From the NCBI GenBank assembly GCA_021736335.1, contig JAIPGC010000002.1, positions 57,456-121,455 on the forward strand: a stretch of 64,000 bases of DNA, given 5' to 3'. A model generated the notes under the pieces. That model ran no database searches and was not told the origin of the DNA. It saw only the letters and a program-made list of their open reading frames with translations. The translations under genes were made by a program, and so were the position numbers. This document shows, piece after piece, positions 1 to 64,000 of this stretch (within the stretch, counting starts at the first letter, position 1; every line of letters starts with the position of its first letter). The DNA comes from Acholeplasmataceae bacterium (GTDB lineage Bacteria; Bacillota_I; Bacilli_A; Acholeplasmatales; Acholeplasmataceae).

Positions 1-473
1 TTCCATGCACTCAATATCATGCGTCTTGAATCAGGATTGTTTTTGATTTCATCTAAAATATATTGAAGCTGATCAACACCATTAAAATTACGCCATTGAG
101 CTCCATAAACTGGGCCAAGCTCACCATATTTTTGAGAAAATTCAGGATCGCTTTTTATCTTTTGAACATACTCCTCCATGGTTTCACCATGGAAATCTGA
201 GCTATTTTTAAATGTCTGATAAGGCCAATCATTCCATATTTTAACATCATGATCAACAAGATACTTGATGTTGGTATCACCCTTGATAAACCATAGCAAC
301 TCATGAATGATTGATTTTAGGTGTACTTTTTTAGTCGTCAAAAGAGGAAAACCTTCACCTAAATCAAAGCGCATTTGATATCCAAAAACACTTTTGGTTC
401 CGGTTCCAGTTCTATCCATTTTAAAACTGCCATTTTCCATGACATGACGACATAAATCAAGATAAGGTTTCAT
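1..473 (-). CDS. thyA: Thymidylate synthase, C-terminus beyond window edge
   Basis: Reverse-strand translation [72 protein letters not shown]... is a classic ThyA N-terminus; runs off position 1. Confidence 0.95.
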
Positions 474-488
474 GGTTGCCTCCAAATT

Positions 489-1868
489 CTATTTTGCTAA
501 TTCGTAAAGTGCCTCTGTATAAATGGCTGTTGCCAACAGCAAATCTTCAATGTTAATAAATTCATTTTTTTGATGAATGAATGTTGGTTTATCTAAAAAA
601 TGTGGACCGAACGCAACACAATTAGGCATTGCTCTAGCAAAGGTTCCTCCACCTATATTGATGGGTTTTGCATTGACATCATTGGTGTGTTTTTTATATA
701 CATCCATAAGTGTTTTCACAAGTGGTGAATTTGGATCTTTATAAAGCAGTTTTTGATGTGAATCAACTTTAACAGTTGTATGAAACTCTGCAAACTGTTT
801 GGTAAGCTTAGCAACGACTTCATCAAAGACAACACCATTAGGATATCTTAAATTCAAACTAATGGTATATTGACCATTTTCAGATTTAATGACACCAAAA
901 TTATTCGTTAGATATCCCATTTCTTCATCATGATAAGCAACATCTAATTTTGTCCCGTGAATATCATGGATCAAGAATTTTTCTACAAGTTTGACTACTG
1001 GAGATTTAATACCTTGCTCTATTAAGAACTCAAATAATCGATCGATAGCATTTTCGCCAAAAGCAGGGGTTGATCCATGTGCACTCTTGCCAACAACACG
1101 GATAATGACTTGATTATTTTCTATTGAAGCACTACCCACATAATTCTTTTCTTTTAAGAATTTAGTGAATAAAGCAACAAAATCCTTTGTAGGGTTTAAC
1201 TTTGCTGATGCATAATCTGGTACCATATTATCTCTAAATCCACCATCAACAGAAATTAGCACATCAGAATCAAGTTTTCCAGTCACTAAAATTCTAGAAA
1301 TACCTTTTTCAGCATATATTAAAGGGAAATCTGCATCAGGGATGAACCCTGAAACTGGAGCTTCTGGGTAAACACTAAAATAATGTCTTACACCTCTCCA
1401 TGCAGTTTCTTCATCAGTACCAAGTATAAGTTTAACCCTCTTAGAAAGAGGAACTTTTAGTTCTTTTAAAATCTTTAAAGCATAATATGCAGCAATTGTA
1501 GGTCCTTTATCATCTTCAGTGCCACGTCCATACATGTTTCCATCATGAATTTCAGCACCATATGGAGCATAAGTCCAATCATTACCCGCTGGAACAACAT
1601 CTAAATGCCCTATGGTACCAACAAATTCTTTTTGGTTTCCATATTCAATGTGACCTGCATAACCATCTAAATTAACAACTTCAAAACCATCTCTTTGCCC
1701 AATAGCAAGCATTGTATCCAAAGCTTCTTTGATTCCAAGACCAAATGGTGCATGCTTACGATTTGGATCAAATGTGGTCAATTCTGAGTTTATCTTAATA
1801 ATCTTTGTTAAATCAGCAATCAATTGATCTTTTCTTTTAAATACTTCTTCTTTAAAATTAATAGACAT
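489..1868 (-). CDS. pepV: Xaa-His dipeptidase / M20 family peptidase (PepV-like)
   Basis: GHLDVVPAGNDW, GRGTEDDKGPTIAAYYALKIL, GTDEETAWRG motifs of PepV; start placed at the internal Met (MSINFKEE). Confidence 0.88.
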   Translation of the reverse strand: MSINFKEEVFKRKDQLIADLTKIIKINSELTTFDPNRKHAPFGLGIKEALDTMLAIGQRDGFEVVNLDGYAGHIEYGNQKEFVGTIGHLDVVPAGNDWTYAPYGAEIHDGNMYGRGTEDDKGPTIAAYYALKILKELKVPLSKRVKLILGTDEETAWRGVRHYFSVYPEAPVSGFIPDADFPLIYAEKGISRILVTGKLDSDVLISVDGGFRDNMVPDYASAKLNPTKDFVALFTKFLKEKNYVGSASIENNQVIIRVVGKSAHGSTPAFGENAIDRLFEFLIEQGIKSPVVKLVEKFLIHDIHGTKLDVAYHDEEMGYLTNNFGVIKSENGQYTISLNLRYPNGVVFDEVVAKLTKQFAEFHTTVKVDSHQKLLYKDPNSPLVKTLMDVYKKHTNDVNAKPINIGGGTFARAMPNCVAFGPHFLDKPTFIHQKNEFINIEDLLLATAIYTEALYELAK

Positions 1869-1965
1869 AGTTATCATCTCCTCTTTACATTGTAGCATAA
1901 ATCATAAAGGGAATAAAGTAACTGATTTTTAAATTTTATTTATAAATAAAAAAAATGTACAAGAC

Positions 1966-2979
1966 TTAGTCCTGTACACTTACTGTGATATTTCCAGTAC
2001 TTACTCTTACTTTGAGTAATATAGTTCCTGTTGATGTTGAATGCTTGGTTCCTTGATCATCGCCGTTAACTAAAATATTACCTACAGAAGTATCTAAATC
2101 ATATCGAAGATCCATATGTGTTGCACTTGTAAATCTAACGCTTCCAGTACTTGAAGATAAATCAAAGCCCGTAGCCACACTATCTGTTACTGTAACATTA
2201 CCTGTAGAAGTTGATAGTTCAACTAAACCTAATATGGTCGAATCATTCATTTCAATTCTTCCAGTGTCAGATTGTGCATCTACCTGATTTGCAGAAACCT
2301 GATTCAATTCAACTCTTCCTGTATCAGTATCTAGTAAAAGTTCATCAGTACTCAAGTTTGTAAGTTCAATCGTTCCAGTATCAGTTTTAGCATCAACATC
2401 ACCATTAATCACTAAGTCTGATAGATTGATAGATCCAGTGTTCACTCTAACTATGAGTTGATCGATTTCTGCATTTTCAATTCTTACATCACCAGTATTA
2501 GAATTTGCATAGAAATCATGTGTTAGTTCTGGAGCTTCTATATAGACAATGTCACCAACATCACTACTTAAAGAATAATCTAAAACCAAATCTTCTGGAA
2601 TCTCAATATACACTGTCATAACTTCATATGATGCCATCTTAAAATTGAACCAATTGAAAAATACAGGTTTTGTTTCTTGTGTTATTGTGAATGTCCCACC
2701 AGTTTCAGAAAGCGACCAAGTATCTTTTTCGTGCTCATGATAGGTTACAATGATATCATCACCTGTTGTTATAGTGACAACGATATTTCTATTATCGAGA
2801 TCGACATCCAAAGTGTCAATAGGATCTGACATAACAAATTCAATAGGATCACCATAATCTTCATCATCAACAAAATAATCACCAATATTACCTAAGTTAA
2901 CACCACCAAAGAATGCAACTGCAGTTAATATTAATCCTACAAAAAATATAAGTAAAACCAGTTTAATTAAAAATTTCAT
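1966..2979 (-). CDS. DUF4097-type beta-repeat membrane-anchored protein
   Basis: N-terminal TM segment followed by repeated 'TDTGTIEL/SDTGRIEM/STSTGNVTV' beta-solenoid-like repeats; operon with DUF1700 and PadR genes. Confidence 0.8.
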   Translation of the reverse strand: MKFLIKLVLLIFFVGLILTAVAFFGGVNLGNIGDYFVDDEDYGDPIEFVMSDPIDTLDVDLDNRNIVVTITTGDDIIVTYHEHEKDTWSLSETGGTFTITQETKPVFFNWFNFKMASYEVMTVYIEIPEDLVLDYSLSSDVGDIVYIEAPELTHDFYANSNTGDVRIENAEIDQLIVRVNTGSINLSDLVINGDVDAKTDTGTIELTNLSTDELLLDTDTGRVELNQVSANQVDAQSDTGRIEMNDSTILGLVELSTSTGNVTVTDSVATGFDLSSSTGSVRFTSATHMDLRYDLDTSVGNILVNGDDQGTKHSTSTGTILLKVRVSTGNITVSVQD

Positions 2980-3539
2980 TTTCTTTCCCCTTTATTCTTA
3001 GCTAGTTTGCTAAATATATATAACAATTTTTTGGCAAGCTGTTGAACCGCTTGATAAAGCCATATCGAGACAAGTATTAAGAATGAGAATGCCATCAGTC
3101 CTATACCAACAAATCCAATTATTTCATTTTGTCCGAGTCCTGATTGGTACATGTTAATAAATAGACCTGCCATACCAACGATACTTGCAAAGATAGTTAC
3201 AACCAATGAAAATAATAAAGATACAGCAACAATCATAATGATCACATAAGCAAATCCTAAAGGAATAAGCAAAGGTGAAGATAATAGAAATACCATCAGC
3301 TGTTTAGAGCTTTTAGCAATTGATTTATATGTGTCATTTGCTCTTTTCATAACAACATCAGCTGTCATCGATTTGGCGATTTCTTTTGGATCATAATCAC
3401 TTAGAATTTCATCTATTGACTCACCATTATCTAATCGTTCTTGTATCATTTCTTCATAATACGAAATGATATCGTCAACTTCAGTCAAGTAAAATCTTTT
3501 CTTTAATTCTCTTTCGAGTTCTTTAAGCCATGTTTTCAT
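2976..3539 (-). CDS. DUF1700 family membrane protein
   Basis: N-terminal helix 'WLKELERELKKRF..EVDDIISYYEEMIQERLDNGESIDEIL' typical of DUF1700, plus TM segments; overlaps the DUF4097 gene. Confidence 0.8.
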   Translation of the reverse strand: MKTWLKELERELKKRFYLTEVDDIISYYEEMIQERLDNGESIDEILSDYDPKEIAKSMTADVVMKRANDTYKSIAKSSKQLMVFLLSSPLLIPLGFAYVIIMIVAVSLLFSLVVTIFASIVGMAGLFINMYQSGLGQNEIIGFVGIGLMAFSFLILVSIWLYQAVQQLAKKLLYIFSKLAKNKGERK

Positions 3540-3546
3540 ATGATCC

Positions 3547-3849
3547 TCATTTCATTAAGATATCGTAGATCTTGCGAATGTCTTCCCATTCAAGCAAAAA
3601 TTCATCGATATGCTTCTTTCCAGTTTTTGTAATCTTGTAATACTTTCTGTTTCTGCCTTGAAACAATACATTATAAGTTTCTAACTCATTAGCCTTTTCT
3701 AGACGTCTTAGAATCGGATAAAGTGTTGACTCACTTATATCAATATACTGAATCAAGTCACTTACAATTTTGTAACCATAGGAATCGCTTCTCATCAGGA
3801 TAGCTAACACGAATATCTCAAGCACTCCTTTTTTGACTTGTTCCTTCAT
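3547..3849 (-). CDS. PadR family transcriptional regulator
   Basis: KGVLEIFVLAIL..DSYGYKIVSDL...SESTLYPILRRLEK.. PadR winged helix signature. Confidence 0.92.
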   Translation of the reverse strand: MKEQVKKGVLEIFVLAILMRSDSYGYKIVSDLIQYIDISESTLYPILRRLEKANELETYNVLFQGRNRKYYKITKTGKKHIDEFLLEWEDIRKIYDILMK

Positions 3850-3918
3850 AATATCACCTCATACTGCCTTATGTCTTATATTATACATTGCATAGTATGG
3901 TTTGTCAACAAAAAAAGT

Positions 3919-4281
3919 TCATTTTTCTGAACTTTCTTCATTTACCTTAAAATCATTCTTTCCAGATGGTGATAAATAACTGATTCTTTCAGCTATGACT
4001 TCAAGCATGTTGAGCTTTCGATCATCTGGTAAATCATACTTCCAACTTTGTAATCTTGCTTTGACAGCAACCATAACACCTTTTTTACAATACGCTTCAA
4101 TCGCTGTAGCTAATCCCTCCCAAACCGTTACTTTGATGAAGTCTGTGTCATAATTGCCATCCATGTTCTTGAAAGTTCTTTGGACAGCTAGTGTAATATC
4201 ACTGACTTTTCTTCCATCTTCAAGTATTTTTGTTTCTGGATCGTAGGTCAAACGACCAATGATGATGAGTTGATTTAACAT
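3919..4281 (-). CDS. Single-stranded DNA-binding protein (SSB-like OB fold)
   Basis: MLNQLIIIGRLTYDPETKILEDGRKVSDITLAVQRTFKN..DFIKVTVWEGLA SSB-type OB fold; start at internal Met. Confidence 0.82.
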   Translation of the reverse strand: MLNQLIIIGRLTYDPETKILEDGRKVSDITLAVQRTFKNMDGNYDTDFIKVTVWEGLATAIEAYCKKGVMVAVKARLQSWKYDLPDDRKLNMLEVIAERISYLSPSGKNDFKVNEESSEK

Positions 4282-4452
4282 ATATCCTCCTTGTTTTCTT
4301 TTTAGTATATATAACTCCAAAGGATATCTGAAATTGCCAAATTAAATTTATTTGTGCATATACGCATGTATTATATATAGAAAACGAGATTTCTCACGCC
4401 AACCTATAATCACTAAATGATTGAACTGTCATAAAATAAAAAAAAGACCGAT

Positions 4453-5748
4453 TTAGGCCTTTTTATGAATTAGAACAGAAATATATTTTTTCTGAATGCC
4501 TTGAATTTCTAAAAGGATATTATCATAGTCAATTTCTTTTAGAATATCAACAACTTCAAACAAAGATGATCCCATATGAAAGTATTTACCATAAAGATAT
4601 GCTTTTGTTTCAAGGTTGTTTAAGGCGAATATGAACTGACCCAAATAAACTTTTTTATATCGATCAAAAGCTTCTTTAGTTACCAATTCCAAAGCTTTGA
4701 CTGTGAGAACCTCAACTAAAATCTTCTTCAATTTTTGAATTCTTTTTGTCTCAGCAAAGATCACAATATTTTCTGCTTGTTTTTCAAATGTTGTATTGAT
4801 TGAAAAACTTTGATTGATTAATTTTTGTTCAAGAAGCTCAGCATACACTAAAGATGATGGTCCTAAAAGAATATTGAGCAACATAGAGATTGCCATCTCT
4901 TTTTTAATTTGTTCTCTATTTGATTTTTTCGCAGGAGATAGTTTAACCCCTATCATCAGTTTATCGATTCCAATATCCTTGGTTTCAACAATATATTTTG
5001 ATACCAAGCGTTTAGGTTCTTTAGGATATATGGTTCTTGGTTTTTTATCCTTTATTGGATATTTATCATCATAATCCTTGAAGAAGGCTTTAAGTGCTTT
5101 TAGATCAACTTTTCCTGCAATGGTCACCAATCTGTTTGATGGTAGATAAAATCTTTTGTATACATCTAGCAAAATCTCAGATGTAACATCCATAATCGAT
5201 TCCAAAGTACCACCAATATCGTACTTAAGGGGATGGACATGATACATCATCTCCATGATTTGGTTTTGCATCACAACATTTGGATCATCTAAATACATTT
5301 TCAATTCTTCAGCAATGATATGCTTTTCTTGTTCAACATTCTCATCATTGAAATAAGGTGTATCGATCATATGAAACAAATGTTCTAAAGCAGGTATGAC
5401 ATTTTCTGTTGCTGTGTAAAGATATGATGTCTGATTGTATGATGTCATCGCATTCGCATCAACACCTAAAATAGAAAATTGAGAAAATGCATCACCATCT
5501 GGCATTGCAAAAATCTTATGCTCCAAGAAGTGTGCTGTTCCATATGGTGTCAGTACAGATCCATTTTCACTCTTATAGTTTAAATCAAGAGCACCAAAAG
5601 GTATGCTTAATTCAACATATGTCGTAAAATAGGGTTCTTCTTTAGGTAATATATGAACCTTCATCCCATTTTTTAACTTGATTTCATAGACTGTTTCGCC
5701 AAATCTTTCATACACTTTTTTAATCATTTTGGCCTCCATGAAGCACAT
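4453..5748 (-). CDS. M16 family metallopeptidase (YfmH-like)
   Basis: HFLEHKIF (HxxEH) zinc motif with downstream E; paired with a second M16-like gene. Confidence 0.87.
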   Translation of the reverse strand: MCFMEAKMIKKVYERFGETVYEIKLKNGMKVHILPKEEPYFTTYVELSIPFGALDLNYKSENGSVLTPYGTAHFLEHKIFAMPDGDAFSQFSILGVDANAMTSYNQTSYLYTATENVIPALEHLFHMIDTPYFNDENVEQEKHIIAEELKMYLDDPNVVMQNQIMEMMYHVHPLKYDIGGTLESIMDVTSEILLDVYKRFYLPSNRLVTIAGKVDLKALKAFFKDYDDKYPIKDKKPRTIYPKEPKRLVSKYIVETKDIGIDKLMIGVKLSPAKKSNREQIKKEMAISMLLNILLGPSSLVYAELLEQKLINQSFSINTTFEKQAENIVIFAETKRIQKLKKILVEVLTVKALELVTKEAFDRYKKVYLGQFIFALNNLETKAYLYGKYFHMGSSLFEVVDILKEIDYDNILLEIQGIQKKYISVLIHKKA

Positions 5749-6928
5749 AGATGGTATCTAGTGTGATTTTGTTCAAAGTCTTTTTTACATCATCTACTGT
5801 CACTTGACGTATAGCTTCTAGTCTTTCTTCAAAAGTGTCTTCATGATTAAGCAATTCTCTAATGAATGCACGCTTTGTTAAAAACGATTGGCTATCAAGG
5901 CTACTTTTTATCTGATGAGCATAGTATGCTTTAGCATGTTCTAGCTCTTTTGGAGTTATGCCTTCATCAATCATATCAATCACTAATTGCTTAATTGCTT
6001 CAAGTGCATGCTCTTTTTGTTTCACATCAACACCACTACTAATCATGATGACGCCTTTATAATAGTCATAAGTTGATGAAACATCATAACACAATCCTTG
6101 ATTCTCTCTGATTTCTTTAAATAATCTACTTTCAGGGTATCCACCTAATATAATATCTAATAAAACTGCAGCATGGTAAAGCTCATCTGTTCTAAATATT
6201 GGAAAGTGATATCCTAATTTCAGGATGGCTTGTTTCATTTGTGTTTCTTCTTCAATGACTAACACCGATCGAGAAGGTCTAAATGTTGATACAAATGGAT
6301 GATTAAGATGCATATCATGTTTCACGATACTTTCAATCTTTTTTTCATCGCTTTCAGTAATTCTTCCATTTGCTACAAACTTTTTGGTATTGTTTAAGAA
6401 CACATCATGGTAATAGGTTTCGAGTTTTTCAACAGTCAGCTTTTTGATATCTTTTAGGCTACCACTCAGTGGTGTGCCATAGGCATCACCTTCAAAGAAA
6501 TGTTCATAGAACTTAGTTTGTGCATATAACCGTTTCTTATCATAAAGTGTTTCCCATTGTTCGATAATCATACGTTGTTCTTCTAGAAACAACTCTTTAT
6601 TAAAGGAGTTGTGATCAAATAACACCTGATTAAAAAGATCCAAGGCTTTATCTAGTAAGGAATCATCACCTATAATTTTTGGATCAACTATCGTTAAGAT
6701 AATACTTACAACTGATAAATTGCCTATACGTTCTACACGCGACTTGAAATAAGCTCCGTATAAATCTTCAAGCTTTTCATTCATTATGGTTTTATTAATC
6801 AACTGATTGGTGTGTGTTGTTAAAAGTCTAGGCAACAAAAAACGATACACACGTGTTTCATCTTCGTCTAAGTCTGTAAAGTAGACAGCGAATTGTATCG
6901 TCTTAAAATCATTTTCAATAAAGAGCAT
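5720..6928 (-). CDS. M16 family peptidase-like protein (YfmF-like)
   Basis: M16 fold similarity; lacks HxxEH; overlaps the YfmH-like gene as in Firmicutes. Confidence 0.82.
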   Translation of the reverse strand: MLFIENDFKTIQFAVYFTDLDEDETRVYRFLLPRLLTTHTNQLINKTIMNEKLEDLYGAYFKSRVERIGNLSVVSIILTIVDPKIIGDDSLLDKALDLFNQVLFDHNSFNKELFLEEQRMIIEQWETLYDKKRLYAQTKFYEHFFEGDAYGTPLSGSLKDIKKLTVEKLETYYHDVFLNNTKKFVANGRITESDEKKIESIVKHDMHLNHPFVSTFRPSRSVLVIEEETQMKQAILKLGYHFPIFRTDELYHAAVLLDIILGGYPESRLFKEIRENQGLCYDVSSTYDYYKGVIMISSGVDVKQKEHALEAIKQLVIDMIDEGITPKELEHAKAYYAHQIKSSLDSQSFLTKRAFIRELLNHEDTFEERLEAIRQVTVDDVKKTLNKITLDTIYVLHGGQND

Positions 6929-7644
6929 TAGATACTATTTAATGCAACTTCCATCATTTTTGTGAAAGCTTCTTGACGTTCCTGTGATGAGGTTGCCTCA
7001 TGTGTCACCAAGGAATCTGAAACTGTAAGTAAGCAAGCTGCTTTCTTGTTTAATGCTTTGGCATTAGCAAATAGTGCAAATGATTCCATTTCCACTGCTA
7101 AAGCGCCATATTTTTCAATAATCGGTGCTGAATCTTCAGGATTAAGTCGATAGAACACATCAGAAGAGTGAACAATCGAAGGATGCAATTTAACATTGAT
7201 TTTTTCTGCTGCTTTTTTTAAACGATTATTAAGTGCTTTATTTGATGATAAGATTTTTCTTGATGAAACCCCCATCGTTTTAGCATAACTTGACTCTGAA
7301 AAAGCTTGTTCAACTAAAACAACATCATATAAGTTCAAATCTTTCGTATATGCGCCACATGAACCAATTCTTATAATATTTTCAACATCATAAAATTTGA
7401 AAAGCTCATAGCTGTAAATTCCAATACTTGGCATCCCCATGCCTGAACCCATAACAGTCACTTTTTTCTTTCCAAAGTAACCTGTAAATCCCCACATGTT
7501 TCTTACGTTGTTGATTTGAACTACTTTAGTCAAAAAGTTATCAGCAATGTATTTAGCACGCAGTGGATCTCCTGGCATTAAAACTGTTTTTGCGATTAAA
7601 TCTTTATTTTCTAATTCAATATGAGGTGTTGGTATCATGTTCAT
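6928..7644 (-). CDS. deoD: Purine-nucleoside phosphorylase (DeoD type)
   Basis: MPTPHIELE..DLIAKTVLMPGDPLRAKYIADNFL...GSGMGMPSIGIYSYELF; adjacent to deoC. Confidence 0.95.
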   Translation of the reverse strand: MNMIPTPHIELENKDLIAKTVLMPGDPLRAKYIADNFLTKVVQINNVRNMWGFTGYFGKKKVTVMGSGMGMPSIGIYSYELFKFYDVENIIRIGSCGAYTKDLNLYDVVLVEQAFSESSYAKTMGVSSRKILSSNKALNNRLKKAAEKINVKLHPSIVHSSDVFYRLNPEDSAPIIEKYGALAVEMESFALFANAKALNKKAACLLTVSDSLVTHEATSSQERQEAFTKMMEVALNSI

Positions 7645-8314
7645 TCTCCTTTTGATTTACTATATCCACACCGTTTGATGTACCGATGCGTGTTGCTCCA
7701 GCTTCAATCATTTTCAATGCATCCTGATAGGTTCTTACACCACCACTTGCTTTAATTTCAGCTCTATTTCCAACGGTTTGTTTCATTAATTTAACATCTT
7801 CAACTCTTGCGCCATATGTTCCAAATCCAGTGGATGTTTTAACAAAATGCGCACCTGCATCAACTGCTAATTGTGATGCTTTAACTATTTCTTCTGGTGT
7901 CAAATAACAAGTTTCAATAATGACCTTAACTGTTCTACCCTTGCCTTGATCAACAACACCTTTGATTTCCTTGGATATTGTCTGATAGTCCTTGGATTTA
8001 AGAGCAAAAACATTAATCACCATATCTAATTCATCAGCACCGTCCAAAACTGCTTGTTCTGCTTCATATGCTTTAACTAATGGTGTATGTGTTCCATGAG
8101 GGAAACCGATGACTGTACATACTAGAACACGACTATTGCTTAACGCTTTTTTTGCATATTTTACCCATATTGGGTTCACACAAACACTTTTAAAATCAAA
8201 TTGTTTTGCTTCAGCGATGAGCTTATCTATTTGCTCTTGGTTGATAGAGGCTCCTAATTTTGTGTGATCAATCATTTGATTAACTTGCATATTTACATCT
8301 CCTATTTTATTCAA
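7616..8314 (-). CDS. deoC: Deoxyribose-phosphate aldolase
   Basis: MIDHTKLGA...VCVNPIWV...VCTVIGFPHGTH...VKTSTGFGTYGA...EIKASGGVR. Confidence 0.95.
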   Translation of the reverse strand: MNKIGDVNMQVNQMIDHTKLGASINQEQIDKLIAEAKQFDFKSVCVNPIWVKYAKKALSNSRVLVCTVIGFPHGTHTPLVKAYEAEQAVLDGADELDMVINVFALKSKDYQTISKEIKGVVDQGKGRTVKVIIETCYLTPEEIVKASQLAVDAGAHFVKTSTGFGTYGARVEDVKLMKQTVGNRAEIKASGGVRTYQDALKMIEAGATRIGTSNGVDIVNQKENEHDTNTSY

Positions 8315-8329
8315 AATTCAAGCTTGATT

Positions 8330-9196
8330 TTAATCGAGTAATCTTTTAACACTTTCTTTTGAAAAGGTGTGATTAATTAAACTGAATTTTGTTTTTTTCA
8401 TTATTTTAAATACTTTGCTTGCTGATTTTTTAGGTAATACTTTTGTTTCTTTGATAAAGCCTGGAACATCAAGTAATAATTTTTCTATCAGTGGAAAAGC
8501 TTCATCATATGCTACAATCTTGATTTCATTTCCTATACGATAAAAGAGATAATCTAGGTGAGGAGGAAAAACAGTGAGTGAATGTTCCTTCCACTCAATA
8601 CCAATCACAAGTTTTTTCTTTTCCGTAGTCAAAAAATGATATTTAGGTACGTATGTTTCAAGTTCTTTATAGTAATTTTGAAGTTCTACCTGATCATCAA
8701 GATATCTCAATATCGCATTGAGCTTATCTGTTGGTAACAAGTGATAATCTGATAGTAAAACTGGATTTTTTTCAATATATGCTGTTTTAAGCATGTTGAA
8801 AACCTTGTTGACTACATCAATCTTAAATGGAAGCACATCTTCAAACATTTCATTATAAATATGAAAATCAAATCTTTCGCAGACCTTTTTGACGATATCA
8901 AAAAGTTGTTTTGCTACATAATCAGGTGTCAAAATCACCATTTCAAGATGAAAATTCAAGTCCAAGAATTTAGGGCTTAATCTATAAATATCTGGAACCT
9001 GTGATTTAGGCGTGATTAAAAAACGGGCTTCATATTGAAGTCTAGGATGAAGATAATTGAATCTTACGCTTTTATCATCCATTTCAATTGTGATACCTTC
9101 AATATTCTCAAAAAATGCTATCAATTGATCAATATCTATTTTTCTGCTTTTTTCCTTGAAAAAGTGAATATTAAATTGCGCCATAAATTCACCCAC
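8330..9196 (-). CDS. Hypothetical protein
   Basis: 288-aa intact ORF on the coding strand between deoC and surE; no family recognised. Confidence 0.65.
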   Translation of the reverse strand: MGEFMAQFNIHFFKEKSRKIDIDQLIAFFENIEGITIEMDDKSVRFNYLHPRLQYEARFLITPKSQVPDIYRLSPKFLDLNFHLEMVILTPDYVAKQLFDIVKKVCERFDFHIYNEMFEDVLPFKIDVVNKVFNMLKTAYIEKNPVLLSDYHLLPTDKLNAILRYLDDQVELQNYYKELETYVPKYHFLTTEKKKLVIGIEWKEHSLTVFPPHLDYLFYRIGNEIKIVAYDEAFPLIEKLLLDVPGFIKETKVLPKKSASKVFKIMKKTKFSLINHTFSKESVKRLLD

Positions 9197-9237
9197 CTTA
9201 TGCTATTATTCTATCATAAACTATGTTTAATGACTAG

Positions 9238-9972
9238 TTATTCTGTCGTAAGTATGTCTTTAATGCGTTTAAAATCAGTACGATTAATAGATAGTGGTGT
9301 TATTGATACATAACCCTCATCAAATGCTGTTACGTCAGAATCCTCAGTTTCTTGATAACTGATGATACTTGATTTGATATGATAAACATCAGGTCTTTCA
9401 CTCTTAATGAACTCAGCATGTTGAAGTCTTTGTCCCATTTGTGTGATTTTTACACCTTTAGGTCTAGCAAATGTATCCCTAGGAAAATTGATATTTAAAA
9501 TTCCAGGTCCCTCATAAAGTTTTGCTTCAATGATTTCATCCATCAATTTAATGGTCTCATCATATAAGTATGGCAAATGTGTATTGTGAGCTGATATTGC
9601 AATCGCATCAACACCAAGAACCTTAGCTTCTATTGCCGCAGCAACTGTTCCAGAATATAAAATATCTGTAGCAATATTCTGACCATAATTGATACCTGAG
9701 ATGACCAAGTCAAAATCAACGTTAAAAACCTTCAGACCCAAACGTGTTGCATCTGCAGGTGTTCCATCAACAACGAGTGTCGCTGTTGATCCAAAAATGG
9801 GTTCAGTCATAAAAGTCTCAATACGGCTTCTAATGGTAATCGCATGACTTTTTGCACTTTGATGTTCTTTTGGAGCGGAAACATAAACATTCCCAAATGG
9901 TGTAAGTGCTCTAACAAGTATACCTAGACCTTCTGCTTTATATCCATCATCATTAACTACTAAAATGTTCAT
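9238..9972 (-). CDS. surE: 5'/3'-nucleotidase SurE
   Basis: MNILVVNDDGYKAEGLGILVRAL...APKEHQSAKSHAIT...VISGINYGQN. Confidence 0.95.
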   Translation of the reverse strand: MNILVVNDDGYKAEGLGILVRALTPFGNVYVSAPKEHQSAKSHAITIRSRIETFMTEPIFGSTATLVVDGTPADATRLGLKVFNVDFDLVISGINYGQNIATDILYSGTVAAAIEAKVLGVDAIAISAHNTHLPYLYDETIKLMDEIIEAKLYEGPGILNINFPRDTFARPKGVKITQMGQRLQHAEFIKSERPDVYHIKSSIISYQETEDSDVTAFDEGYVSITPLSINRTDFKRIKDILTTE

Positions 9973-9975
9973 TTT

Positions 9976-12672
9976 TTATTCTCCTAGTATATGATTGCAT
10001 CGATCGCAAAGTCCATTTTCATGAACATGATCAACGATATTCCAACAACGATCACATGTATCTCCTACTGCAGATACTACCTTAACATCAAGTTTATCAC
10101 CTAAAGTAAGATTAACTTTTGAAACGATAAGAACTTGGTTGATTTTCATTTCTAGTTTTTCAATAGCTGCCATTTGTTGTTTCGTTACAACTAAATCAAC
10201 TTGTGCAGCAAGTGATTTACCTATGATTTTCAACTCTCTAGCATCTTCAAGTTTTTTCAATACGACTTCTCGAACTGACTCAAATATATCAAATGCAGCA
10301 ACTAAATCTTCATCCATCTTTTTGCCTACTGTAGGCATCTGTTCTAAATAAACATCTTCTTTTTCTCTATAAGGCATCAAAAGATAAGCTTCAGATGTTG
10401 TATGTGGAATGATAGGTGTTAGTAATTTTAGCATACCTAATGTCATGTCAAAAAGTGTTGATTGAACTGCTCTGCGTTCGAAATTATCTTCCTTTTCAAT
10501 ATACAATATGTCTTTTGTATAATCGAGATAGAATGCTGAAAGTTCATTGGTCATAAATGGCACAACAACGCGGTAAACTTTATCAAATGCGTAATTTTCA
10601 TAAGCATCAAGTACTTGTTCTACAACCTGATTGTATTTCAAAGTCATGACGCGATTTAATCTACCACGCATCGAGTATCCTATATAATCAGTTTCAGGAT
10701 TGAATCCATCAAGATTACCTAACATGAAACGGAATGTGTTTCTTATCTTTCTATAACCCTCTGCAATTTGGGTCATCATATCATTACTGATTCTAACATC
10801 ACTTTGATAGTCTACAGTAGCAACCCACAGTCTTAATAGATCGGCACCTTGCTGCTTCATAATTGATAGAGGGTCAACGGTATTACCAATAGATTTACTC
10901 ATTTTGCGTCCTTGGCCATCTAAGACAAATCCATGAGAAACAACTTTTTTATAAGGTGCTTTTCCAAATGCAGCAACACCAGTGATGAGTGAAGAGTTAA
11001 ACCAACCACGATACTGATCAGATCCTTCCAAATATAGATCTGCAGGATATTTGATACCTCTTGATTCTAAGACCGAATAGGAAGTGCCTGAATCAAACCA
11101 AACATCCATGATATCAGTTTCTTTTCTAAAAATACCATTGGGACTTCCCTGATGTTTGAATCCTTTTGGTAGCAAATCAATTGCTTCTCTTTCATACCAA
11201 ACATCAGAACCAAACTCTTTGAATAAATCACTGATATGGAATAAAACTTCTTGATCCAAGATCGGTTCATTATTCTCAGCATAAAAGACAGGGATTGGAA
11301 CACCCCAAGCACGTTGTCTAGAGATACACCAGTCCTCACGACCAGTAATCATGTTTGATATTCTTACTTCTCCCCAAACAGGCAACCAAGAAACCTTGGC
11401 AACTTCATCAAGAAGCTCATCTTTTAATTTATCAATACTAGCAAACCACTGAGGTGTTGCTCTAAAAATAACAGGTTTATTTGTTCTCCAGTCATGTGGA
11501 TAAGAATGGGTAAAACGATCTTTTCTTAAAAGTACCTTTTGATCTTCAAGTGCTTTAACGATTTCTTCATTTGCAACTTCATAATATAGACCATTAAATT
11601 GTCCAGCTTCTTCTGTCATATACCCTTTATCATCAACAGGGCACAAGATGTCAAGATTATACGTTTTACCAATGCGATAATCATCTTCACCATGTCCTGG
11701 TGCAGTATGAACTAATCCTGTACCATCAGTATCTGTGACATGTTCACCTATGATAATTGGTGATATTCTATCATATAATGGATGCTTATATTGAGCGTAT
11801 TCCATGTCTTTACCCTTTAGGGTACCTAAGATTGAAACTTTCTCCCAATGTAGTAATTTTTTCAATTCTTCAAGTAGTGTTTCCCCAACAACATACTGAT
11901 TGCCATCTGCTTTGATGACATGGTAATTGAAGCGAGGGTGAACTGAAATTGCCAGATTTGCTGGAAGTGTCCAAGGAGTCGTCGTCCAAATCAGAAAGGA
12001 TGCATCCTTGAGTAATCCTTGTTTTTCCACTGAAGGAAAAGCAACATAAACTGATGTTGATTGCTTATCTTGATATTCTATTTCTGCTTCTGCTAATGCA
12101 GATTCAGATGATGGAGACCAAAAAACAGGCTTTAGGCCTTTGTAAACTAATCCACGGTCAACCATTTTGGCAAATACCTTAATCTGACTTGCCTCAAATT
12201 CTTTATCATATGTGATATATGGTTGATCCCATTCTCCTAAGATACCTAGTCTTTCAAATTGAATCTTTTGTTTTTCAACTTGCTCTGATGCAAATTTTTG
12301 ACAGAGCTTACGGTATTCTGCAAGTGGCATACCTTTTCTGTTAATACCCTTTTTGGTTAAAGCGGTTTCGATAGGTAGACCATGTGTATCCCAACCTGGG
12401 ATATATCTTACATATTTTCCAATCATGGTTTGATAGCGCAAAACAAAGTCTTTTAGGACTTTATTTAAAGTATGCCCAATATGAATATCACCATTAGCAT
12501 ATGGAGGACCATCATGTAAAACAAATGGTTCGTTGTTTTTGTTTTGTTCTAAGACTTTTTGATATAGATTCATATCTTTCCATCTTGCTTGAAATTCTAG
12601 TTCTCTAACGCCTAAATTACCACGCATTTGAAATTCGGTTTTAGGCATAAGAAGTGTGTGTTTGTAATCCAT
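9976..12672 (-). CDS. ileS: Isoleucyl-tRNA synthetase
   Basis: DGPPYANGDIHIGHTLNK (HIGH), KMSKSIGN (KMSKS), C-terminal CDRCWNIV/CDRC Zn site; preceded by an Ile T-box. Confidence 0.98.
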   Translation of the reverse strand: MDYKHTLLMPKTEFQMRGNLGVRELEFQARWKDMNLYQKVLEQNKNNEPFVLHDGPPYANGDIHIGHTLNKVLKDFVLRYQTMIGKYVRYIPGWDTHGLPIETALTKKGINRKGMPLAEYRKLCQKFASEQVEKQKIQFERLGILGEWDQPYITYDKEFEASQIKVFAKMVDRGLVYKGLKPVFWSPSSESALAEAEIEYQDKQSTSVYVAFPSVEKQGLLKDASFLIWTTTPWTLPANLAISVHPRFNYHVIKADGNQYVVGETLLEELKKLLHWEKVSILGTLKGKDMEYAQYKHPLYDRISPIIIGEHVTDTDGTGLVHTAPGHGEDDYRIGKTYNLDILCPVDDKGYMTEEAGQFNGLYYEVANEEIVKALEDQKVLLRKDRFTHSYPHDWRTNKPVIFRATPQWFASIDKLKDELLDEVAKVSWLPVWGEVRISNMITGREDWCISRQRAWGVPIPVFYAENNEPILDQEVLFHISDLFKEFGSDVWYEREAIDLLPKGFKHQGSPNGIFRKETDIMDVWFDSGTSYSVLESRGIKYPADLYLEGSDQYRGWFNSSLITGVAAFGKAPYKKVVSHGFVLDGQGRKMSKSIGNTVDPLSIMKQQGADLLRLWVATVDYQSDVRISNDMMTQIAEGYRKIRNTFRFMLGNLDGFNPETDYIGYSMRGRLNRVMTLKYNQVVEQVLDAYENYAFDKVYRVVVPFMTNELSAFYLDYTKDILYIEKEDNFERRAVQSTLFDMTLGMLKLLTPIIPHTTSEAYLLMPYREKEDVYLEQMPTVGKKMDEDLVAAFDIFESVREVVLKKLEDARELKIIGKSLAAQVDLVVTKQQMAAIEKLEMKINQVLIVSKVNLTLGDKLDVKVVSAVGDTCDRCWNIVDHVHENGLCDRCNHILGE

Positions 12673-12689
12673 CTTTATCTCTCCTTCAA

Positions 12690-12890
12690 TTGTAAAAAAA
12701 TAAAATCGTCCTTAAAAGCTAAGGACGAAATAACATTCCGCGGTACCACCTTAGTTCTAGAGAGATCGCTCTCTAGCACTCAATTTGTTATTTGCTCAAA
12801 GGTGATCCATAGCTTGTGAGAGTTTCTAGGCTTACACCATCCCTAAATCGCTTTTACTTCTGTCAAGTATGTATGTCCTTATCATCGCAA
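12690..12890 (-). promoter_or_regulatory. T-box leader (Ile specifier) of ileS with terminator/antiterminator
   Basis: Minus strand contains AAGGTGGTACCGCGG (T-box bulge), candidate AUC specifier in 'tatggATCAcc', and terminator CGTCCTTagcttttAAGGACGattttattttttt just upstream of ileS. Confidence 0.93.
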
Positions 12891-12894
12891 TATT

Positions 12895-13233
12895 CTATTC
12901 TACTATATCCTTTAAAAACTCTTCAATGGAACCATCGTCAAAGACATCACTTGTCGCGAACATGAAAACTTTTTCTTTCACATTGACAATTTCGCCCTTA
13001 TCAGCATAGATAACACCTGAAAAGAAAGCAATCACTTTGTTCGCTTGATCGATGTCAAGTGCTTCAAAGCTTAAGATGAGTGGATTGCCAGCTAACATCT
13101 TGTCTGCAAGTCCAGTTAAGTATCCATCATCATCGTTTTTTAATTGTTCAAAAATGATGAGATCGGACATTAACTTTTTTTCTTCAACAATGCCACTTTG
13201 TTTCTTTTTCTTGCCAACACTAAAAAGTCCCAT
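12895..13233 (-). CDS. sepF: Cell division protein SepF
   Basis: Short SepF-type ORF (ANKVIAFFSGVIYADKGEI..) in the yggS-ftsZ neighbourhood. Confidence 0.85.
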   Translation of the reverse strand: MGLFSVGKKKKQSGIVEEKKLMSDLIIFEQLKNDDDGYLTGLADKMLAGNPLILSFEALDIDQANKVIAFFSGVIYADKGEIVNVKEKVFMFATSDVFDDGSIEEFLKDIVE

Positions 13234-13241
13234 AATACCTC

Positions 13242-13832
13242 CTAATCGAGCAACTCCATGAATTTTCTACCAATTCTTAGGTGTGTTGCATGATGCTTGA
13301 TCGCGAGATCATAATCGTTTGACATCCCCATAGAGCGACATGGAAGTTCATACTTCTTTGACAGCTCATCAAGTTTCTTGAAAGCTAGTTCTGTTTGAAC
13401 AGTGTCATTATCTTTACCAATAGTCATCAAACCGATTAACTCTATTTTATCATATTTTTTAATTTCTAAAAGAAATTGTTCTAAATTATCAGGTAAAATC
13501 CCGCTTTTTTGAGCTTCATCTGTCAAATTGACTTGAATCATACATTTTACAGGTTTATTTGCATATTTTTCTATGCTTTCTGCAAGATTCAAACGATCTA
13601 ATGTATGTAGGTAATCAATATGATTAATCATATCCTTGACTTTGTTTGTTTGCAAATGGCCAATAAAATGCCAATTGATATTTAAATCTTCAAGTTCTTT
13701 TTGTTTAACTAGCAAATCTTGAACTCTATTTTCTCCAAAATGAAAGACACCTTGATGATATAGTTTTCTCATCTGTGAAGTATTAAAGTATTTAGATGCA
13801 CAGACAACTGTCCCTTGGTATCCTTCAAACAT
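13242..13832 (-). CDS. PLP-dependent YggS/YlmE family protein (PLP homeostasis)
   Basis: FGENRVQDLLVKQKEL..INWHFIGHLQTNKVK...LGLMTIG-like...MGMSNDYDLAIKHHATHLRIG. Confidence 0.93.
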   Translation of the reverse strand: MFEGYQGTVVCASKYFNTSQMRKLYHQGVFHFGENRVQDLLVKQKELEDLNINWHFIGHLQTNKVKDMINHIDYLHTLDRLNLAESIEKYANKPVKCMIQVNLTDEAQKSGILPDNLEQFLLEIKKYDKIELIGLMTIGKDNDTVQTELAFKKLDELSKKYELPCRSMGMSNDYDLAIKHHATHLRIGRKFMELLD

Positions 13833-14929
13833 TACACATTAAACCTAAAGAGCATAATGTCGCCATCTTGAACGACATAGTCTTTTCCTTCCAGTCTAAC
13901 TCGACCATTTTCTTTTGCAAGTTGAGGTGTTCCATATTTGACTAAATCATCATATGATAAAGTTTCAGCTTTAATAAAGCCTCGCTCAAAATCCGTATGG
14001 ATGATACCAGCACATTGAGGTGCTTTCATACCCTTTTTAAATGTCCAAGCTCTAACCTCTGGTTCACCAGCTGTGAAATAAGTTTTTAAACCTAATAAAT
14101 AATAGCTTTTTTCAATCACTTCATTGAGTCCAGATTTCTTTAAGCCATAGGCTTCAAGAAAAGTGAGTTGTTCTTCCATATCTAGGGATGCAATTTCCAT
14201 CTCAACTTGAGCTGAAATCAAAACAACTTCAGTGCCTTCAGTTTGAGCTAATTTGAGTAGATTTTGATAGTGCTGATTATGACTTGGATCATGCAAATCT
14301 TCTTCTGCAACATTAGCAATATAAATCATTGGCTTCATAGTTAAAAGATTGAAATTCTTTACAACTTTCAACTCTTCTTCTTCAAACTCAATGAGTCTTG
14401 GATTGCCATTGACATCTAAAACAGCTTTGATTTTAGATAATATTTCATGTTCTAAAATGGCTTCCTTCAACTTAGCTTTCGCCTTTTTTTCAAGTCGAGC
14501 AATTCTTTTATCAACAGAATCAAGATCAGCTAAACTTAATTCAATTTTAATGGTTTCTATATCTCGCACAGGATCTATATTGCCTTCAACGTGTGTGATA
14601 TTGCCATCTTCAAAACAACGAACGACCTGGCAAATGGCATCCACTTCACGAATATGACTTAAGAACTGATTTCCCAATCCTTCACCCTGAGAAGCACCAC
14701 GAACCAACCCTGCAATATCAATAAATTCATATGCCGTTGGCACAACTTTTTTGGGTTTATATATTTTTTCCAAAACATCAAGTCTTGGATCTTGTACATA
14801 GACGACACCAACATTGGGTTCAATGGTTGCAAACGGGTAGTTTGCTGCCAAAGCTTCTGCTTTGGTGATAGCATTGAACAATGTAGATTTGCCTACATTG
14901 GGTAATCCGATAATTCCTGCTTTTAGCAT
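13832..14929 (-). CDS. ychF: Redox-regulated ATPase/GTPase YchF
   Basis: MLKAGIIGLPNVGKSTLFNAIT...NYPFATIEPNVG; C-terminal TGS domain. Confidence 0.96.
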   Translation of the reverse strand: MLKAGIIGLPNVGKSTLFNAITKAEALAANYPFATIEPNVGVVYVQDPRLDVLEKIYKPKKVVPTAYEFIDIAGLVRGASQGEGLGNQFLSHIREVDAICQVVRCFEDGNITHVEGNIDPVRDIETIKIELSLADLDSVDKRIARLEKKAKAKLKEAILEHEILSKIKAVLDVNGNPRLIEFEEEELKVVKNFNLLTMKPMIYIANVAEEDLHDPSHNQHYQNLLKLAQTEGTEVVLISAQVEMEIASLDMEEQLTFLEAYGLKKSGLNEVIEKSYYLLGLKTYFTAGEPEVRAWTFKKGMKAPQCAGIIHTDFERGFIKAETLSYDDLVKYGTPQLAKENGRVRLEGKDYVVQDGDIMLFRFNV

Positions 14930-14965
14930 GTTTTATTTCCTTTCAGTAAAAAAGGCTTTCGCCTT

Positions 14966-16108
14966 TTAAAACTTACCTTTTTTTGTGAGCCAAGGCGGTA
15001 GAGTGCGTTTAGTGCCTTCCTTGGGCTTATGATCTTCTTCTACATAATCATCATCTGAACTTTTTAATCCAGATCTTGTTAACTTCATTTGTTCATCTGA
15101 AGTTTTATTAAATATTTCACTAGCAAGATTTTCAATTGTTGTATCTTTAGCTTTGAGTTCATAGCCTGTTGCAATGACAGTAACAATGAATTCATCATCT
15201 AAATCTTCATTAACAGTTGTACCATAAATAATATTTAAATCACGATCAGTCGCATTCTTAATTTCAGATAATGCCTGATCGGTTTCGAATAACGTAATAT
15301 TGGTTCCTGATGTGATATTGACAATCGCATCAGTTGCACCATCAATGCTAACTTCTAAAAGTTTTGAATGTATTGCTTTTCTTGCAGCTTCAACAGCTCT
15401 GTCTTCACCAGAAGCAATTCCGATACCCATTAAAGCAGTACCCTTATTTTCCATAACTGTTCTAACATCGGCAAAGTCTACATTAATCAATCCTGGAAAA
15501 GCTATAATTTCAGCAATGCCTTGAACACCTTGGCGAAGTACATTATCAGATTCTCTAAATGCATCTAACAATTGTGTTGTTGGTCCTGAAATTGCAAGTA
15601 ATCTTTCGTTAGGAATAACAATTAATGTATCTACATGAGGCTTTAGAGCTTCTAGACCGTAGATTGCTGCTTGCATACGAGCAGGTCCTTCAAATGCAAA
15701 AGGTTTAGTAACGATACCAATGGTTAAACAACCCATCTCTTTAGCTTTTTGAGCAATGATAGGTGCTGCACCTGTTCCAGTTCCACCACCCATACCAGCA
15801 GTGATGAAGACCATATCAGCATCTTTTAAAACTTCTTCGATTTCAGCAATCGATTCTTCTGCAGCTTTTCTTCCTACTTCAGATTTTGCACCTGCACCTA
15901 ATCCTCTAGTCAAGTATTTTCCAATCTGAACTCTCGTCTCAGCTTTAGATACCTTTAAGACTTGTGCATCTGTATTCATAGCAACAAAAACAACGCCTTT
16001 GACATCGTTTTCAATCATACGATTCACAGCATTTCCGCCGCCGCCACCTACACCAATGACTTTAATTACTGGTTTTTGTTCAAAATTTCCTGATTCGCCA
16101 AATACCAT
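14966..16108 (-). CDS. ftsZ: Cell division protein FtsZ
   Basis: [16 protein letters not shown]...[12 protein letters not shown] tubulin signature. Confidence 0.97.
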
Positions 16109-16168
16109 AGGTATCCCTCCTAGCACTAATTCTATTTTACACGAATATCACATTAAAATAAAGATGAT

Positions 16169-17284
16169 TTATCTAGATTTGAAATAATTCGTTTTTTTCT
16201 TCATTTCTTCTTTGTAGTCAAGCAGTCTATCTTCTTGAATGGCTTGTCTGATTTCTTTCATTAAATGCTTTAAGTAAGCCAAATTTTGGTAAGTCACCAA
16301 ACGCATTCCAAGCATTTCTTCAGCTTTGAATAAATGTCTTATATAAGATCTTGTATATTTGGACACATAGGTTTTCAAATTTGGATCAAGTGGTCTCATA
16401 TCATGCTCATAGGTTTGATTCTTGATGACAATCTTACCTTCAGTTGTTAGCGCACTACCATGTCTTGCAATACGTGTAGGTAACACACAATCAAACATAT
16501 CAATCCCATGAATCACATTTTCCAAAAGATCATCAGGAGATCCAACACCCATTAAGTATCTTGGTTTGTCAAATGGAAGTATGGGATTCAAAAACGCTGT
16601 CATCTCATACATTTCATGTTTCTTTTCTCCCACTGATAGACCACCAATCGAATATCCAGGAAAATCCATTTTGATGAGTTCTTCTGCACAATGCTTTCTT
16701 AATTCTTTATCAAGGCCACCTTGAACAATACCAAATAAAGCCTGATCAGTCGATAATGTATCTTTTCCTCTTTTTGCCCATCTTAAAGTTCTTTCAACAG
16801 AATCTTTCATATATTCATAGGGTTCATATGGAGGTGGACATTCATCAAAACTCATGATGATATCTGCTCCTAAATCCTCTTGAATCTTAATGGATTCTTC
16901 AGGAGATAAGAAAAGTGCAGAGCCGTTCTTATGATGTTTAAAATGAACACCTTCTTCTGTAATCTTTCTGATATCTGTTAAAGAAAAAACTTGATACCCA
17001 CCACTATCAGTAAGTAAAGCACCATCCCATTGCATCAAACCACGAATCCCACCATGAGCTTTGACTAGATCTCTTCCTGGTTGTAGCCATAAATGGTATG
17101 TGTTGCTTAATATTAAGCCTTCTGAGACTTCTTTTGTTTCTTCTACTGATAATGTCTTTACTGTTGCCTGAGTGCCCACAGGCATAAAAAAAGGCGTTTC
17201 AAAAACACCATGAGGTGTTGTTAGGCGTCCTAGACGGGCACCACTTTGCTTACATACATGTAACACTTCAAATTTTATACTCAT
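16169..17284 (-). CDS. tgt: tRNA-guanine transglycosylase
   Basis: [58 protein letters not shown]. The usual C-terminal CxCxxC-x-H Zn site is not evident. Confidence 0.95.
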
Positions 17285-17346
17285 AGTCTCATCCTTTACC
17301 TTGTAATTATATCATAATTTTGATACAATGTTAAAGTAATTATCAT

Positions 17347-17386
17347 TAGCTGTACCCTAGGAAACCAGCTAAAACAAAACAGGGAG
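17347..17386 (+). promoter_or_regulatory. preQ1-I-like riboswitch (H-type pseudoknot) overlapping the queT ribosome-binding site
   Basis: TAGCTG-taccctaggaaac-CAGCTA stem-loop followed by A-rich tail AAACAAAACAGGG; the tail GGG can pair with loop CC(C) and is also the SD (GGGAG, 8 nt before ATG 17395). Confidence 0.82.
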
Positions 17387-17394
17387 ATTAAAAA

Positions 17395-17880
17395 ATGAAA
17401 AACATGGTTTTGAAAGATTTTTTGAAGCAATCAATGATTGCTGCAATTTATGTTGTTTTGGTATTTATCTTGAGATTTGCTAGCTTTGATTTGATACAGT
17501 TTAGAGTAGCTGAAGTTTTGATGATTCTTATTTTATTTGATAAGAAGAGCATCATTGGATTAACAATTGGATGTTTTATAGCAAACTGGTTAGGTGGCGC
17601 TATTGTTATTGATATTATTTTTGGCTCACTAGCGACAACTCTTGCAGGCATCTTAATGTATATGACAAGAAAACATATTTTATTATCACTTGTATGGCCA
17701 GCTGTGATTAATGGTTTAGTAGTCGGAGTTATTCTAACTTATGCTTATCAGCTTGCACCATTATATTATTCTATACCTTCAGTTTTTATTGGTGAAGCAG
17801 TTGTTATGTTTGCACTAGGCTTACCCATTTATTTATCACTTAAAGACAATGAACATTTCCTAGAGTTTTTTAGAAGCTGA
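17395..17880 (+). CDS. queT: QueT family queuosine-precursor transporter
   Basis: Multi-TM 'QFRVAEVLMILILFDKKSIIGLTIGCFIANWLGG' QueT signature, preceded by a preQ1-like element and divergent from tgt. Confidence 0.9.
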   Translation: MKNMVLKDFLKQSMIAAIYVVLVFILRFASFDLIQFRVAEVLMILILFDKKSIIGLTIGCFIANWLGGAIVIDIIFGSLATTLAGILMYMTRKHILLSLVWPAVINGLVVGVILTYAYQLAPLYYSIPSVFIGEAVVMFALGLPIYLSLKDNEHFLEFFRS

Positions 17881-17901
17881 GCTTGTTGCTCAGTTTTTTT
17901 T
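17877..17901 (+). terminator. Intrinsic terminator of queT
   Basis: CTGAGC-ttgtt-GCTCAG-TTTTTTTT. Confidence 0.85.
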
Positions 17902-17905
17902 ATTT

Positions 17906-17931
17906 AAAAAGCTAGCGTGTGCTAGCTTTTT
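17906..17931 (-). terminator. Intrinsic terminator overlapping the galT stop codon
   Basis: AAAAAGCTAGC-gtgt-GCTAGCTTTTT. Confidence 0.8.
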
Positions 17932-19394
17932 ATAATCTCTTCTATCCATTGATGTAACTTTTGATTTCCAATTTCAGTGAGTTTAAATACACCTGAGTCC
18001 TCAATGACACGTTCAAATTTTTTTCCTACTTCATTGAGTAATATTTGATCATCAATATAATCTAATAATTGCAAATCATTGATCCACGCTTCATGTTTAA
18101 TCAATTCATTGGGTAGTGATAATTCCTTCTTTAAAAAAGATCGAATGAGTTCAAGCTCTTTTTTTAATCTACCAGGTAATATCGCTAATCCCATAGCTTC
18201 TATCAATCCTATATTCTCTTTTTTGATATGATGAACATCTTGATGTGGATGGAAAATTCCATCAGGATATTCTTGGCTCGTACGATTATTTCTTAAAACG
18301 AGATAGAGTACATAAAATGTTTGTTGCTTTCTTAGAATCGGAGTTATTGTATTGTGAGGTGTATTTTTTGTATGAGATATGATATCTAGATTCTCACAAG
18401 TATAGTTTCTCCATGAATGTAAGATGTTTGTTGCTTGTTCGATTAATTCGATTCTAGAAGATGAAGTGAGTCTAATTGTTGATAATGGCCAATTCAAGTG
18501 TTCAACAGTGATATTTTCTTTAGCATGAAATGATTTAATAACAGATGCTTCTTCAATCGGAAAAACATGTTTTCCAGCTTGAAAATGATCATGATTGAGT
18601 ATCGAACCTCCGACAATAGGCAAATCAGCATTAGAACCAATAAAATAGGTTGGAAATAAATCAACAAAATCAAATAAATATTCAAATGTCTTATCACAAA
18701 TCTTCATTGGACGATGAAGATCATGCAAGATAATTGAATGTTCATTATAGTACTGATAAGGTGAATATTGGAAATGCCATAATTCATGCCCTAGTGTGAT
18801 GGGTACAAGCCGTAAATTCATTCTAGCATTAAAATAATTTTGTTCATTTTCTTTACACAAGACACACTTTGGTCTATTCAAATCAATCTGAATTGGTCTA
18901 AGTAAAGCCATAGCAATCTCTTTGGGATCTTTTTCAGGTTTTGCAAGATTGATCGTCATTTGCAAATTGCCATATTTTCCAGAATATGTCCAAGAGATAT
19001 TTTCTTTAAGTCTGATATTTTTAATATAATTAACATCGATTGAAAGACGATAAAGGTAATCAGTTGCTAGACTGGGATGAATTTCATAGAATTGATGAAA
19101 ATGTGCTTTTACTGTTCTAGGATCTGGCATGACTACATCAATGATTTTCGCCTCAAAAGCATCTCTTTCATCTAATATATTAGGTGTAAATAATTGTTTT
19201 TCATATGCGATATCTAGCAATTGATTCATCATGCGTGAGTAGTCGATATGAAATTGAGTTTTATGAACAATAAAATCACGGATGAGAAACATCTCACCTA
19301 ATTTTTTTTGTACTTGCTCAGTTTGTTCATCTTCAATCAAGTGATGAACAAGTGCATATTCAACTACCTTTGACAACAAATCTTTCAAATCCAT
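17922..19394 (-). CDS. galT: UDP-glucose--hexose-1-phosphate uridylyltransferase (GalT2 type)
   Basis: Firmicute GalT2-like: FVDLFPTYFIGSNADLPIVGGSILNHDHFQAGKH; neighbours galM, galK. Confidence 0.93.
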   Translation of the reverse strand: MDLKDLLSKVVEYALVHHLIEDEQTEQVQKKLGEMFLIRDFIVHKTQFHIDYSRMMNQLLDIAYEKQLFTPNILDERDAFEAKIIDVVMPDPRTVKAHFHQFYEIHPSLATDYLYRLSIDVNYIKNIRLKENISWTYSGKYGNLQMTINLAKPEKDPKEIAMALLRPIQIDLNRPKCVLCKENEQNYFNARMNLRLVPITLGHELWHFQYSPYQYYNEHSIILHDLHRPMKICDKTFEYLFDFVDLFPTYFIGSNADLPIVGGSILNHDHFQAGKHVFPIEEASVIKSFHAKENITVEHLNWPLSTIRLTSSSRIELIEQATNILHSWRNYTCENLDIISHTKNTPHNTITPILRKQQTFYVLYLVLRNNRTSQEYPDGIFHPHQDVHHIKKENIGLIEAMGLAILPGRLKKELELIRSFLKKELSLPNELIKHEAWINDLQLLDYIDDQILLNEVGKKFERVIEDSGVFKLTEIGNQKLHQWIEEIIKS

Positions 19395-19400
19395 CTTAAG

Positions 19401-20417
19401 TTAATCCTTTCGATAAAACTGATAGCTTATATGATGTTTATAAGGTTCGTTCTTTCTTAATATTGCAGAATTTAGTGATGGGTGATGAATACCACCTGGT
19501 TCATATTGACATTCTAAAGCAATGGATGAATGAATGGCATCATCTGTTATTTGTTCAAGTTGAATAGTTTCTGGAATGTTATGAGTATACATAACGATAC
19601 TTGGGTAACTGGTATCTATTGTCATGCCTAGCTTCGATTCAGTATCAAATAAATTAACTTGCTTTTCACTTTGGTTCAATATCCAACAATGATCAAAACC
19701 ATGAAATGGTGTGTTGATAACTTGTTGAATACGTTTGCCTAGATTTGAAGGAGTTCTAAAATCATAAGGTGTTCCTGTAACATCATCTTTGGCGATAAAA
19801 AGATAATCTGAATCTATATTAAGGTATTGATTAGCTTGAACAGAGAGCACATGATTAAAAATCTTTGTCTTCTTTTTTTGAAAATTAAAGTAAGGATGGC
19901 ATGTGATATTACATAATGTATCCTTATCTGATAAAGCATCATAATCAATTCTGAGTTCATTTTGATTGTTTAAGGTGTATGTAACATGTAATGTCAAATG
20001 ACCAGGAAAATTTTCTTCGCCATCAAGACTCATATATCGCATCGTAACTGATACTGCTTGAGGTGTTACTTCTTCGTTGATGATATCAAAGTTTTTAAAT
20101 GAAAACCCAACTTTTCCACCATGTAAATTTGTTTTTTTGGCACCTACAGGTTCAACGATATAACTTTTTTCATCAATTTGATAAGATGGAACGACTAATC
20201 TTCCACTCACACGTCCTACAGTCTTTCCATAATATGCTGTCGACTTCAAAAACTGGTTTAAATCAACTGGACTTAAAAGCATTTCGTGGTCTTCAAAAAG
20301 AATCTGATAGATTGCTGCACCATAGGATGTAAGGTCCACAGACATTTTTTCACTTTCCAAAGTAATCAATTCGATTGCTCCAACTTCTGATTGGACTTGT
20401 TTTCTGATTAATTTCAT
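19401..20417 (-). CDS. galM: Aldose 1-epimerase
   Basis: YYGKTVGRVSGRL..NLHGGKVGF..ITCHPYFNF..ALECQYEPGGIHHP. Confidence 0.93.
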   Translation of the reverse strand: MKLIRKQVQSEVGAIELITLESEKMSVDLTSYGAAIYQILFEDHEMLLSPVDLNQFLKSTAYYGKTVGRVSGRLVVPSYQIDEKSYIVEPVGAKKTNLHGGKVGFSFKNFDIINEEVTPQAVSVTMRYMSLDGEENFPGHLTLHVTYTLNNQNELRIDYDALSDKDTLCNITCHPYFNFQKKKTKIFNHVLSVQANQYLNIDSDYLFIAKDDVTGTPYDFRTPSNLGKRIQQVINTPFHGFDHCWILNQSEKQVNLFDTESKLGMTIDTSYPSIVMYTHNIPETIQLEQITDDAIHSSIALECQYEPGGIHHPSLNSAILRKNEPYKHHISYQFYRKD

Positions 20418-21578
20418 TTACTTCACCTCGTGGACACCATTTTCAAATGTTACTTCGAAAAATTGTGCATCTAGACCTGTTAGGTCTTTATATATTTGAC
20501 TAACTTGTTGTTTAAGTGTCAAAACGTTTTTATTTTCAACCAGTGCAATAGCACATCCACCAAAGCCTGCACCTGTGACTCTGGCACCTATGGCTCCATG
20601 ATTTAAAGCTGCTTCAACTAAAGTATCTAGATGATACCCCGTCACTTGATAATCATTTTTAAGTGATTGATGTGATTCATTTAACAGCCTAGCAAATCCT
20701 AAAGCATCACCTTTTGTCATCATTTCTTTTGATTGGATGGTTCGGTCTTGCTCTGTTATTGCATGCTTTACTCTTTGATAGATGATATCATCTTTGATCA
20801 TTTTTCTAATATTTGGCAAATCTGTAAGATTAAGTTCACATAAATATTTAATATCATACTTTTCCTTAAGGATTTTTAATCCTTGACTGCACTCATTGAC
20901 TCTTTCATTATATTTCGACTCAGTTGTTTTTCTTTGATAATTCGTATTCATAATCATCCATTGATATTGAGAAAATGTTGCATTTGATGTTTCCATCTCT
21001 AAAGTAGCAGTATTCATAAGCAGTGCTTTATCTTTAATACCACACGCAATAATCAATTGATCCATAATGCCGCAATGCATACCCATATAATCATTTTCTA
21101 CTTCTTGAGCCAATAAGGCAATATCAACTCGACTTAATTTCAAATGATATAATTCGTTTGCAATATATGCGACCAAAACTTCTAAAGAAGCACTACTTGA
21201 TAATCCTGATGCTGTAGGTAGATTACCTTCTATATATAGGTCAAATCCAAAAGGTAGTTCATATCCTCTTTTTTTAAGTAAGTCAAGTACACCTTTTGCA
21301 TAATTAGCCCATCCATCCTTTTGATTAAAAGATAGGTTGCTTAAGTCCGTATGGACAATACCTTCTAAAGTAAATTGACTTGAATATAACCTGATGATAT
21401 GGTCAGTTCGACTTCTGATGGCACCATATGTTCCTATTGAAATTGCAGCAGGAAAAACCAATCCACCATTATAATCGATATGTTCTCCAATGATATTGAC
21501 TCTACCAGGTGAAAAAAACACTCTGATCATATCATTATGATGATATATTTTATCAAATGCTTCAATCATAGAATTCAT
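20418..21578 (-). CDS. galK: Galactokinase
   Basis: SPGRVNIIGEHIDYNGGLVFPAAI; LPTASGLSSSASLEV; RVTGAGFGGCAIAL. Confidence 0.97.
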   Translation of the reverse strand: MNSMIEAFDKIYHHNDMIRVFFSPGRVNIIGEHIDYNGGLVFPAAISIGTYGAIRSRTDHIIRLYSSQFTLEGIVHTDLSNLSFNQKDGWANYAKGVLDLLKKRGYELPFGFDLYIEGNLPTASGLSSSASLEVLVAYIANELYHLKLSRVDIALLAQEVENDYMGMHCGIMDQLIIACGIKDKALLMNTATLEMETSNATFSQYQWMIMNTNYQRKTTESKYNERVNECSQGLKILKEKYDIKYLCELNLTDLPNIRKMIKDDIIYQRVKHAITEQDRTIQSKEMMTKGDALGFARLLNESHQSLKNDYQVTGYHLDTLVEAALNHGAIGARVTGAGFGGCAIALVENKNVLTLKQQVSQIYKDLTGLDAQFFEVTFENGVHEVK

Positions 21579-21601
21579 GGTAACTCCTTTAAATGTTTCT
21601 T

Positions 21602-22624
21602 CTATTTTATTTTATCATAGAGCTTAATCTTTCGATGTGCAACTGCCATAGGAATATCCTTGATTGCATTTCTATCAATTTTAATCCAATCATCTTTTTT
21701 TCCTTTAAGTACACGAGCAAAATAGGTCTCCATCATCCAAATCTGATGTGTAAACACATGTTTATAAAGTGTTGGACTAGAATCTATGAGTTCAACTATA
21801 ATGTCTTGTGCTTCAAGTTCAGTTAACACATATTGGATGTTTTCAGCATCATATTGTGGATATTCATACATTCCTTTAAGAAGTTCTTCATCTCTTTTTC
21901 GAAGATAATATCCATCACCTGTATTTAAAATGAGTGTTATATATAAAAACAATTTTTTATCTTTGAGTTTAGATAATACCGGTAATTGATCGATGCGATC
22001 ATGATGATATGCATCACAATGATTTTGCAAAGGACACAACTCACATTTTGGTTGTTTAGGACTACATATTAAAGCGCCTAATTCCATCATAGCTTGTGTA
22101 TAGATATTGGGTTTTGCTAATTCAATATAGGATTGATTGATTTCATCAAGTTTCTTTTTATTTTTTTCTTGTCTCATATCAAGATCGATACCTAAATACC
22201 TAGATAAGACACGAATCACATTGCCATCAAGTGCACTATATGGTTTGTCATAAGCGATTGACATGATTGCTCCTGCTGTATATTTACCGATGCCCGGTAA
22301 AGATATGAGATCTTTATATTGATTTGGAAATATTCCTTTGTAATCTGAAACAATCTTCTTAGCTGCAAGATGCATATTTCTAAATCTTCTATAATATCCT
22401 AATCCTTCCACATCTTTTTGCAGCTCTTCTTCATTTGCTTGAGCAAGCTTTGACACATTAGGATATTTATCTTTGAACCGCTCAAAAAAAGGCAAGACAG
22501 TTTCAACTTGTGTCTGTTGAAGCATAATCTCGCTTATCCAAATGATATACGGATCTTTACTTTCTCTAAATGACAGCTTACGATGATTTTTCTCATACCA
22601 AGCTTCTAGAGCATGAATATTCAT
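21602..22624 (-). CDS. mutY: A/G-specific adenine glycosylase
   Basis: WISEIMLQQTQVETVLPFFERF; LPGIGKYTAGAIMS; CSPKQPKCELCPLQNHC [4Fe-4S] motif. Confidence 0.95.
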   Translation of the reverse strand: MNIHALEAWYEKNHRKLSFRESKDPYIIWISEIMLQQTQVETVLPFFERFKDKYPNVSKLAQANEEELQKDVEGLGYYRRFRNMHLAAKKIVSDYKGIFPNQYKDLISLPGIGKYTAGAIMSIAYDKPYSALDGNVIRVLSRYLGIDLDMRQEKNKKKLDEINQSYIELAKPNIYTQAMMELGALICSPKQPKCELCPLQNHCDAYHHDRIDQLPVLSKLKDKKLFLYITLILNTGDGYYLRKRDEELLKGMYEYPQYDAENIQYVLTELEAQDIIVELIDSSPTLYKHVFTHQIWMMETYFARVLKGKKDDWIKIDRNAIKDIPMAVAHRKIKLYDKIK

Positions 22625-23169
22625 TATAATCTTACTTCTCTAACGCCACAATGCTCGATGACATCATCGAATCGTGTGAGTGTAGACATCACGATGCCAT
22701 GACAAACAACGATCACTTTTGTATATTTCTTATACTTGATTAAAGCAAGCTGTACGCGTTTTTTAATATCATCATAGGATTCCCAACGATACTTATGAGA
22801 TAAATTTCTAATGCCTTTTGCATCCAAATATTCATCAAATGATTTATTTGCATCTTGATCAAATAAAAATTTTGTATCAGGCATCCACTCATGTAGATCG
22901 TTTTCTACAGTAAGTGGTATTTGTGTTATTCTTGAAATGATAGCTGCCGTCTGTAAAGCTCTTGTATAAGGTGATGAAACAATGATTTCTGCTCCCTCAA
23001 ACAATGGGTCTTTTGCTCTTCTTTCAGCTTGAGCGACACCATTTTCAGTAAGTTTACCGAGATCATATCCCATCCCAAAATAGCCTCTTTCTATAACTTC
23101 ATCATAACGTGGTTCTCCGTGTCTTACTAAAATAAATTGTGTCTCCATAGTCCTCACCCTTTCTTCCAT
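22624..23169 (-). CDS. Histidine phosphatase family protein
   Basis: FILVRHGEPRYDEV; SSPYTRALQTA; VVCHGIVMS. Confidence 0.9.
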   Translation of the reverse strand: MEERVRTMETQFILVRHGEPRYDEVIERGYFGMGYDLGKLTENGVAQAERRAKDPLFEGAEIIVSSPYTRALQTAAIISRITQIPLTVENDLHEWMPDTKFLFDQDANKSFDEYLDAKGIRNLSHKYRWESYDDIKKRVQLALIKYKKYTKVIVVCHGIVMSTLTRFDDVIEHCGVREVRL

Positions 23170-23249
23170 ATTATAGCATAATGACCAAGCAATTTCATTT
23201 CACATATTTATCTGTTATGTTATAATAACATAGGTTTAGGAGGTACTTT

Positions 23250-23858
23250 ATGTCCATCATACTTGAAAGAAGAGCCATTAGAAAATATGACTCAAATATT
23301 AAAATTAGTAAAGAAGAAATGAAAACCATTTTAGATGAAGCAACCAGAGCACCATCTAGCATGAATATGCAACCATGGAGATTTGTTGTTGTATCCTCAC
23401 ATGAAGGTAAAGAACAACTAAAAAGTGTCTTAAAAGGAAATCAGTTGCAGTTAGAAACTTCTGCAGCTATGATTGTTATTTTCACTGATATCAAAAAATA
23501 TGATCTTGCAGAAAAAATCTTTGATAAGGCAGTCCAGATGAATTTAATGCCTGAAGATGTTAAAGAAAAACAATTAAGAAACATCTCAAATATGATACCT
23601 TACTTGAAAGATGAAAGTATTGAAAAAGCTGGTATGGTTGATGGAGGATTAGTGGCAATGCAGCTCATGCTTATTGCAAAAGAGCATGGTTATGATACTT
23701 GTCCAATTGGAGGATTTGATCATGATAAAATTGCAAATGTCTTAGGATTAGATGAAAAAAGATACAAGCCTGTTATGATTGTATCTATTGGAAAAAAAGC
23801 TGAAGATGGATACCATTCAGTTCGTCTTGATGTTGATGATATTACATATTGGATGTAA
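23250..23858 (+). CDS. Nitroreductase family protein
   Basis: RRAIRKYDSNIKISKEEMKTILDEATRAPSSMNMQPWRFVVV. Confidence 0.92.
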   Translation: MSIILERRAIRKYDSNIKISKEEMKTILDEATRAPSSMNMQPWRFVVVSSHEGKEQLKSVLKGNQLQLETSAAMIVIFTDIKKYDLAEKIFDKAVQMNLMPEDVKEKQLRNISNMIPYLKDESIEKAGMVDGGLVAMQLMLIAKEHGYDTCPIGGFDHDKIANVLGLDEKRYKPVMIVSIGKKAEDGYHSVRLDVDDITYWM

Positions 23859-23860
23859 AT

Positions 23861-23885
23861 AAAAGAGCCTTGTTAGGCTCTTTTT
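23861..23885. terminator. Bidirectional intrinsic terminator
   Basis: AAAAGAGCCT-tgtt-AGGCTCTTTTTT between convergent genes. Confidence 0.85.
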
Positions 23886-23887
23886 TG

Positions 23888-26296
23888 TTAAATATCGTAT
23901 TGTGATAAGATTTGAGCTGGTGTCTTTCTAAGAAGTAATACAATAGGGATCATACCACCTATCACATTGATTCCATAAAGTACAACAACACCTGCTAAGA
24001 TTGTTAAAGGTGTGACTAAGAATATTCTAAACTGTCCAAGCAATGTTTGGCTAGCCAAATTGATTGCATAGGATGCAACTACAAAACCAATTAAAGATGT
24101 AATAGACGAGATAATCAATATTTCAACAAGGAATGAAATGAACAACTCACTCTTTTTCATACCTAAAGCACGATATACTGAAATCTCATATATTCTAGAA
24201 ATCATTGAAGAATGCATGACGAAATAAAATCCTAGCATGGCAAATCCAACGACAACTGCTGCAACAATTGAAACAGTAATTCTTAGTTCAAGCATAGCAT
24301 TATTAAAGAATACCGTGATTTGATCGATTTCATCTACTGCATTGATATCATCAGCTGTTAAATTTTCTACCAATTGTTCTGTGTCACTTACATAGACATA
24401 GTAATTTGTTTTATATGCAAAACGATATTGTTCTAGTGTTTCATTGGATGCGATAACAATTCTTTCAGTACTTGTAAATACACCTGAAACTGGTTGATTT
24501 AAGTATTGTAATGTTTTTGGCCATGAATTATCCAAAGGATCATTTGTAAGTGCACTGTATAAGGCTGATGATATCAAAATCTGATTGCCAACTGGTAATA
24601 TACCATAGGTTAAAACAACTTCATCTAAATATAGTCTACCAATGAACTCAGTTGATAATGCTGGTGCTACAGTCACAGATTGTGGTGTAATTAAGTTACT
24701 GAAATCTCTTGTGACATAGATGATCGAAATTTTAGTATCAATAATACCAACAATTTTTATTTCTTGATTACCAGTCCGATACCGTTCAACTAATAAATGC
24801 TTATAACTCCATATACCGTATTCCGATCCGGTTGAAGAGATAATTCGATCTGCCAAAGTCGTAGAAATTATAATTTCATTATCTGCAATGGGTCTTCTAC
24901 CTTCAACAATTCTTCCCGTAGCATGTTCTTCAATATCCATATACTCAGAAAATGTTAAAAGCGAATCTTCTACATGCGCAGGATCTATCACTTCTATCGA
25001 TGCACTACCTAACGTGTTAATATATAAAGAATCATCATCTCCAACATAGGTCAAAAACTCTTGATAAGTCATTTTATTCAATGAGTTTTCTGTTACAACC
25101 ACGTAATTGTCTTCATATCTTCTGCTATCTAGGTCAGGAATAATCGTTGCAGCTGCAAGAGATATCGCTACTGCAATGACTGCCCCAGCCATAATAAAGC
25201 TGAACAACATGATTTTTCCTCTACGAGAAGAATAGATGATTTTTTGTAAAGCAAGCATGAAGATTTGCTTAAGTGAAACGATGGTCTTAAAATTACGGTG
25301 TACATTTTTATTATCTAAAGCATCTAGCTTAAAGCTAGTCTCAAACATTTCTTCACGATTTTTCTTGACGTAACTTTCATTTTTGATGATTAAATTTGAT
25401 GAAGAATCAACATACTTAACTTTGTTAAATTGACTATCTACATCAATATATAATGTCTTATTCTTTACAATCAGGCGAATTTGAATTGGATCAACGATTT
25501 GTTTGGAATCATTGAATAAATTGATTGAGACATGGTCATCATTGAGTTCTGATAGGTTATCTAAATCCTTTAAATAAATGATGTTATCATCAGAGACATC
25601 ATGATCATGAAGCGCTTCATTGATATAATCATCAATAACGACTCCATCTTTAATTTCTAGAATGCGGTCTCCATATATTTTTGCGATATCTTTTTCATGT
25701 GTCACCAAAACAACGAGCTTCTGTTTAGAAATCTCTTTGATGATATTCATGATATCAAGCGTATTCTTAGAGTCTAGATTACCTGTAGGTTCATCAGCGA
25801 TGATGACTCTAGGATTTTTGACAAGTGCACGAGCAATAGCAACTCTTTGTTGTTGTCCACCAGAAAGTTGAGTTGATTTCTTCTTTCTAAATGGATACAT
25901 ATTCACAGCATTTAAAATGTAATTAACTCTATTTTCAACGATTTCAGGGTCAGAAATTCCCATCATCTTCAAAACTAAACCTATGTTATCAAAAACTGAT
26001 AATTGAGGTAAAAGATTGTAATTCTGGAAGATATAACCAATAGATTCGTTTCTTAATTTATCCCATGTACTTGAACTGTAACCACTAATCACTTGATTGT
26101 CAAATTCAATCGATCCTTGTTGAATGTTATCAAGTCCACCGATAACATTAAGTAGTGTCGTCTTACCAGAGCCAGATGGTCCTAATAAAACAACTAACCC
26201 AGTATCAGGAAAATCAATTGTCATATCATTAAGGACATGAATTTCATTTTTCTTATGTCTGAAAAAATACTTGTGTAAACCTTTGACTTTGATCAT
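23888..26296 (-). CDS. ABC transporter, fused ATPase-FtsX-type permease (MacB-like)
   Basis: [31 protein letters not shown], four C-terminal TM region. Confidence 0.92.
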
Positions 26297-26298
26297 GA

Positions 26299-28551
26299 TT
26301 ATTCCTCCTTACTTGAAACAATTGATTCAATAACTGATTGTTTAAAGATCTTCTTATTGAATCTTAAGCCTAGCCATCCGCCAAAGAATAGGAAGAATAG
26401 TATCAAAGTAATATAATTAGAAATTTCCATATATTGGATCATTGCGTAGATTGCTTGAACATATTGCCCTAAAAAATAAAGCACGGTTAACATCAGTACT
26501 GCTGATAATCCAGCAATTGATATTTGTTCTAATACGACAAGTCTAGCGAGCGTCGTCTTGCTGGTCCCAATCGATCTAAAGATAGAAAAATCTTTTTTCC
26601 TGCTTTGCATAACATTTTTTGTAACAGCATGCACAATCGAATAAAGCAATAAACCAACGACAAACATGAAGACTCCGGTATAAAGTCCATTCATGAATAA
26701 AAAGATGGCTGATGCTGGATCGGGAATATTTGCAGGGTATATCGTTCTGTAGGTTTCATAATCAATCGCATTAATGGTCTTTGTTCCATTATTCAAACCT
26801 TTAACTGATAAGGAAGCTACTACTCTATTTTCAATTTTGTACATATATTCTAATTCAGTTAATACAAAATCTTTGAATTCATTATATACTTCAGGTCCAA
26901 ATTCAAGATAATAGATTTCTCCTGTTTCTTTATATACATCAACATCTTCGAGTGTGTACTCTAATTGAATTTCATCCCATGTGTTGCGATCATAAAAATA
27001 TCCAGTAAATTCTATATCTTTGGTTTCAATAAAAGTAAGTGTGCCTGATTCGCCATTATAGTTGAGTCTTCTTCCTGTAATCTCTGGATTATATTGAAGG
27101 TAATAACCTTCATTTTTCACATTCCAAGAATACATAGCACTCTGCTCTAAGTCTAATTTAACCTGTTCATTGATGGTGAAACGATCAACATTGGGATCAT
27201 TTAAAAAAGCATCTGAAAAGTATAAAATACCACCTTTAGCTTTATCGATTCCAGTAATTGTAAATTCACCAATGAAGTCATCTGGTGTAGGATTAACATA
27301 ATAGCTTGAGGTTCCTAATTTTACAATATCTCCAACCTCATAGTTTACCCAAGTATCACCAATGATAATCTCATACTTACCTTCTGGCATCGTCCCTGTA
27401 TATTCATTAGATTTAAGCGTTGATGCTGCATCAGTTCCATTTAAATTGTCATATGAGTAATAATGAACTTGATTATCCCACGCATCATAATTGTCTTCAG
27501 TAAATATATAAAGTGGTAGTGAGTTATAAAAACTTAAACCATTTTCAAAAACCTTATCAACAAATCTAATATTCTCAAAATAGCTTAAATCGACTTCTGT
27601 GAATTCAAGCCCATCTTTTCTTTCTACCAATATTCTTGTTTCAGGTACATTAGGAAATCTTGCAGATTGTGTGACTTCCGTATCTCGCATGATACTCACT
27701 CTATAAGTAAATATCAAAGTGAAAGCAATCATCATTAAAAGCTGCATCATGACTAAGAATATTAATCTTTTTGGTGTTGAAAATAAATTTCTCATTGTAA
27801 AACGGAGTAAGGTTATAAAACGCATACTCTTGATTTTGGGAGGTTCTACTAGATCTACTTCTGTAGTTGCTTTTAACTTTTTATCTTCGACAACTTCACC
27901 ATCATGCATTTTAATCTTACGTGTCGCAAATTTTTCAACTTGTTCAAAATCATGGGTAACGACAACAACAAGTTTACCCTTGCTTATTTCATTTAAGAGC
28001 TCCATAACCTGAGCACCTGACACACTATCAAGGTTACCTGTAGGTTCATCAGCTACAATAATCGGGCAGTCCTTAGCAAGTGCTCTTGCAATAACTGCTC
28101 TTTGTTTTTGACCACCTGACAATTTAGATGCTTTATGGTTTTTATGGCTTAATAATCCTACTTTTTCAATTAATTCTAATGCTCTGGCTTTTCTTTTTTT
28201 AGGATCATATCCCTGAACCTCTAATGCTAATAAGACATTTTGAAGAACAGTAAATGAATCAATAATATTATAATTCTGAAAAACGAAACCGATATAAGTG
28301 CCTCGATATCTTTCCCAGTCAGCAATGGTATAATGTGATGTCTCTTCACCAAATAGATAAAGCTCTCCATCCTCATAACCATCTAAACCACTGATAACAT
28401 TGAGTAAGGTTGATTTCCCAGAACCTGATTCACCGGTTACAGCAACAAATTCACCTAATGAGAAATCAAGATTGATTTTCTTCATACCTACTGAAACTGT
28501 TTCAGCAGATTTGTAGTATTTAGATACATTTTCTAAACGAATTAAGCTCAT
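26299..28551 (-). CDS. ABC transporter, fused ATPase-FtsX-type permease (MacB-like)
   Basis: GESGSGKSTLLNVISGLDG, LSGGQKQRAVIARAL, C-terminal FtsX-like domain. Confidence 0.92.
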   Translation of the reverse strand: MSLIRLENVSKYYKSAETVSVGMKKINLDFSLGEFVAVTGESGSGKSTLLNVISGLDGYEDGELYLFGEETSHYTIADWERYRGTYIGFVFQNYNIIDSFTVLQNVLLALEVQGYDPKKRKARALELIEKVGLLSHKNHKASKLSGGQKQRAVIARALAKDCPIIVADEPTGNLDSVSGAQVMELLNEISKGKLVVVVTHDFEQVEKFATRKIKMHDGEVVEDKKLKATTEVDLVEPPKIKSMRFITLLRFTMRNLFSTPKRLIFLVMMQLLMMIAFTLIFTYRVSIMRDTEVTQSARFPNVPETRILVERKDGLEFTEVDLSYFENIRFVDKVFENGLSFYNSLPLYIFTEDNYDAWDNQVHYYSYDNLNGTDAASTLKSNEYTGTMPEGKYEIIIGDTWVNYEVGDIVKLGTSSYYVNPTPDDFIGEFTITGIDKAKGGILYFSDAFLNDPNVDRFTINEQVKLDLEQSAMYSWNVKNEGYYLQYNPEITGRRLNYNGESGTLTFIETKDIEFTGYFYDRNTWDEIQLEYTLEDVDVYKETGEIYYLEFGPEVYNEFKDFVLTELEYMYKIENRVVASLSVKGLNNGTKTINAIDYETYRTIYPANIPDPASAIFLFMNGLYTGVFMFVVGLLLYSIVHAVTKNVMQSRKKDFSIFRSIGTSKTTLARLVVLEQISIAGLSAVLMLTVLYFLGQYVQAIYAMIQYMEISNYITLILFFLFFGGWLGLRFNKKIFKQSVIESIVSSKEE

Positions 28552-29207
28552 GACTTTAAGTTCCTTTCAAGTATTGTCAGTAATTCATTTGGTTTATGAA
28601 TAATATAGTCAGCATGATGGTCTTCTAAGATCTTTTGATCTCTAAATCCCCATGTCACACCAACACTTTTTAACCCTGCATTTTGAGCAGTAATGATATC
28701 AACATCAGAATCACCAATGAATAATACTTCATCCTTTTTCACTTTTAGAATATCCATGGCTTTATACACCATATCAGGTGCAGGCTTGATTGGGATGCCT
28801 GGAACATCACCAATAGAAACATCAAAATAATGATGAAACATTTTAATATTGAGTTCTTGAACAAGATATTCGTATTTGTTTGATACAACAGCTAATAAGT
28901 AACCACTTTGTTTCAAATGATTGAGCAAATCTAAAATACCTGGATAAGGACCTGTTGAATGATCCTTATTAGTGTCGTAATGTTTTTGGTATGCTTCATA
29001 TAAAGATCTCACTTCTTCTTTATTTAAGTGTTTGGGAGCTAATCTTTCAATCAGTTGAACAGCTCCACTACCAACTGCCATTTTAACTGCATATAATGTT
29101 TGTTTAGGATATCCTTTAGATAGAAAAGCATAATTTATGCTTTCAGTGATATCATCAATTGTGTTGAGGATGGTTCCATCCATATCAAAAATCAGTGCTT
29201 TAATCAT
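28548..29207 (-). CDS. HAD family hydrolase (phosphoglycolate/pyrophosphatase-like)
   Basis: ALIFDMDGTILNTIDDI; VVSNKYEYL; FIGDSDVDIITAQNAGLKSVGVTWGFR. Confidence 0.92.
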   Translation of the reverse strand: MIKALIFDMDGTILNTIDDITESINYAFLSKGYPKQTLYAVKMAVGSGAVQLIERLAPKHLNKEEVRSLYEAYQKHYDTNKDHSTGPYPGILDLLNHLKQSGYLLAVVSNKYEYLVQELNIKMFHHYFDVSIGDVPGIPIKPAPDMVYKAMDILKVKKDEVLFIGDSDVDIITAQNAGLKSVGVTWGFRDQKILEDHHADYIIHKPNELLTILERNLKS

Positions 29208-29383
29208 TGTTGTCCCCTTATGTTTGTTTGATATATTATATCACGTAATCCTTGTATTTCATGGTTGATAAATTGTATTTCATTTTGTGATTTAAAACAC
29301 ATTTATATTATACCATCGTTATTTTTAATAAATTAACATTAATACTTTACAAAGCAATATGTTTGATGTAAGATATATTCGCT

Positions 29384-29723
29384 GGGGATGTTCTGGATTC
29401 GTCACGGCATGGAGTAGTGTATAAGCATGCCATGGTCGCTCATGTAAAAAAGCCGAGGTTATAATAACCGGAAACCAAAATTTTTCTTACGCTGCCTAAG
29501 AACAGGTGCGAGCCAAATCTGAATTTACTTACGGTTCTGATGCGGCCCAATTCTAGTAAGTTATATTTATTATCGCTCCTAAGATAATAAAAGAACCCTT
29601 TAGGATAGTGTTGTAGCCTTTTGTTCGTTTAGGTTGCTGCATGAATTCATAAATGAAATAAGCATGTAGAAAGTATTCTATAAAGTGTCTTGCACAGGGG
29701 TTCAATTCCCCTCATCTCCACCA
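29384..29723 (+). ncRNA. ssrA: tmRNA (transfer-messenger RNA)
   Basis: 5' GGGGATGTTCTGGATTCG and 3' GGGGTTCAATTCCCCTCATCTCCACCA form the tRNA-like domain; internal tag ORF GGA AAC CAA AAT TTT TCT TAC GCT GCC TAA (GNQNFSYAA*). Confidence 0.96.
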
Positions 29724-29790
29724 AATTATTACTTATACGAAACTCACGTAGAGTTTAGTCCAGGACTTATTATTACGTGTTGTTTCAGAC

Positions 29791-29819
29791 AAAAAGATCC
29801 CAACTAGGGGTCTATTTTT
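29791..29819 (+). terminator. Intrinsic terminator downstream of tmRNA
   Basis: AGATCCC-aacta-GGGGTCT-ATTTTTATT. Confidence 0.7.
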
Positions 29820-29992
29820 ATTAATATATGAAGAATCCCTGCTTATCTTTATAACATTTATCTGCTATTCATTATCTTGAAAAGATACCTAGTTGAATTA
29901 TAATTACATTCGTCATATAATGAAGATAGATTCACACATAATGCATTATATAATTTCCCTCTCTATATTATAAGAAATGATAGGGTGATAGT

Positions 29993-30829
29993 ATGAATTG
30001 GTTTGAAATGATTAATTTAGCAACAGCTTATATTGAAGATCATATGACTGAAGACATTGATCTTGAGGATATTGCAGCTGAGTGCAATGTCTCATATCAT
30101 TACTTTTCAAAAACATTTACAATGATTACAGGATATACATTAAAAGAATACATTAGAAACAGACGTATTACACTGGCTTCTTATGAAGTTTCTAACACAA
30201 CACATCATATACTTGATATTGGGATTAAATATGGTTACAGCTCAAATGAAGCTTTTTCTCGAGCTTTTAAAACGATTCACGGCATCAATCCAAGTACAGC
30301 TAGAAAGAATAATATTACAGTTTATACACATTTCCCTGTATTAACATATGAAATACCTAAACAAAACATTTTAAGTTTAAGATATGACATTGTTCGTGAT
30401 ATCAATTATACATTTGTTGGAAGAAAAATACATACTTCTGAAGATGCTGTGGGCTATGACAAAACTCAGCTTGAACACCAAAAATTAATTAATGATTTTC
30501 AATCTGATTTTCCAAGTAATAACATTGTATACCTTATAAAAAGCAATTTATCTCGTAACTTTATGAACTATGATTGTATGGCAGGTTACAACATCAATGA
30601 TATGCCTCAATTACCTGATGGATTAGTCAAATTAGAAATAAGTGCACCTAAAGCCATTCGGTTTATCAGTAAAGGTACACAACTAGATTTGATTCCAAAC
30701 ATAAAATTAATCATCTATAATGAGTGGATAAAAAATGGATATGTATCTGATTACGTTTGTGAAATACAATATGTCATTGAAAGACCAAATGATAAAGTTG
30801 ATTTTTACTATATGGTCTCCGTTAAGTAA
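29993..30829 (+). CDS. AraC family regulator with C-terminal effector-binding-like domain
   Basis: YIEDHMTEDIDLEDIAAECNVSYHYFSKTF...YGYSSNEAFSRAFKTIHGINPS. Confidence 0.9.
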   Translation: MNWFEMINLATAYIEDHMTEDIDLEDIAAECNVSYHYFSKTFTMITGYTLKEYIRNRRITLASYEVSNTTHHILDIGIKYGYSSNEAFSRAFKTIHGINPSTARKNNITVYTHFPVLTYEIPKQNILSLRYDIVRDINYTFVGRKIHTSEDAVGYDKTQLEHQKLINDFQSDFPSNNIVYLIKSNLSRNFMNYDCMAGYNINDMPQLPDGLVKLEISAPKAIRFISKGTQLDLIPNIKLIIYNEWIKNGYVSDYVCEIQYVIERPNDKVDFYYMVSVK

Positions 30830-31235
30830 CGATGATGATGAATCATCGTTTTTTTTTGATACATGTGAGCAAAAAAAATCAAGTATTCTTAAATTGATAG
30901 AGTATATACTGTGAGTAGATGATGAGTAAATGATTACTAGAGATCAAAGAAAATATCACTTGCAATACTCAACATACATTAATGAAAGGATTAGGTAACT
31001 TACATGCATAGAAATCAACATTCGAGAATTCAACCGAATCATCTTGAACACTCAGAATTTAATGATGTCATGCACACCGGATATTCTTATCTCAAGAGCC
31101 CAACTTTTGGATTAAATACTTCTCAAAATATTATAGAAATACAAGATCAATACATGACAAATTTTGGAGTTATTGTCCGGTACAAATCATGTTGCAAAAT
31201 GAAACTATAACATGATTGACCTTTAGATTCAACCA

Positions 31236-31280
31236 AAAAAAATATAGGCAAGGGATTTAGATCCCAAGCCTATATTTTTT
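31236..31280 (-). terminator. Intrinsic terminator of the FTR1 gene
   Basis: AAAAATATAGGC-aa-GGGATttagATCCC-aa-GCCTATATTTTTT long hairpin. Confidence 0.85.
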
Positions 31281-32130
31281 CATTTATTTGCTTTCTTTTT
31301 TTTGTGTTTTGATTGAAAAAGATGATTAGAAATACACCTGTATAAACATATTGCATAACGAATTGAAAAATCTCTGGTTTGCTATACCATCCAATTAATG
31401 CATATAATGCGATGCCAATAGGTTGAGTTTTATGATCTAAAAATGTATTGGATAAATCGAAGAGTTGAGTGTATATCCAATGAGATGAAGAAATGATTTG
31501 TTCTGCTTTAAAATATGAAAACAATTCATGAAAACTATAACCTAACATAAATCCTGCTTGCAAGATCAAGTAAATAATAGTTATACTAAAGATTAATTTA
31601 AGATTTATTTTAAACAATGATTTATAAATCAAGAAAGCTAAGATACCTGAAAATAGTACACCAAGGATTGCACCTATAGAATAAAATGTTTGATCAACTG
31701 AAGCAATGATGAATAACACAACTTCAACACCTTCTCTTGCTACCATGATTGCTGCAAGCATAATAATCGCTTTTTTAGATAAACTGAGACTCATCTTTTC
31801 CCTAATTTCAGAAGTCATACTTTGCTTGTTTCTTAAAGCAAAAACAATAAAAGTCGTTATTAGAATCAGAGCTGCAAGAGACGCAATAAATTCCCAAAGC
31901 TTGGAAATACTCGAACTACTTGATTGCACGATATCTGAAATGACAAAAAGTAATATACCAAAAATCAAGGAAATAAATAAACCAATGAGTAATCCTTGAA
32001 TCACATATTTTTTATCTTGCTGACGTTTGGATTTGTTTAAGTATTCTAGCATAATAGCAATGATGACAAAGGCTTCTAGACCTTCTCTAATTCCAAGTAC
32101 AAATCCTGGTAATATTTCTATGGAAAACAT
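31270..32130 (-). CDS. FTR1 family iron permease
   Basis: Two REGxE motifs (GIREGLEAFVII; VAREGVEVVLFI) in a 7-TM protein. Confidence 0.92.
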   Translation of the reverse strand: MFSIEILPGFVLGIREGLEAFVIIAIMLEYLNKSKRQQDKKYVIQGLLIGLFISLIFGILLFVISDIVQSSSSSISKLWEFIASLAALILITTFIVFALRNKQSMTSEIREKMSLSLSKKAIIMLAAIMVAREGVEVVLFIIASVDQTFYSIGAILGVLFSGILAFLIYKSLFKINLKLIFSITIIYLILQAGFMLGYSFHELFSYFKAEQIISSSHWIYTQLFDLSNTFLDHKTQPIGIALYALIGWYSKPEIFQFVMQYVYTGVFLIIFFNQNTKKRKQINEKI

Positions 32131-32309
32131 ATGTTCACATCCTCACTGGTTTTTAGTATAAAGGTTTTATATATAACATGCAAATCAAATGAAAATGATT
32201 CTATTTAGGTCTATAAATAAAGAGTTTGTATAAAAATTTACTAAAAAACGTGGATTAAATCTAAAGAAAAAACGCACATAATGATTTGTGCGTTTTTTCT
32301 TATAATCGA

Positions 32310-35210
32310 TTATTTTACTACTTTGTTAATGAAAACAGCTGCTATCTCAGGATCAAATTGAGTACCAGAGCACCTTCTAATTTCTTCAATAGCATCTTGC
32401 AAGCTTCTACCCTTATGGTAAGGACGATCCGCTGTCATAGCCTCAAATGAATCAGCTACATTGATAATTCTTGAATACAAAGGAATCTCATTGCCTTTTA
32501 ATCCTTTAGGATAACCTTTTCCGTCCCATCTTTCGTGATGAGATAGAGCATATTCTGCTAATCCAGAATATTCATCCGCAGCTTTGAGTATTTGATATCC
32601 GACTTGCGTATGTGATTTAATGATTTCAAACTCTTCATTTGTCAATTTTCCAGGTTTGTTCAATATTGCATCTGGAATTGATATTTTACCTATATCATGA
32701 TACATGCCAGCAAGTTCTAAGACATCGGCTTCTTCTTTGCTGAAACCAAGCTCCAACCCAATTGCTCTACAGTATTGGCTCACTCTTTCAGAATGTACTT
32801 TCTCATCTGCATACTTGTCTGTTAATGTGTTTAAAATTGCCTTAATGGCGTGATTTCTAATACTTGTACCTACGGTAATTTTGTGTCTGTATAAGAAATT
32901 TTCTGCTTGGCTTAATAATTCATCAATATCTCTATTCACATCAGTAACAACTTCATATCCTATAGCAAGAGAGATCTCAATGTTACCAATATTTAAATTC
33001 TTGACTAATTCGATGATCTTGTTTTTGTAATCTTGCATCTGTTCAGGATATTTATTTGGAGCAAGAATAGCAAATTCATCTCCACCAATTCGAGCTACGA
33101 TATCCATAGGATCAAATACTTTTCTAAACAGTCCAGATACAAGTTTAATTGCTTGATCTCCTTGGTTATGACCATAGGCATCATTGATGATTTTTAGCCC
33201 ATTGATATCAATCATCATCACCCCAAGTGGAAATTTCTCTTCAAAGACGAATTGATGATATGAATGAACGAAATATCTTCTATTATATAGATCGGTCAAA
33301 TAATCATGATAACTCAAGTATTCGATTTCTTTTTGTTTATGTTTTTCAATTGTAATATCTTCGATATGGACTAGATAACCACTTAATTGATCATCTTTCA
33401 TGATTGGGGTGACTATCAAATCTAGAACTCTTAGTCCAGTTTTACTTGTACGATATACCTTGGAAGATATGACTTTTTCAAAACTAAATTCCAGTTCAAC
33501 ATGAACTGACTCGAATTTGGCAATTTTATCTTTGAGTTCTTGGTTAAGATTAGGATTGTCAAATAAATTATAACCCTCAAGTTCATTACGATCCAAAACA
33601 CCAAACATTGTAAGGCACGCTTCATTAGCTTGTATGAATTTTCCATCAGCATCATAATATTCTATAGATATAGGAGATTTTTCAAAAATAGCTTTATATT
33701 TTTCATTACTATCATGAAGTGCATCTTCTAATTGTTTACGGTCTGTAATATCGGTAACTATCACTGCAAATTGACCCTTTTGAGGACTATATGTATAAGT
33801 TGAATAGTATTTATCGGTTGTTCCTAAGTAGTTCTCATAATATGTTGATTCACCAGTAACCGCCACATTGCCTAAAGTTTTAATCCAATAATCCTCAACC
33901 CTTGGCATGACTTCTGATATCTTTTTACCGATGCACATCTCACGTGTGATGCCAGTTAACCTTGTATAACTGTCGTTAATATCTAAGAAAATATAATCTA
34001 TTGGCACACCTTGTTCATCTAGTATGACTTCATGAAGTGCTAATCCTAGTTGCATTTGTGTAGCTAAAGCTTTATACTTTTCTTCACTTTCAATTAATTG
34101 ATCTTGAGCATCCTTAAGTTCATTGTAATCAATGAAACTGACAACAACTTCAATGATTTCATCATGAGAATCAAAAATAGGATGACCATTGATAATTACC
34201 CATGAAACTTCATTTGAATTTTGTCTAACAATACCCATAATAAGATTTTTCAGTTCTTTTTTACTAGATAGTATGTTACTAAGAGGATATTTGTCAGGTT
34301 CAATCAGATTTCTCTTTTCATCTATATAAACAAAACCAAACTCCTTAGTTTTTTTGCCTTTGATATCTTGTTCTTGGAATCCTAAGATTTCAAAAGCTCG
34401 ATGATTGATGTCTAAAATCGTAGCATCAGCAGCATATATGACAACTCCAGCATTAAGATTATATACCAATTCACGAAATCTCGTTTCACTCTTTAATAAA
34501 GTCTCAGTCAAACGATCTTTTTCAGCGTTGATAGCAATCAACTCTTTGTTTTCTCTAATTGATTTTTCTAATTTCTCTAATTGAGAAGCTTTCTCATCAT
34601 AGTTCAATTTTAATTCTTGATTAAGTTTAGAAATTTGTTGGTTGTGCAAGAAATTTTTACGATTCATAACTTCAACATTGTAAGCACCTACCATACCAAG
34701 CACATTAGCTACAATAAAGAACAATGAACTATAAATGAATATATCATTAATTTCTGAATTCCAGATGAAATAGCCAATCATATGCAATATGTAAAGTGAC
34801 CATCCAACAATTGATGCATTCACAAATCTGAGTTTGATTATGAAATAACTAGAAAAATAAACTAAAAATAATCCACCATAATACACGACATTACCTGGAT
34901 TAAGGATTAACATGAAAACTACAGCAAGACCACCAATCATGACACTGGTTGAAATTAAAAGTTGATGAATTCTCACAAAAGAATTCATATATGTAAAAAC
35001 AATAACAATAATAAAAGTAGGTACTACAATAGCAAATCTAATGATGTAAACAATAACTAGATAGTCTGATAGATAAACTGAATCTGTGATCCCAAAAAGT
35101 GTGAATAGAGCTATGAATAAAAGATAAGCAACCCGAAGAAATTTAGGTTGTATGAATTGATTTGAATTTCTAAACGCTTTTTCATCTTCAAAAGTAAAAC
35201 CTTTGACCAC
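32310..35210 (-). CDS. Membrane PAS-GGDEF-HD-GYP signalling protein
   Basis: N-terminal TM segments, several PAS domains, ARIGGDEFAIL (GGDEF), MYHDIGKISIP..HHERWDGKGYPKGL (HD-GYP). Confidence 0.93.
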   Translation of the reverse strand: MVKGFTFEDEKAFRNSNQFIQPKFLRVAYLLFIALFTLFGITDSVYLSDYLVIVYIIRFAIVVPTFIIVIVFTYMNSFVRIHQLLISTSVMIGGLAVVFMLILNPGNVVYYGGLFLVYFSSYFIIKLRFVNASIVGWSLYILHMIGYFIWNSEINDIFIYSSLFFIVANVLGMVGAYNVEVMNRKNFLHNQQISKLNQELKLNYDEKASQLEKLEKSIRENKELIAINAEKDRLTETLLKSETRFRELVYNLNAGVVIYAADATILDINHRAFEILGFQEQDIKGKKTKEFGFVYIDEKRNLIEPDKYPLSNILSSKKELKNLIMGIVRQNSNEVSWVIINGHPIFDSHDEIIEVVVSFIDYNELKDAQDQLIESEEKYKALATQMQLGLALHEVILDEQGVPIDYIFLDINDSYTRLTGITREMCIGKKISEVMPRVEDYWIKTLGNVAVTGESTYYENYLGTTDKYYSTYTYSPQKGQFAVIVTDITDRKQLEDALHDSNEKYKAIFEKSPISIEYYDADGKFIQANEACLTMFGVLDRNELEGYNLFDNPNLNQELKDKIAKFESVHVELEFSFEKVISSKVYRTSKTGLRVLDLIVTPIMKDDQLSGYLVHIEDITIEKHKQKEIEYLSYHDYLTDLYNRRYFVHSYHQFVFEEKFPLGVMMIDINGLKIINDAYGHNQGDQAIKLVSGLFRKVFDPMDIVARIGGDEFAILAPNKYPEQMQDYKNKIIELVKNLNIGNIEISLAIGYEVVTDVNRDIDELLSQAENFLYRHKITVGTSIRNHAIKAILNTLTDKYADEKVHSERVSQYCRAIGLELGFSKEEADVLELAGMYHDIGKISIPDAILNKPGKLTNEEFEIIKSHTQVGYQILKAADEYSGLAEYALSHHERWDGKGYPKGLKGNEIPLYSRIINVADSFEAMTADRPYHKGRSLQDAIEEIRRCSGTQFDPEIAAVFINKVVK

Positions 35211-35455
35211 AATGATTCACCTCTCTTCCTAACAAAACTAGTCTCTTTTCTTTTTGTGAATCGTCATTTAAAAAAATATCTAGAATGAAATTTGCTTCAT
35301 ACCGATAATATGGTCTCATTATACAATGTTCTTATGATTTAGTGTGAAAACTTAAGATATTCTTAATAAATAAAATCACATGAAAAAAAGAATCTGCTAT
35401 TTTTTGCTAATTAGCATAACAATAGAGATTCTCTCATATTGATTAATTTTTCATA

Positions 35456-36511
35456 CTATTTTAATTTGTTGTACGCTTCTATCAAGTTATCATATCTTAG
35501 ATCAAATTGATGATCAATTTCTTGTAATTCTTTATGATTCATTAATCTTTTTACAGCTAATTTGACAATGTCTTTGTATTCCGTAATTGATTGATAGTGA
35601 GTAGCAACAGCTTTAATTTTGCGATTATCAAATGTTGTGCTTGCATACTTATCACCATATATTTCTGCTTCAAATTCAGGAAAATGCTTCAAGATAAAAT
35701 CCATTGGGATGTGAATCACATTGGGTTTGACTCCGACTGCATCGCAAATAAATTGATTGATTTCTTCCCAAGAATATGCTTTTTCAGCAGTTAAATGATA
35801 ATAATTTCCATATGTCTTCTCATTGCTTAATACATCAATAAAGGCATGTGCAAAATCACCACTATAGGTGAGTGTCCATAAGTTTTGACCATCATCAGGT
35901 ATGATGATTGGCTTTCCTTCAAGCATTCGATTAATCATTGTATAAGGATGATTCCTACTGCTCAATTGTGACACCAGCATTGTCTCATCATAGGTATGTG
36001 ATGGTCTAATGATTGTTACATTGAAATCTTTGTTATGGATATTCAAAAGATAGTCTTCACACTTCTTTTTGTTTTCACTATATCCCCAATATTTATTTCC
36101 AAGAGGAATCTCTTCAGTTATAGGTATGAAAGGAATAGGTTTCATATAAGCTGATGCACTGCTAATAAAGACAAACTGCTTAGTATGGCCATTATAAAGC
36201 TCATAATCACGTTTAACATCATCGACAGTAAAAGATATCCACGAAACAATTGTATCAAAATACATATCCTTAATTAAAGCTTTTATCTCATCTTTTTGAT
36301 GGATATCACCTTGTAATATTTTAACATCTTTAGGAAGTTTATCGTTTTTACTTCCTCGATTCAATATATAAAGATCAATCCCTTTTTTTATAGCTAACTT
36401 AGAGACTTGAGTACTGATAATTCCACTTCCACCTACAAATAAGACTTTCATGTTAGACCTCCATATTGTTTCTATTATCTTAACTCTATCATAGTCAATG
36501 ATATTATTCAA
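35456..36511 (-). CDS. NAD-dependent epimerase/dehydratase (SDR) family protein
   Basis: MKVLFVGGSGIISTQVSKLAIKKG Rossmann motif; extended SDR. Confidence 0.85.
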   Translation of the reverse strand: MNNIIDYDRVKIIETIWRSNMKVLFVGGSGIISTQVSKLAIKKGIDLYILNRGSKNDKLPKDVKILQGDIHQKDEIKALIKDMYFDTIVSWISFTVDDVKRDYELYNGHTKQFVFISSASAYMKPIPFIPITEEIPLGNKYWGYSENKKKCEDYLLNIHNKDFNVTIIRPSHTYDETMLVSQLSSRNHPYTMINRMLEGKPIIIPDDGQNLWTLTYSGDFAHAFIDVLSNEKTYGNYYHLTAEKAYSWEEINQFICDAVGVKPNVIHIPMDFILKHFPEFEAEIYGDKYASTTFDNRKIKAVATHYQSITEYKDIVKLAVKRLMNHKELQEIDHQFDLRYDNLIEAYNKLK

Positions 36512-36518
36512 TTAAACG

Positions 36519-36550
36519 AAAAAAAAGTGATGACACATGGGTCATCACTT
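36519..36550 (-). terminator. Intrinsic terminator of the large lipoprotein gene
   Basis: Minus strand AAGTGATGAC-ccatgt-GTCATCACTT-TTTTTT. Confidence 0.85.
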
Positions 36551-36576
36551 CTTGATTCAATTATAAAGCTCAATGT

Positions 36577-39500
36577 TTAATTGATAGGTCTTAATCTGAT
36601 AACTTCATAGACTACAAACTCAGTATCTATAGTTACGACACCATCTTCTGATATTGAACCGGTAATATCTTGAATGAAATTGTCAACACCTTTAAAATAG
36701 ATAGATCCATCATAATCAATAACCAGGTCATTAACACCATTAATCTGTAATCCTTCTGTTAAGTTAACCACATCAAAATAGTAGTAATCTTCTGTTGATT
36801 GACTTGCATCATAGGTGAAATGAATGATTGCTGTTTCATCATCATTAATCGCAATGTATCCTTCTTTGAATCTTGTGATTTCAGTAAATGCTGAAATATT
36901 TGTATACTTAGCATAATACTTAGCTTCAACTTCATCATAGATTAAGATATAATTGTCATTTCCTTGAACCCATTGTTGCTTTTCAATTAAGTACGTATTA
37001 TCATCAAGAATAATGACATTATTTAAATTGTATAAGAAATCATAAACACTAATTCTAATCTTCCTATACTCAACGTTTGTTAGAACAAATGTTACTTCGA
37101 AGTTTTCATCAATTGGTATTTTGTCACCCTTGTTAAAACGAACAGGTAATGAATAATTGTACCAGGTTTCTGTAGGTTGTTGATATTCGTTACCTTCACC
37201 ATCAACAATACGGTAGTTTTGAGTATACATGATGCAACCTAAATCAGAAGTACATGTTAATTCATTTTCAAAACTAACAGGTGTTGCTCCTACAAGGACG
37301 ACTTGATTATATATTTCTTCACCATTTTCAAAAACTACATAACCTGATCCTAAATTGCCATATTCCATCGCACTTGTTGAAAATGCAACCCAAATACCGC
37401 AAGTTGTTGAAGCACAAGTCTTGTTTTCTGACAATGACTCTTTTCTATAATCTAGAGTTGCATCAGCCATTTCAACTGTGACATGATATGGTTTTCTATA
37501 TCCATATTGGACTGTGATATATTGGCTAAAATGATAGAGTTCAGTTCCAAATTCATCGACGACAGTATAAACTGTTTCCTCATTGTTCCAGCAACCATTA
37601 ATATTTGTACAAATAGCACTTTCTAAAGTCTGTTCTGTTACAATTTGTTTATCTGTTTCAGCAAAATCAATGGTTTCATACATAGGATCACCTTGTTGAT
37701 AGCTAATCCAATAATAAACCTGATCATATGTTTCATAATAACGGAAGCAGCCAGTTGATGTTGTACATACTTCTGGTGTCATCGTGATGACTGTATCTTC
37801 TGTCATTCTATACTCAATATATAATGGAATGGTTTCTCCTTGTGGAATTTGCATCTGATTATAGTATTCACTGAGTAGCTCACCTGTATCATCATAGATT
37901 CTAATCTTCACACTTTCATCACATGATGAATAGTTACATACGGTACCAGTAACAACTTTTGTATATTCATAATCAGCAGAATTTGTTTCACCAAGTGTAA
38001 TTGTATTTAGGAATTTTTCACCAAATGGAACGATGACATTTTGATTCATCCAAATACCCCATTCATTAATTGATTGATCAGTTAGATTGACTTGACTGAC
38101 ACATCCACTAACATTATCACATATTGCATCTGTATCAGAATAAACCTGCTCATATTGGTATGTTGTATTTGCATCTATTTGATAAGTTTCCTTATAATTA
38201 GGGACTGGGTCACCCGGATAATAAACTCCAGACGAATCAAGTGTAGCAATAAGATTGCCTTCAGCATCTAAAATCTCAGTTTGCATACTATACCAACAAC
38301 CATGAATATCTGTACATGCAGGTCTAAATGAGCTGTATGATCCTACACTTCCGATGCTTAAATCACCATCAGCAATAATCTTTTCACCTATAGCATTTTG
38401 AAGATATAGATACTGATTTGATGCATAAGGATCTGGTTCATCATCATAGATACTGATCATGAAGCCATTAACATATGAATATGTACTTATTTCATCTTTT
38501 TCACCTAATTCGATATAACTTGATGTTAACGTTCCATCAGAATTGATAACATAAAGTAATGTTGTATAATAACCAAGCTCTTCGACATAAGTTTGTACAT
38601 TATCGTAGAAATATAATTCACCATTAGGGAATGTGACAGGTTGTAAGGTATCTGTATCAGGTATGGTTTTTAAACCATGTGTTTCTGAATACACTTTAAT
38701 ATTACCATCCCATGAATCACAAATAATGTTGTTGTTTCTTGGATCAAGAATGATTTCACAGTTTGTAAAGTTAGCTTTTGTAGCATTGATATACTTTTGT
38801 AAGGTAAGTTCGTTTGTTTCACTATCAAAAGAAACTTTCATAACGAAATTTTCTGTAACACTGTCTTCTGTAATAGTATCCATGTAATAAATATCTTCGT
38901 TACCGGCAGAAAAACCATAGGATGATATCATGTAATTGTTTACACGATAATAATTCCAATTAAAATATTCACTAATGATTTTATCTACAAAGCGTTGTGT
39001 TATCTTAGTAATTGGATTATCTTGGACAACTGCTGTATACTCAATAACCGTGATATCTCTTATATCTTCGATAAAGAAATCTACTTCAAACTGTTGTTGA
39101 TATTGAAGATTGCCATTTTCATCTAGAACAGGCAAGAATTGCATTTCGAAAATTTGATTGCCATTTTCATCTAAGACTGGTTCTTCTACAATTTCAAAGA
39201 CAGGTTTTCCATCTTCATCAAAAACTGGATTGCCTTCATCATCAACAATCTGTTGCTCAAAGTATTGAATCAATCCAACCAATTGTTCTTCCATTAAAAT
39301 AGGTCCTTCAGTATAGATGAGTGGATTACCTTCATTATCAAGCACTGGTACAGACACTTCTTCATAAACCATATTGCCAAATTCATCAACAATTGGATTA
39401 TTAAATTCATCAAATTGTGGAAGTATTTGAATTTCTATGACTGGCTCATTAAGCGTTACTGAGAGGTGAACATATCTAGAATGATTTTCTTGAAAAGAAT

Positions 39501-40179
39501 ATGTGTTTTCAATCTGCTCAACATCTTTAGTTGAAAACATCTTTCCTGAAAGATTGTGAATCAGGTAAATGCCTCCAGCATAGAATGAGTCATATACTTT
39601 TTGTGCGAAATTTTCTTGGGTTTGATTATTATTGTAGGTTACTTCGAAAATAACGACTGTATATGCTCCATAAACCTCAAGTGCCAAAGGATTAGATGTG
39701 ATTTCTACGTTTTGACCTGATGAATCAGTAAAGCTAACTTCTTCAAAGAAACCATCTTCAGTTAATTTAACTATTAAATTTTCTGTATCCTCAATGGTAG
39801 CAGTTGTCGCAAGATTAAGCATATCTATATAATCCATACCACCTAAGTTAATGGCATTTTCATAGACATCTCTAGGAACAACAGCAAGTCCTTTAGAGTC
39901 TGTTAGGTCAGCGACGAATTCATTCATTAATTCGATTGAATCTAAATTCTCGACTCTTGTCTCATCTTCATAAATTGATATGTTATCAGATATGAAGTTT
40001 TCAATGAGCACGCATTCACCATTGATCATGAAGTAGTTTGGTTGACCACATGGATCTTGAATCTCATTTTTTATTGGATCTATCGGATTATTGTCTTCAC
40101 CTTCCGTACATCCAAAAAGCATAAAAGCTACTACAAAAAATACAAGTACAGTTAATAATTTCCTCATAATATCCTCCAT
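36577..40179 (-). CDS. Large secreted lipoprotein with DxxGN-type and C-x(4,5)-C repeats
   Basis: Lipobox LTVLVFFVVAFMLFGC; repeats described in findings; no known enzyme domain recognised. Confidence 0.8.
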   Translation of the reverse strand: MEDIMRKLLTVLVFFVVAFMLFGCTEGEDNNPIDPIKNEIQDPCGQPNYFMINGECVLIENFISDNISIYEDETRVENLDSIELMNEFVADLTDSKGLAVVPRDVYENAINLGGMDYIDMLNLATTATIEDTENLIVKLTEDGFFEEVSFTDSSGQNVEITSNPLALEVYGAYTVVIFEVTYNNNQTQENFAQKVYDSFYAGGIYLIHNLSGKMFSTKDVEQIENTYSFQENHSRYVHLSVTLNEPVIEIQILPQFDEFNNPIVDEFGNMVYEEVSVPVLDNEGNPLIYTEGPILMEEQLVGLIQYFEQQIVDDEGNPVFDEDGKPVFEIVEEPVLDENGNQIFEMQFLPVLDENGNLQYQQQFEVDFFIEDIRDITVIEYTAVVQDNPITKITQRFVDKIISEYFNWNYYRVNNYMISSYGFSAGNEDIYYMDTITEDSVTENFVMKVSFDSETNELTLQKYINATKANFTNCEIILDPRNNNIICDSWDGNIKVYSETHGLKTIPDTDTLQPVTFPNGELYFYDNVQTYVEELGYYTTLLYVINSDGTLTSSYIELGEKDEISTYSYVNGFMISIYDDEPDPYASNQYLYLQNAIGEKIIADGDLSIGSVGSYSSFRPACTDIHGCWYSMQTEILDAEGNLIATLDSSGVYYPGDPVPNYKETYQIDANTTYQYEQVYSDTDAICDNVSGCVSQVNLTDQSINEWGIWMNQNVIVPFGEKFLNTITLGETNSADYEYTKVVTGTVCNYSSCDESVKIRIYDDTGELLSEYYNQMQIPQGETIPLYIEYRMTEDTVITMTPEVCTTSTGCFRYYETYDQVYYWISYQQGDPMYETIDFAETDKQIVTEQTLESAICTNINGCWNNEETVYTVVDEFGTELYHFSQYITVQYGYRKPYHVTVEMADATLDYRKESLSENKTCASTTCGIWVAFSTSAMEYGNLGSGYVVFENGEEIYNQVVLVGATPVSFENELTCTSDLGCIMYTQNYRIVDGEGNEYQQPTETWYNYSLPVRFNKGDKIPIDENFEVTFVLTNVEYRKIRISVYDFLYNLNNVIILDDNTYLIEKQQWVQGNDNYILIYDEVEAKYYAKYTNISAFTEITRFKEGYIAINDDETAIIHFTYDASQSTEDYYYFDVVNLTEGLQINGVNDLVIDYDGSIYFKGVDNFIQDITGSISEDGVVTIDTEFVVYEVIRLRPIN

Positions 40180-40239
40180 TTTAATTATATTTTTAAGGGA
40201 TTTTTCTGAATTTTATGTGCCTATTGATTCCTTGATTAC

Positions 40240-40959
40240 TTATGATTCAATAAATTCTAAAACAACTTCGATTGGAATACTAAATCCAATCCCTATAACT
40301 GTGACAATGGAACCACCTGAATTTGTGCTATTTAATTTAGAGACATTGATACCAATGATTTGTCCTTCCAAATTGAATAGTGGTCCACCACTACTACCTG
40401 GATTAACTGCTGCATCATGTTGAATTAAATCATCCTCAATCTTGGAAATAATTCCTAATGTGACTGTATTTACATAATCTAAATCCACAGGTGTTCCAAT
40501 AGATAAAACCAGTTCACCAACCATATAATTCACAGGCTCTAATTCACAAATATCTAAGATTTCTGCTGATGTTATTTTAAGAATTGCAAGATCAACACTT
40601 GGATCACTTTTTATGAAACTTGCAGATAGATATCTGTCTTGATTGGGAAGATATACCTCAATTGATTGGTAATAACGTATAACATGCTCATTTGTAATGA
40701 CATAATAATCATTTGAGTCTTGTTCGTAAATCACGCCTGAACCATGGCTTTTTGATTCATCTGGTAGTGTGATTTCAACAACAATTGTGCAGCTTTTTGC
40801 CTGACTAGAAACAAGTTTGAGTTGCTCATTAAAATCAACAATTTGAGATTGCATTTCCTCTAATATTTCATTTTTGATTTCTTCTTTTAATTCGTCTTGA
40901 TCAATCTTTTGACAACCAGCTAAAATAAATATTAGAAAAACGATGAGTAACTTCTTCAT
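40240..40959 (-). CDS. Trypsin-like (HtrA/DegP-type, S1C) serine protease lipoprotein
   Basis: Lipobox LIFILAGC; TNEHV (His), DPSVDLAILKI (Asp), AAVNPGSSGGPLFN (Ser). Confidence 0.9.
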   Translation of the reverse strand: MKKLLIVFLIFILAGCQKIDQDELKEEIKNEILEEMQSQIVDFNEQLKLVSSQAKSCTIVVEITLPDESKSHGSGVIYEQDSNDYYVITNEHVIRYYQSIEVYLPNQDRYLSASFIKSDPSVDLAILKITSAEILDICELEPVNYMVGELVLSIGTPVDLDYVNTVTLGIISKIEDDLIQHDAAVNPGSSGGPLFNLEGQIIGINVSKLNSTNSGGSIVTVIGIGFSIPIEVVLEFIES

Positions 40960-40989
40960 TCATGCACCTCGACTGTTAATGATTAGCAA

Positions 40990-41175
40990 ACAAAAAAATC
41001 CTTATTATGCATGTTGTCATGCTATTCCTGCCAGAATAGTCAAAATTACAATAAGGTTCAGTCATTTTAGCTATGTATTTTTCAAATGCTTAGAATATGA
41101 TCAGCCAATAGCTCTATCTGACTGTTCTGTCTTTTGAAAAAAGATTTAGTGTGAAAATATCGATTGCCTATATCA
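40990..41175 (-). ncRNA. Candidate structured leader/ncRNA ending in a branched intrinsic terminator
   Basis: Minus strand: nested CAGTCA/TGACTG and AGCTAT/ATAGCT helices, then CCTTATT[CTATTCtggcagGAATAG...GCATGacaaCATGC]AATAAGG-ATTTTTTT; extended -10 TGGTATGAT upstream. Confidence 0.5.
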
Positions 41176-41303
41176 CTTTAATCATACCACCAAATAATGA
41201 CAAATGTCTTAAGTTTATATTACTTTTTTACAAATTTTTTATATATCTTTTGCCATACAAAGGGAAATGACTTGTTTTATTTATGACATATGTCATATAC
41301 GAT

Positions 41304-41344
41304 AAAAAAATGAGATAAACATTTTTTTCTCAATGTTTACCTCA
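41304..41344 (-). terminator. Intrinsic terminator of the 41358-41759 gene
   Basis: Minus strand TGAGGTAAACATT-gagaaaaa-AATGTTTATCTCA-TTTTTTT. Confidence 0.85.
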
Positions 41345-41357
41345 CGAATTGATTCAA

Positions 41358-41759
41358 TTATACTCTAGCTAGAACTGCAATCTTGCAATCCACTTGATAT
41401 TCAAATCCATTAATGAATATTGGTACTTGAATAATTTTATCATCTATATATTCCACTTTAAAATACTTTTTCCCGATCATAAGCATTTCATTGACTTCCA
41501 GACTATCCTTTGCTCTAAAAGTCATGGATGCCATCTGATCATCAATCATTCCATAAATGGGTAAATCCAAATTAATGAACTCACTTGTTACTTTCTTGAT
41601 TTTCATTGCTTCTTTTTTAAATGCTTGATAAATGTCTATTTTTTCTTTAGTTTCATCAGCAAATTGTTGAACTGAATCGACAACCTTCTCAGTTTGCTTT
41701 TTTACTTGTCTAAAAAACTCTTTACTATTCTTTTTCAATTTTGCATGCCTCCATATCAA
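41358..41759 (-). CDS. Hypothetical protein
   Basis: Intact ORF with its own terminator; no recognised family. Confidence 0.6.
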   Translation of the reverse strand: MIWRHAKLKKNSKEFFRQVKKQTEKVVDSVQQFADETKEKIDIYQAFKKEAMKIKKVTSEFINLDLPIYGMIDDQMASMTFRAKDSLEVNEMLMIGKKYFKVEYIDDKIIQVPIFINGFEYQVDCKIAVLARV

Positions 41760-41925
41760 CTCTATTATACCCTTATTCTATGTAAAATGATTAAAAGGTC
41801 ATTGATTAAAAACAATTTTCCCATGTTTTATAATAAAAAATCATATGTATTTCTCATATTCATTTGAACAAGTTCATCTTTATAGTGTAAAATAGCATTA
41901 TAAACACCAGAAAAGAGGATAAAAG

Positions 41926-42180
41926 ATGAAAGGTTATGTCATATTAGGCATTTTGATTAACCAAAGAAGTGAAGTTGCTGTTGAAGTACAAGAGGTTTTG
42001 ACTAAGTTTGGATGTATCATAAAACTCAGACTTGGTTTACATGAAACAGCTAATGTTTGTGCTGAAGATGCTTTTTTATTACTTCAATTAGATGGATCAA
42101 AAGAAGAAATAACGACACTTCAAGAAAGTTTGAACATCATTGATGGTGTTGAGACTAAGCTGATTTCATTAGGTAACTAA
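41926..42180 (+). CDS. Small ACT/NikR-C-like protein (TM1266-type putative hydrogenase-system regulator)
   Basis: GYVILGILINQRSEVAVEVQEVLTKFGCIIKLRLGLHE... resembles the TM1266 family fold and length. Confidence 0.55.
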   Translation: MKGYVILGILINQRSEVAVEVQEVLTKFGCIIKLRLGLHETANVCAEDAFLLLQLDGSKEEITTLQESLNIIDGVETKLISLGN

Positions 42181-42269
42181 TAAATTTTTTAAGAAAATTC
42201 ATCTATCATATTTAATGATTTTTTAGTGTGTGTTGATTTACTAATGTTATCAGATGATGAGGTTATTTA

Positions 42270-42734
42270 ATGAACAAAGTGACTTTTAAGGAAATAACAA
42301 ACGAAAATTTGATGCAGGTTGTCAAATTGAGCAACACCTTAAGTGATGCTCAAAAAAGATGTGTTGCAACCAACGATCGTTCTCTTGCTCAGGCTTATGT
42401 TAATCAAGATAAAGCTTGGCCAAGAGCCATTTATTTAGATGAAACACCTATTGGTTTTATCATGTTAAACCTTTCACCACAAGATATACCAAAAGAAGAT
42501 CATCCAGCACTTGATGTATGGCGATTAATGATTGGAGGACCATATCAATCCAAAGGTTATGGCAAGCAAGTTTTAGATTTAGTGTTGAGCATAGCAAGAG
42601 AAAAAAAGATGAAAACTGTCTACCTTTCATGTGATATGGAAGGACCTATGCCTTATCAGTTTTACATCAAATATGGTTTTATAGATACTGGTATTATGGA
42701 CGAAGATGAAGAGATATTAAAAATCTATGTATAA
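42270..42734 (+). CDS. GNAT family N-acetyltransferase
   Basis: VWRLMIGGPYQSKGYGKQVLDLVLSIAREKKMKTVYLSC...FYIKYGFIDTG. Confidence 0.9.
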   Translation: MNKVTFKEITNENLMQVVKLSNTLSDAQKRCVATNDRSLAQAYVNQDKAWPRAIYLDETPIGFIMLNLSPQDIPKEDHPALDVWRLMIGGPYQSKGYGKQVLDLVLSIAREKKMKTVYLSCDMEGPMPYQFYIKYGFIDTGIMDEDEEILKIYV

Positions 42735-42780
42735 CATCATATAAAATTGATTATCTTTTAAAAAAAGAAACAAACATCAA

Positions 42781-42808
42781 CAGGTACCAATATGTACCTG
42801 TTTTTTTT
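42781..42808 (+). terminator. Intrinsic terminator
   Basis: CAGGTAC-caatat-GTACCTG-TTTTTTTT. Confidence 0.85.
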
Positions 42809-42839
42809 ATGTCTGTTTCATCTTATATCTGTAATTGTG

Positions 42840-43757
42840 CTATTTTTTAAACTTATACTGTCCATCCTTATCCCAAATACCCCAAAATGCGCCATATTCT
42901 CCTTCATGATTCATTTTCCATACTTCATCAAAGGATGAAAAATAAAATAGATCAATATTATCTTTTAAAACCCAATTTTGGACTTGCAAAAAGTATTGAA
43001 GTGAATTTTCATAAGAAGGTATGGCATCACCATATCTTTCACCTTTTGTTGGCCATCCGGTTTCACTAATGATGACTTTTTTTCCTCTTGCTGCTTTTTG
43101 AGCGAATCGGTACATCTCTTTCATATAATCAAGTGATATGTCTAAACCACAATATTCCCAAAATGGATAACAGTTCGCTAAAACAACATCAACTTCATCA
43201 ACAATTTCTGGATAGTTTTCAAATGTATAATATGCATCCACATATCCAACAAGAACATTTGGTACAGCTTCCTTCACTTTTCTAATATATGTGATTAATT
43301 GCTCAACCTCTATATCTTCTCTTAGAAGAACCTCATTACCTATTGCTAAAATATCTGCATATCCTGCTTTAGCAATAGCTACAGCATTATTGATTTCTAG
43401 CTCATTAGATGCTTCATCATCACTAATCCATGCACCAACGAGTGTTTTTAGGCTCTTCTCATGTGCAATTCTAGGAATGACTTCATTACCATTGGAGCAC
43501 GAAAATGTGCGAATCCATTTTGTATAGGGACGAACAATTTCTAATCTGTCAGCAATTTGCTGATCACTGATTTGTGATAATAAACTAGGATTTTGATCTT
43601 CAAGGTAAGGACTGAAACTGATGCCATGAATCTGATGAGATAAAATATCCCACATTTCATTTTCTTGTTCTAAAATGCTCTTTTTTGGAGCTAATTCCTT
43701 TTTTAGTTCGTTACGATCAACATCCAAGTATAATAATTTTTTTCTAGGTTTAGACAT
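42840..43757 (-). CDS. Glycoside hydrolase family 17-like (beta-1,3-glucanase) protein
   Basis: GISFSPYLEDQNP...VRPYTKWIRTFSCSNG...ILAIGNEVLLR (acid/base NE)...VIISETGWPTKG (nucleophile E). Confidence 0.82.
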   Translation of the reverse strand: MSKPRKKLLYLDVDRNELKKELAPKKSILEQENEMWDILSHQIHGISFSPYLEDQNPSLLSQISDQQIADRLEIVRPYTKWIRTFSCSNGNEVIPRIAHEKSLKTLVGAWISDDEASNELEINNAVAIAKAGYADILAIGNEVLLREDIEVEQLITYIRKVKEAVPNVLVGYVDAYYTFENYPEIVDEVDVVLANCYPFWEYCGLDISLDYMKEMYRFAQKAARGKKVIISETGWPTKGERYGDAIPSYENSLQYFLQVQNWVLKDNIDLFYFSSFDEVWKMNHEGEYGAFWGIWDKDGQYKFKK

Positions 43758-43927
43758 TTCAGTTCCTCCTCTTTTTATCTTAAAAAATTAAAGATTCAAT
43801 AAATTAATTATACTACATATTATATCACGACAAATCTATTTGCTTTTGTTATAAAATCTCAATATATTTAATGAATAGAGTTTTATAATAAAACAATAGA
43901 TAAACCTTGATCTTGCTTGACATAAAT

Positions 43928-44102
43928 AAAAAAGGCCATACTGGCCCATATATCATAAGATAGGTATTCCCCATATATTAAATCACAAAACTTACTTCTA
44001 CAAAATAAACGTAAATCATTGCTTAATGAGAAAATTGAAACTGTAAATCCCAATACTAAACTCTTTAATCTAGTAAACTAAAAATCTATATATGGGGAAT
44101 AC
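43928..44102 (-). ncRNA. Candidate ~175-nt ncRNA (6S RNA-like architecture)
   Basis: Promoter TTGACA-16-TATACT; 5' GTATTCCCCATATAT pairs with 3' ATATATGGGGAATAC; apical TCATT-aagc-AATGA; terminator GGCCA-gta-TGGCC-TTTTTT; no ORF. Confidence 0.6.
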
Positions 44103-44108
44103 ACCTTC

Positions 44109-44136
44109 AGTATACTCTTTATTTGCGTAATGTCAA
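44109..44136 (-). promoter_or_regulatory. Strong sigma70-type promoter for the candidate ncRNA
   Basis: TTGACA (44136-44131), 16-nt spacer, TATACT (44114-44109) on the minus strand. Confidence 0.7.
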
Positions 44137-44173
44137 ATTAAAATATCTTTTCTAAATCAAGGTTTCTTTAAGC

Positions 44174-44210
44174 ATAAAAAAAAGAACAAATGCAAATGCA
44201 CTTGTTCTTT
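44174..44210 (-). terminator. Intrinsic terminator of the DUF975 gene
   Basis: Minus strand AAAGAACAAG..CTTGTTCTTT-like stem followed by a T run. Confidence 0.7.
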
Positions 44211-44225
44211 AGTTGCTTTTTAGAG

Positions 44226-44945
44226 TTATTCATTTAAATCTGTATCTTGTTCAAATACATTTTTTGTCTTATAAAGATTGTCATATATTTCTTTGAAATA
44301 TAAAGTTCTAGCTGTTGCATGTTGAGGTACAATCCATAACCATAAAATGCCAAACGTGAATAAACCAATGAAATACCATCCTAAGTAGCTTAAATCCAAA
44401 ATGAATAAATCCATTTTGTACCCATCAGTAACTTTTTTCGACTCTTCGATGGCTTCAGTTGCTGATAAATTAGGTTGTCTAAATAATAAATAGAAACTCA
44501 TAGAATATGCATAACTTTTCATGATTCCAGGAATAATGAATAATAGTGTCCATAAAATAGTGAACAAAGTAATCAAGAACTGAAGTGCAATAGATCTTAC
44601 AGGTTCTTCTTTAATACCAACAACTAAAATTTCTTCAATAACAGGTTTCTCATTATCTGCAGTTTGAATATACATCTGTGTTGTAGAGTATAGAATAACA
44701 GCTCCAATAATAAATAATAAGACATCAAATAAGAAAACAATAGCTGGTTGACCTGGATCAATCATTTCTCTATGAAGAAATGGTGTAAATTCATATTGAT
44801 ATGTAGGGCCAAACAATTCCGCTGATATCTGAGATATTCCAAATGTGATTAATCCAAAGATTAAAGTAATTGGAATGACAGATGAATATTTTCCTACTAA
44901 CTGCGCTTTTGCCTTGCTTTTGTAAGTATAACGTGATTCTTGCAT
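44226..44945 (-). CDS. DUF975 family membrane protein
   Basis: Multi-TM; SFYLLFRQPNLSATEAIEESKKVTDGYKMDLFILDLSYLGWYF typical of DUF975. Confidence 0.82.
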   Translation of the reverse strand: MQESRYTYKSKAKAQLVGKYSSVIPITLIFGLITFGISQISAELFGPTYQYEFTPFLHREMIDPGQPAIVFLFDVLLFIIGAVILYSTTQMYIQTADNEKPVIEEILVVGIKEEPVRSIALQFLITLFTILWTLLFIIPGIMKSYAYSMSFYLLFRQPNLSATEAIEESKKVTDGYKMDLFILDLSYLGWYFIGLFTFGILWLWIVPQHATARTLYFKEIYDNLYKTKNVFEQDTDLNE

Positions 44946-45032
44946 TATTTTATCTCCCCATGTATAGTTTTTACATCTATTAATATATTAGCATATTATT
45001 GCTAAAAATAGTTAATGACTTCTCTTTTTTAT

Positions 45033-47819
45033 TTAGGAAAGTGTTACTGATGTAAAACTTCTTGCTGCTACTGTTTTCGTAATCATTTCTCCATCAGGAT
45101 CTACGAAGAAAACTGTTTCTTCTTCATTGCTCGAATTCCAAATCATAGCTCTAACAGTGCCATTTGCGTCAATATAAATTGATGATGTAGCACGCTCATG
45201 GACCATCATATGGTAACTATCGGTTTTTTGTCCATAACTCTTTAAACCATTAATTAAATAATATGTTTGTGATAAATCGCTTGGATAATCATCATTAAGT
45301 ATCAATGTAGGGTTAAATTGATTCAATGCAACTGTAGGATCTATTAATGCTTGAATACTCCACATATTGGCATACCAAGTATCAATGGTTTGATTATTAG
45401 CACTTAAGTAATTTTGGTAGATATCAGTTAAACGTGCTCTTTCAACGTCATTTGTCGCATAATTTGATAAATACTCACCATTAGGTAACCATTGAATACC
45501 ATAGATGAATGTTGGTTTTGCTCCAAACCAAGTAGCGTAGTCATACTTGCCACCCCATATCATACCTGCAACGGATGCATAGTCACTGTATTTTGGTGGG
45601 AATATTTCTTCAGAATAATCAAACATGTATGTTTTTGCTGAATTAAGTTCTGATACGAATCCATAAATAGCAGCATCTCTTAATTCTGTATCACCTATGT
45701 TAAGTGCCCATAAATAACCACCTAACCATGATTGTAATGCTTCACTGGAGGATTCAATATTGTTTCCTTCTGCAAAGGTACCAAATCCATGAGCCCATGT
45801 ATGACCTGCCCAGGGATCAAATGATCGCAAATAAGCAAAATCATAATCATCTTTTTTCGGATACATGTAGTCATTAAGTAATAAGGATACAATATCACCA
45901 TAATCATCAGTAAATGAATCATCGTACATCGCTAGTACGCTAGCTCCATAAACTAAATAACCATGTGTGAAGCTGTGATCACTCATCTCACCAGCTGTAT
46001 TAAAGTCATTGTTTGAATAGTAAACTGTACCCCATGCTTCATTGTAATATAAATATTTATCATCACTTGTTGATGAATAAGTAAACCAATCAGCCAAAAG
46101 ATATCTCAATTTTGATATGAATTCATTCTTAAAGGTAGTATTTCCAATTTGATCTGCAATGATGATCCCTTGTGCAAGTGGATAAATCGCTTTACCATTC
46201 CAATAAGGTCCATCCTCATTTAAAAAGTTTTCTGTATCATTAATTTCTGTACGTGTTCCTAAATCTGTCAAATAGGATGTTATACTAGATTGACTAAACT
46301 CTGAATTCGTTGGCAAAGTCATTCCAGGTAATAACCCATTAAAAGATAGTTCTGTTTGAAAATGTGAACCTATAGTTGCTTTCAATTCACCTCGAACAGT
46401 CTCAAATGAATAATCAGTTAATGCTTGATCACTATTTTGATAGTGATGCGGCATCATAAACTGAACTGGTTCATTATGATTGCTTGATTTTAGATATTGT
46501 GTTGCAATATGATAATCTGTCTTAACTAAGCTATTGATATGGTCAACATTATATGTAACATCTCCAGTTAATGTTTTAGCATAAGCATGATCATGATAAA
46601 AAGATGCTTCACTCAAATATTGAATTGCGGCAACTGAGAAATAATTCTCATCTGCAAGATTCATGCTAACTCTGTTTAATAATCCAAATGGGTGATTAAC
46701 ACTACTGATATTAAATAGTGTATTGTCTGGAGTGCTAATTAAAAAGTATCTATCTGCATATATAGGCTGTCCTACTTGTGCAGGACGATATGTATCATAA
46801 CCTACATGCTTATGGACTAGTTTAACAACAATCCCATCACCGGTATATGTTGAACCGCTTATTGGGTTTCCATTAACTGTAAAGTATTCATAATTATCTA
46901 CACCATTAGAGCCCATGCTCAAATATGCTGAACTAGGATTCATGACTTCTGCAAATATATAAGGAGAACCTTGAGCATAGGTAACAACCATATGATCTTC
47001 AGGTTGTCCAGTATTTCTCATTGCAACTTTGACTGTTGTATCACTACTGTCGATGACATGTGTTGTGTAACCTAAATTTAAGGTCGTTGTTTTCATAAAC
47101 ATATCTGGTAGTGCTAGTGAAAAGTTTGCCATTGTATTAAGACCCTCTGGATTCCAATATTGGACAAATCCTGTCCCAGGGTTTGTTATCTCAACACCAT
47201 CATTATTAAATGCTGATCTAAAAGGGTTTGTGTATATACCATTGCTACCACCATAATTTGCAGCAAGCAATGATGTCCACCAACCATTTGATGGAACTGC
47301 TGATGTCAATAAATCTTGATTTAGAAGTTGTGGTTGAATTGGATGAACAATATCGGAAGCTGCCCCACTTCTATATGATCCCGCATTGGCATGAATTGTG
47401 GTTGCTGTAATTGAATTTCTTGTATCAGGATCACGATGAATCGTCCCAGCACTCACAGTCACATTTCTTGTTTCATCTATAGAATCATCACCATAAGTCA
47501 TTTGATATGATAATGAGTATGTTCCAACAGTACCATAATCTACTGTGCCTTCAACTTCAAACATATATGATATGTCATCACCTAACTGATTGATGACTTC
47601 AATATCTTTTAAAGGATCAAAATACTCATTTTGAGTAACCTCTATATCATCTAAACCTATGACTTGCTCAATTGATAATGGAAGTGTTTCATCTGTCGGA
47701 GGATTTTGTTTACCACCATCTGCACAAGCACTCAAAACAAATAATAAGATAAATATTATTAATGTAATACTTTTTTTAATCATTAAATAGACCTCCGTAT
47801 TAATCATTCTATAAATCAA
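45033..47819 (-). CDS. GH81 family endo-beta-1,3-glucanase lipoprotein
   Basis: Lipobox LLFVLSAC; GH81 motifs DHSFTHGYLVYGASVLA and GNNIESSSEALQSWLGGYLWAL; VPSNGWWTSLL N-terminal signature. Confidence 0.9.
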   Translation of the reverse strand: MIYRMINTEVYLMIKKSITLIIFILLFVLSACADGGKQNPPTDETLPLSIEQVIGLDDIEVTQNEYFDPLKDIEVINQLGDDISYMFEVEGTVDYGTVGTYSLSYQMTYGDDSIDETRNVTVSAGTIHRDPDTRNSITATTIHANAGSYRSGAASDIVHPIQPQLLNQDLLTSAVPSNGWWTSLLAANYGGSNGIYTNPFRSAFNNDGVEITNPGTGFVQYWNPEGLNTMANFSLALPDMFMKTTTLNLGYTTHVIDSSDTTVKVAMRNTGQPEDHMVVTYAQGSPYIFAEVMNPSSAYLSMGSNGVDNYEYFTVNGNPISGSTYTGDGIVVKLVHKHVGYDTYRPAQVGQPIYADRYFLISTPDNTLFNISSVNHPFGLLNRVSMNLADENYFSVAAIQYLSEASFYHDHAYAKTLTGDVTYNVDHINSLVKTDYHIATQYLKSSNHNEPVQFMMPHHYQNSDQALTDYSFETVRGELKATIGSHFQTELSFNGLLPGMTLPTNSEFSQSSITSYLTDLGTRTEINDTENFLNEDGPYWNGKAIYPLAQGIIIADQIGNTTFKNEFISKLRYLLADWFTYSSTSDDKYLYYNEAWGTVYYSNNDFNTAGEMSDHSFTHGYLVYGASVLAMYDDSFTDDYGDIVSLLLNDYMYPKKDDYDFAYLRSFDPWAGHTWAHGFGTFAEGNNIESSSEALQSWLGGYLWALNIGDTELRDAAIYGFVSELNSAKTYMFDYSEEIFPPKYSDYASVAGMIWGGKYDYATWFGAKPTFIYGIQWLPNGEYLSNYATNDVERARLTDIYQNYLSANNQTIDTWYANMWSIQALIDPTVALNQFNPTLILNDDYPSDLSQTYYLINGLKSYGQKTDSYHMMVHERATSSIYIDANGTVRAMIWNSSNEEETVFFVDPDGEMITKTVAARSFTSVTLS

Positions 47820-47962
47820 TCATACCATAAATATTAAAAAAGGAAACCGATTTCTTACTTTTTGTAAATAACGTATTATTATATAATAAAAACTCAACCT
47901 TATGGATCTAATATCCCTAATTGTTGAGTTTTCATTCAATGTATGAAATTCAATTCATAAAT

Positions 47963-48496
47963 CTATTTTCTATCTTCGTCTTTTTCTTCATCAATAATAA
48001 TGTTTCTAAATCTATTTTTGATCGATTCAGTTCCGAATTCAACAAAAGCATTCTTTTGTGGAAAAAATATCGTATTAATGATTGGAATCAGTAAAAACAT
48101 AATCCATGTTGGATGCCATTCATCTGTAATTAATCCAATTGCAATATAACTTCCTGTTACTATGATACCAACAAGCTTTCTTGCATTGATCTTCTTCTCA
48201 ACAATTAAATTGACGATTGGAACTAGAAGAAATACCATCCAACCAGGATGCCAAAGATCAAAACCAAAACCTAACCATAAAAACAGGATTAAGCTAACCA
48301 TCGGCATGATTTCACTTAGTTTTTTAAATGGTTTTCCTGTAAGTAAAATCCAGCTTATTGGGATGAGTAAGAAAAATGTCCAACCTAGAGACCAATTTTC
48401 TAAATATAGTCCAGCTCCTAAGAAAAGTAATAAGCTAATTAAAGGCATAACAGCAATTATTCGTCTTTTTATCATGAAATATCCTCCCTTTTTCAA
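47963..48496 (-). CDS. Membrane protein with three internal W-x-x-W repeats
   Basis: Three copies of 'GL..(E/D)xWxxGW/TWxxFLLIPI'. Confidence 0.7.
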   Translation of the reverse strand: MKKGGYFMIKRRIIAVMPLISLLLFLGAGLYLENWSLGWTFFLLIPISWILLTGKPFKKLSEIMPMVSLILFLWLGFGFDLWHPGWMVFLLVPIVNLIVEKKINARKLVGIIVTGSYIAIGLITDEWHPTWIMFLLIPIINTIFFPQKNAFVEFGTESIKNRFRNIIIDEEKDEDRK

Positions 48497-48680
48497 GTTT
48501 ATTATAGCATGATTTGCTCCATTTAATTCATATGATTCATCACATATATTTCAATTTGGAAATTGTTAAATAAAAAATGAATCTTCCTATGTTAAAAAGG
48601 CAGAAGTCGCTATTTTACGAGAATTTCTGCTTTTTGCAAAAATATCATATATATTTGCGTAAAAAAATATCATTTTAGAC

Positions 48681-48709
48681 TTGATATCTGACAAATGTAA
48701 TGATATGAT
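48681..48709 (+). promoter_or_regulatory. Predicted promoter of the sulfoquinovose operon
   Basis: TTGATA-17-TATGAT, 150 nt upstream of the first gene. Confidence 0.65.
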
Positions 48710-48759
48710 GTAAATATAAAGATATATATAAGCGCAAATATAATTTAATATTTCACTAG

Positions 48760-48815
48760 AGAACATAAAGAGTTATTTTTAAAACAATGATCAGGTTATA
48801 TGTTCTTATTTTTTT
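48760..48815 (+). terminator. Leader hairpin with U-tract in front of the sulfoquinovose operon
   Basis: AGAACATA...TATGTTCT followed by TATTTTTTT. Confidence 0.5.
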
Positions 48816-48826
48816 AAAATATTAAA

Positions 48827-48838
48827 GTAAGCGCTTAC
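48827..48838 (+). promoter_or_regulatory. LacI-family-type operator palindrome
   Basis: Perfect 12-bp palindrome GTAAGCGCTTAC with central CG; half-site-like TAAGCGC at 48729-48735. Confidence 0.65.
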
Positions 48839-48858
48839 AAATTTTATAGGTGAACGAG

Positions 48859-49527
48859 ATGCTGGATTTATTACGTAAAATGAACCCTTCCTTAAAACTT
48901 TATTCCATATTTGATTCATCTTTTTCTGCCTTTGGGAAAATTCTCGATATGAGTCATTTTTCTCAATTAAGTTCATACATGAATAGTGAAGCCATCATGC
49001 CTGAATCTGGTAATTACTATATTGCTCATGACGAACATTTTGCACTTTCTATATCAAATAAAGATATATATAAAGATATTTTTGGAGATATGCCAATCGA
49101 GTTTGGATATGTAAATGGATTTAATAGCCACCTTAATGCTTTGGAATATCACAAATCTTCTGAAATTAATGTCGCTCTAACACCTCTTGTTCTACTTCTT
49201 GGTCATTTCAAAGATATTAAAGATGATTCATATGATACAAAACAGTTAACAGCATTTTATGTGCCACAAAACACAGCAATTGAAATTTATCCGAAAGTTT
49301 TACACTTCTCACCTTGTAAAGTTTCAGATTCAGGATTTAAGTGTGCTGTAATTCTGCCATATGGAACAAACATGAATTTCATAAAGCCTTTGACAACATA
49401 TGATGAAAACAGATTTTTATTCAAGACAAACAAATGGTTATTGTGCCACCAAGAGAATCGAAAATTGATTGATCTTGGAGCTTATATAGGGTTAACTGGA
49501 GTTAACTATGAAATATTTTACAAATAG
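48859..49527 (+). CDS. DUF4867 family (cupin-like) protein
   Basis: YVNGFNSHLNALEYHKSSEINVALTPLVLLLG...VLHFSPCKV; SD AGGTGA favours ATG 48859 over GTG 48850. Confidence 0.75.
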   Translation: MLDLLRKMNPSLKLYSIFDSSFSAFGKILDMSHFSQLSSYMNSEAIMPESGNYYIAHDEHFALSISNKDIYKDIFGDMPIEFGYVNGFNSHLNALEYHKSSEINVALTPLVLLLGHFKDIKDDSYDTKQLTAFYVPQNTAIEIYPKVLHFSPCKVSDSGFKCAVILPYGTNMNFIKPLTTYDENRFLFKTNKWLLCHQENRKLIDLGAYIGLTGVNYEIFYK

Positions 49528-49535
49528 AGGTTAAT

Positions 49536-51536
49536 ATGATCCAATTCATTCCTTCAAACGAAGGAGTATCCATTTTATTCAATCAAGAACTTATCATAAA
49601 ACATCATCATAGTCATCCATCTTTCTATGTTGGAAATGGCAATGATCACATCGAAAGTTATCGAGGAAATTACAAAATTGATGATTACATCGAAAGTAGA
49701 ATTCCACTCGAGTCTTATAAAATAGATGACCATAAGATTACTTTTTATCATCATGAAATTGAGCTCATTTTATTATTCAAAGAAATCGATGGCAGATTGA
49801 TTGTTCAGCTTCAATCCAATCAAGTATTTAATAGATTTTGGATGAGACTATATGCAACACCTGAAGAAAAAGTCTATGGATGTGGAGAACAAGCCTCATA
49901 TTTTAACCTTAGACACCGAAATTATCCACTTTGGACATCAGAACCAGGTGTGGGTAGAGATAAAAATTCATTAACGACTTTCTATGCTGATTTAAACGAC
50001 AAAGCTGGTGGAGATTATTATACGACTTATTATCCTGAACCAACCTTTGTATCTACAAGAAAATACTGGATTCATCTTGATACATTTGCTTATGCTGATT
50101 TCAACTTTAAAAATGATTCATTTCATGAACTTCATCTATGGGAAATTCCAAATCAAATCATTTTATCTATAAAACCTACATATCTCGAATTAATTACTGA
50201 TTTAACCGATTATACAAAAAGACCACCAAAACTTCCGGATTTCTTAACTGATGGCATGATTCTTGGTGTTCAAGGTGGGCTTGAACAAGTTCTAAAATAT
50301 CTAAAGCAAGCCCAAAATGCTGGAGTTAAGGTCAGTGGATTATGGTGCCAAGATTGGGCAGGACATAATTACACATCCTTTGGCAAACGTTTATATTGGA
50401 ATTGGGTATTAAATGAAAAAGTCTACCCAAATCTAAAAGAAGAAATTAGAAAATTAGATCAACAAAATGTTGCTTTTCTGACATATATCTGTCCCTTCCT
50501 TCTTGAAAATGAAACTCTATTTAATGAAGCAGCTCAAAACAATTATCTCGCATTTAATAAAGAAGGCTTCATATATAAAGTTGATTTTGGTGAATTTGAT
50601 TGTGGTATCGTTGATTTGACTAATCCTGATGCATACAATTGGTACAAAAACATCATTAAGACAAATATTATTGATCTAGGTATCAAAGGCTGGATGGCAG
50701 ATTTTGGTGAATATCTACCCGTTGATTGCATACTTCATAATGGGAAAGATGCGAAATTGATGCATAACGAATGGCCTGTGTTATGGGCAAAATGCAATTA
50801 TGAAGCAGTTCAAGAGTCAAATAAGTTAGGTGAGATATTTTATTTCATGAGAGCTGGAGCACACGGATCTCAACATTATGCCACATCCTTATGGGCAGGT
50901 GATCAAAGTGTTAACTGGGAAACACATGATGGTATCGCATCAGTTATTCCTTCTGCTCTATCAACAGGTATCATAGGTAATCCTTTTACCCACAGTGATA
51001 TCGGAGGTTATACTAGCCTATATGGCAATATTAGAACCAAAGAATTATTTGAGCGTTGGTGTGAAATGAATGTTTTTACTTCCTACATGAGAACACATGA
51101 AGGAAACAGACCTTCTACCAATTTTCAATTCTATAATGATGATGATACTTTAGCTTTAATGGCACGCATGACAAATATCAGAGTTGACCTGAAGCCTTAT
51201 ATTATCTCATTGATTCAAGAAGCAACTCAATTAGGTTATTCAGTTCAACGTCCTATATTTATACATTATGAATCATGTAGTCAAGCATATGATATTCAAT
51301 ATGCTTATATGTTTGGATCAGAAATGCTAGTGCAACCAATTGTTCAACCTTATCAAAATGTTCAAGAGGTTTATTTACCAGATGATGAATGGGTTCATCT
51401 ATGGACTGGTGATATTTATACGGGAAATCAAAGTATTATCGTTAAAGCACCTATTGGATTTCCACCTGTGTTTTATAGAAAACTAGGAAAATATAGATCC
51501 TTATTTGAGGAAATTACTAAGAAATACAAACTGTAA
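49536..51536 (+). CDS. GH31 sulfoquinovosidase (YihQ-like)
   Basis: Strong residue-level resemblance to E. coli YihQ: QDWAGHNYTSFGKRLYWNW, GGWMADFGEYLP-type 'GWMADFGEYLPVDCILHNG', WAGDQSVNW, HSDIGGYTSLYG, MRTHEGNRP. Confidence 0.92.
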   Translation: MIQFIPSNEGVSILFNQELIIKHHHSHPSFYVGNGNDHIESYRGNYKIDDYIESRIPLESYKIDDHKITFYHHEIELILLFKEIDGRLIVQLQSNQVFNRFWMRLYATPEEKVYGCGEQASYFNLRHRNYPLWTSEPGVGRDKNSLTTFYADLNDKAGGDYYTTYYPEPTFVSTRKYWIHLDTFAYADFNFKNDSFHELHLWEIPNQIILSIKPTYLELITDLTDYTKRPPKLPDFLTDGMILGVQGGLEQVLKYLKQAQNAGVKVSGLWCQDWAGHNYTSFGKRLYWNWVLNEKVYPNLKEEIRKLDQQNVAFLTYICPFLLENETLFNEAAQNNYLAFNKEGFIYKVDFGEFDCGIVDLTNPDAYNWYKNIIKTNIIDLGIKGWMADFGEYLPVDCILHNGKDAKLMHNEWPVLWAKCNYEAVQESNKLGEIFYFMRAGAHGSQHYATSLWAGDQSVNWETHDGIASVIPSALSTGIIGNPFTHSDIGGYTSLYGNIRTKELFERWCEMNVFTSYMRTHEGNRPSTNFQFYNDDDTLALMARMTNIRVDLKPYIISLIQEATQLGYSVQRPIFIHYESCSQAYDIQYAYMFGSEMLVQPIVQPYQNVQEVYLPDDEWVHLWTGDIYTGNQSIIVKAPIGFPPVFYRKLGKYRSLFEEITKKYKL

Positions 51537-51547
51537 AGGAGAAAATT

Positions 51548-52456
51548 ATGGCGAAAAAAGAACAAACCTATAGGTCCTTTATTCTTAAACAAAAAATAGT
51601 CCCCTATCTGTTTTTAGGACCCAATCTATTGATATTTTCGATATTTATCATTTTACCAGCGCTTATAGGTATCTATTATTCCTTTACTGATATGACATTA
51701 TTCACATTCTCCGTAAGTGATGCAAATTTTATTGGTTTAGATAACTATAGAGCATTACTACAGGATCAAGACTTTATTGCTGCTTTGTGGAACACAATCA
51801 AATTAGTTGTAGTCACAGTTCCAATTATGTTTGTTACATCTTTACTTGTTGCTGTACTTCTTGTTCAGCCTCTCAAAGCAAAAGGATTCTTTAGAGCAGT
51901 TTACTATTGGCCGGTTATGATTTCAGCAGTTGTTGTTGGTATTATCTGGCAATGGATACTCGCAGGCAATTTCGGACTTTTCAATACAATCATCAAGTCA
52001 TTAGGATTTGATCCAATTGAGACTTTGATTAATCCAAGATTTGCATGGTGGTCTGTTGTATTTGCAATTGTTTGGTCAAGAACCGGATATTACATGATCG
52101 TATTCGTTGCTGCATTGCTTTCTATTCCAGAATCTCTTTATGAAGCTGCTGAAATGGATGGAGCAAATAAATTACAGAAATTTAGACATATTACATATCC
52201 ATCACTTAGAGCTGCTAGACTCATGGTATTCATCTTAGTCACGATGGAAATATTTAAAATCTATCCACTTGTTGTCACATTGACTGGTGGTGGACCATTT
52301 GATTCAACTCAATTTACTGTTCAATACATCTATGAAATGGCATTTAAGAAATATCAGGTTGGCTTGGCTAGTTCCATGTCAGTTGTCATGCTATTGATTG
52401 TTACTATTTTCACTGCACTCAACTTCTTCTTATCGAAGCGAGGTGAAAATAAATGA
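51548..52456 (+). CDS. Sugar ABC transporter permease (MalF-like)
   Basis: CUT1 permease; EAAEMDGANKLQKFRHITYPSL EAA loop. Confidence 0.93.
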   Translation: MAKKEQTYRSFILKQKIVPYLFLGPNLLIFSIFIILPALIGIYYSFTDMTLFTFSVSDANFIGLDNYRALLQDQDFIAALWNTIKLVVVTVPIMFVTSLLVAVLLVQPLKAKGFFRAVYYWPVMISAVVVGIIWQWILAGNFGLFNTIIKSLGFDPIETLINPRFAWWSVVFAIVWSRTGYYMIVFVAALLSIPESLYEAAEMDGANKLQKFRHITYPSLRAARLMVFILVTMEIFKIYPLVVTLTGGGPFDSTQFTVQYIYEMAFKKYQVGLASSMSVVMLLIVTIFTALNFFLSKRGENK

Positions 52457-53268
52457 GAAAAATGACAGTTGCGAATTATATCATTGCAGGCATTCTCGTT
52501 TTCATCTTCTTAATGCCTGTAATCTATATCATTTCTTCTTCTTTTAAACCAATAAACGAGTTGTTTTCTCCAACTCCAACATTTTTTCCAATCCAATGGA
52601 CTTTTGCGAATTATGGCGCAGCATTAAGTCGAGGTGATTTTGGGAAATACATATTCAATTCATTTCTAGTTGCAATATCATCCACATTTATAGCTGTCAT
52701 TATCAATACAATGAGTGGTTATGCATTAGCTAAGTTCCGTTTCAAATTTGATAATGTGATCATGCTTGTCATTTTATCAACAATCATGTTGCCACTAGAA
52801 GTCATCATGGTTCCTATATTTTCAGTCTTAAAATTCTTCGGTTTATATAACTCGTTATGGGCACTCATCATTCCGCCTGCAGCAACACCTACAGGCATCT
52901 TCTTGATGAGACAATATTTGCTTACAATTCCTGATGAGATTATACAATCAGCAAGAATTGATGGTGCATCCGAAGGAAGAATATTCTTTAGCATCATATT
53001 ACCAAATGCTAAACCTGCAATTGCAACACTTGCTATCTTCTCGTTTATGTGGAGATGGAATGATTATGTTTGGCCATTAATAGCAATCAGTTCTCCAAGA
53101 AAGTATACATTACAACTTGCTATTGCCAATTTTACAGGTGAGTTTGGAACAGATTATAGTTCTATACTTGCTATGTCAGCAATTTCGATGATTCCAATGT
53201 TGATTGTCTTTATTATTTTCCAAAGACAATTTGTTCAAGGCACAGTGGAATCTGGTATGAAAGGGTAA
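52453..53268 (+). CDS. Sugar ABC transporter permease (MalG-like)
   Basis: CUT1 permease; SARIDGASEGRIFFSIILPNAKPA EAA loop; overlaps upstream permease. Confidence 0.93.
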   Translation: MRKMTVANYIIAGILVFIFLMPVIYIISSSFKPINELFSPTPTFFPIQWTFANYGAALSRGDFGKYIFNSFLVAISSTFIAVIINTMSGYALAKFRFKFDNVIMLVILSTIMLPLEVIMVPIFSVLKFFGLYNSLWALIIPPAATPTGIFLMRQYLLTIPDEIIQSARIDGASEGRIFFSIILPNAKPAIATLAIFSFMWRWNDYVWPLIAISSPRKYTLQLAIANFTGEFGTDYSSILAMSAISMIPMLIVFIIFQRQFVQGTVESGMKG

Positions 53269-53616
53269 ATACTGTGACCAACACAGGAATTTAAAAAAAT
53301 AGGAGGAAAAAAATGAAGAAAGTTTTATTTATGCTTTTTGCAGTCTTATCAGTACTTGTACTTGTTGGCTGTAAAGATGAAGGAGTTACTGAACTCCAAA
53401 TGTTATGGTGGAGTGATGGTACTGAAGGTGATGTAATGCAAACGCTTCTAGATGATTATCTTGAAGAAACTGGTATTACTATCGAATTAGTTCCAATTGC
53501 TTATAATGATTATGAAGCTAGACTAGCTACTATGATTAGTGGTGAAGAAGCACCAGCGTTAGCACGTGTTACTGAAGGTCACTTAAATAACTTCAAGACT
53601 CAAATCTTACCTCTTG

Positions 53617-53624
53617 ATGATGTT
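53617..53624 (+). repeat. Target-site duplication, left copy
   Basis: ATGATGTT directly before the IS left end. Confidence 0.9.
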
Positions 53625-55338
53625 GGTAGTGTCAAAAGTCTTGATTTTGACCTACTTTCTTCTTATTTTTATACTCTTCATTTTAATAAAAAAAGAGTAG
53701 TTAATCCCGTGTTATAATGAATGTGCGAACAAACCATTAAAGGAGATCAACTACCCATGGAAAGTTTAACACATTTTATTGAAATTTTAAAGACTTTAGA
53801 ACTAAATATTTTTATTATCAATACGAATTTAGAACCATTAATAATGAATCAGTATGTTCCACCCCATTTAGAAGAATTAACAAAGGATCCAGAAATCAAT
53901 AAATACATTGATTCAATCAATCAACAATTAATCTGTTTAAATGAATTGATATCTCCAATAGCAAAATCAGCTAAAGCAGCAACTTACACAAAGAACTTAG
54001 ACCGAACAGAACCTTATGCAAACTTCATTATCGATGAAGCTCCAGTTGTTAAAGAAGGCCATTATAAACAGTTATCCTTTGAAGAATTATTGGTAAATTC
54101 CACGAAGGAAATCAAACCTATCAAGAGACAAAAACCATTTGATTATAGTGGAACTTGTATTCATTGTGGTGCCCCTAATGGGTTTATATACTCTCATACG
54201 AAAACTCAACTTCGGTGTAAAGTATGTTTAGGCACATTTACGATACACCCTGCTTATCACGAAGAAATTACACATCATTGTCCTCATTGTGAGTTTAAAC
54301 TATCACTGAAACATATTCGTTCGGATTACAACGTTTTAACCTGTAATAATGATTCTTGTCCATTTTATATCAAAAACCAAAAATTATTAAAATCTGGTAA
54401 CGCTAATCATTTAAAGGTTCACAAAAACGCATATAAATTAAGATATAATTTTAGACTATTTGACTTCAATATCCCTGAGATAAAGTCTAATCTGCCTTTT
54501 TCTATTCATTCTAAAATAGACTTATCTAAGATTCATCATTCTCAATATACGTTAGGATTAGTCTTAACATATTATGTGAACTATGGACTTTCTTCTAGAA
54601 AAACTTCTAGAATATTACACGAAATTCATGGCATTAAAATATCGCACCAAACCATTGTTAATTACGCTGAGGCTACTGCTTCGATTACTGAAGCATTAAA
54701 TGATGCATATCCTTATGAGTTGTCTAATACAATTACGTTCGATGAAACTTATATTAAAGTTAAGGGTAAATCAAACTATGTCTTTTTTGGTTCAGATACC
54801 TTAAACAAAATAATTACTTCTTATCGAATCTTTAAACATCGTAGTACTAGAAACGCAGTTACCACTTTATATCAAACATTCAATAAGTTTCCAATCATTC
54901 CATCTGATTTAAATATCGTCACAGATGGTAATCCCATCTACAATGCATCCCAGGTTTTCTTTTCCATGAATGATATTAAATTTGATTTATATCAAGTGAT
55001 AGGTGTTGAAAACAAGGATGATGTGTCTCGTAAATGGCGTAGCTTTAAACAAGTTGAAGAGCGTCTTAATCGAACCTACAAACAAAATTACTATGGGACG
55101 AACGGTTATGGAAGCTTAAGAAACGCTAATGTTTATATGTCTCTTTATGTTTCTTTCTATAACTTCTTACGATCTCACTCAGCTCTTAAATATAGAACTC
55201 CTATTCAATTAGATATTATTGAAGATGATGATCTAATGCCTAATAAATGGTTAAAACTTTTAGCTTATTCCAGTACTCTTTTTAAGCCTCTAGAATATAT
55301 CGCTTAATTCATTCTTCCATTAAACTTTTGACACTACC
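53625..55338 (+). mobile_element. Insertion sequence, 1714 bp (IS6-like features)
   Basis: Perfect 15-bp TIRs GGTAGTGTCAAAAGT (53625-53639) / ACTTTTGACACTACC (55324-55338), 8-bp TSD, single transposase. Confidence 0.93.
53721..55307 (+). CDS. DDE transposase with N-terminal zinc-ribbon domains
   Basis: CIHCGAPNG..CKVCLG, HCPHCEF..CNNDSC zinc motifs; FDETYIKVKGK (D), VTDGNPIYN (D), KQVEERLNRTYK..(E). Confidence 0.88.
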   Translation: MCEQTIKGDQLPMESLTHFIEILKTLELNIFIINTNLEPLIMNQYVPPHLEELTKDPEINKYIDSINQQLICLNELISPIAKSAKAATYTKNLDRTEPYANFIIDEAPVVKEGHYKQLSFEELLVNSTKEIKPIKRQKPFDYSGTCIHCGAPNGFIYSHTKTQLRCKVCLGTFTIHPAYHEEITHHCPHCEFKLSLKHIRSDYNVLTCNNDSCPFYIKNQKLLKSGNANHLKVHKNAYKLRYNFRLFDFNIPEIKSNLPFSIHSKIDLSKIHHSQYTLGLVLTYYVNYGLSSRKTSRILHEIHGIKISHQTIVNYAEATASITEALNDAYPYELSNTITFDETYIKVKGKSNYVFFGSDTLNKIITSYRIFKHRSTRNAVTTLYQTFNKFPIIPSDLNIVTDGNPIYNASQVFFSMNDIKFDLYQVIGVENKDDVSRKWRSFKQVEERLNRTYKQNYYGTNGYGSLRNANVYMSLYVSFYNFLRSHSALKYRTPIQLDIIEDDDLMPNKWLKLLAYSSTLFKPLEYIA

Positions 55339-55346
55339 ATGATGTT
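55339..55346 (+). repeat. Target-site duplication, right copy
   Basis: ATGATGTT directly after the IS right end. Confidence 0.9.
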
Positions 55347-56397
55347 TATGATACTTCTGGTTTCACTAACTTATTCTACAATGCAGATGGCGATGTCATC
55401 TCATTACCAATGGATATCACTGCTAATGGTCTATTTGTCAATCTTGACTTATTAGAAGCTAATGGTGTTAACTATCCTGAGCTTGGAGATCCAGTTTGGA
55501 CTTGGGCAGAATTCGAAACTGAAATGTTAAAGCTTAAGGATAAAGCTGGCGTTACCGCTCCTGGTCTATTTGATCACCAAGGACATAGATTTATGCCTTT
55601 GCTATATCAAAATGGCGTTAAAATTTGGTCAACTCCATACTCAGCTAGTAATTTAAAATCTACTGCTGCTGTTGAAGTAGTTCAAATGATGATGGACTTC
55701 TATGAAGAAGGTTTCTTACCACTTGATACTTATGTCACTAAGAATTCAGCTTCATTATTCCGTACTGGTCAATATGGTTTCCATATTTCAGGTAACTGGA
55801 ATGTCAGTGGTTATCAAGATTTAACTTTTGATTGGGCAGTTGTTCCAATGCCAAAGATGGCAAACCGTGCAACAATCCTTGGTGGTAAATCACTAGCTGC
55901 TTTTGATGGCAGTGGTGCTGAAAAAGAAGCTAAAGACTTCATCGCTTGGATGTCAGAAGGTGCTCAACATGACGCTTATACTGGTGGTGTTCCTTACTTA
56001 ACTCCAAGATTAGGTGCTACAGTTAATTATGGTGATTTTGCTGATCAATATGCAGTATTCTTAGATGAAATTGCAAACACAAATGAAATGTATGTACAAG
56101 ACTGGTTAAACCAAGTTATGATTCCAGGTATGTACCCACTCATTAATCAATTTGTTCAAGACATTGCAGATCCAAACAACACAAAGACTGCTCTACAACT
56201 TCTTACTGATTTAGAAACTGCTCTAAAAGCAGCTGCACCAACAAGTTAATTTTTAAAAATGCAATTCAATCGATGATTAGGTGTCACGAATTTTCGTGGC
56301 ACCTGATGATTGATGCATTAAAATCTTTGATTAGTTATGTAAGAGACCATAGAGAGACTAATTAATCAAATATTTTAGTGAAGTATAGGAGAAATAT

Positions 56398-57738
56398 ATG
56401 AAAAAATTTGAAGTTTTATATGTACCAATTGGAGTACCGACATTTCATCTTGAATCAGCACAAACTGCATTCGAGTCATCAATTAAATTAATACGTTCTT
56501 TTGCTGCTGATGCAATTGTTCCTAATGAAATGCTTCTTTCACTAGACTTGCTAAAGGATTTCATTCAAGATAGAAATCCAGATTTAGTCATTTTACAAAA
56601 TGTGACATTTGCGAATTCTGCATATGCTACTGAAGTTTTCAAACGAATCAATGCACCAATATTGCTTTGGACACTCAGAGAACCTGTTATTGATGGTGGA
56701 AGACTGCGTCTTAATTCTTTAACTGGTGCTTTTTCTGCTGGATATGCACATTACAATATGAAAACTGATCATTTTCAGTATCTATATGGCTCACCAGATG
56801 AAAAACAAGTTCAATCATCATTATCAAAGGTCATTGAAGTCGCAAAAATCAAGCATTCGATGAAAGATATGAATTTATTGATGATAGGTCATACACCTCA
56901 GGGGTTTGGGTTTGGTCGTGCTCTAGATTTAGAAATGGCTAGAACTTTTGGAGTCAATCTATTATCTATTGAATCACGAGAACTCACACAAATGGCTAAA
57001 GCATTGAAAGATGAAGATACAGAACAAGTTTCTATGAAAGCCTTTGAAAAGATGGTTGGTTTAGAACATACAGAATCAAAAAACAAAATTGATTTTCTAA
57101 AATTATATGCAATATACAAAGCCTATATTGATAAGAACAATATCAAAGCAATCGCTTCAAGATGTTGGCCAGACTTTTTCACTGACTATGGCACTCCTGT
57201 TTGTGGTGTGTTAGGTTTGCTTAATGATGACAATATTGCTGCTGCTTGCGAAGCAGATGCTTATGGTGCATTATCTATGTACATTGGTCAGCAACTCACA
57301 AAAATACCAACATATTTAGGAGATCCTGTTTCCATTGATGAAATTGAAAACACCATGACATTTTGGCATTGTGGTACCGCTGCTTGTTCTTTAGCAAGAC
57401 TTGATACAGGTGCAACTACTGGTGTTCATCCTAATCGCAAGATTGGGCCAACAATGGAGTTTGGTCTAAGACCAAGCAAGAAAGCAACTATCTTTAGAAT
57501 TGGTAGAAAACCTGATGGTAGCTTTAGATTTTTCTTAACTCATGGTGAAATTTTAGATAAACCTCAACAATTCTTAGGTACCTCAATGGTTGTAAAAGTT
57601 GAGCCTAATGTTAAATATCTACTAGGACAAATGGTTAAGAATGGTTGGGAACCACATTTTGTTGTTTTATATGATGATGTGGTTGAAGAATTAACAATTT
57701 TAGCAGAGATGCTTAACATCGAGATATGCAAATACTAG
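56398..57738 (+). CDS. sqvD: L-fucose/arabinose isomerase-fold protein; probable sulfoquinovose isomerase
   Basis: FucI-like architecture (SRCWPDFF, CVCGVLG-type region, C-terminal GTSMVVKVEPNV) in a sulfoquinovose operon. Confidence 0.75.
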   Translation: MKKFEVLYVPIGVPTFHLESAQTAFESSIKLIRSFAADAIVPNEMLLSLDLLKDFIQDRNPDLVILQNVTFANSAYATEVFKRINAPILLWTLREPVIDGGRLRLNSLTGAFSAGYAHYNMKTDHFQYLYGSPDEKQVQSSLSKVIEVAKIKHSMKDMNLLMIGHTPQGFGFGRALDLEMARTFGVNLLSIESRELTQMAKALKDEDTEQVSMKAFEKMVGLEHTESKNKIDFLKLYAIYKAYIDKNNIKAIASRCWPDFFTDYGTPVCGVLGLLNDDNIAAACEADAYGALSMYIGQQLTKIPTYLGDPVSIDEIENTMTFWHCGTAACSLARLDTGATTGVHPNRKIGPTMEFGLRPSKKATIFRIGRKPDGSFRFFLTHGEILDKPQQFLGTSMVVKVEPNVKYLLGQMVKNGWEPHFVVLYDDVVEELTILAEMLNIEICKY

Positions 57739-57749
57739 GAGACATAACA

Positions 57750-58562
57750 ATGAATGCGAAAAGTTATTTAGAATCACAAGCAAAAGAAATCAGAAAGCTG
57801 ACACTGAATTGTATCGCCACTTTAGGTGTTGGACATGTTGGTGGTAGTTTATCAATTGCTGACATATTAGCAGTTCTATATTTTGATCAAATGCATATTG
57901 ATCCAAAAAATCCAAATATGCCAGATCGTGATCGTTTTGTACTATCTAAAGGACATGGCGGTCCAGCTGTTTATGCCACTTTAGCCCTAAAGGGTTACTT
58001 TCCTATGGAACTTTTAGATACATTAAACAAACCAAATACCAATTTACCCAGCCACACTGATAAAAATAAGACGATAGGTGTCGATATGACAACAGGATCC
58101 TTGGGTCAAGGATTTTCAGCTTCAGTTGGGATGGCTACTGCTATCCAAATGGATAAAGGAGCCAATTACGTATATGCAATCATCGGAGATGGTGAGAGTC
58201 AAGAAGGTCAGATTTGGGAAGCTTCTATGTTTGCTGGAAACCGCAAATTGGATCATTTAATAGCATTTACAGATCGTAACTTGATGCAAATCGATGGCGA
58301 AGTTAAAGGCATCAACGATGTCAGTCCATTAGATGATAAATGGAGAGCTTTCAATTGGCATGTACAAGTTATTGATGGACATGATGTATTAGCTATTAAA
58401 GATGCTATCATTGAAGCCAAAAAAGCAATAGGTAAACCTTCAATGATTATATGTAACACAATTAAAGGCAAGGGTGCTAATTTCTGTGAGGGTCAAGCAG
58501 CATCTCATAATATGAACGTGACAAAAGAAATGGCTCAAAAAGCAATTGAAGGGATGAACTAA
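57750..58562 (+). CDS. sqwG: Transketolase N-terminal (TPP-binding) subunit; probable sulfo-TK subunit
   Basis: GHVGGSLSIADILAVLYF; GDGESQEGQIWEASMFAGNRKLDHLIAFTDRN; start at ATG 57750 behind AGGAGA. Confidence 0.85.
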   Translation: MNAKSYLESQAKEIRKLTLNCIATLGVGHVGGSLSIADILAVLYFDQMHIDPKNPNMPDRDRFVLSKGHGGPAVYATLALKGYFPMELLDTLNKPNTNLPSHTDKNKTIGVDMTTGSLGQGFSASVGMATAIQMDKGANYVYAIIGDGESQEGQIWEASMFAGNRKLDHLIAFTDRNLMQIDGEVKGINDVSPLDDKWRAFNWHVQVIDGHDVLAIKDAIIEAKKAIGKPSMIICNTIKGKGANFCEGQAASHNMNVTKEMAQKAIEGMN

Positions 58563-58564
58563 TC

Positions 58565-59527
58565 ATGGAACTAAGAAATAGACAATTAAGAGACATATAT
58601 GTAGATTTACTCATTCACTATGCTGAAATCTATCCTGAAATAGTCATTGTTGAAGCTGATTTGATGAAAGCACTCAAGACAACACTATTTGCTGAAAAAT
58701 ACCCAGAACGTGTCGTCAATGTTGGTGTTGCTGAATCTAATATGATTGGTGTTGCTTCAGGATTATCTAATATGGGTAAACTTCCATTCACACATACTTT
58801 CACGCCTTTTGCTACAAGACGTGTTTATGACCAAGTTATGCTATCTGTAGCTTATGCTCAACTCAATGTCAAAATGGTAGGTTCAGATCCTGGCATTATG
58901 GCACAACTTAATGGTGGTACACACATGTCACTCGAGGATGCTGGCATTATGAGAAATATTCCAACAATGACTATTTTTGAACCTGTTGATGGTGTTCAAC
59001 TTGCTGCGATGTTTCCACAAATAATTAAACATTATGGACCAATGTACATACGTTTATTACGTCAAGAATTTGATCCTATATTTGCAGATGATCAAGTCTT
59101 CGAATTGGGAAAAGCCACACCTATTATTGAGGGTACTGATGTCACCATATTTGCAACAGGCATCATGGTTAAAGAAGCCTTGGATGCTCAAAAAATATTA
59201 CTTGAAAAAGGTGTTTCTGCAAGTGTCATCAATATCCATACATTAAAACCTATTGATGTTGATGCTATTGTCAAAGAAGCTAAAAAAACTAAAGCAGTTG
59301 TCACCGCTGAAAATCACAATATCATCAATGGATTGGGTAGTGCAGTTGCTGAGGTTTTAGCAGAAAATTGTCCTACTGTTATGGAAAGAGTTGGAACAAA
59401 AGATCATTTTGGTGAAGTGGGTAAAAAAGATTTTCTCATGGAAAAATTTGGTCTAAAAGCACAAAATATTGTGGATGCAGTAAATAAAGTTTTACTAAGA
59501 AAAAATACTTGTTGCAAGGGAGAATAA
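58565..59527 (+). CDS. sqwH: Transketolase C-terminal subunit; probable sulfo-TK subunit
   Basis: ERVVNVGVAESNMIGVASGLSNMGKLPFTHTFTPFATRRVYDQV; TAENHNIINGLGSAVAEVL. Confidence 0.85.
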   Translation: MELRNRQLRDIYVDLLIHYAEIYPEIVIVEADLMKALKTTLFAEKYPERVVNVGVAESNMIGVASGLSNMGKLPFTHTFTPFATRRVYDQVMLSVAYAQLNVKMVGSDPGIMAQLNGGTHMSLEDAGIMRNIPTMTIFEPVDGVQLAAMFPQIIKHYGPMYIRLLRQEFDPIFADDQVFELGKATPIIEGTDVTIFATGIMVKEALDAQKILLEKGVSASVINIHTLKPIDVDAIVKEAKKTKAVVTAENHNIINGLGSAVAEVLAENCPTVMERVGTKDHFGEVGKKDFLMEKFGLKAQNIVDAVNKVLLRKNTCCKGE

Positions 59528-59531
59528 CTAG

Positions 59532-60011
59532 ATGAGAAAAATATTTATCGGATCAGATAAGTCCGGATTTGCGCTTAAAGAAGCCATTAAATCTTATTTA
59601 AAAGATAATGATTATGATGTGTTGGATATTGGAACAACAGATGAAGAAAAACCATTTCCATTTTTTGAAGTAGCTCAAGCAGGAGCAAAGAAAATTCAAA
59701 ATCATGAATTTGAACAAGGCATCTTGATATGTGGTACTGGAATGGGAATGTCTATTGTTGCTAATAAGCATGAAGGTGTTCATGCTGCTGCTTGCGAAAG
59801 TGTTTATGCTGCTGAAAAAGCACGCGCTATCAATGACTGTAATGTTCTTTGTATGGGTGGTTGGATTATTGCACCAATCATGGGAGTAGAGATGGCTAAA
59901 ACTTTTTTAAATACGAGCTTTACTCAAAATCTTGAAGATTGGCGTGCAAGAAACCTAGAAAAAGCTAGAGTTGTTGTGCGTGAAATTGAAAAGGAAAGTT
60001 TTCATAAATAA
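59532..60011 (+). CDS. sqwI: RpiB/LacA family sugar-phosphate isomerase; probable 4-deoxy-4-sulfoerythrose isomerase
   Basis: IGSDKSGFALKEAIKSYL; GILICGTGMGMSIVANKHEGVHAA. Confidence 0.8.
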   Translation: MRKIFIGSDKSGFALKEAIKSYLKDNDYDVLDIGTTDEEKPFPFFEVAQAGAKKIQNHEFEQGILICGTGMGMSIVANKHEGVHAAACESVYAAEKARAINDCNVLCMGGWIIAPIMGVEMAKTFLNTSFTQNLEDWRARNLEKARVVVREIEKESFHK

Positions 60012-60031
60012 GCACTAAGGAGCCTTTATAA

Positions 60032-61273
60032 ATGATTGCTATTATTTCTTTACTTTCACTTGTTATTGCCATAGCTATAGGCTTTTGGAAAAACATCAAT
60101 GTTGGGCTCATCGCTCTGGCTTTTTCACTTATTCTTGGTTATTATGTTGGTGGAATTCCGATTAATACAATTATTAGTTATTGGCCCTTAAAATTATTTT
60201 TTACAACCTTTGGAATTACCTTATTATTTAGCATTGCAAAATTAAATGGTACATTAGAAAAAATTTCTAAGTTTATTATCTTTCAAAGTCGTGGCAGAAA
60301 AATATTAATACCTGTCATATTTTATGTACTTGCTTTAGTTATCGCTTCCGTAGGACCTGGTAATATATCAACTAGTGCATTATTATTACCCATAGGTTTA
60401 GCTATTGCATTTCAAACAGGTATATCTATCTTAATGGTCAGTAGTCTGATCATATTAGGTTCGATTGCTGGAGGTTTATCACCATTAGCTCCAAATGGTA
60501 TCGTTGCTCTTGATTTAGCTTTGAGTAATGGTGTTGGTGACTTGGGTTTTAGCATCTTCCTATTCAACGTACTATCTATGACTTTATTCTCAATTTTAAT
60601 TTTCATTGTCTTAGGTGGATTCAAACTTCACGGAGATCATGTGGAAATATCAAAACCAGGCAAATTTAATAGGGAACAAATTATTACTATGATTGCGGTT
60701 GTTCTTCTTGTGCTTTGGGTTATCATTGGTGGTGTCAATGTTGGATTTGCAGCATTTGCATTTTCTGCAATTCTACTCATTTTAAAAGCTGCTGATCAGA
60801 ATGAGTCTATTCAACATGTCCCATGGTCTACATTATTGCTGATATGTGGAACTGCTGTCTTAATCAGTGTTATTAGTGAACTTGGTGGCGTTAGTCTACT
60901 CACAACATTTTTGGCAAGTTTAATGAATCAGCAAACTGCAGTACCAATTATGGCAGTCCTTTCAGGAGTCATGTCCATTTTTTCTTCTGCAGTCGGTGTC
61001 GTTATGCCAACACTCATACCTACGACTGTCAGTCTTTCAAATGAACTTGGAATGGTTGTTTCACCAGCGGTTCTAACAATTACAATCGCTGTTGCATCAC
61101 ATATTGTTACTATGAGTCCATTTTCAACCATGGGGGCTCTAGCTTTAGCAAGTTCACCAGAATCTGTTGATAAGAAAAAACTATTTAAAAATCTATTTAT
61201 TATGGCGTTTGTATCATTGTTGTTTATAGCATTATTTTTAGGTCTGATGGTAGCCATCGGAACCTTGAACTAA
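60032..61273 (+). CDS. MatC/DASS-type anion carrier; probable organosulfonate exporter
   Basis: About 11 TM segments; NVGLIALAFSLILGYYVGG MatC_N-like start; SPLAPNG and MSPFSTMGAL hairpin-type signatures. Confidence 0.75.
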   Translation: MIAIISLLSLVIAIAIGFWKNINVGLIALAFSLILGYYVGGIPINTIISYWPLKLFFTTFGITLLFSIAKLNGTLEKISKFIIFQSRGRKILIPVIFYVLALVIASVGPGNISTSALLLPIGLAIAFQTGISILMVSSLIILGSIAGGLSPLAPNGIVALDLALSNGVGDLGFSIFLFNVLSMTLFSILIFIVLGGFKLHGDHVEISKPGKFNREQIITMIAVVLLVLWVIIGGVNVGFAAFAFSAILLILKAADQNESIQHVPWSTLLLICGTAVLISVISELGGVSLLTTFLASLMNQQTAVPIMAVLSGVMSIFSSAVGVVMPTLIPTTVSLSNELGMVVSPAVLTITIAVASHIVTMSPFSTMGALALASSPESVDKKKLFKNLFIMAFVSLLFIALFLGLMVAIGTLN

Positions 61274-61285
61274 AGGAGACTTATT

Positions 61286-62689
61286 ATGGAAAATCCAAAA
61301 GAAATCATTCAATCATATATTGAAAAAGCTAGAGCTGCCCAACAATTAATCAACAACTATACTCAAGAGCAAATAGATGAGGTCTGTGTAGCTATTGGTT
61401 GGGAAGTTTATAACGATGAAAATATTAAAAAACTTGCTGAAAAAGCAGTTGAAGATACTAAAATGGGCAATGTTTCTGATAAAATACTAAAACATAAAAA
61501 TAAAGTACTAGGTGTACTAAAAGATATAAAAGGAGCAAAATCAGTTGGTTTAATTGAAACTGATGATGTAAAAAAGATAAAAAAATATGCTAAACCAGTA
61601 GGTGTAGTTGGAGCATTAACACCTGTAACTAACCCCACTGCTACTCCAGCAAGCAATGCTGTAACTATCTTAAAAGGTAGAAATGCTGTTATTTTTGCTC
61701 CTCATCCAAAGGCAAAGATTTCCTCAAAAATGGCTATTGATTTTATGCGTGATGGACTTAAAAAAGTTGGTGCACCAGAAGATCTCATCCAAATTATTGA
61801 AGAGCCTTCCATTGAACTCACTAATGAATTGATGAAACAAGTCGATATTGTACTTGCTACAGGTGGTAGCGCAATGGTTAAAGCTGCTTATTCTTCCGGT
61901 AAACCAGCTTATGGTGTCGGTCCTGGTAACTCTGTTCAAATGGTCGCTGAAGATGCAAACGTTTCAGATGCTGCTCAAAAAATTATGATAAGCAAAGCTT
62001 TTGATTACGCGACTTCTTGCTCCAGCGAAAATTCAATCATCATTCACGAGTCTATTTATCAAGAAATGGTCAAAGAACTTGTTCGTCTAGGTGGAACGTT
62101 GATCTCAGCAGATGAAAGAAATCAACTAGAAGAGCATATGTGGCCACTTAATGCCAAAGGTTATCGTTCAATTAACCCAAAAATTGTTGCTCAATCGGCA
62201 TTAAAAATAGCAAACGACGCGGGACTAAATGTCCCAGATTCAACAACAGTGTTATTGGTTCAAGGTGCACAGGATATAGAGAACGACTTTTTCTCACAGG
62301 AAAAACTCTCCCCCGTTTTAACCCTCTTTTCTTATAAGTCATTTGAAGAAGGCTATCATATCCTAGTGCGCCTAACCGATAACTATGGAACAGGACATTC
62401 ATGTGGAATTCACACATCAAACCAAAAGTATATTGAACATCTTGGAGCAAACATGAAGTCAAGTAGAATCATGGTCAATCAAGCTCAAGCAGCTGCAAAT
62501 GGTGGTGCCTTCTTTAATGGCATGCCTTCTACTGTTTCACTTGGTTGTGGTACATGGGGTGGCAACATCACAACTGAAAACATCAACTATAAGCATTTTC
62601 TCAATGTTACTTGGGTATCTGAGTACTTAACTCCGACTCGTCCAACTGATGAAGATATTTTTGGTGAGTATTTCAAGAAGTTCAAGTAG
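61286..62689 (+). CDS. sqwD: CoA-acylating aldehyde dehydrogenase; probable sulfoacetaldehyde dehydrogenase
   Basis: Acetaldehyde/succinate-semialdehyde dehydrogenase (CoA-acylating) type: GALTPVTNPTATPASNAVTILKGRNAVIFAPHPKA; catalytic Cys in YATSCSSENSII. Confidence 0.82.
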   Translation: MENPKEIIQSYIEKARAAQQLINNYTQEQIDEVCVAIGWEVYNDENIKKLAEKAVEDTKMGNVSDKILKHKNKVLGVLKDIKGAKSVGLIETDDVKKIKKYAKPVGVVGALTPVTNPTATPASNAVTILKGRNAVIFAPHPKAKISSKMAIDFMRDGLKKVGAPEDLIQIIEEPSIELTNELMKQVDIVLATGGSAMVKAAYSSGKPAYGVGPGNSVQMVAEDANVSDAAQKIMISKAFDYATSCSSENSIIIHESIYQEMVKELVRLGGTLISADERNQLEEHMWPLNAKGYRSINPKIVAQSALKIANDAGLNVPDSTTVLLVQGAQDIENDFFSQEKLSPVLTLFSYKSFEEGYHILVRLTDNYGTGHSCGIHTSNQKYIEHLGANMKSSRIMVNQAQAAANGGAFFNGMPSTVSLGCGTWGGNITTENINYKHFLNVTWVSEYLTPTRPTDEDIFGEYFKKFK

Positions 62690-62698
62690 AGGTGCCAG

Positions 62699-63823
62699 AT
62701 GAAATTATATGAATACCAAGCAAAACAAGTTTTCAAGGAAGCACATATTCCTATTCCAAATAGCTTGTTGATTGAAAATGAGTCAGAGCTCAATGAAGCT
62801 TTAAATCAAATCAGTCTTCCTTGTGTGATCAAGTCACAAGTTCTGAGTGGTGGACGAGGAAAAGCAGGTTTGATTTCTTTCGTGACTACAAAGGAAAAAG
62901 CTATATCTGAGGTTAATCGCTTATTTAATCATGAAATCAAAATCAAACGATTGTTGATTGAACAAGCAATAGACATCAAGCAAGAAATTTACGTTTCAAT
63001 CACAGTTGATCCATCATTGGCAACTGGTCTTTTGATTGTCAGTGCGGAAGGTGGCATTGATATTGAAACTTTAGCAGTGACACAACCAGATAAGATTATC
63101 AAAGAACCTATTGATCTTAGATATGGATTGATGCCTTTTCAAGCTTCTCAAGTTGCTTATTCTTTAGGCTTTTCACCTTCAATAACAAAAGAGTTGATTA
63201 AAGTCTTTATGAATCTATATCAAGTTTTTGTCTCTTATGATGCTGAACTTGTGGAAATCAATCCACTATTTATCACTCAACATGATACTGTCGTTGCAGG
63301 TGATGGAAAACTGATGATTGATGACAATTCAATGTTTAGACAAAAACGATTTGAACAGCTTGAGGCTGATTATAAAACTGAAGCTGAATTTGATGCTAAT
63401 CAAGAAGGAATTCCTTTTATTCAATTTGATGGTGATATTGGATTAATGTGTGCTGGTGCAGGTTTGACTACGACAGTCTATGATCTCATTCATTATGAAG
63501 GTGGAACAGTTGCAAACTATCTAGAATTTGGTGGACCCAATTATAAAAAAGCTGTCAAAGCTATGGAGATTTGCCTAAAAGTCCCATCAAAAGTCATTTT
63601 GATTGTAACATTTGGTACAATTGCGCGTGCTGATGTTATGGCTGAAGGTATTATTGATGCAATTAAACGTCTCAAACCAGATCGTCCTATTGTGACATGT
63701 ATCAGAGGAACAAATGAAATCGAAGCAGTAAAAATGTTAAGAGAAGCTGGTTTAGAGCCATTGTTTGATACTGAAGAAGCTGTTCGTAAGGCAGTTGCTC
63801 TAGCAAATGGAGGCGCAAAATGA
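62699..63823 (+). CDS. ADP-forming acyl-CoA ligase beta subunit (SucC-like); probable sulfoacetate-CoA ligase subunit
   Basis: [84 protein letters not shown]. Confidence 0.85.
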
Positions 63824-64000
63824 GTATTTTTATAGATCAAAAGACCCAAGTATTGGTTCAAGGTATAACTGGTTCTGAGGGAAGTTTTTGGACAAAGCAT
63901 ATGATTGAACTAGGTACACAAGTTGTCTGTGGCGTCACGCCAGGTAAAGAAGGTCAATTTATAGAAGGAAAACCAGTATATAACTCTGTTAAAGAAGCTA
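63820..64000 (+). CDS. ADP-forming acyl-CoA ligase alpha subunit (SucD-like), truncated by window end
   Basis: [64 protein letters not shown] overlap with the beta subunit. Confidence 0.88.

Follow-up and report, generated by a model that had tools for sequence, protein, structure and literature searches.

A new non-6S noncoding RNA family with a nearly invariant closing helix in Acholeplasma-like bacteria and some other Bacilli

Anatomy of the locus

The locus described here lies on the minus strand of a 64,000-nt stretch of DNA from an Acholeplasmataceae bacterium (hereafter the window), between a DUF975 gene (44226-44945) and a GH17 gene (42840-43757), and near a GH81 gene (45036-47819). 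The GH17 and GH81 genes are both on the minus strand, which suggests that a beta-1,3-glucan utilisation cluster surrounds the locus. A separate terminator-like hairpin of 13 pairs, four of them G-C, is located at 44181-44210, 3' of the DUF975 gene and 5' of the promoter of the predicted RNA, and the RNA therefore appears, in the window, to form a unit of its own.

The original prediction for this locus was an unannotated, stand-alone, minus-strand noncoding RNA resembling 6S RNA. Inspection of the sequence confirmed the near-consensus promoter that it had described, TTGACA-16-TATACT, with a -35 box at 44131-44136, a -10 box at 44109-44114 and 11 of 12 positions agreeing with the consensus. The -10 box ends 6 nt 5' of the predicted start at 44102, also as originally placed, which is the first G of GTATTCCCCATATAT; the 5' end reads GUAUUCCCCAUAUAU / GUAUUCCCC. 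The intrinsic terminator GGCCA-gta-TGGCC-TTTTTT is present at 43947-43928, its stem spanning 43947-43933 and being followed by the T tract. The predicted primary transcript is 175 nt long (43928-44102), and within it a conserved RNA body of 139 nt (43964-44102) was matched at 114.8 bits by a covariance model of the family (R1). The 175-nt RNA folded at -48.7 kcal/mol (z -5.4), and none of 200 shuffled sequences folded as well. The gene was found in single copy in its own genome. A second copy of AUAUAUGGG, overlapping the terminator in the window, suggested a switch; this was rejected as other members of the family have no such copy.

Conservation of the RNA and its closing helix

A DNA search of 61 related genomes gave matches down to an E-value of 8e-68, and an alignment of 20 sequences was used to build the covariance model R1. 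Within the same genus R1 matched 18 of 20 genomes, and in other genera of the family it matched all five genomes of g15, two of three of g10 and one of three of g8, with no match in genera g11, g3 and g7. Another family of the same order contributed three matched genomes, and a 395-genome sample of the class three more, from other orders (two families). The remaining 132 of 161 genomes of the order had no R1 match, and the absence of the RNA from many relatives indicates that the need for it is not universal. A weak DNA match in one further genome (G021) had no arms on inspection and was rejected as chance. In genome G073 there were two copies of the RNA (L111 and L113) in 3178-bp stretches that were 100% identical, which indicates a segmental or assembly duplication.

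The organisation of the gene was preserved along with its sequence. In each of the 32 aligned copies the end of the -10 box was exactly 6 nt ahead of where the helix starts, and a simple scan detected a terminator in 29 of them. Chance is excluded by this conservation of promoter-helix spacing in 32 homologous copies. The longest internal ATG reading frames in the homologs encoded 0-33 amino acids and were not conserved, in agreement with the original observation that no ORF is present, and the length of the RNA body varied from 128 to 240 nt; a coding gene was rejected on both grounds. The locus has the attributes of a stand-alone bacterial small RNA, namely its own promoter and terminator, no ORF and conservation as a unit. 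Together, the promoter, the helix, the terminator and the 32 conserved homologs strongly support the prediction of an unannotated RNA here, and we consider it very likely that the locus is a real stand-alone noncoding RNA gene.

The most conserved part of the RNA was the helix joining its ends. In the window the 5' arm, GUAUUCCCCAUAUAUA (44087-44102), which is near-invariant in the 32 homologs, is complementary to the 3' arm, AUAUAUGGGGAAUAC (43964-43978), and the perfect 15-bp pairing of ends that had been described was located at 44102-44088 / 43978-43964. The alignment in relatives that the original prediction had called for showed that the family has a closing helix of 16 bp, with 98.6% of cells paired over the 16 pairs in the 32-copy alignment, and pairing dropped to 24-72% once the helix partners were slid against one another in a control on the same alignment. 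Nine of the pairs were invariant and four changed on one side with pairing kept via G-U. A two-sided, compensatory change was seen at one pair (U-A to G-C, in five sequences), and this may represent a single event in one clade. These pairing data support an RNA helix as read from the alignment, though with few independent changes. Base-pairing to a target or a function at the DNA level could be another cause of the invariance of the arms, the 5' arm of which contains a C-rich UUCCCC stretch.

In contrast to the whole RNAs, which had a mean z of -4.5 in the shuffle test, the interior of the family members outside the closing helix had a mean z of -0.47 (sd 1.2) and is no more structured than shuffled sequence. 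Folding of the alignment predicted no pairs beyond the closing helix. The rod shape of the original prediction was not borne out, as with a mean interior z of about -0.5 there was no conserved rod or apical duplex. Its apical hairpin, TCATT-aagc-AATGA, is present in the window at 44029-44016, but it was unused in the predicted fold and was seen in two very close relatives only. Two further internal pairings were rejected: GGGAUU/AUUUC, which was plausible by eye, was not supported by any second helix in the alignment folds, and a CUAGAUU-AAAG-AGUUUAG hairpin of close relatives failed in the wider family.

The interior is AU-rich and C-poor (3-13% C) and contains short conserved segments. A 5' loop segment, GAUUUUUAGU (44077-44086), was identified in the alignment adjoining the helix. 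In most homologs the motif GUAUUGGGAUUUAC (44043-44056) is ~47-62 nt away from the 5' end, with its GGG at ~49-64 nt. A variable stretch separates it from a second conserved motif, UUUCUUGUAU, whose YUUGU is, in most members, 26 nt away from the helix's 3' end. This variable stretch corresponds in the window to a hypervariable, AU-rich and C-poor apical loop (43992-44042) that holds the unconserved TCATTAAGCAATGA hairpin. The position of the 3' motif in the window (43980-43991) is at a constant distance from the 3' arm and is occupied by a diverged sequence, GUUUUGUGAUUU, where most homologs have UUUCUUGUAUUU. The family is defined by the nearly invariant 16-bp closing helix, the GUAUUGGGAUUUAC and UUUCUUGUAU motifs at fixed distances from the ends, and the hypervariable C-poor, AU-rich loop.

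This family is uncatalogued. No Rfam family matched the RNA above chance in the window or at 15 homologous loci, and searching the literature for the helix sequence gave no result. In a survey of noncoding RNAs that included Tenericutes, Acholeplasma is mentioned solely in connection with another motif, uORFC-13-1 (PMC8632094). We conclude that the RNA belongs to a new family, distinct from 6S RNA, that is present in Acholeplasma-like genomes and in those of some other Bacilli. The persistence of a near-unchanged closing helix across orders of Bacilli, in a family that Rfam lacks, suggests that an RNA-protein function is conserved in wall-less bacteria and their relatives, where RNA regulation is little known.

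Neighbouring genes and proposed action

The genes flanking the 32 copies fell into more than 30 similarity groups, with families including cytidine deaminase, GH2, acyltransferase, FBPase, GH5, leucyl-tRNA synthetase, 6-phosphogluconate dehydrogenase and GGDEF proteins. Because the neighbours change between genera, we suggest that the RNA acts in trans. In the mechanism we propose, transcription would begin from the RNA's own sigma-A-type promoter at the first base of the 16-bp closing helix and stop at the intrinsic terminator. The closing helix would then hold the ends together and present an open loop with the two motifs at fixed distances from it, while the apical part would serve as a variable spacer. 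A protein may bind the helix and its flanking motifs, and the RNA would act in trans within the resulting RNA-protein complex. The arms are near-unchanged while the loop drifts beyond alignment, and the sequence of the helix itself, not its pairing alone, is therefore probably read.

Judged from sequence comparison, we put the binding of the RNA by a protein at even chances. The whole reading, a new non-6S noncoding RNA family that is protein-bound and acts in trans, is in our view the best explanation, and one that is about equally likely to be right or wrong. Possible, but put forward more tentatively, is that the RNA represents a new class of bacterial RNA-protein complex. It would be an abundant RNA, of housekeeping type or globally regulatory, and separate from the 6S, tmRNA, SRP and RNase P RNAs; its invariant terminal helix and two flanking single-strand motifs would bind one conserved protein, with the loop left as a free spacer or as bait specific to a lineage.

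A trans-acting antisense small RNA would share several of these features, including its own promoter and terminator, a single copy and changing neighbours, and in it mRNAs would pair with the motifs GGGAUUUAC or UUUCUUGUAU in the loop or with the UUCCCC within the 5' arm. The loop, having no stable structure, would be available for such pairing. Gram-positive small RNAs such as RsaE reach Shine-Dalgarno sites via UCCC-type motifs, and this precedent favours an antisense role; like the RsaE-type UCCC RNAs of Bacillota, the window RNA is short, a candidate for trans encoding and equipped with a C-rich UUCCCC. However, this C-rich stretch is not in a loop but buried in a perfect helix, locked within its 15-16 bp, and conservation of sequence is higher in the helix than in the loop, whereas seeds usually show the opposite. 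A protein partner is favoured over antisense pairing because antisense action predicts a seed within the loop and a helix that varies with compensation. We regard the antisense alternative as rather unlikely, although a serious one.

A role in cis, as a leader or attenuator of the downstream gene or as an element of the 3' UTR of the upstream gene, was suggested by gene orientation. The upstream gene was co-directional in all 32 copies, at 34-323 nt and despite its differing family, and the downstream gene was co-directional in 22 of 29. In addition, a GH17 gene follows the RNA in its own genome and in two g15 genomes. Against these points, the downstream gene was convergent in 7 of 29 copies, the RNA has its own near-consensus promoter and terminator, and the neighbours come from many unrelated families. 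No conserved co-directional downstream gene or family was found among the copies, and a cis leader was rejected on account of the unrelated neighbours; we consider any role in cis improbable. In the g15 genomes (L108), the flanking GH17 gene was accompanied by an upstream GH5 gene.

Relation to 6S RNA and other RNAs

The window RNA resembles 6S RNA (RF00013, ssrS) in its length, in a closing helix at the 5' end, in having its own promoter and in an AU-rich open region. Searches with RF00013, including the Rfam covariance search that had been recommended with the original prediction, gave no match in the window even at E<=10, none in the rest of its genome, none at 15 homologous loci and none over the cut-off in 60 relatives. 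RF00013 was seen to miss diverged 6S RNAs and this negative result alone is therefore weak. The model does match in sister lineages, and six of these matches were used to build a lineage-specific 6S covariance model, R2. At E<=1, 79 of the order's 161 genomes gave R2 matches to a 6S RNA, many of them strong and some marginal, and carriers of the window RNA were among these genomes. R2 had no match in the window.

A clear 6S RNA elsewhere in the genome, named in the original prediction as evidence against itself, was found: a candidate, matched by R2 at 25 bits, lies on the minus strand at 10852-11045 of contig C35 (G000:C35:10852-11045; L175) and is 79% identical to that of relative G002. The implication that no other 6S RNA was present was mistaken. 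Textbook 6S RNAs were found elsewhere in the three distant carriers, G452, G317 and G388, with E-values of 1.3e-32, 2.7e-29 and 6.1e-25, and carrier G050 has a 6S RNA at 1.1e-6. The 6S RNAs found with R2 share a CCUAGG closing stem and the motifs GGAACCCA, GUGUGAAnGCC and GGAAUCCC, and most of eight inspected 6S loci had a membrane protein gene on one side and a peptidase-like gene on the other. Rfam does not report the 6S candidates found in the window's own family, which are identified as such by R2, motifs and synteny; this chain of evidence matters less for the three distant carriers, as classical Bacillota 6S motifs are present in them. The location of candidate 6S genes in Acholeplasma-like genomes, the window's own included, that RF00013 does not report is of interest in itself. 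Further candidates were found in Acholeplasma-like relatives (L157-L174 and L176-L179; alignment A5, model R2), several of them near a peptidase-like gene.

With 6S RNAs at separate loci in its own genome and in the three distant carriers, the window RNA does not fill the place of a missing 6S RNA. It shares no 6S motif, and the longest word it has in common with the 6S candidate of its own genome is 6 nt. Of the 6S-type rod, comprising a closing stem, a central bubble and a long apical stem, the closing helix alone is conserved, and the interior lacks structure and varies in length. Two 6S RNAs occur in some bacteria, such as the 6S-1 and 6S-2 of B. subtilis, and with this precedent the size, the closing helix at the 5' end and the AU-rich loop could be read as those of a 6S RNA or of a second paralogue, binding RNA polymerase holoenzyme like an open promoter. 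Such promoter mimicry would need a conserved duplex apical to the bubble, however, and there is none. Given this, the failure of RF00013 and R2 to match and the true 6S RNAs at other loci, a 6S identity is highly improbable, and we consider it very likely that the window RNA is not 6S and that the 6S-like reading should be set aside.

Ms1 RNA of Actinobacteria is likewise a non-6S RNA of 6S-like outline, and is reported to bind core RNA polymerase (PMC9130861). The likeness to the window RNA is one of outline, and Ms1 is found where 6S RNA is lacking whereas the window RNA coexists with 6S.

The end-to-end inverted repeats of the window RNA, closing a long interior, also resemble those of retron RNAs, in which an a1/a2 end helix closes a long internal region. 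Unlike a retron, the window RNA has no reverse transcriptase among its annotated neighbours and no structured msd-like hairpin. The least probable explanation is that the 15-16 bp inverted repeats, conserved in sequence at both ends, act solely as DNA, as the termini of a mobile element or as a protein binding site: the single copy in its own genome (where a MITE would have several), the preserved side and spacing of promoter and terminator in homologs, the G-U pairs in the helix, the lack of any copy in phage, plasmid and viral-contig collections, and the attribution of the sole duplicated case (G073) to segmental or assembly duplication all argue against it, and a mobile element was rejected. 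The window also carries a tmRNA gene (29384-29723), with the tag peptide GNQNFSYAA.
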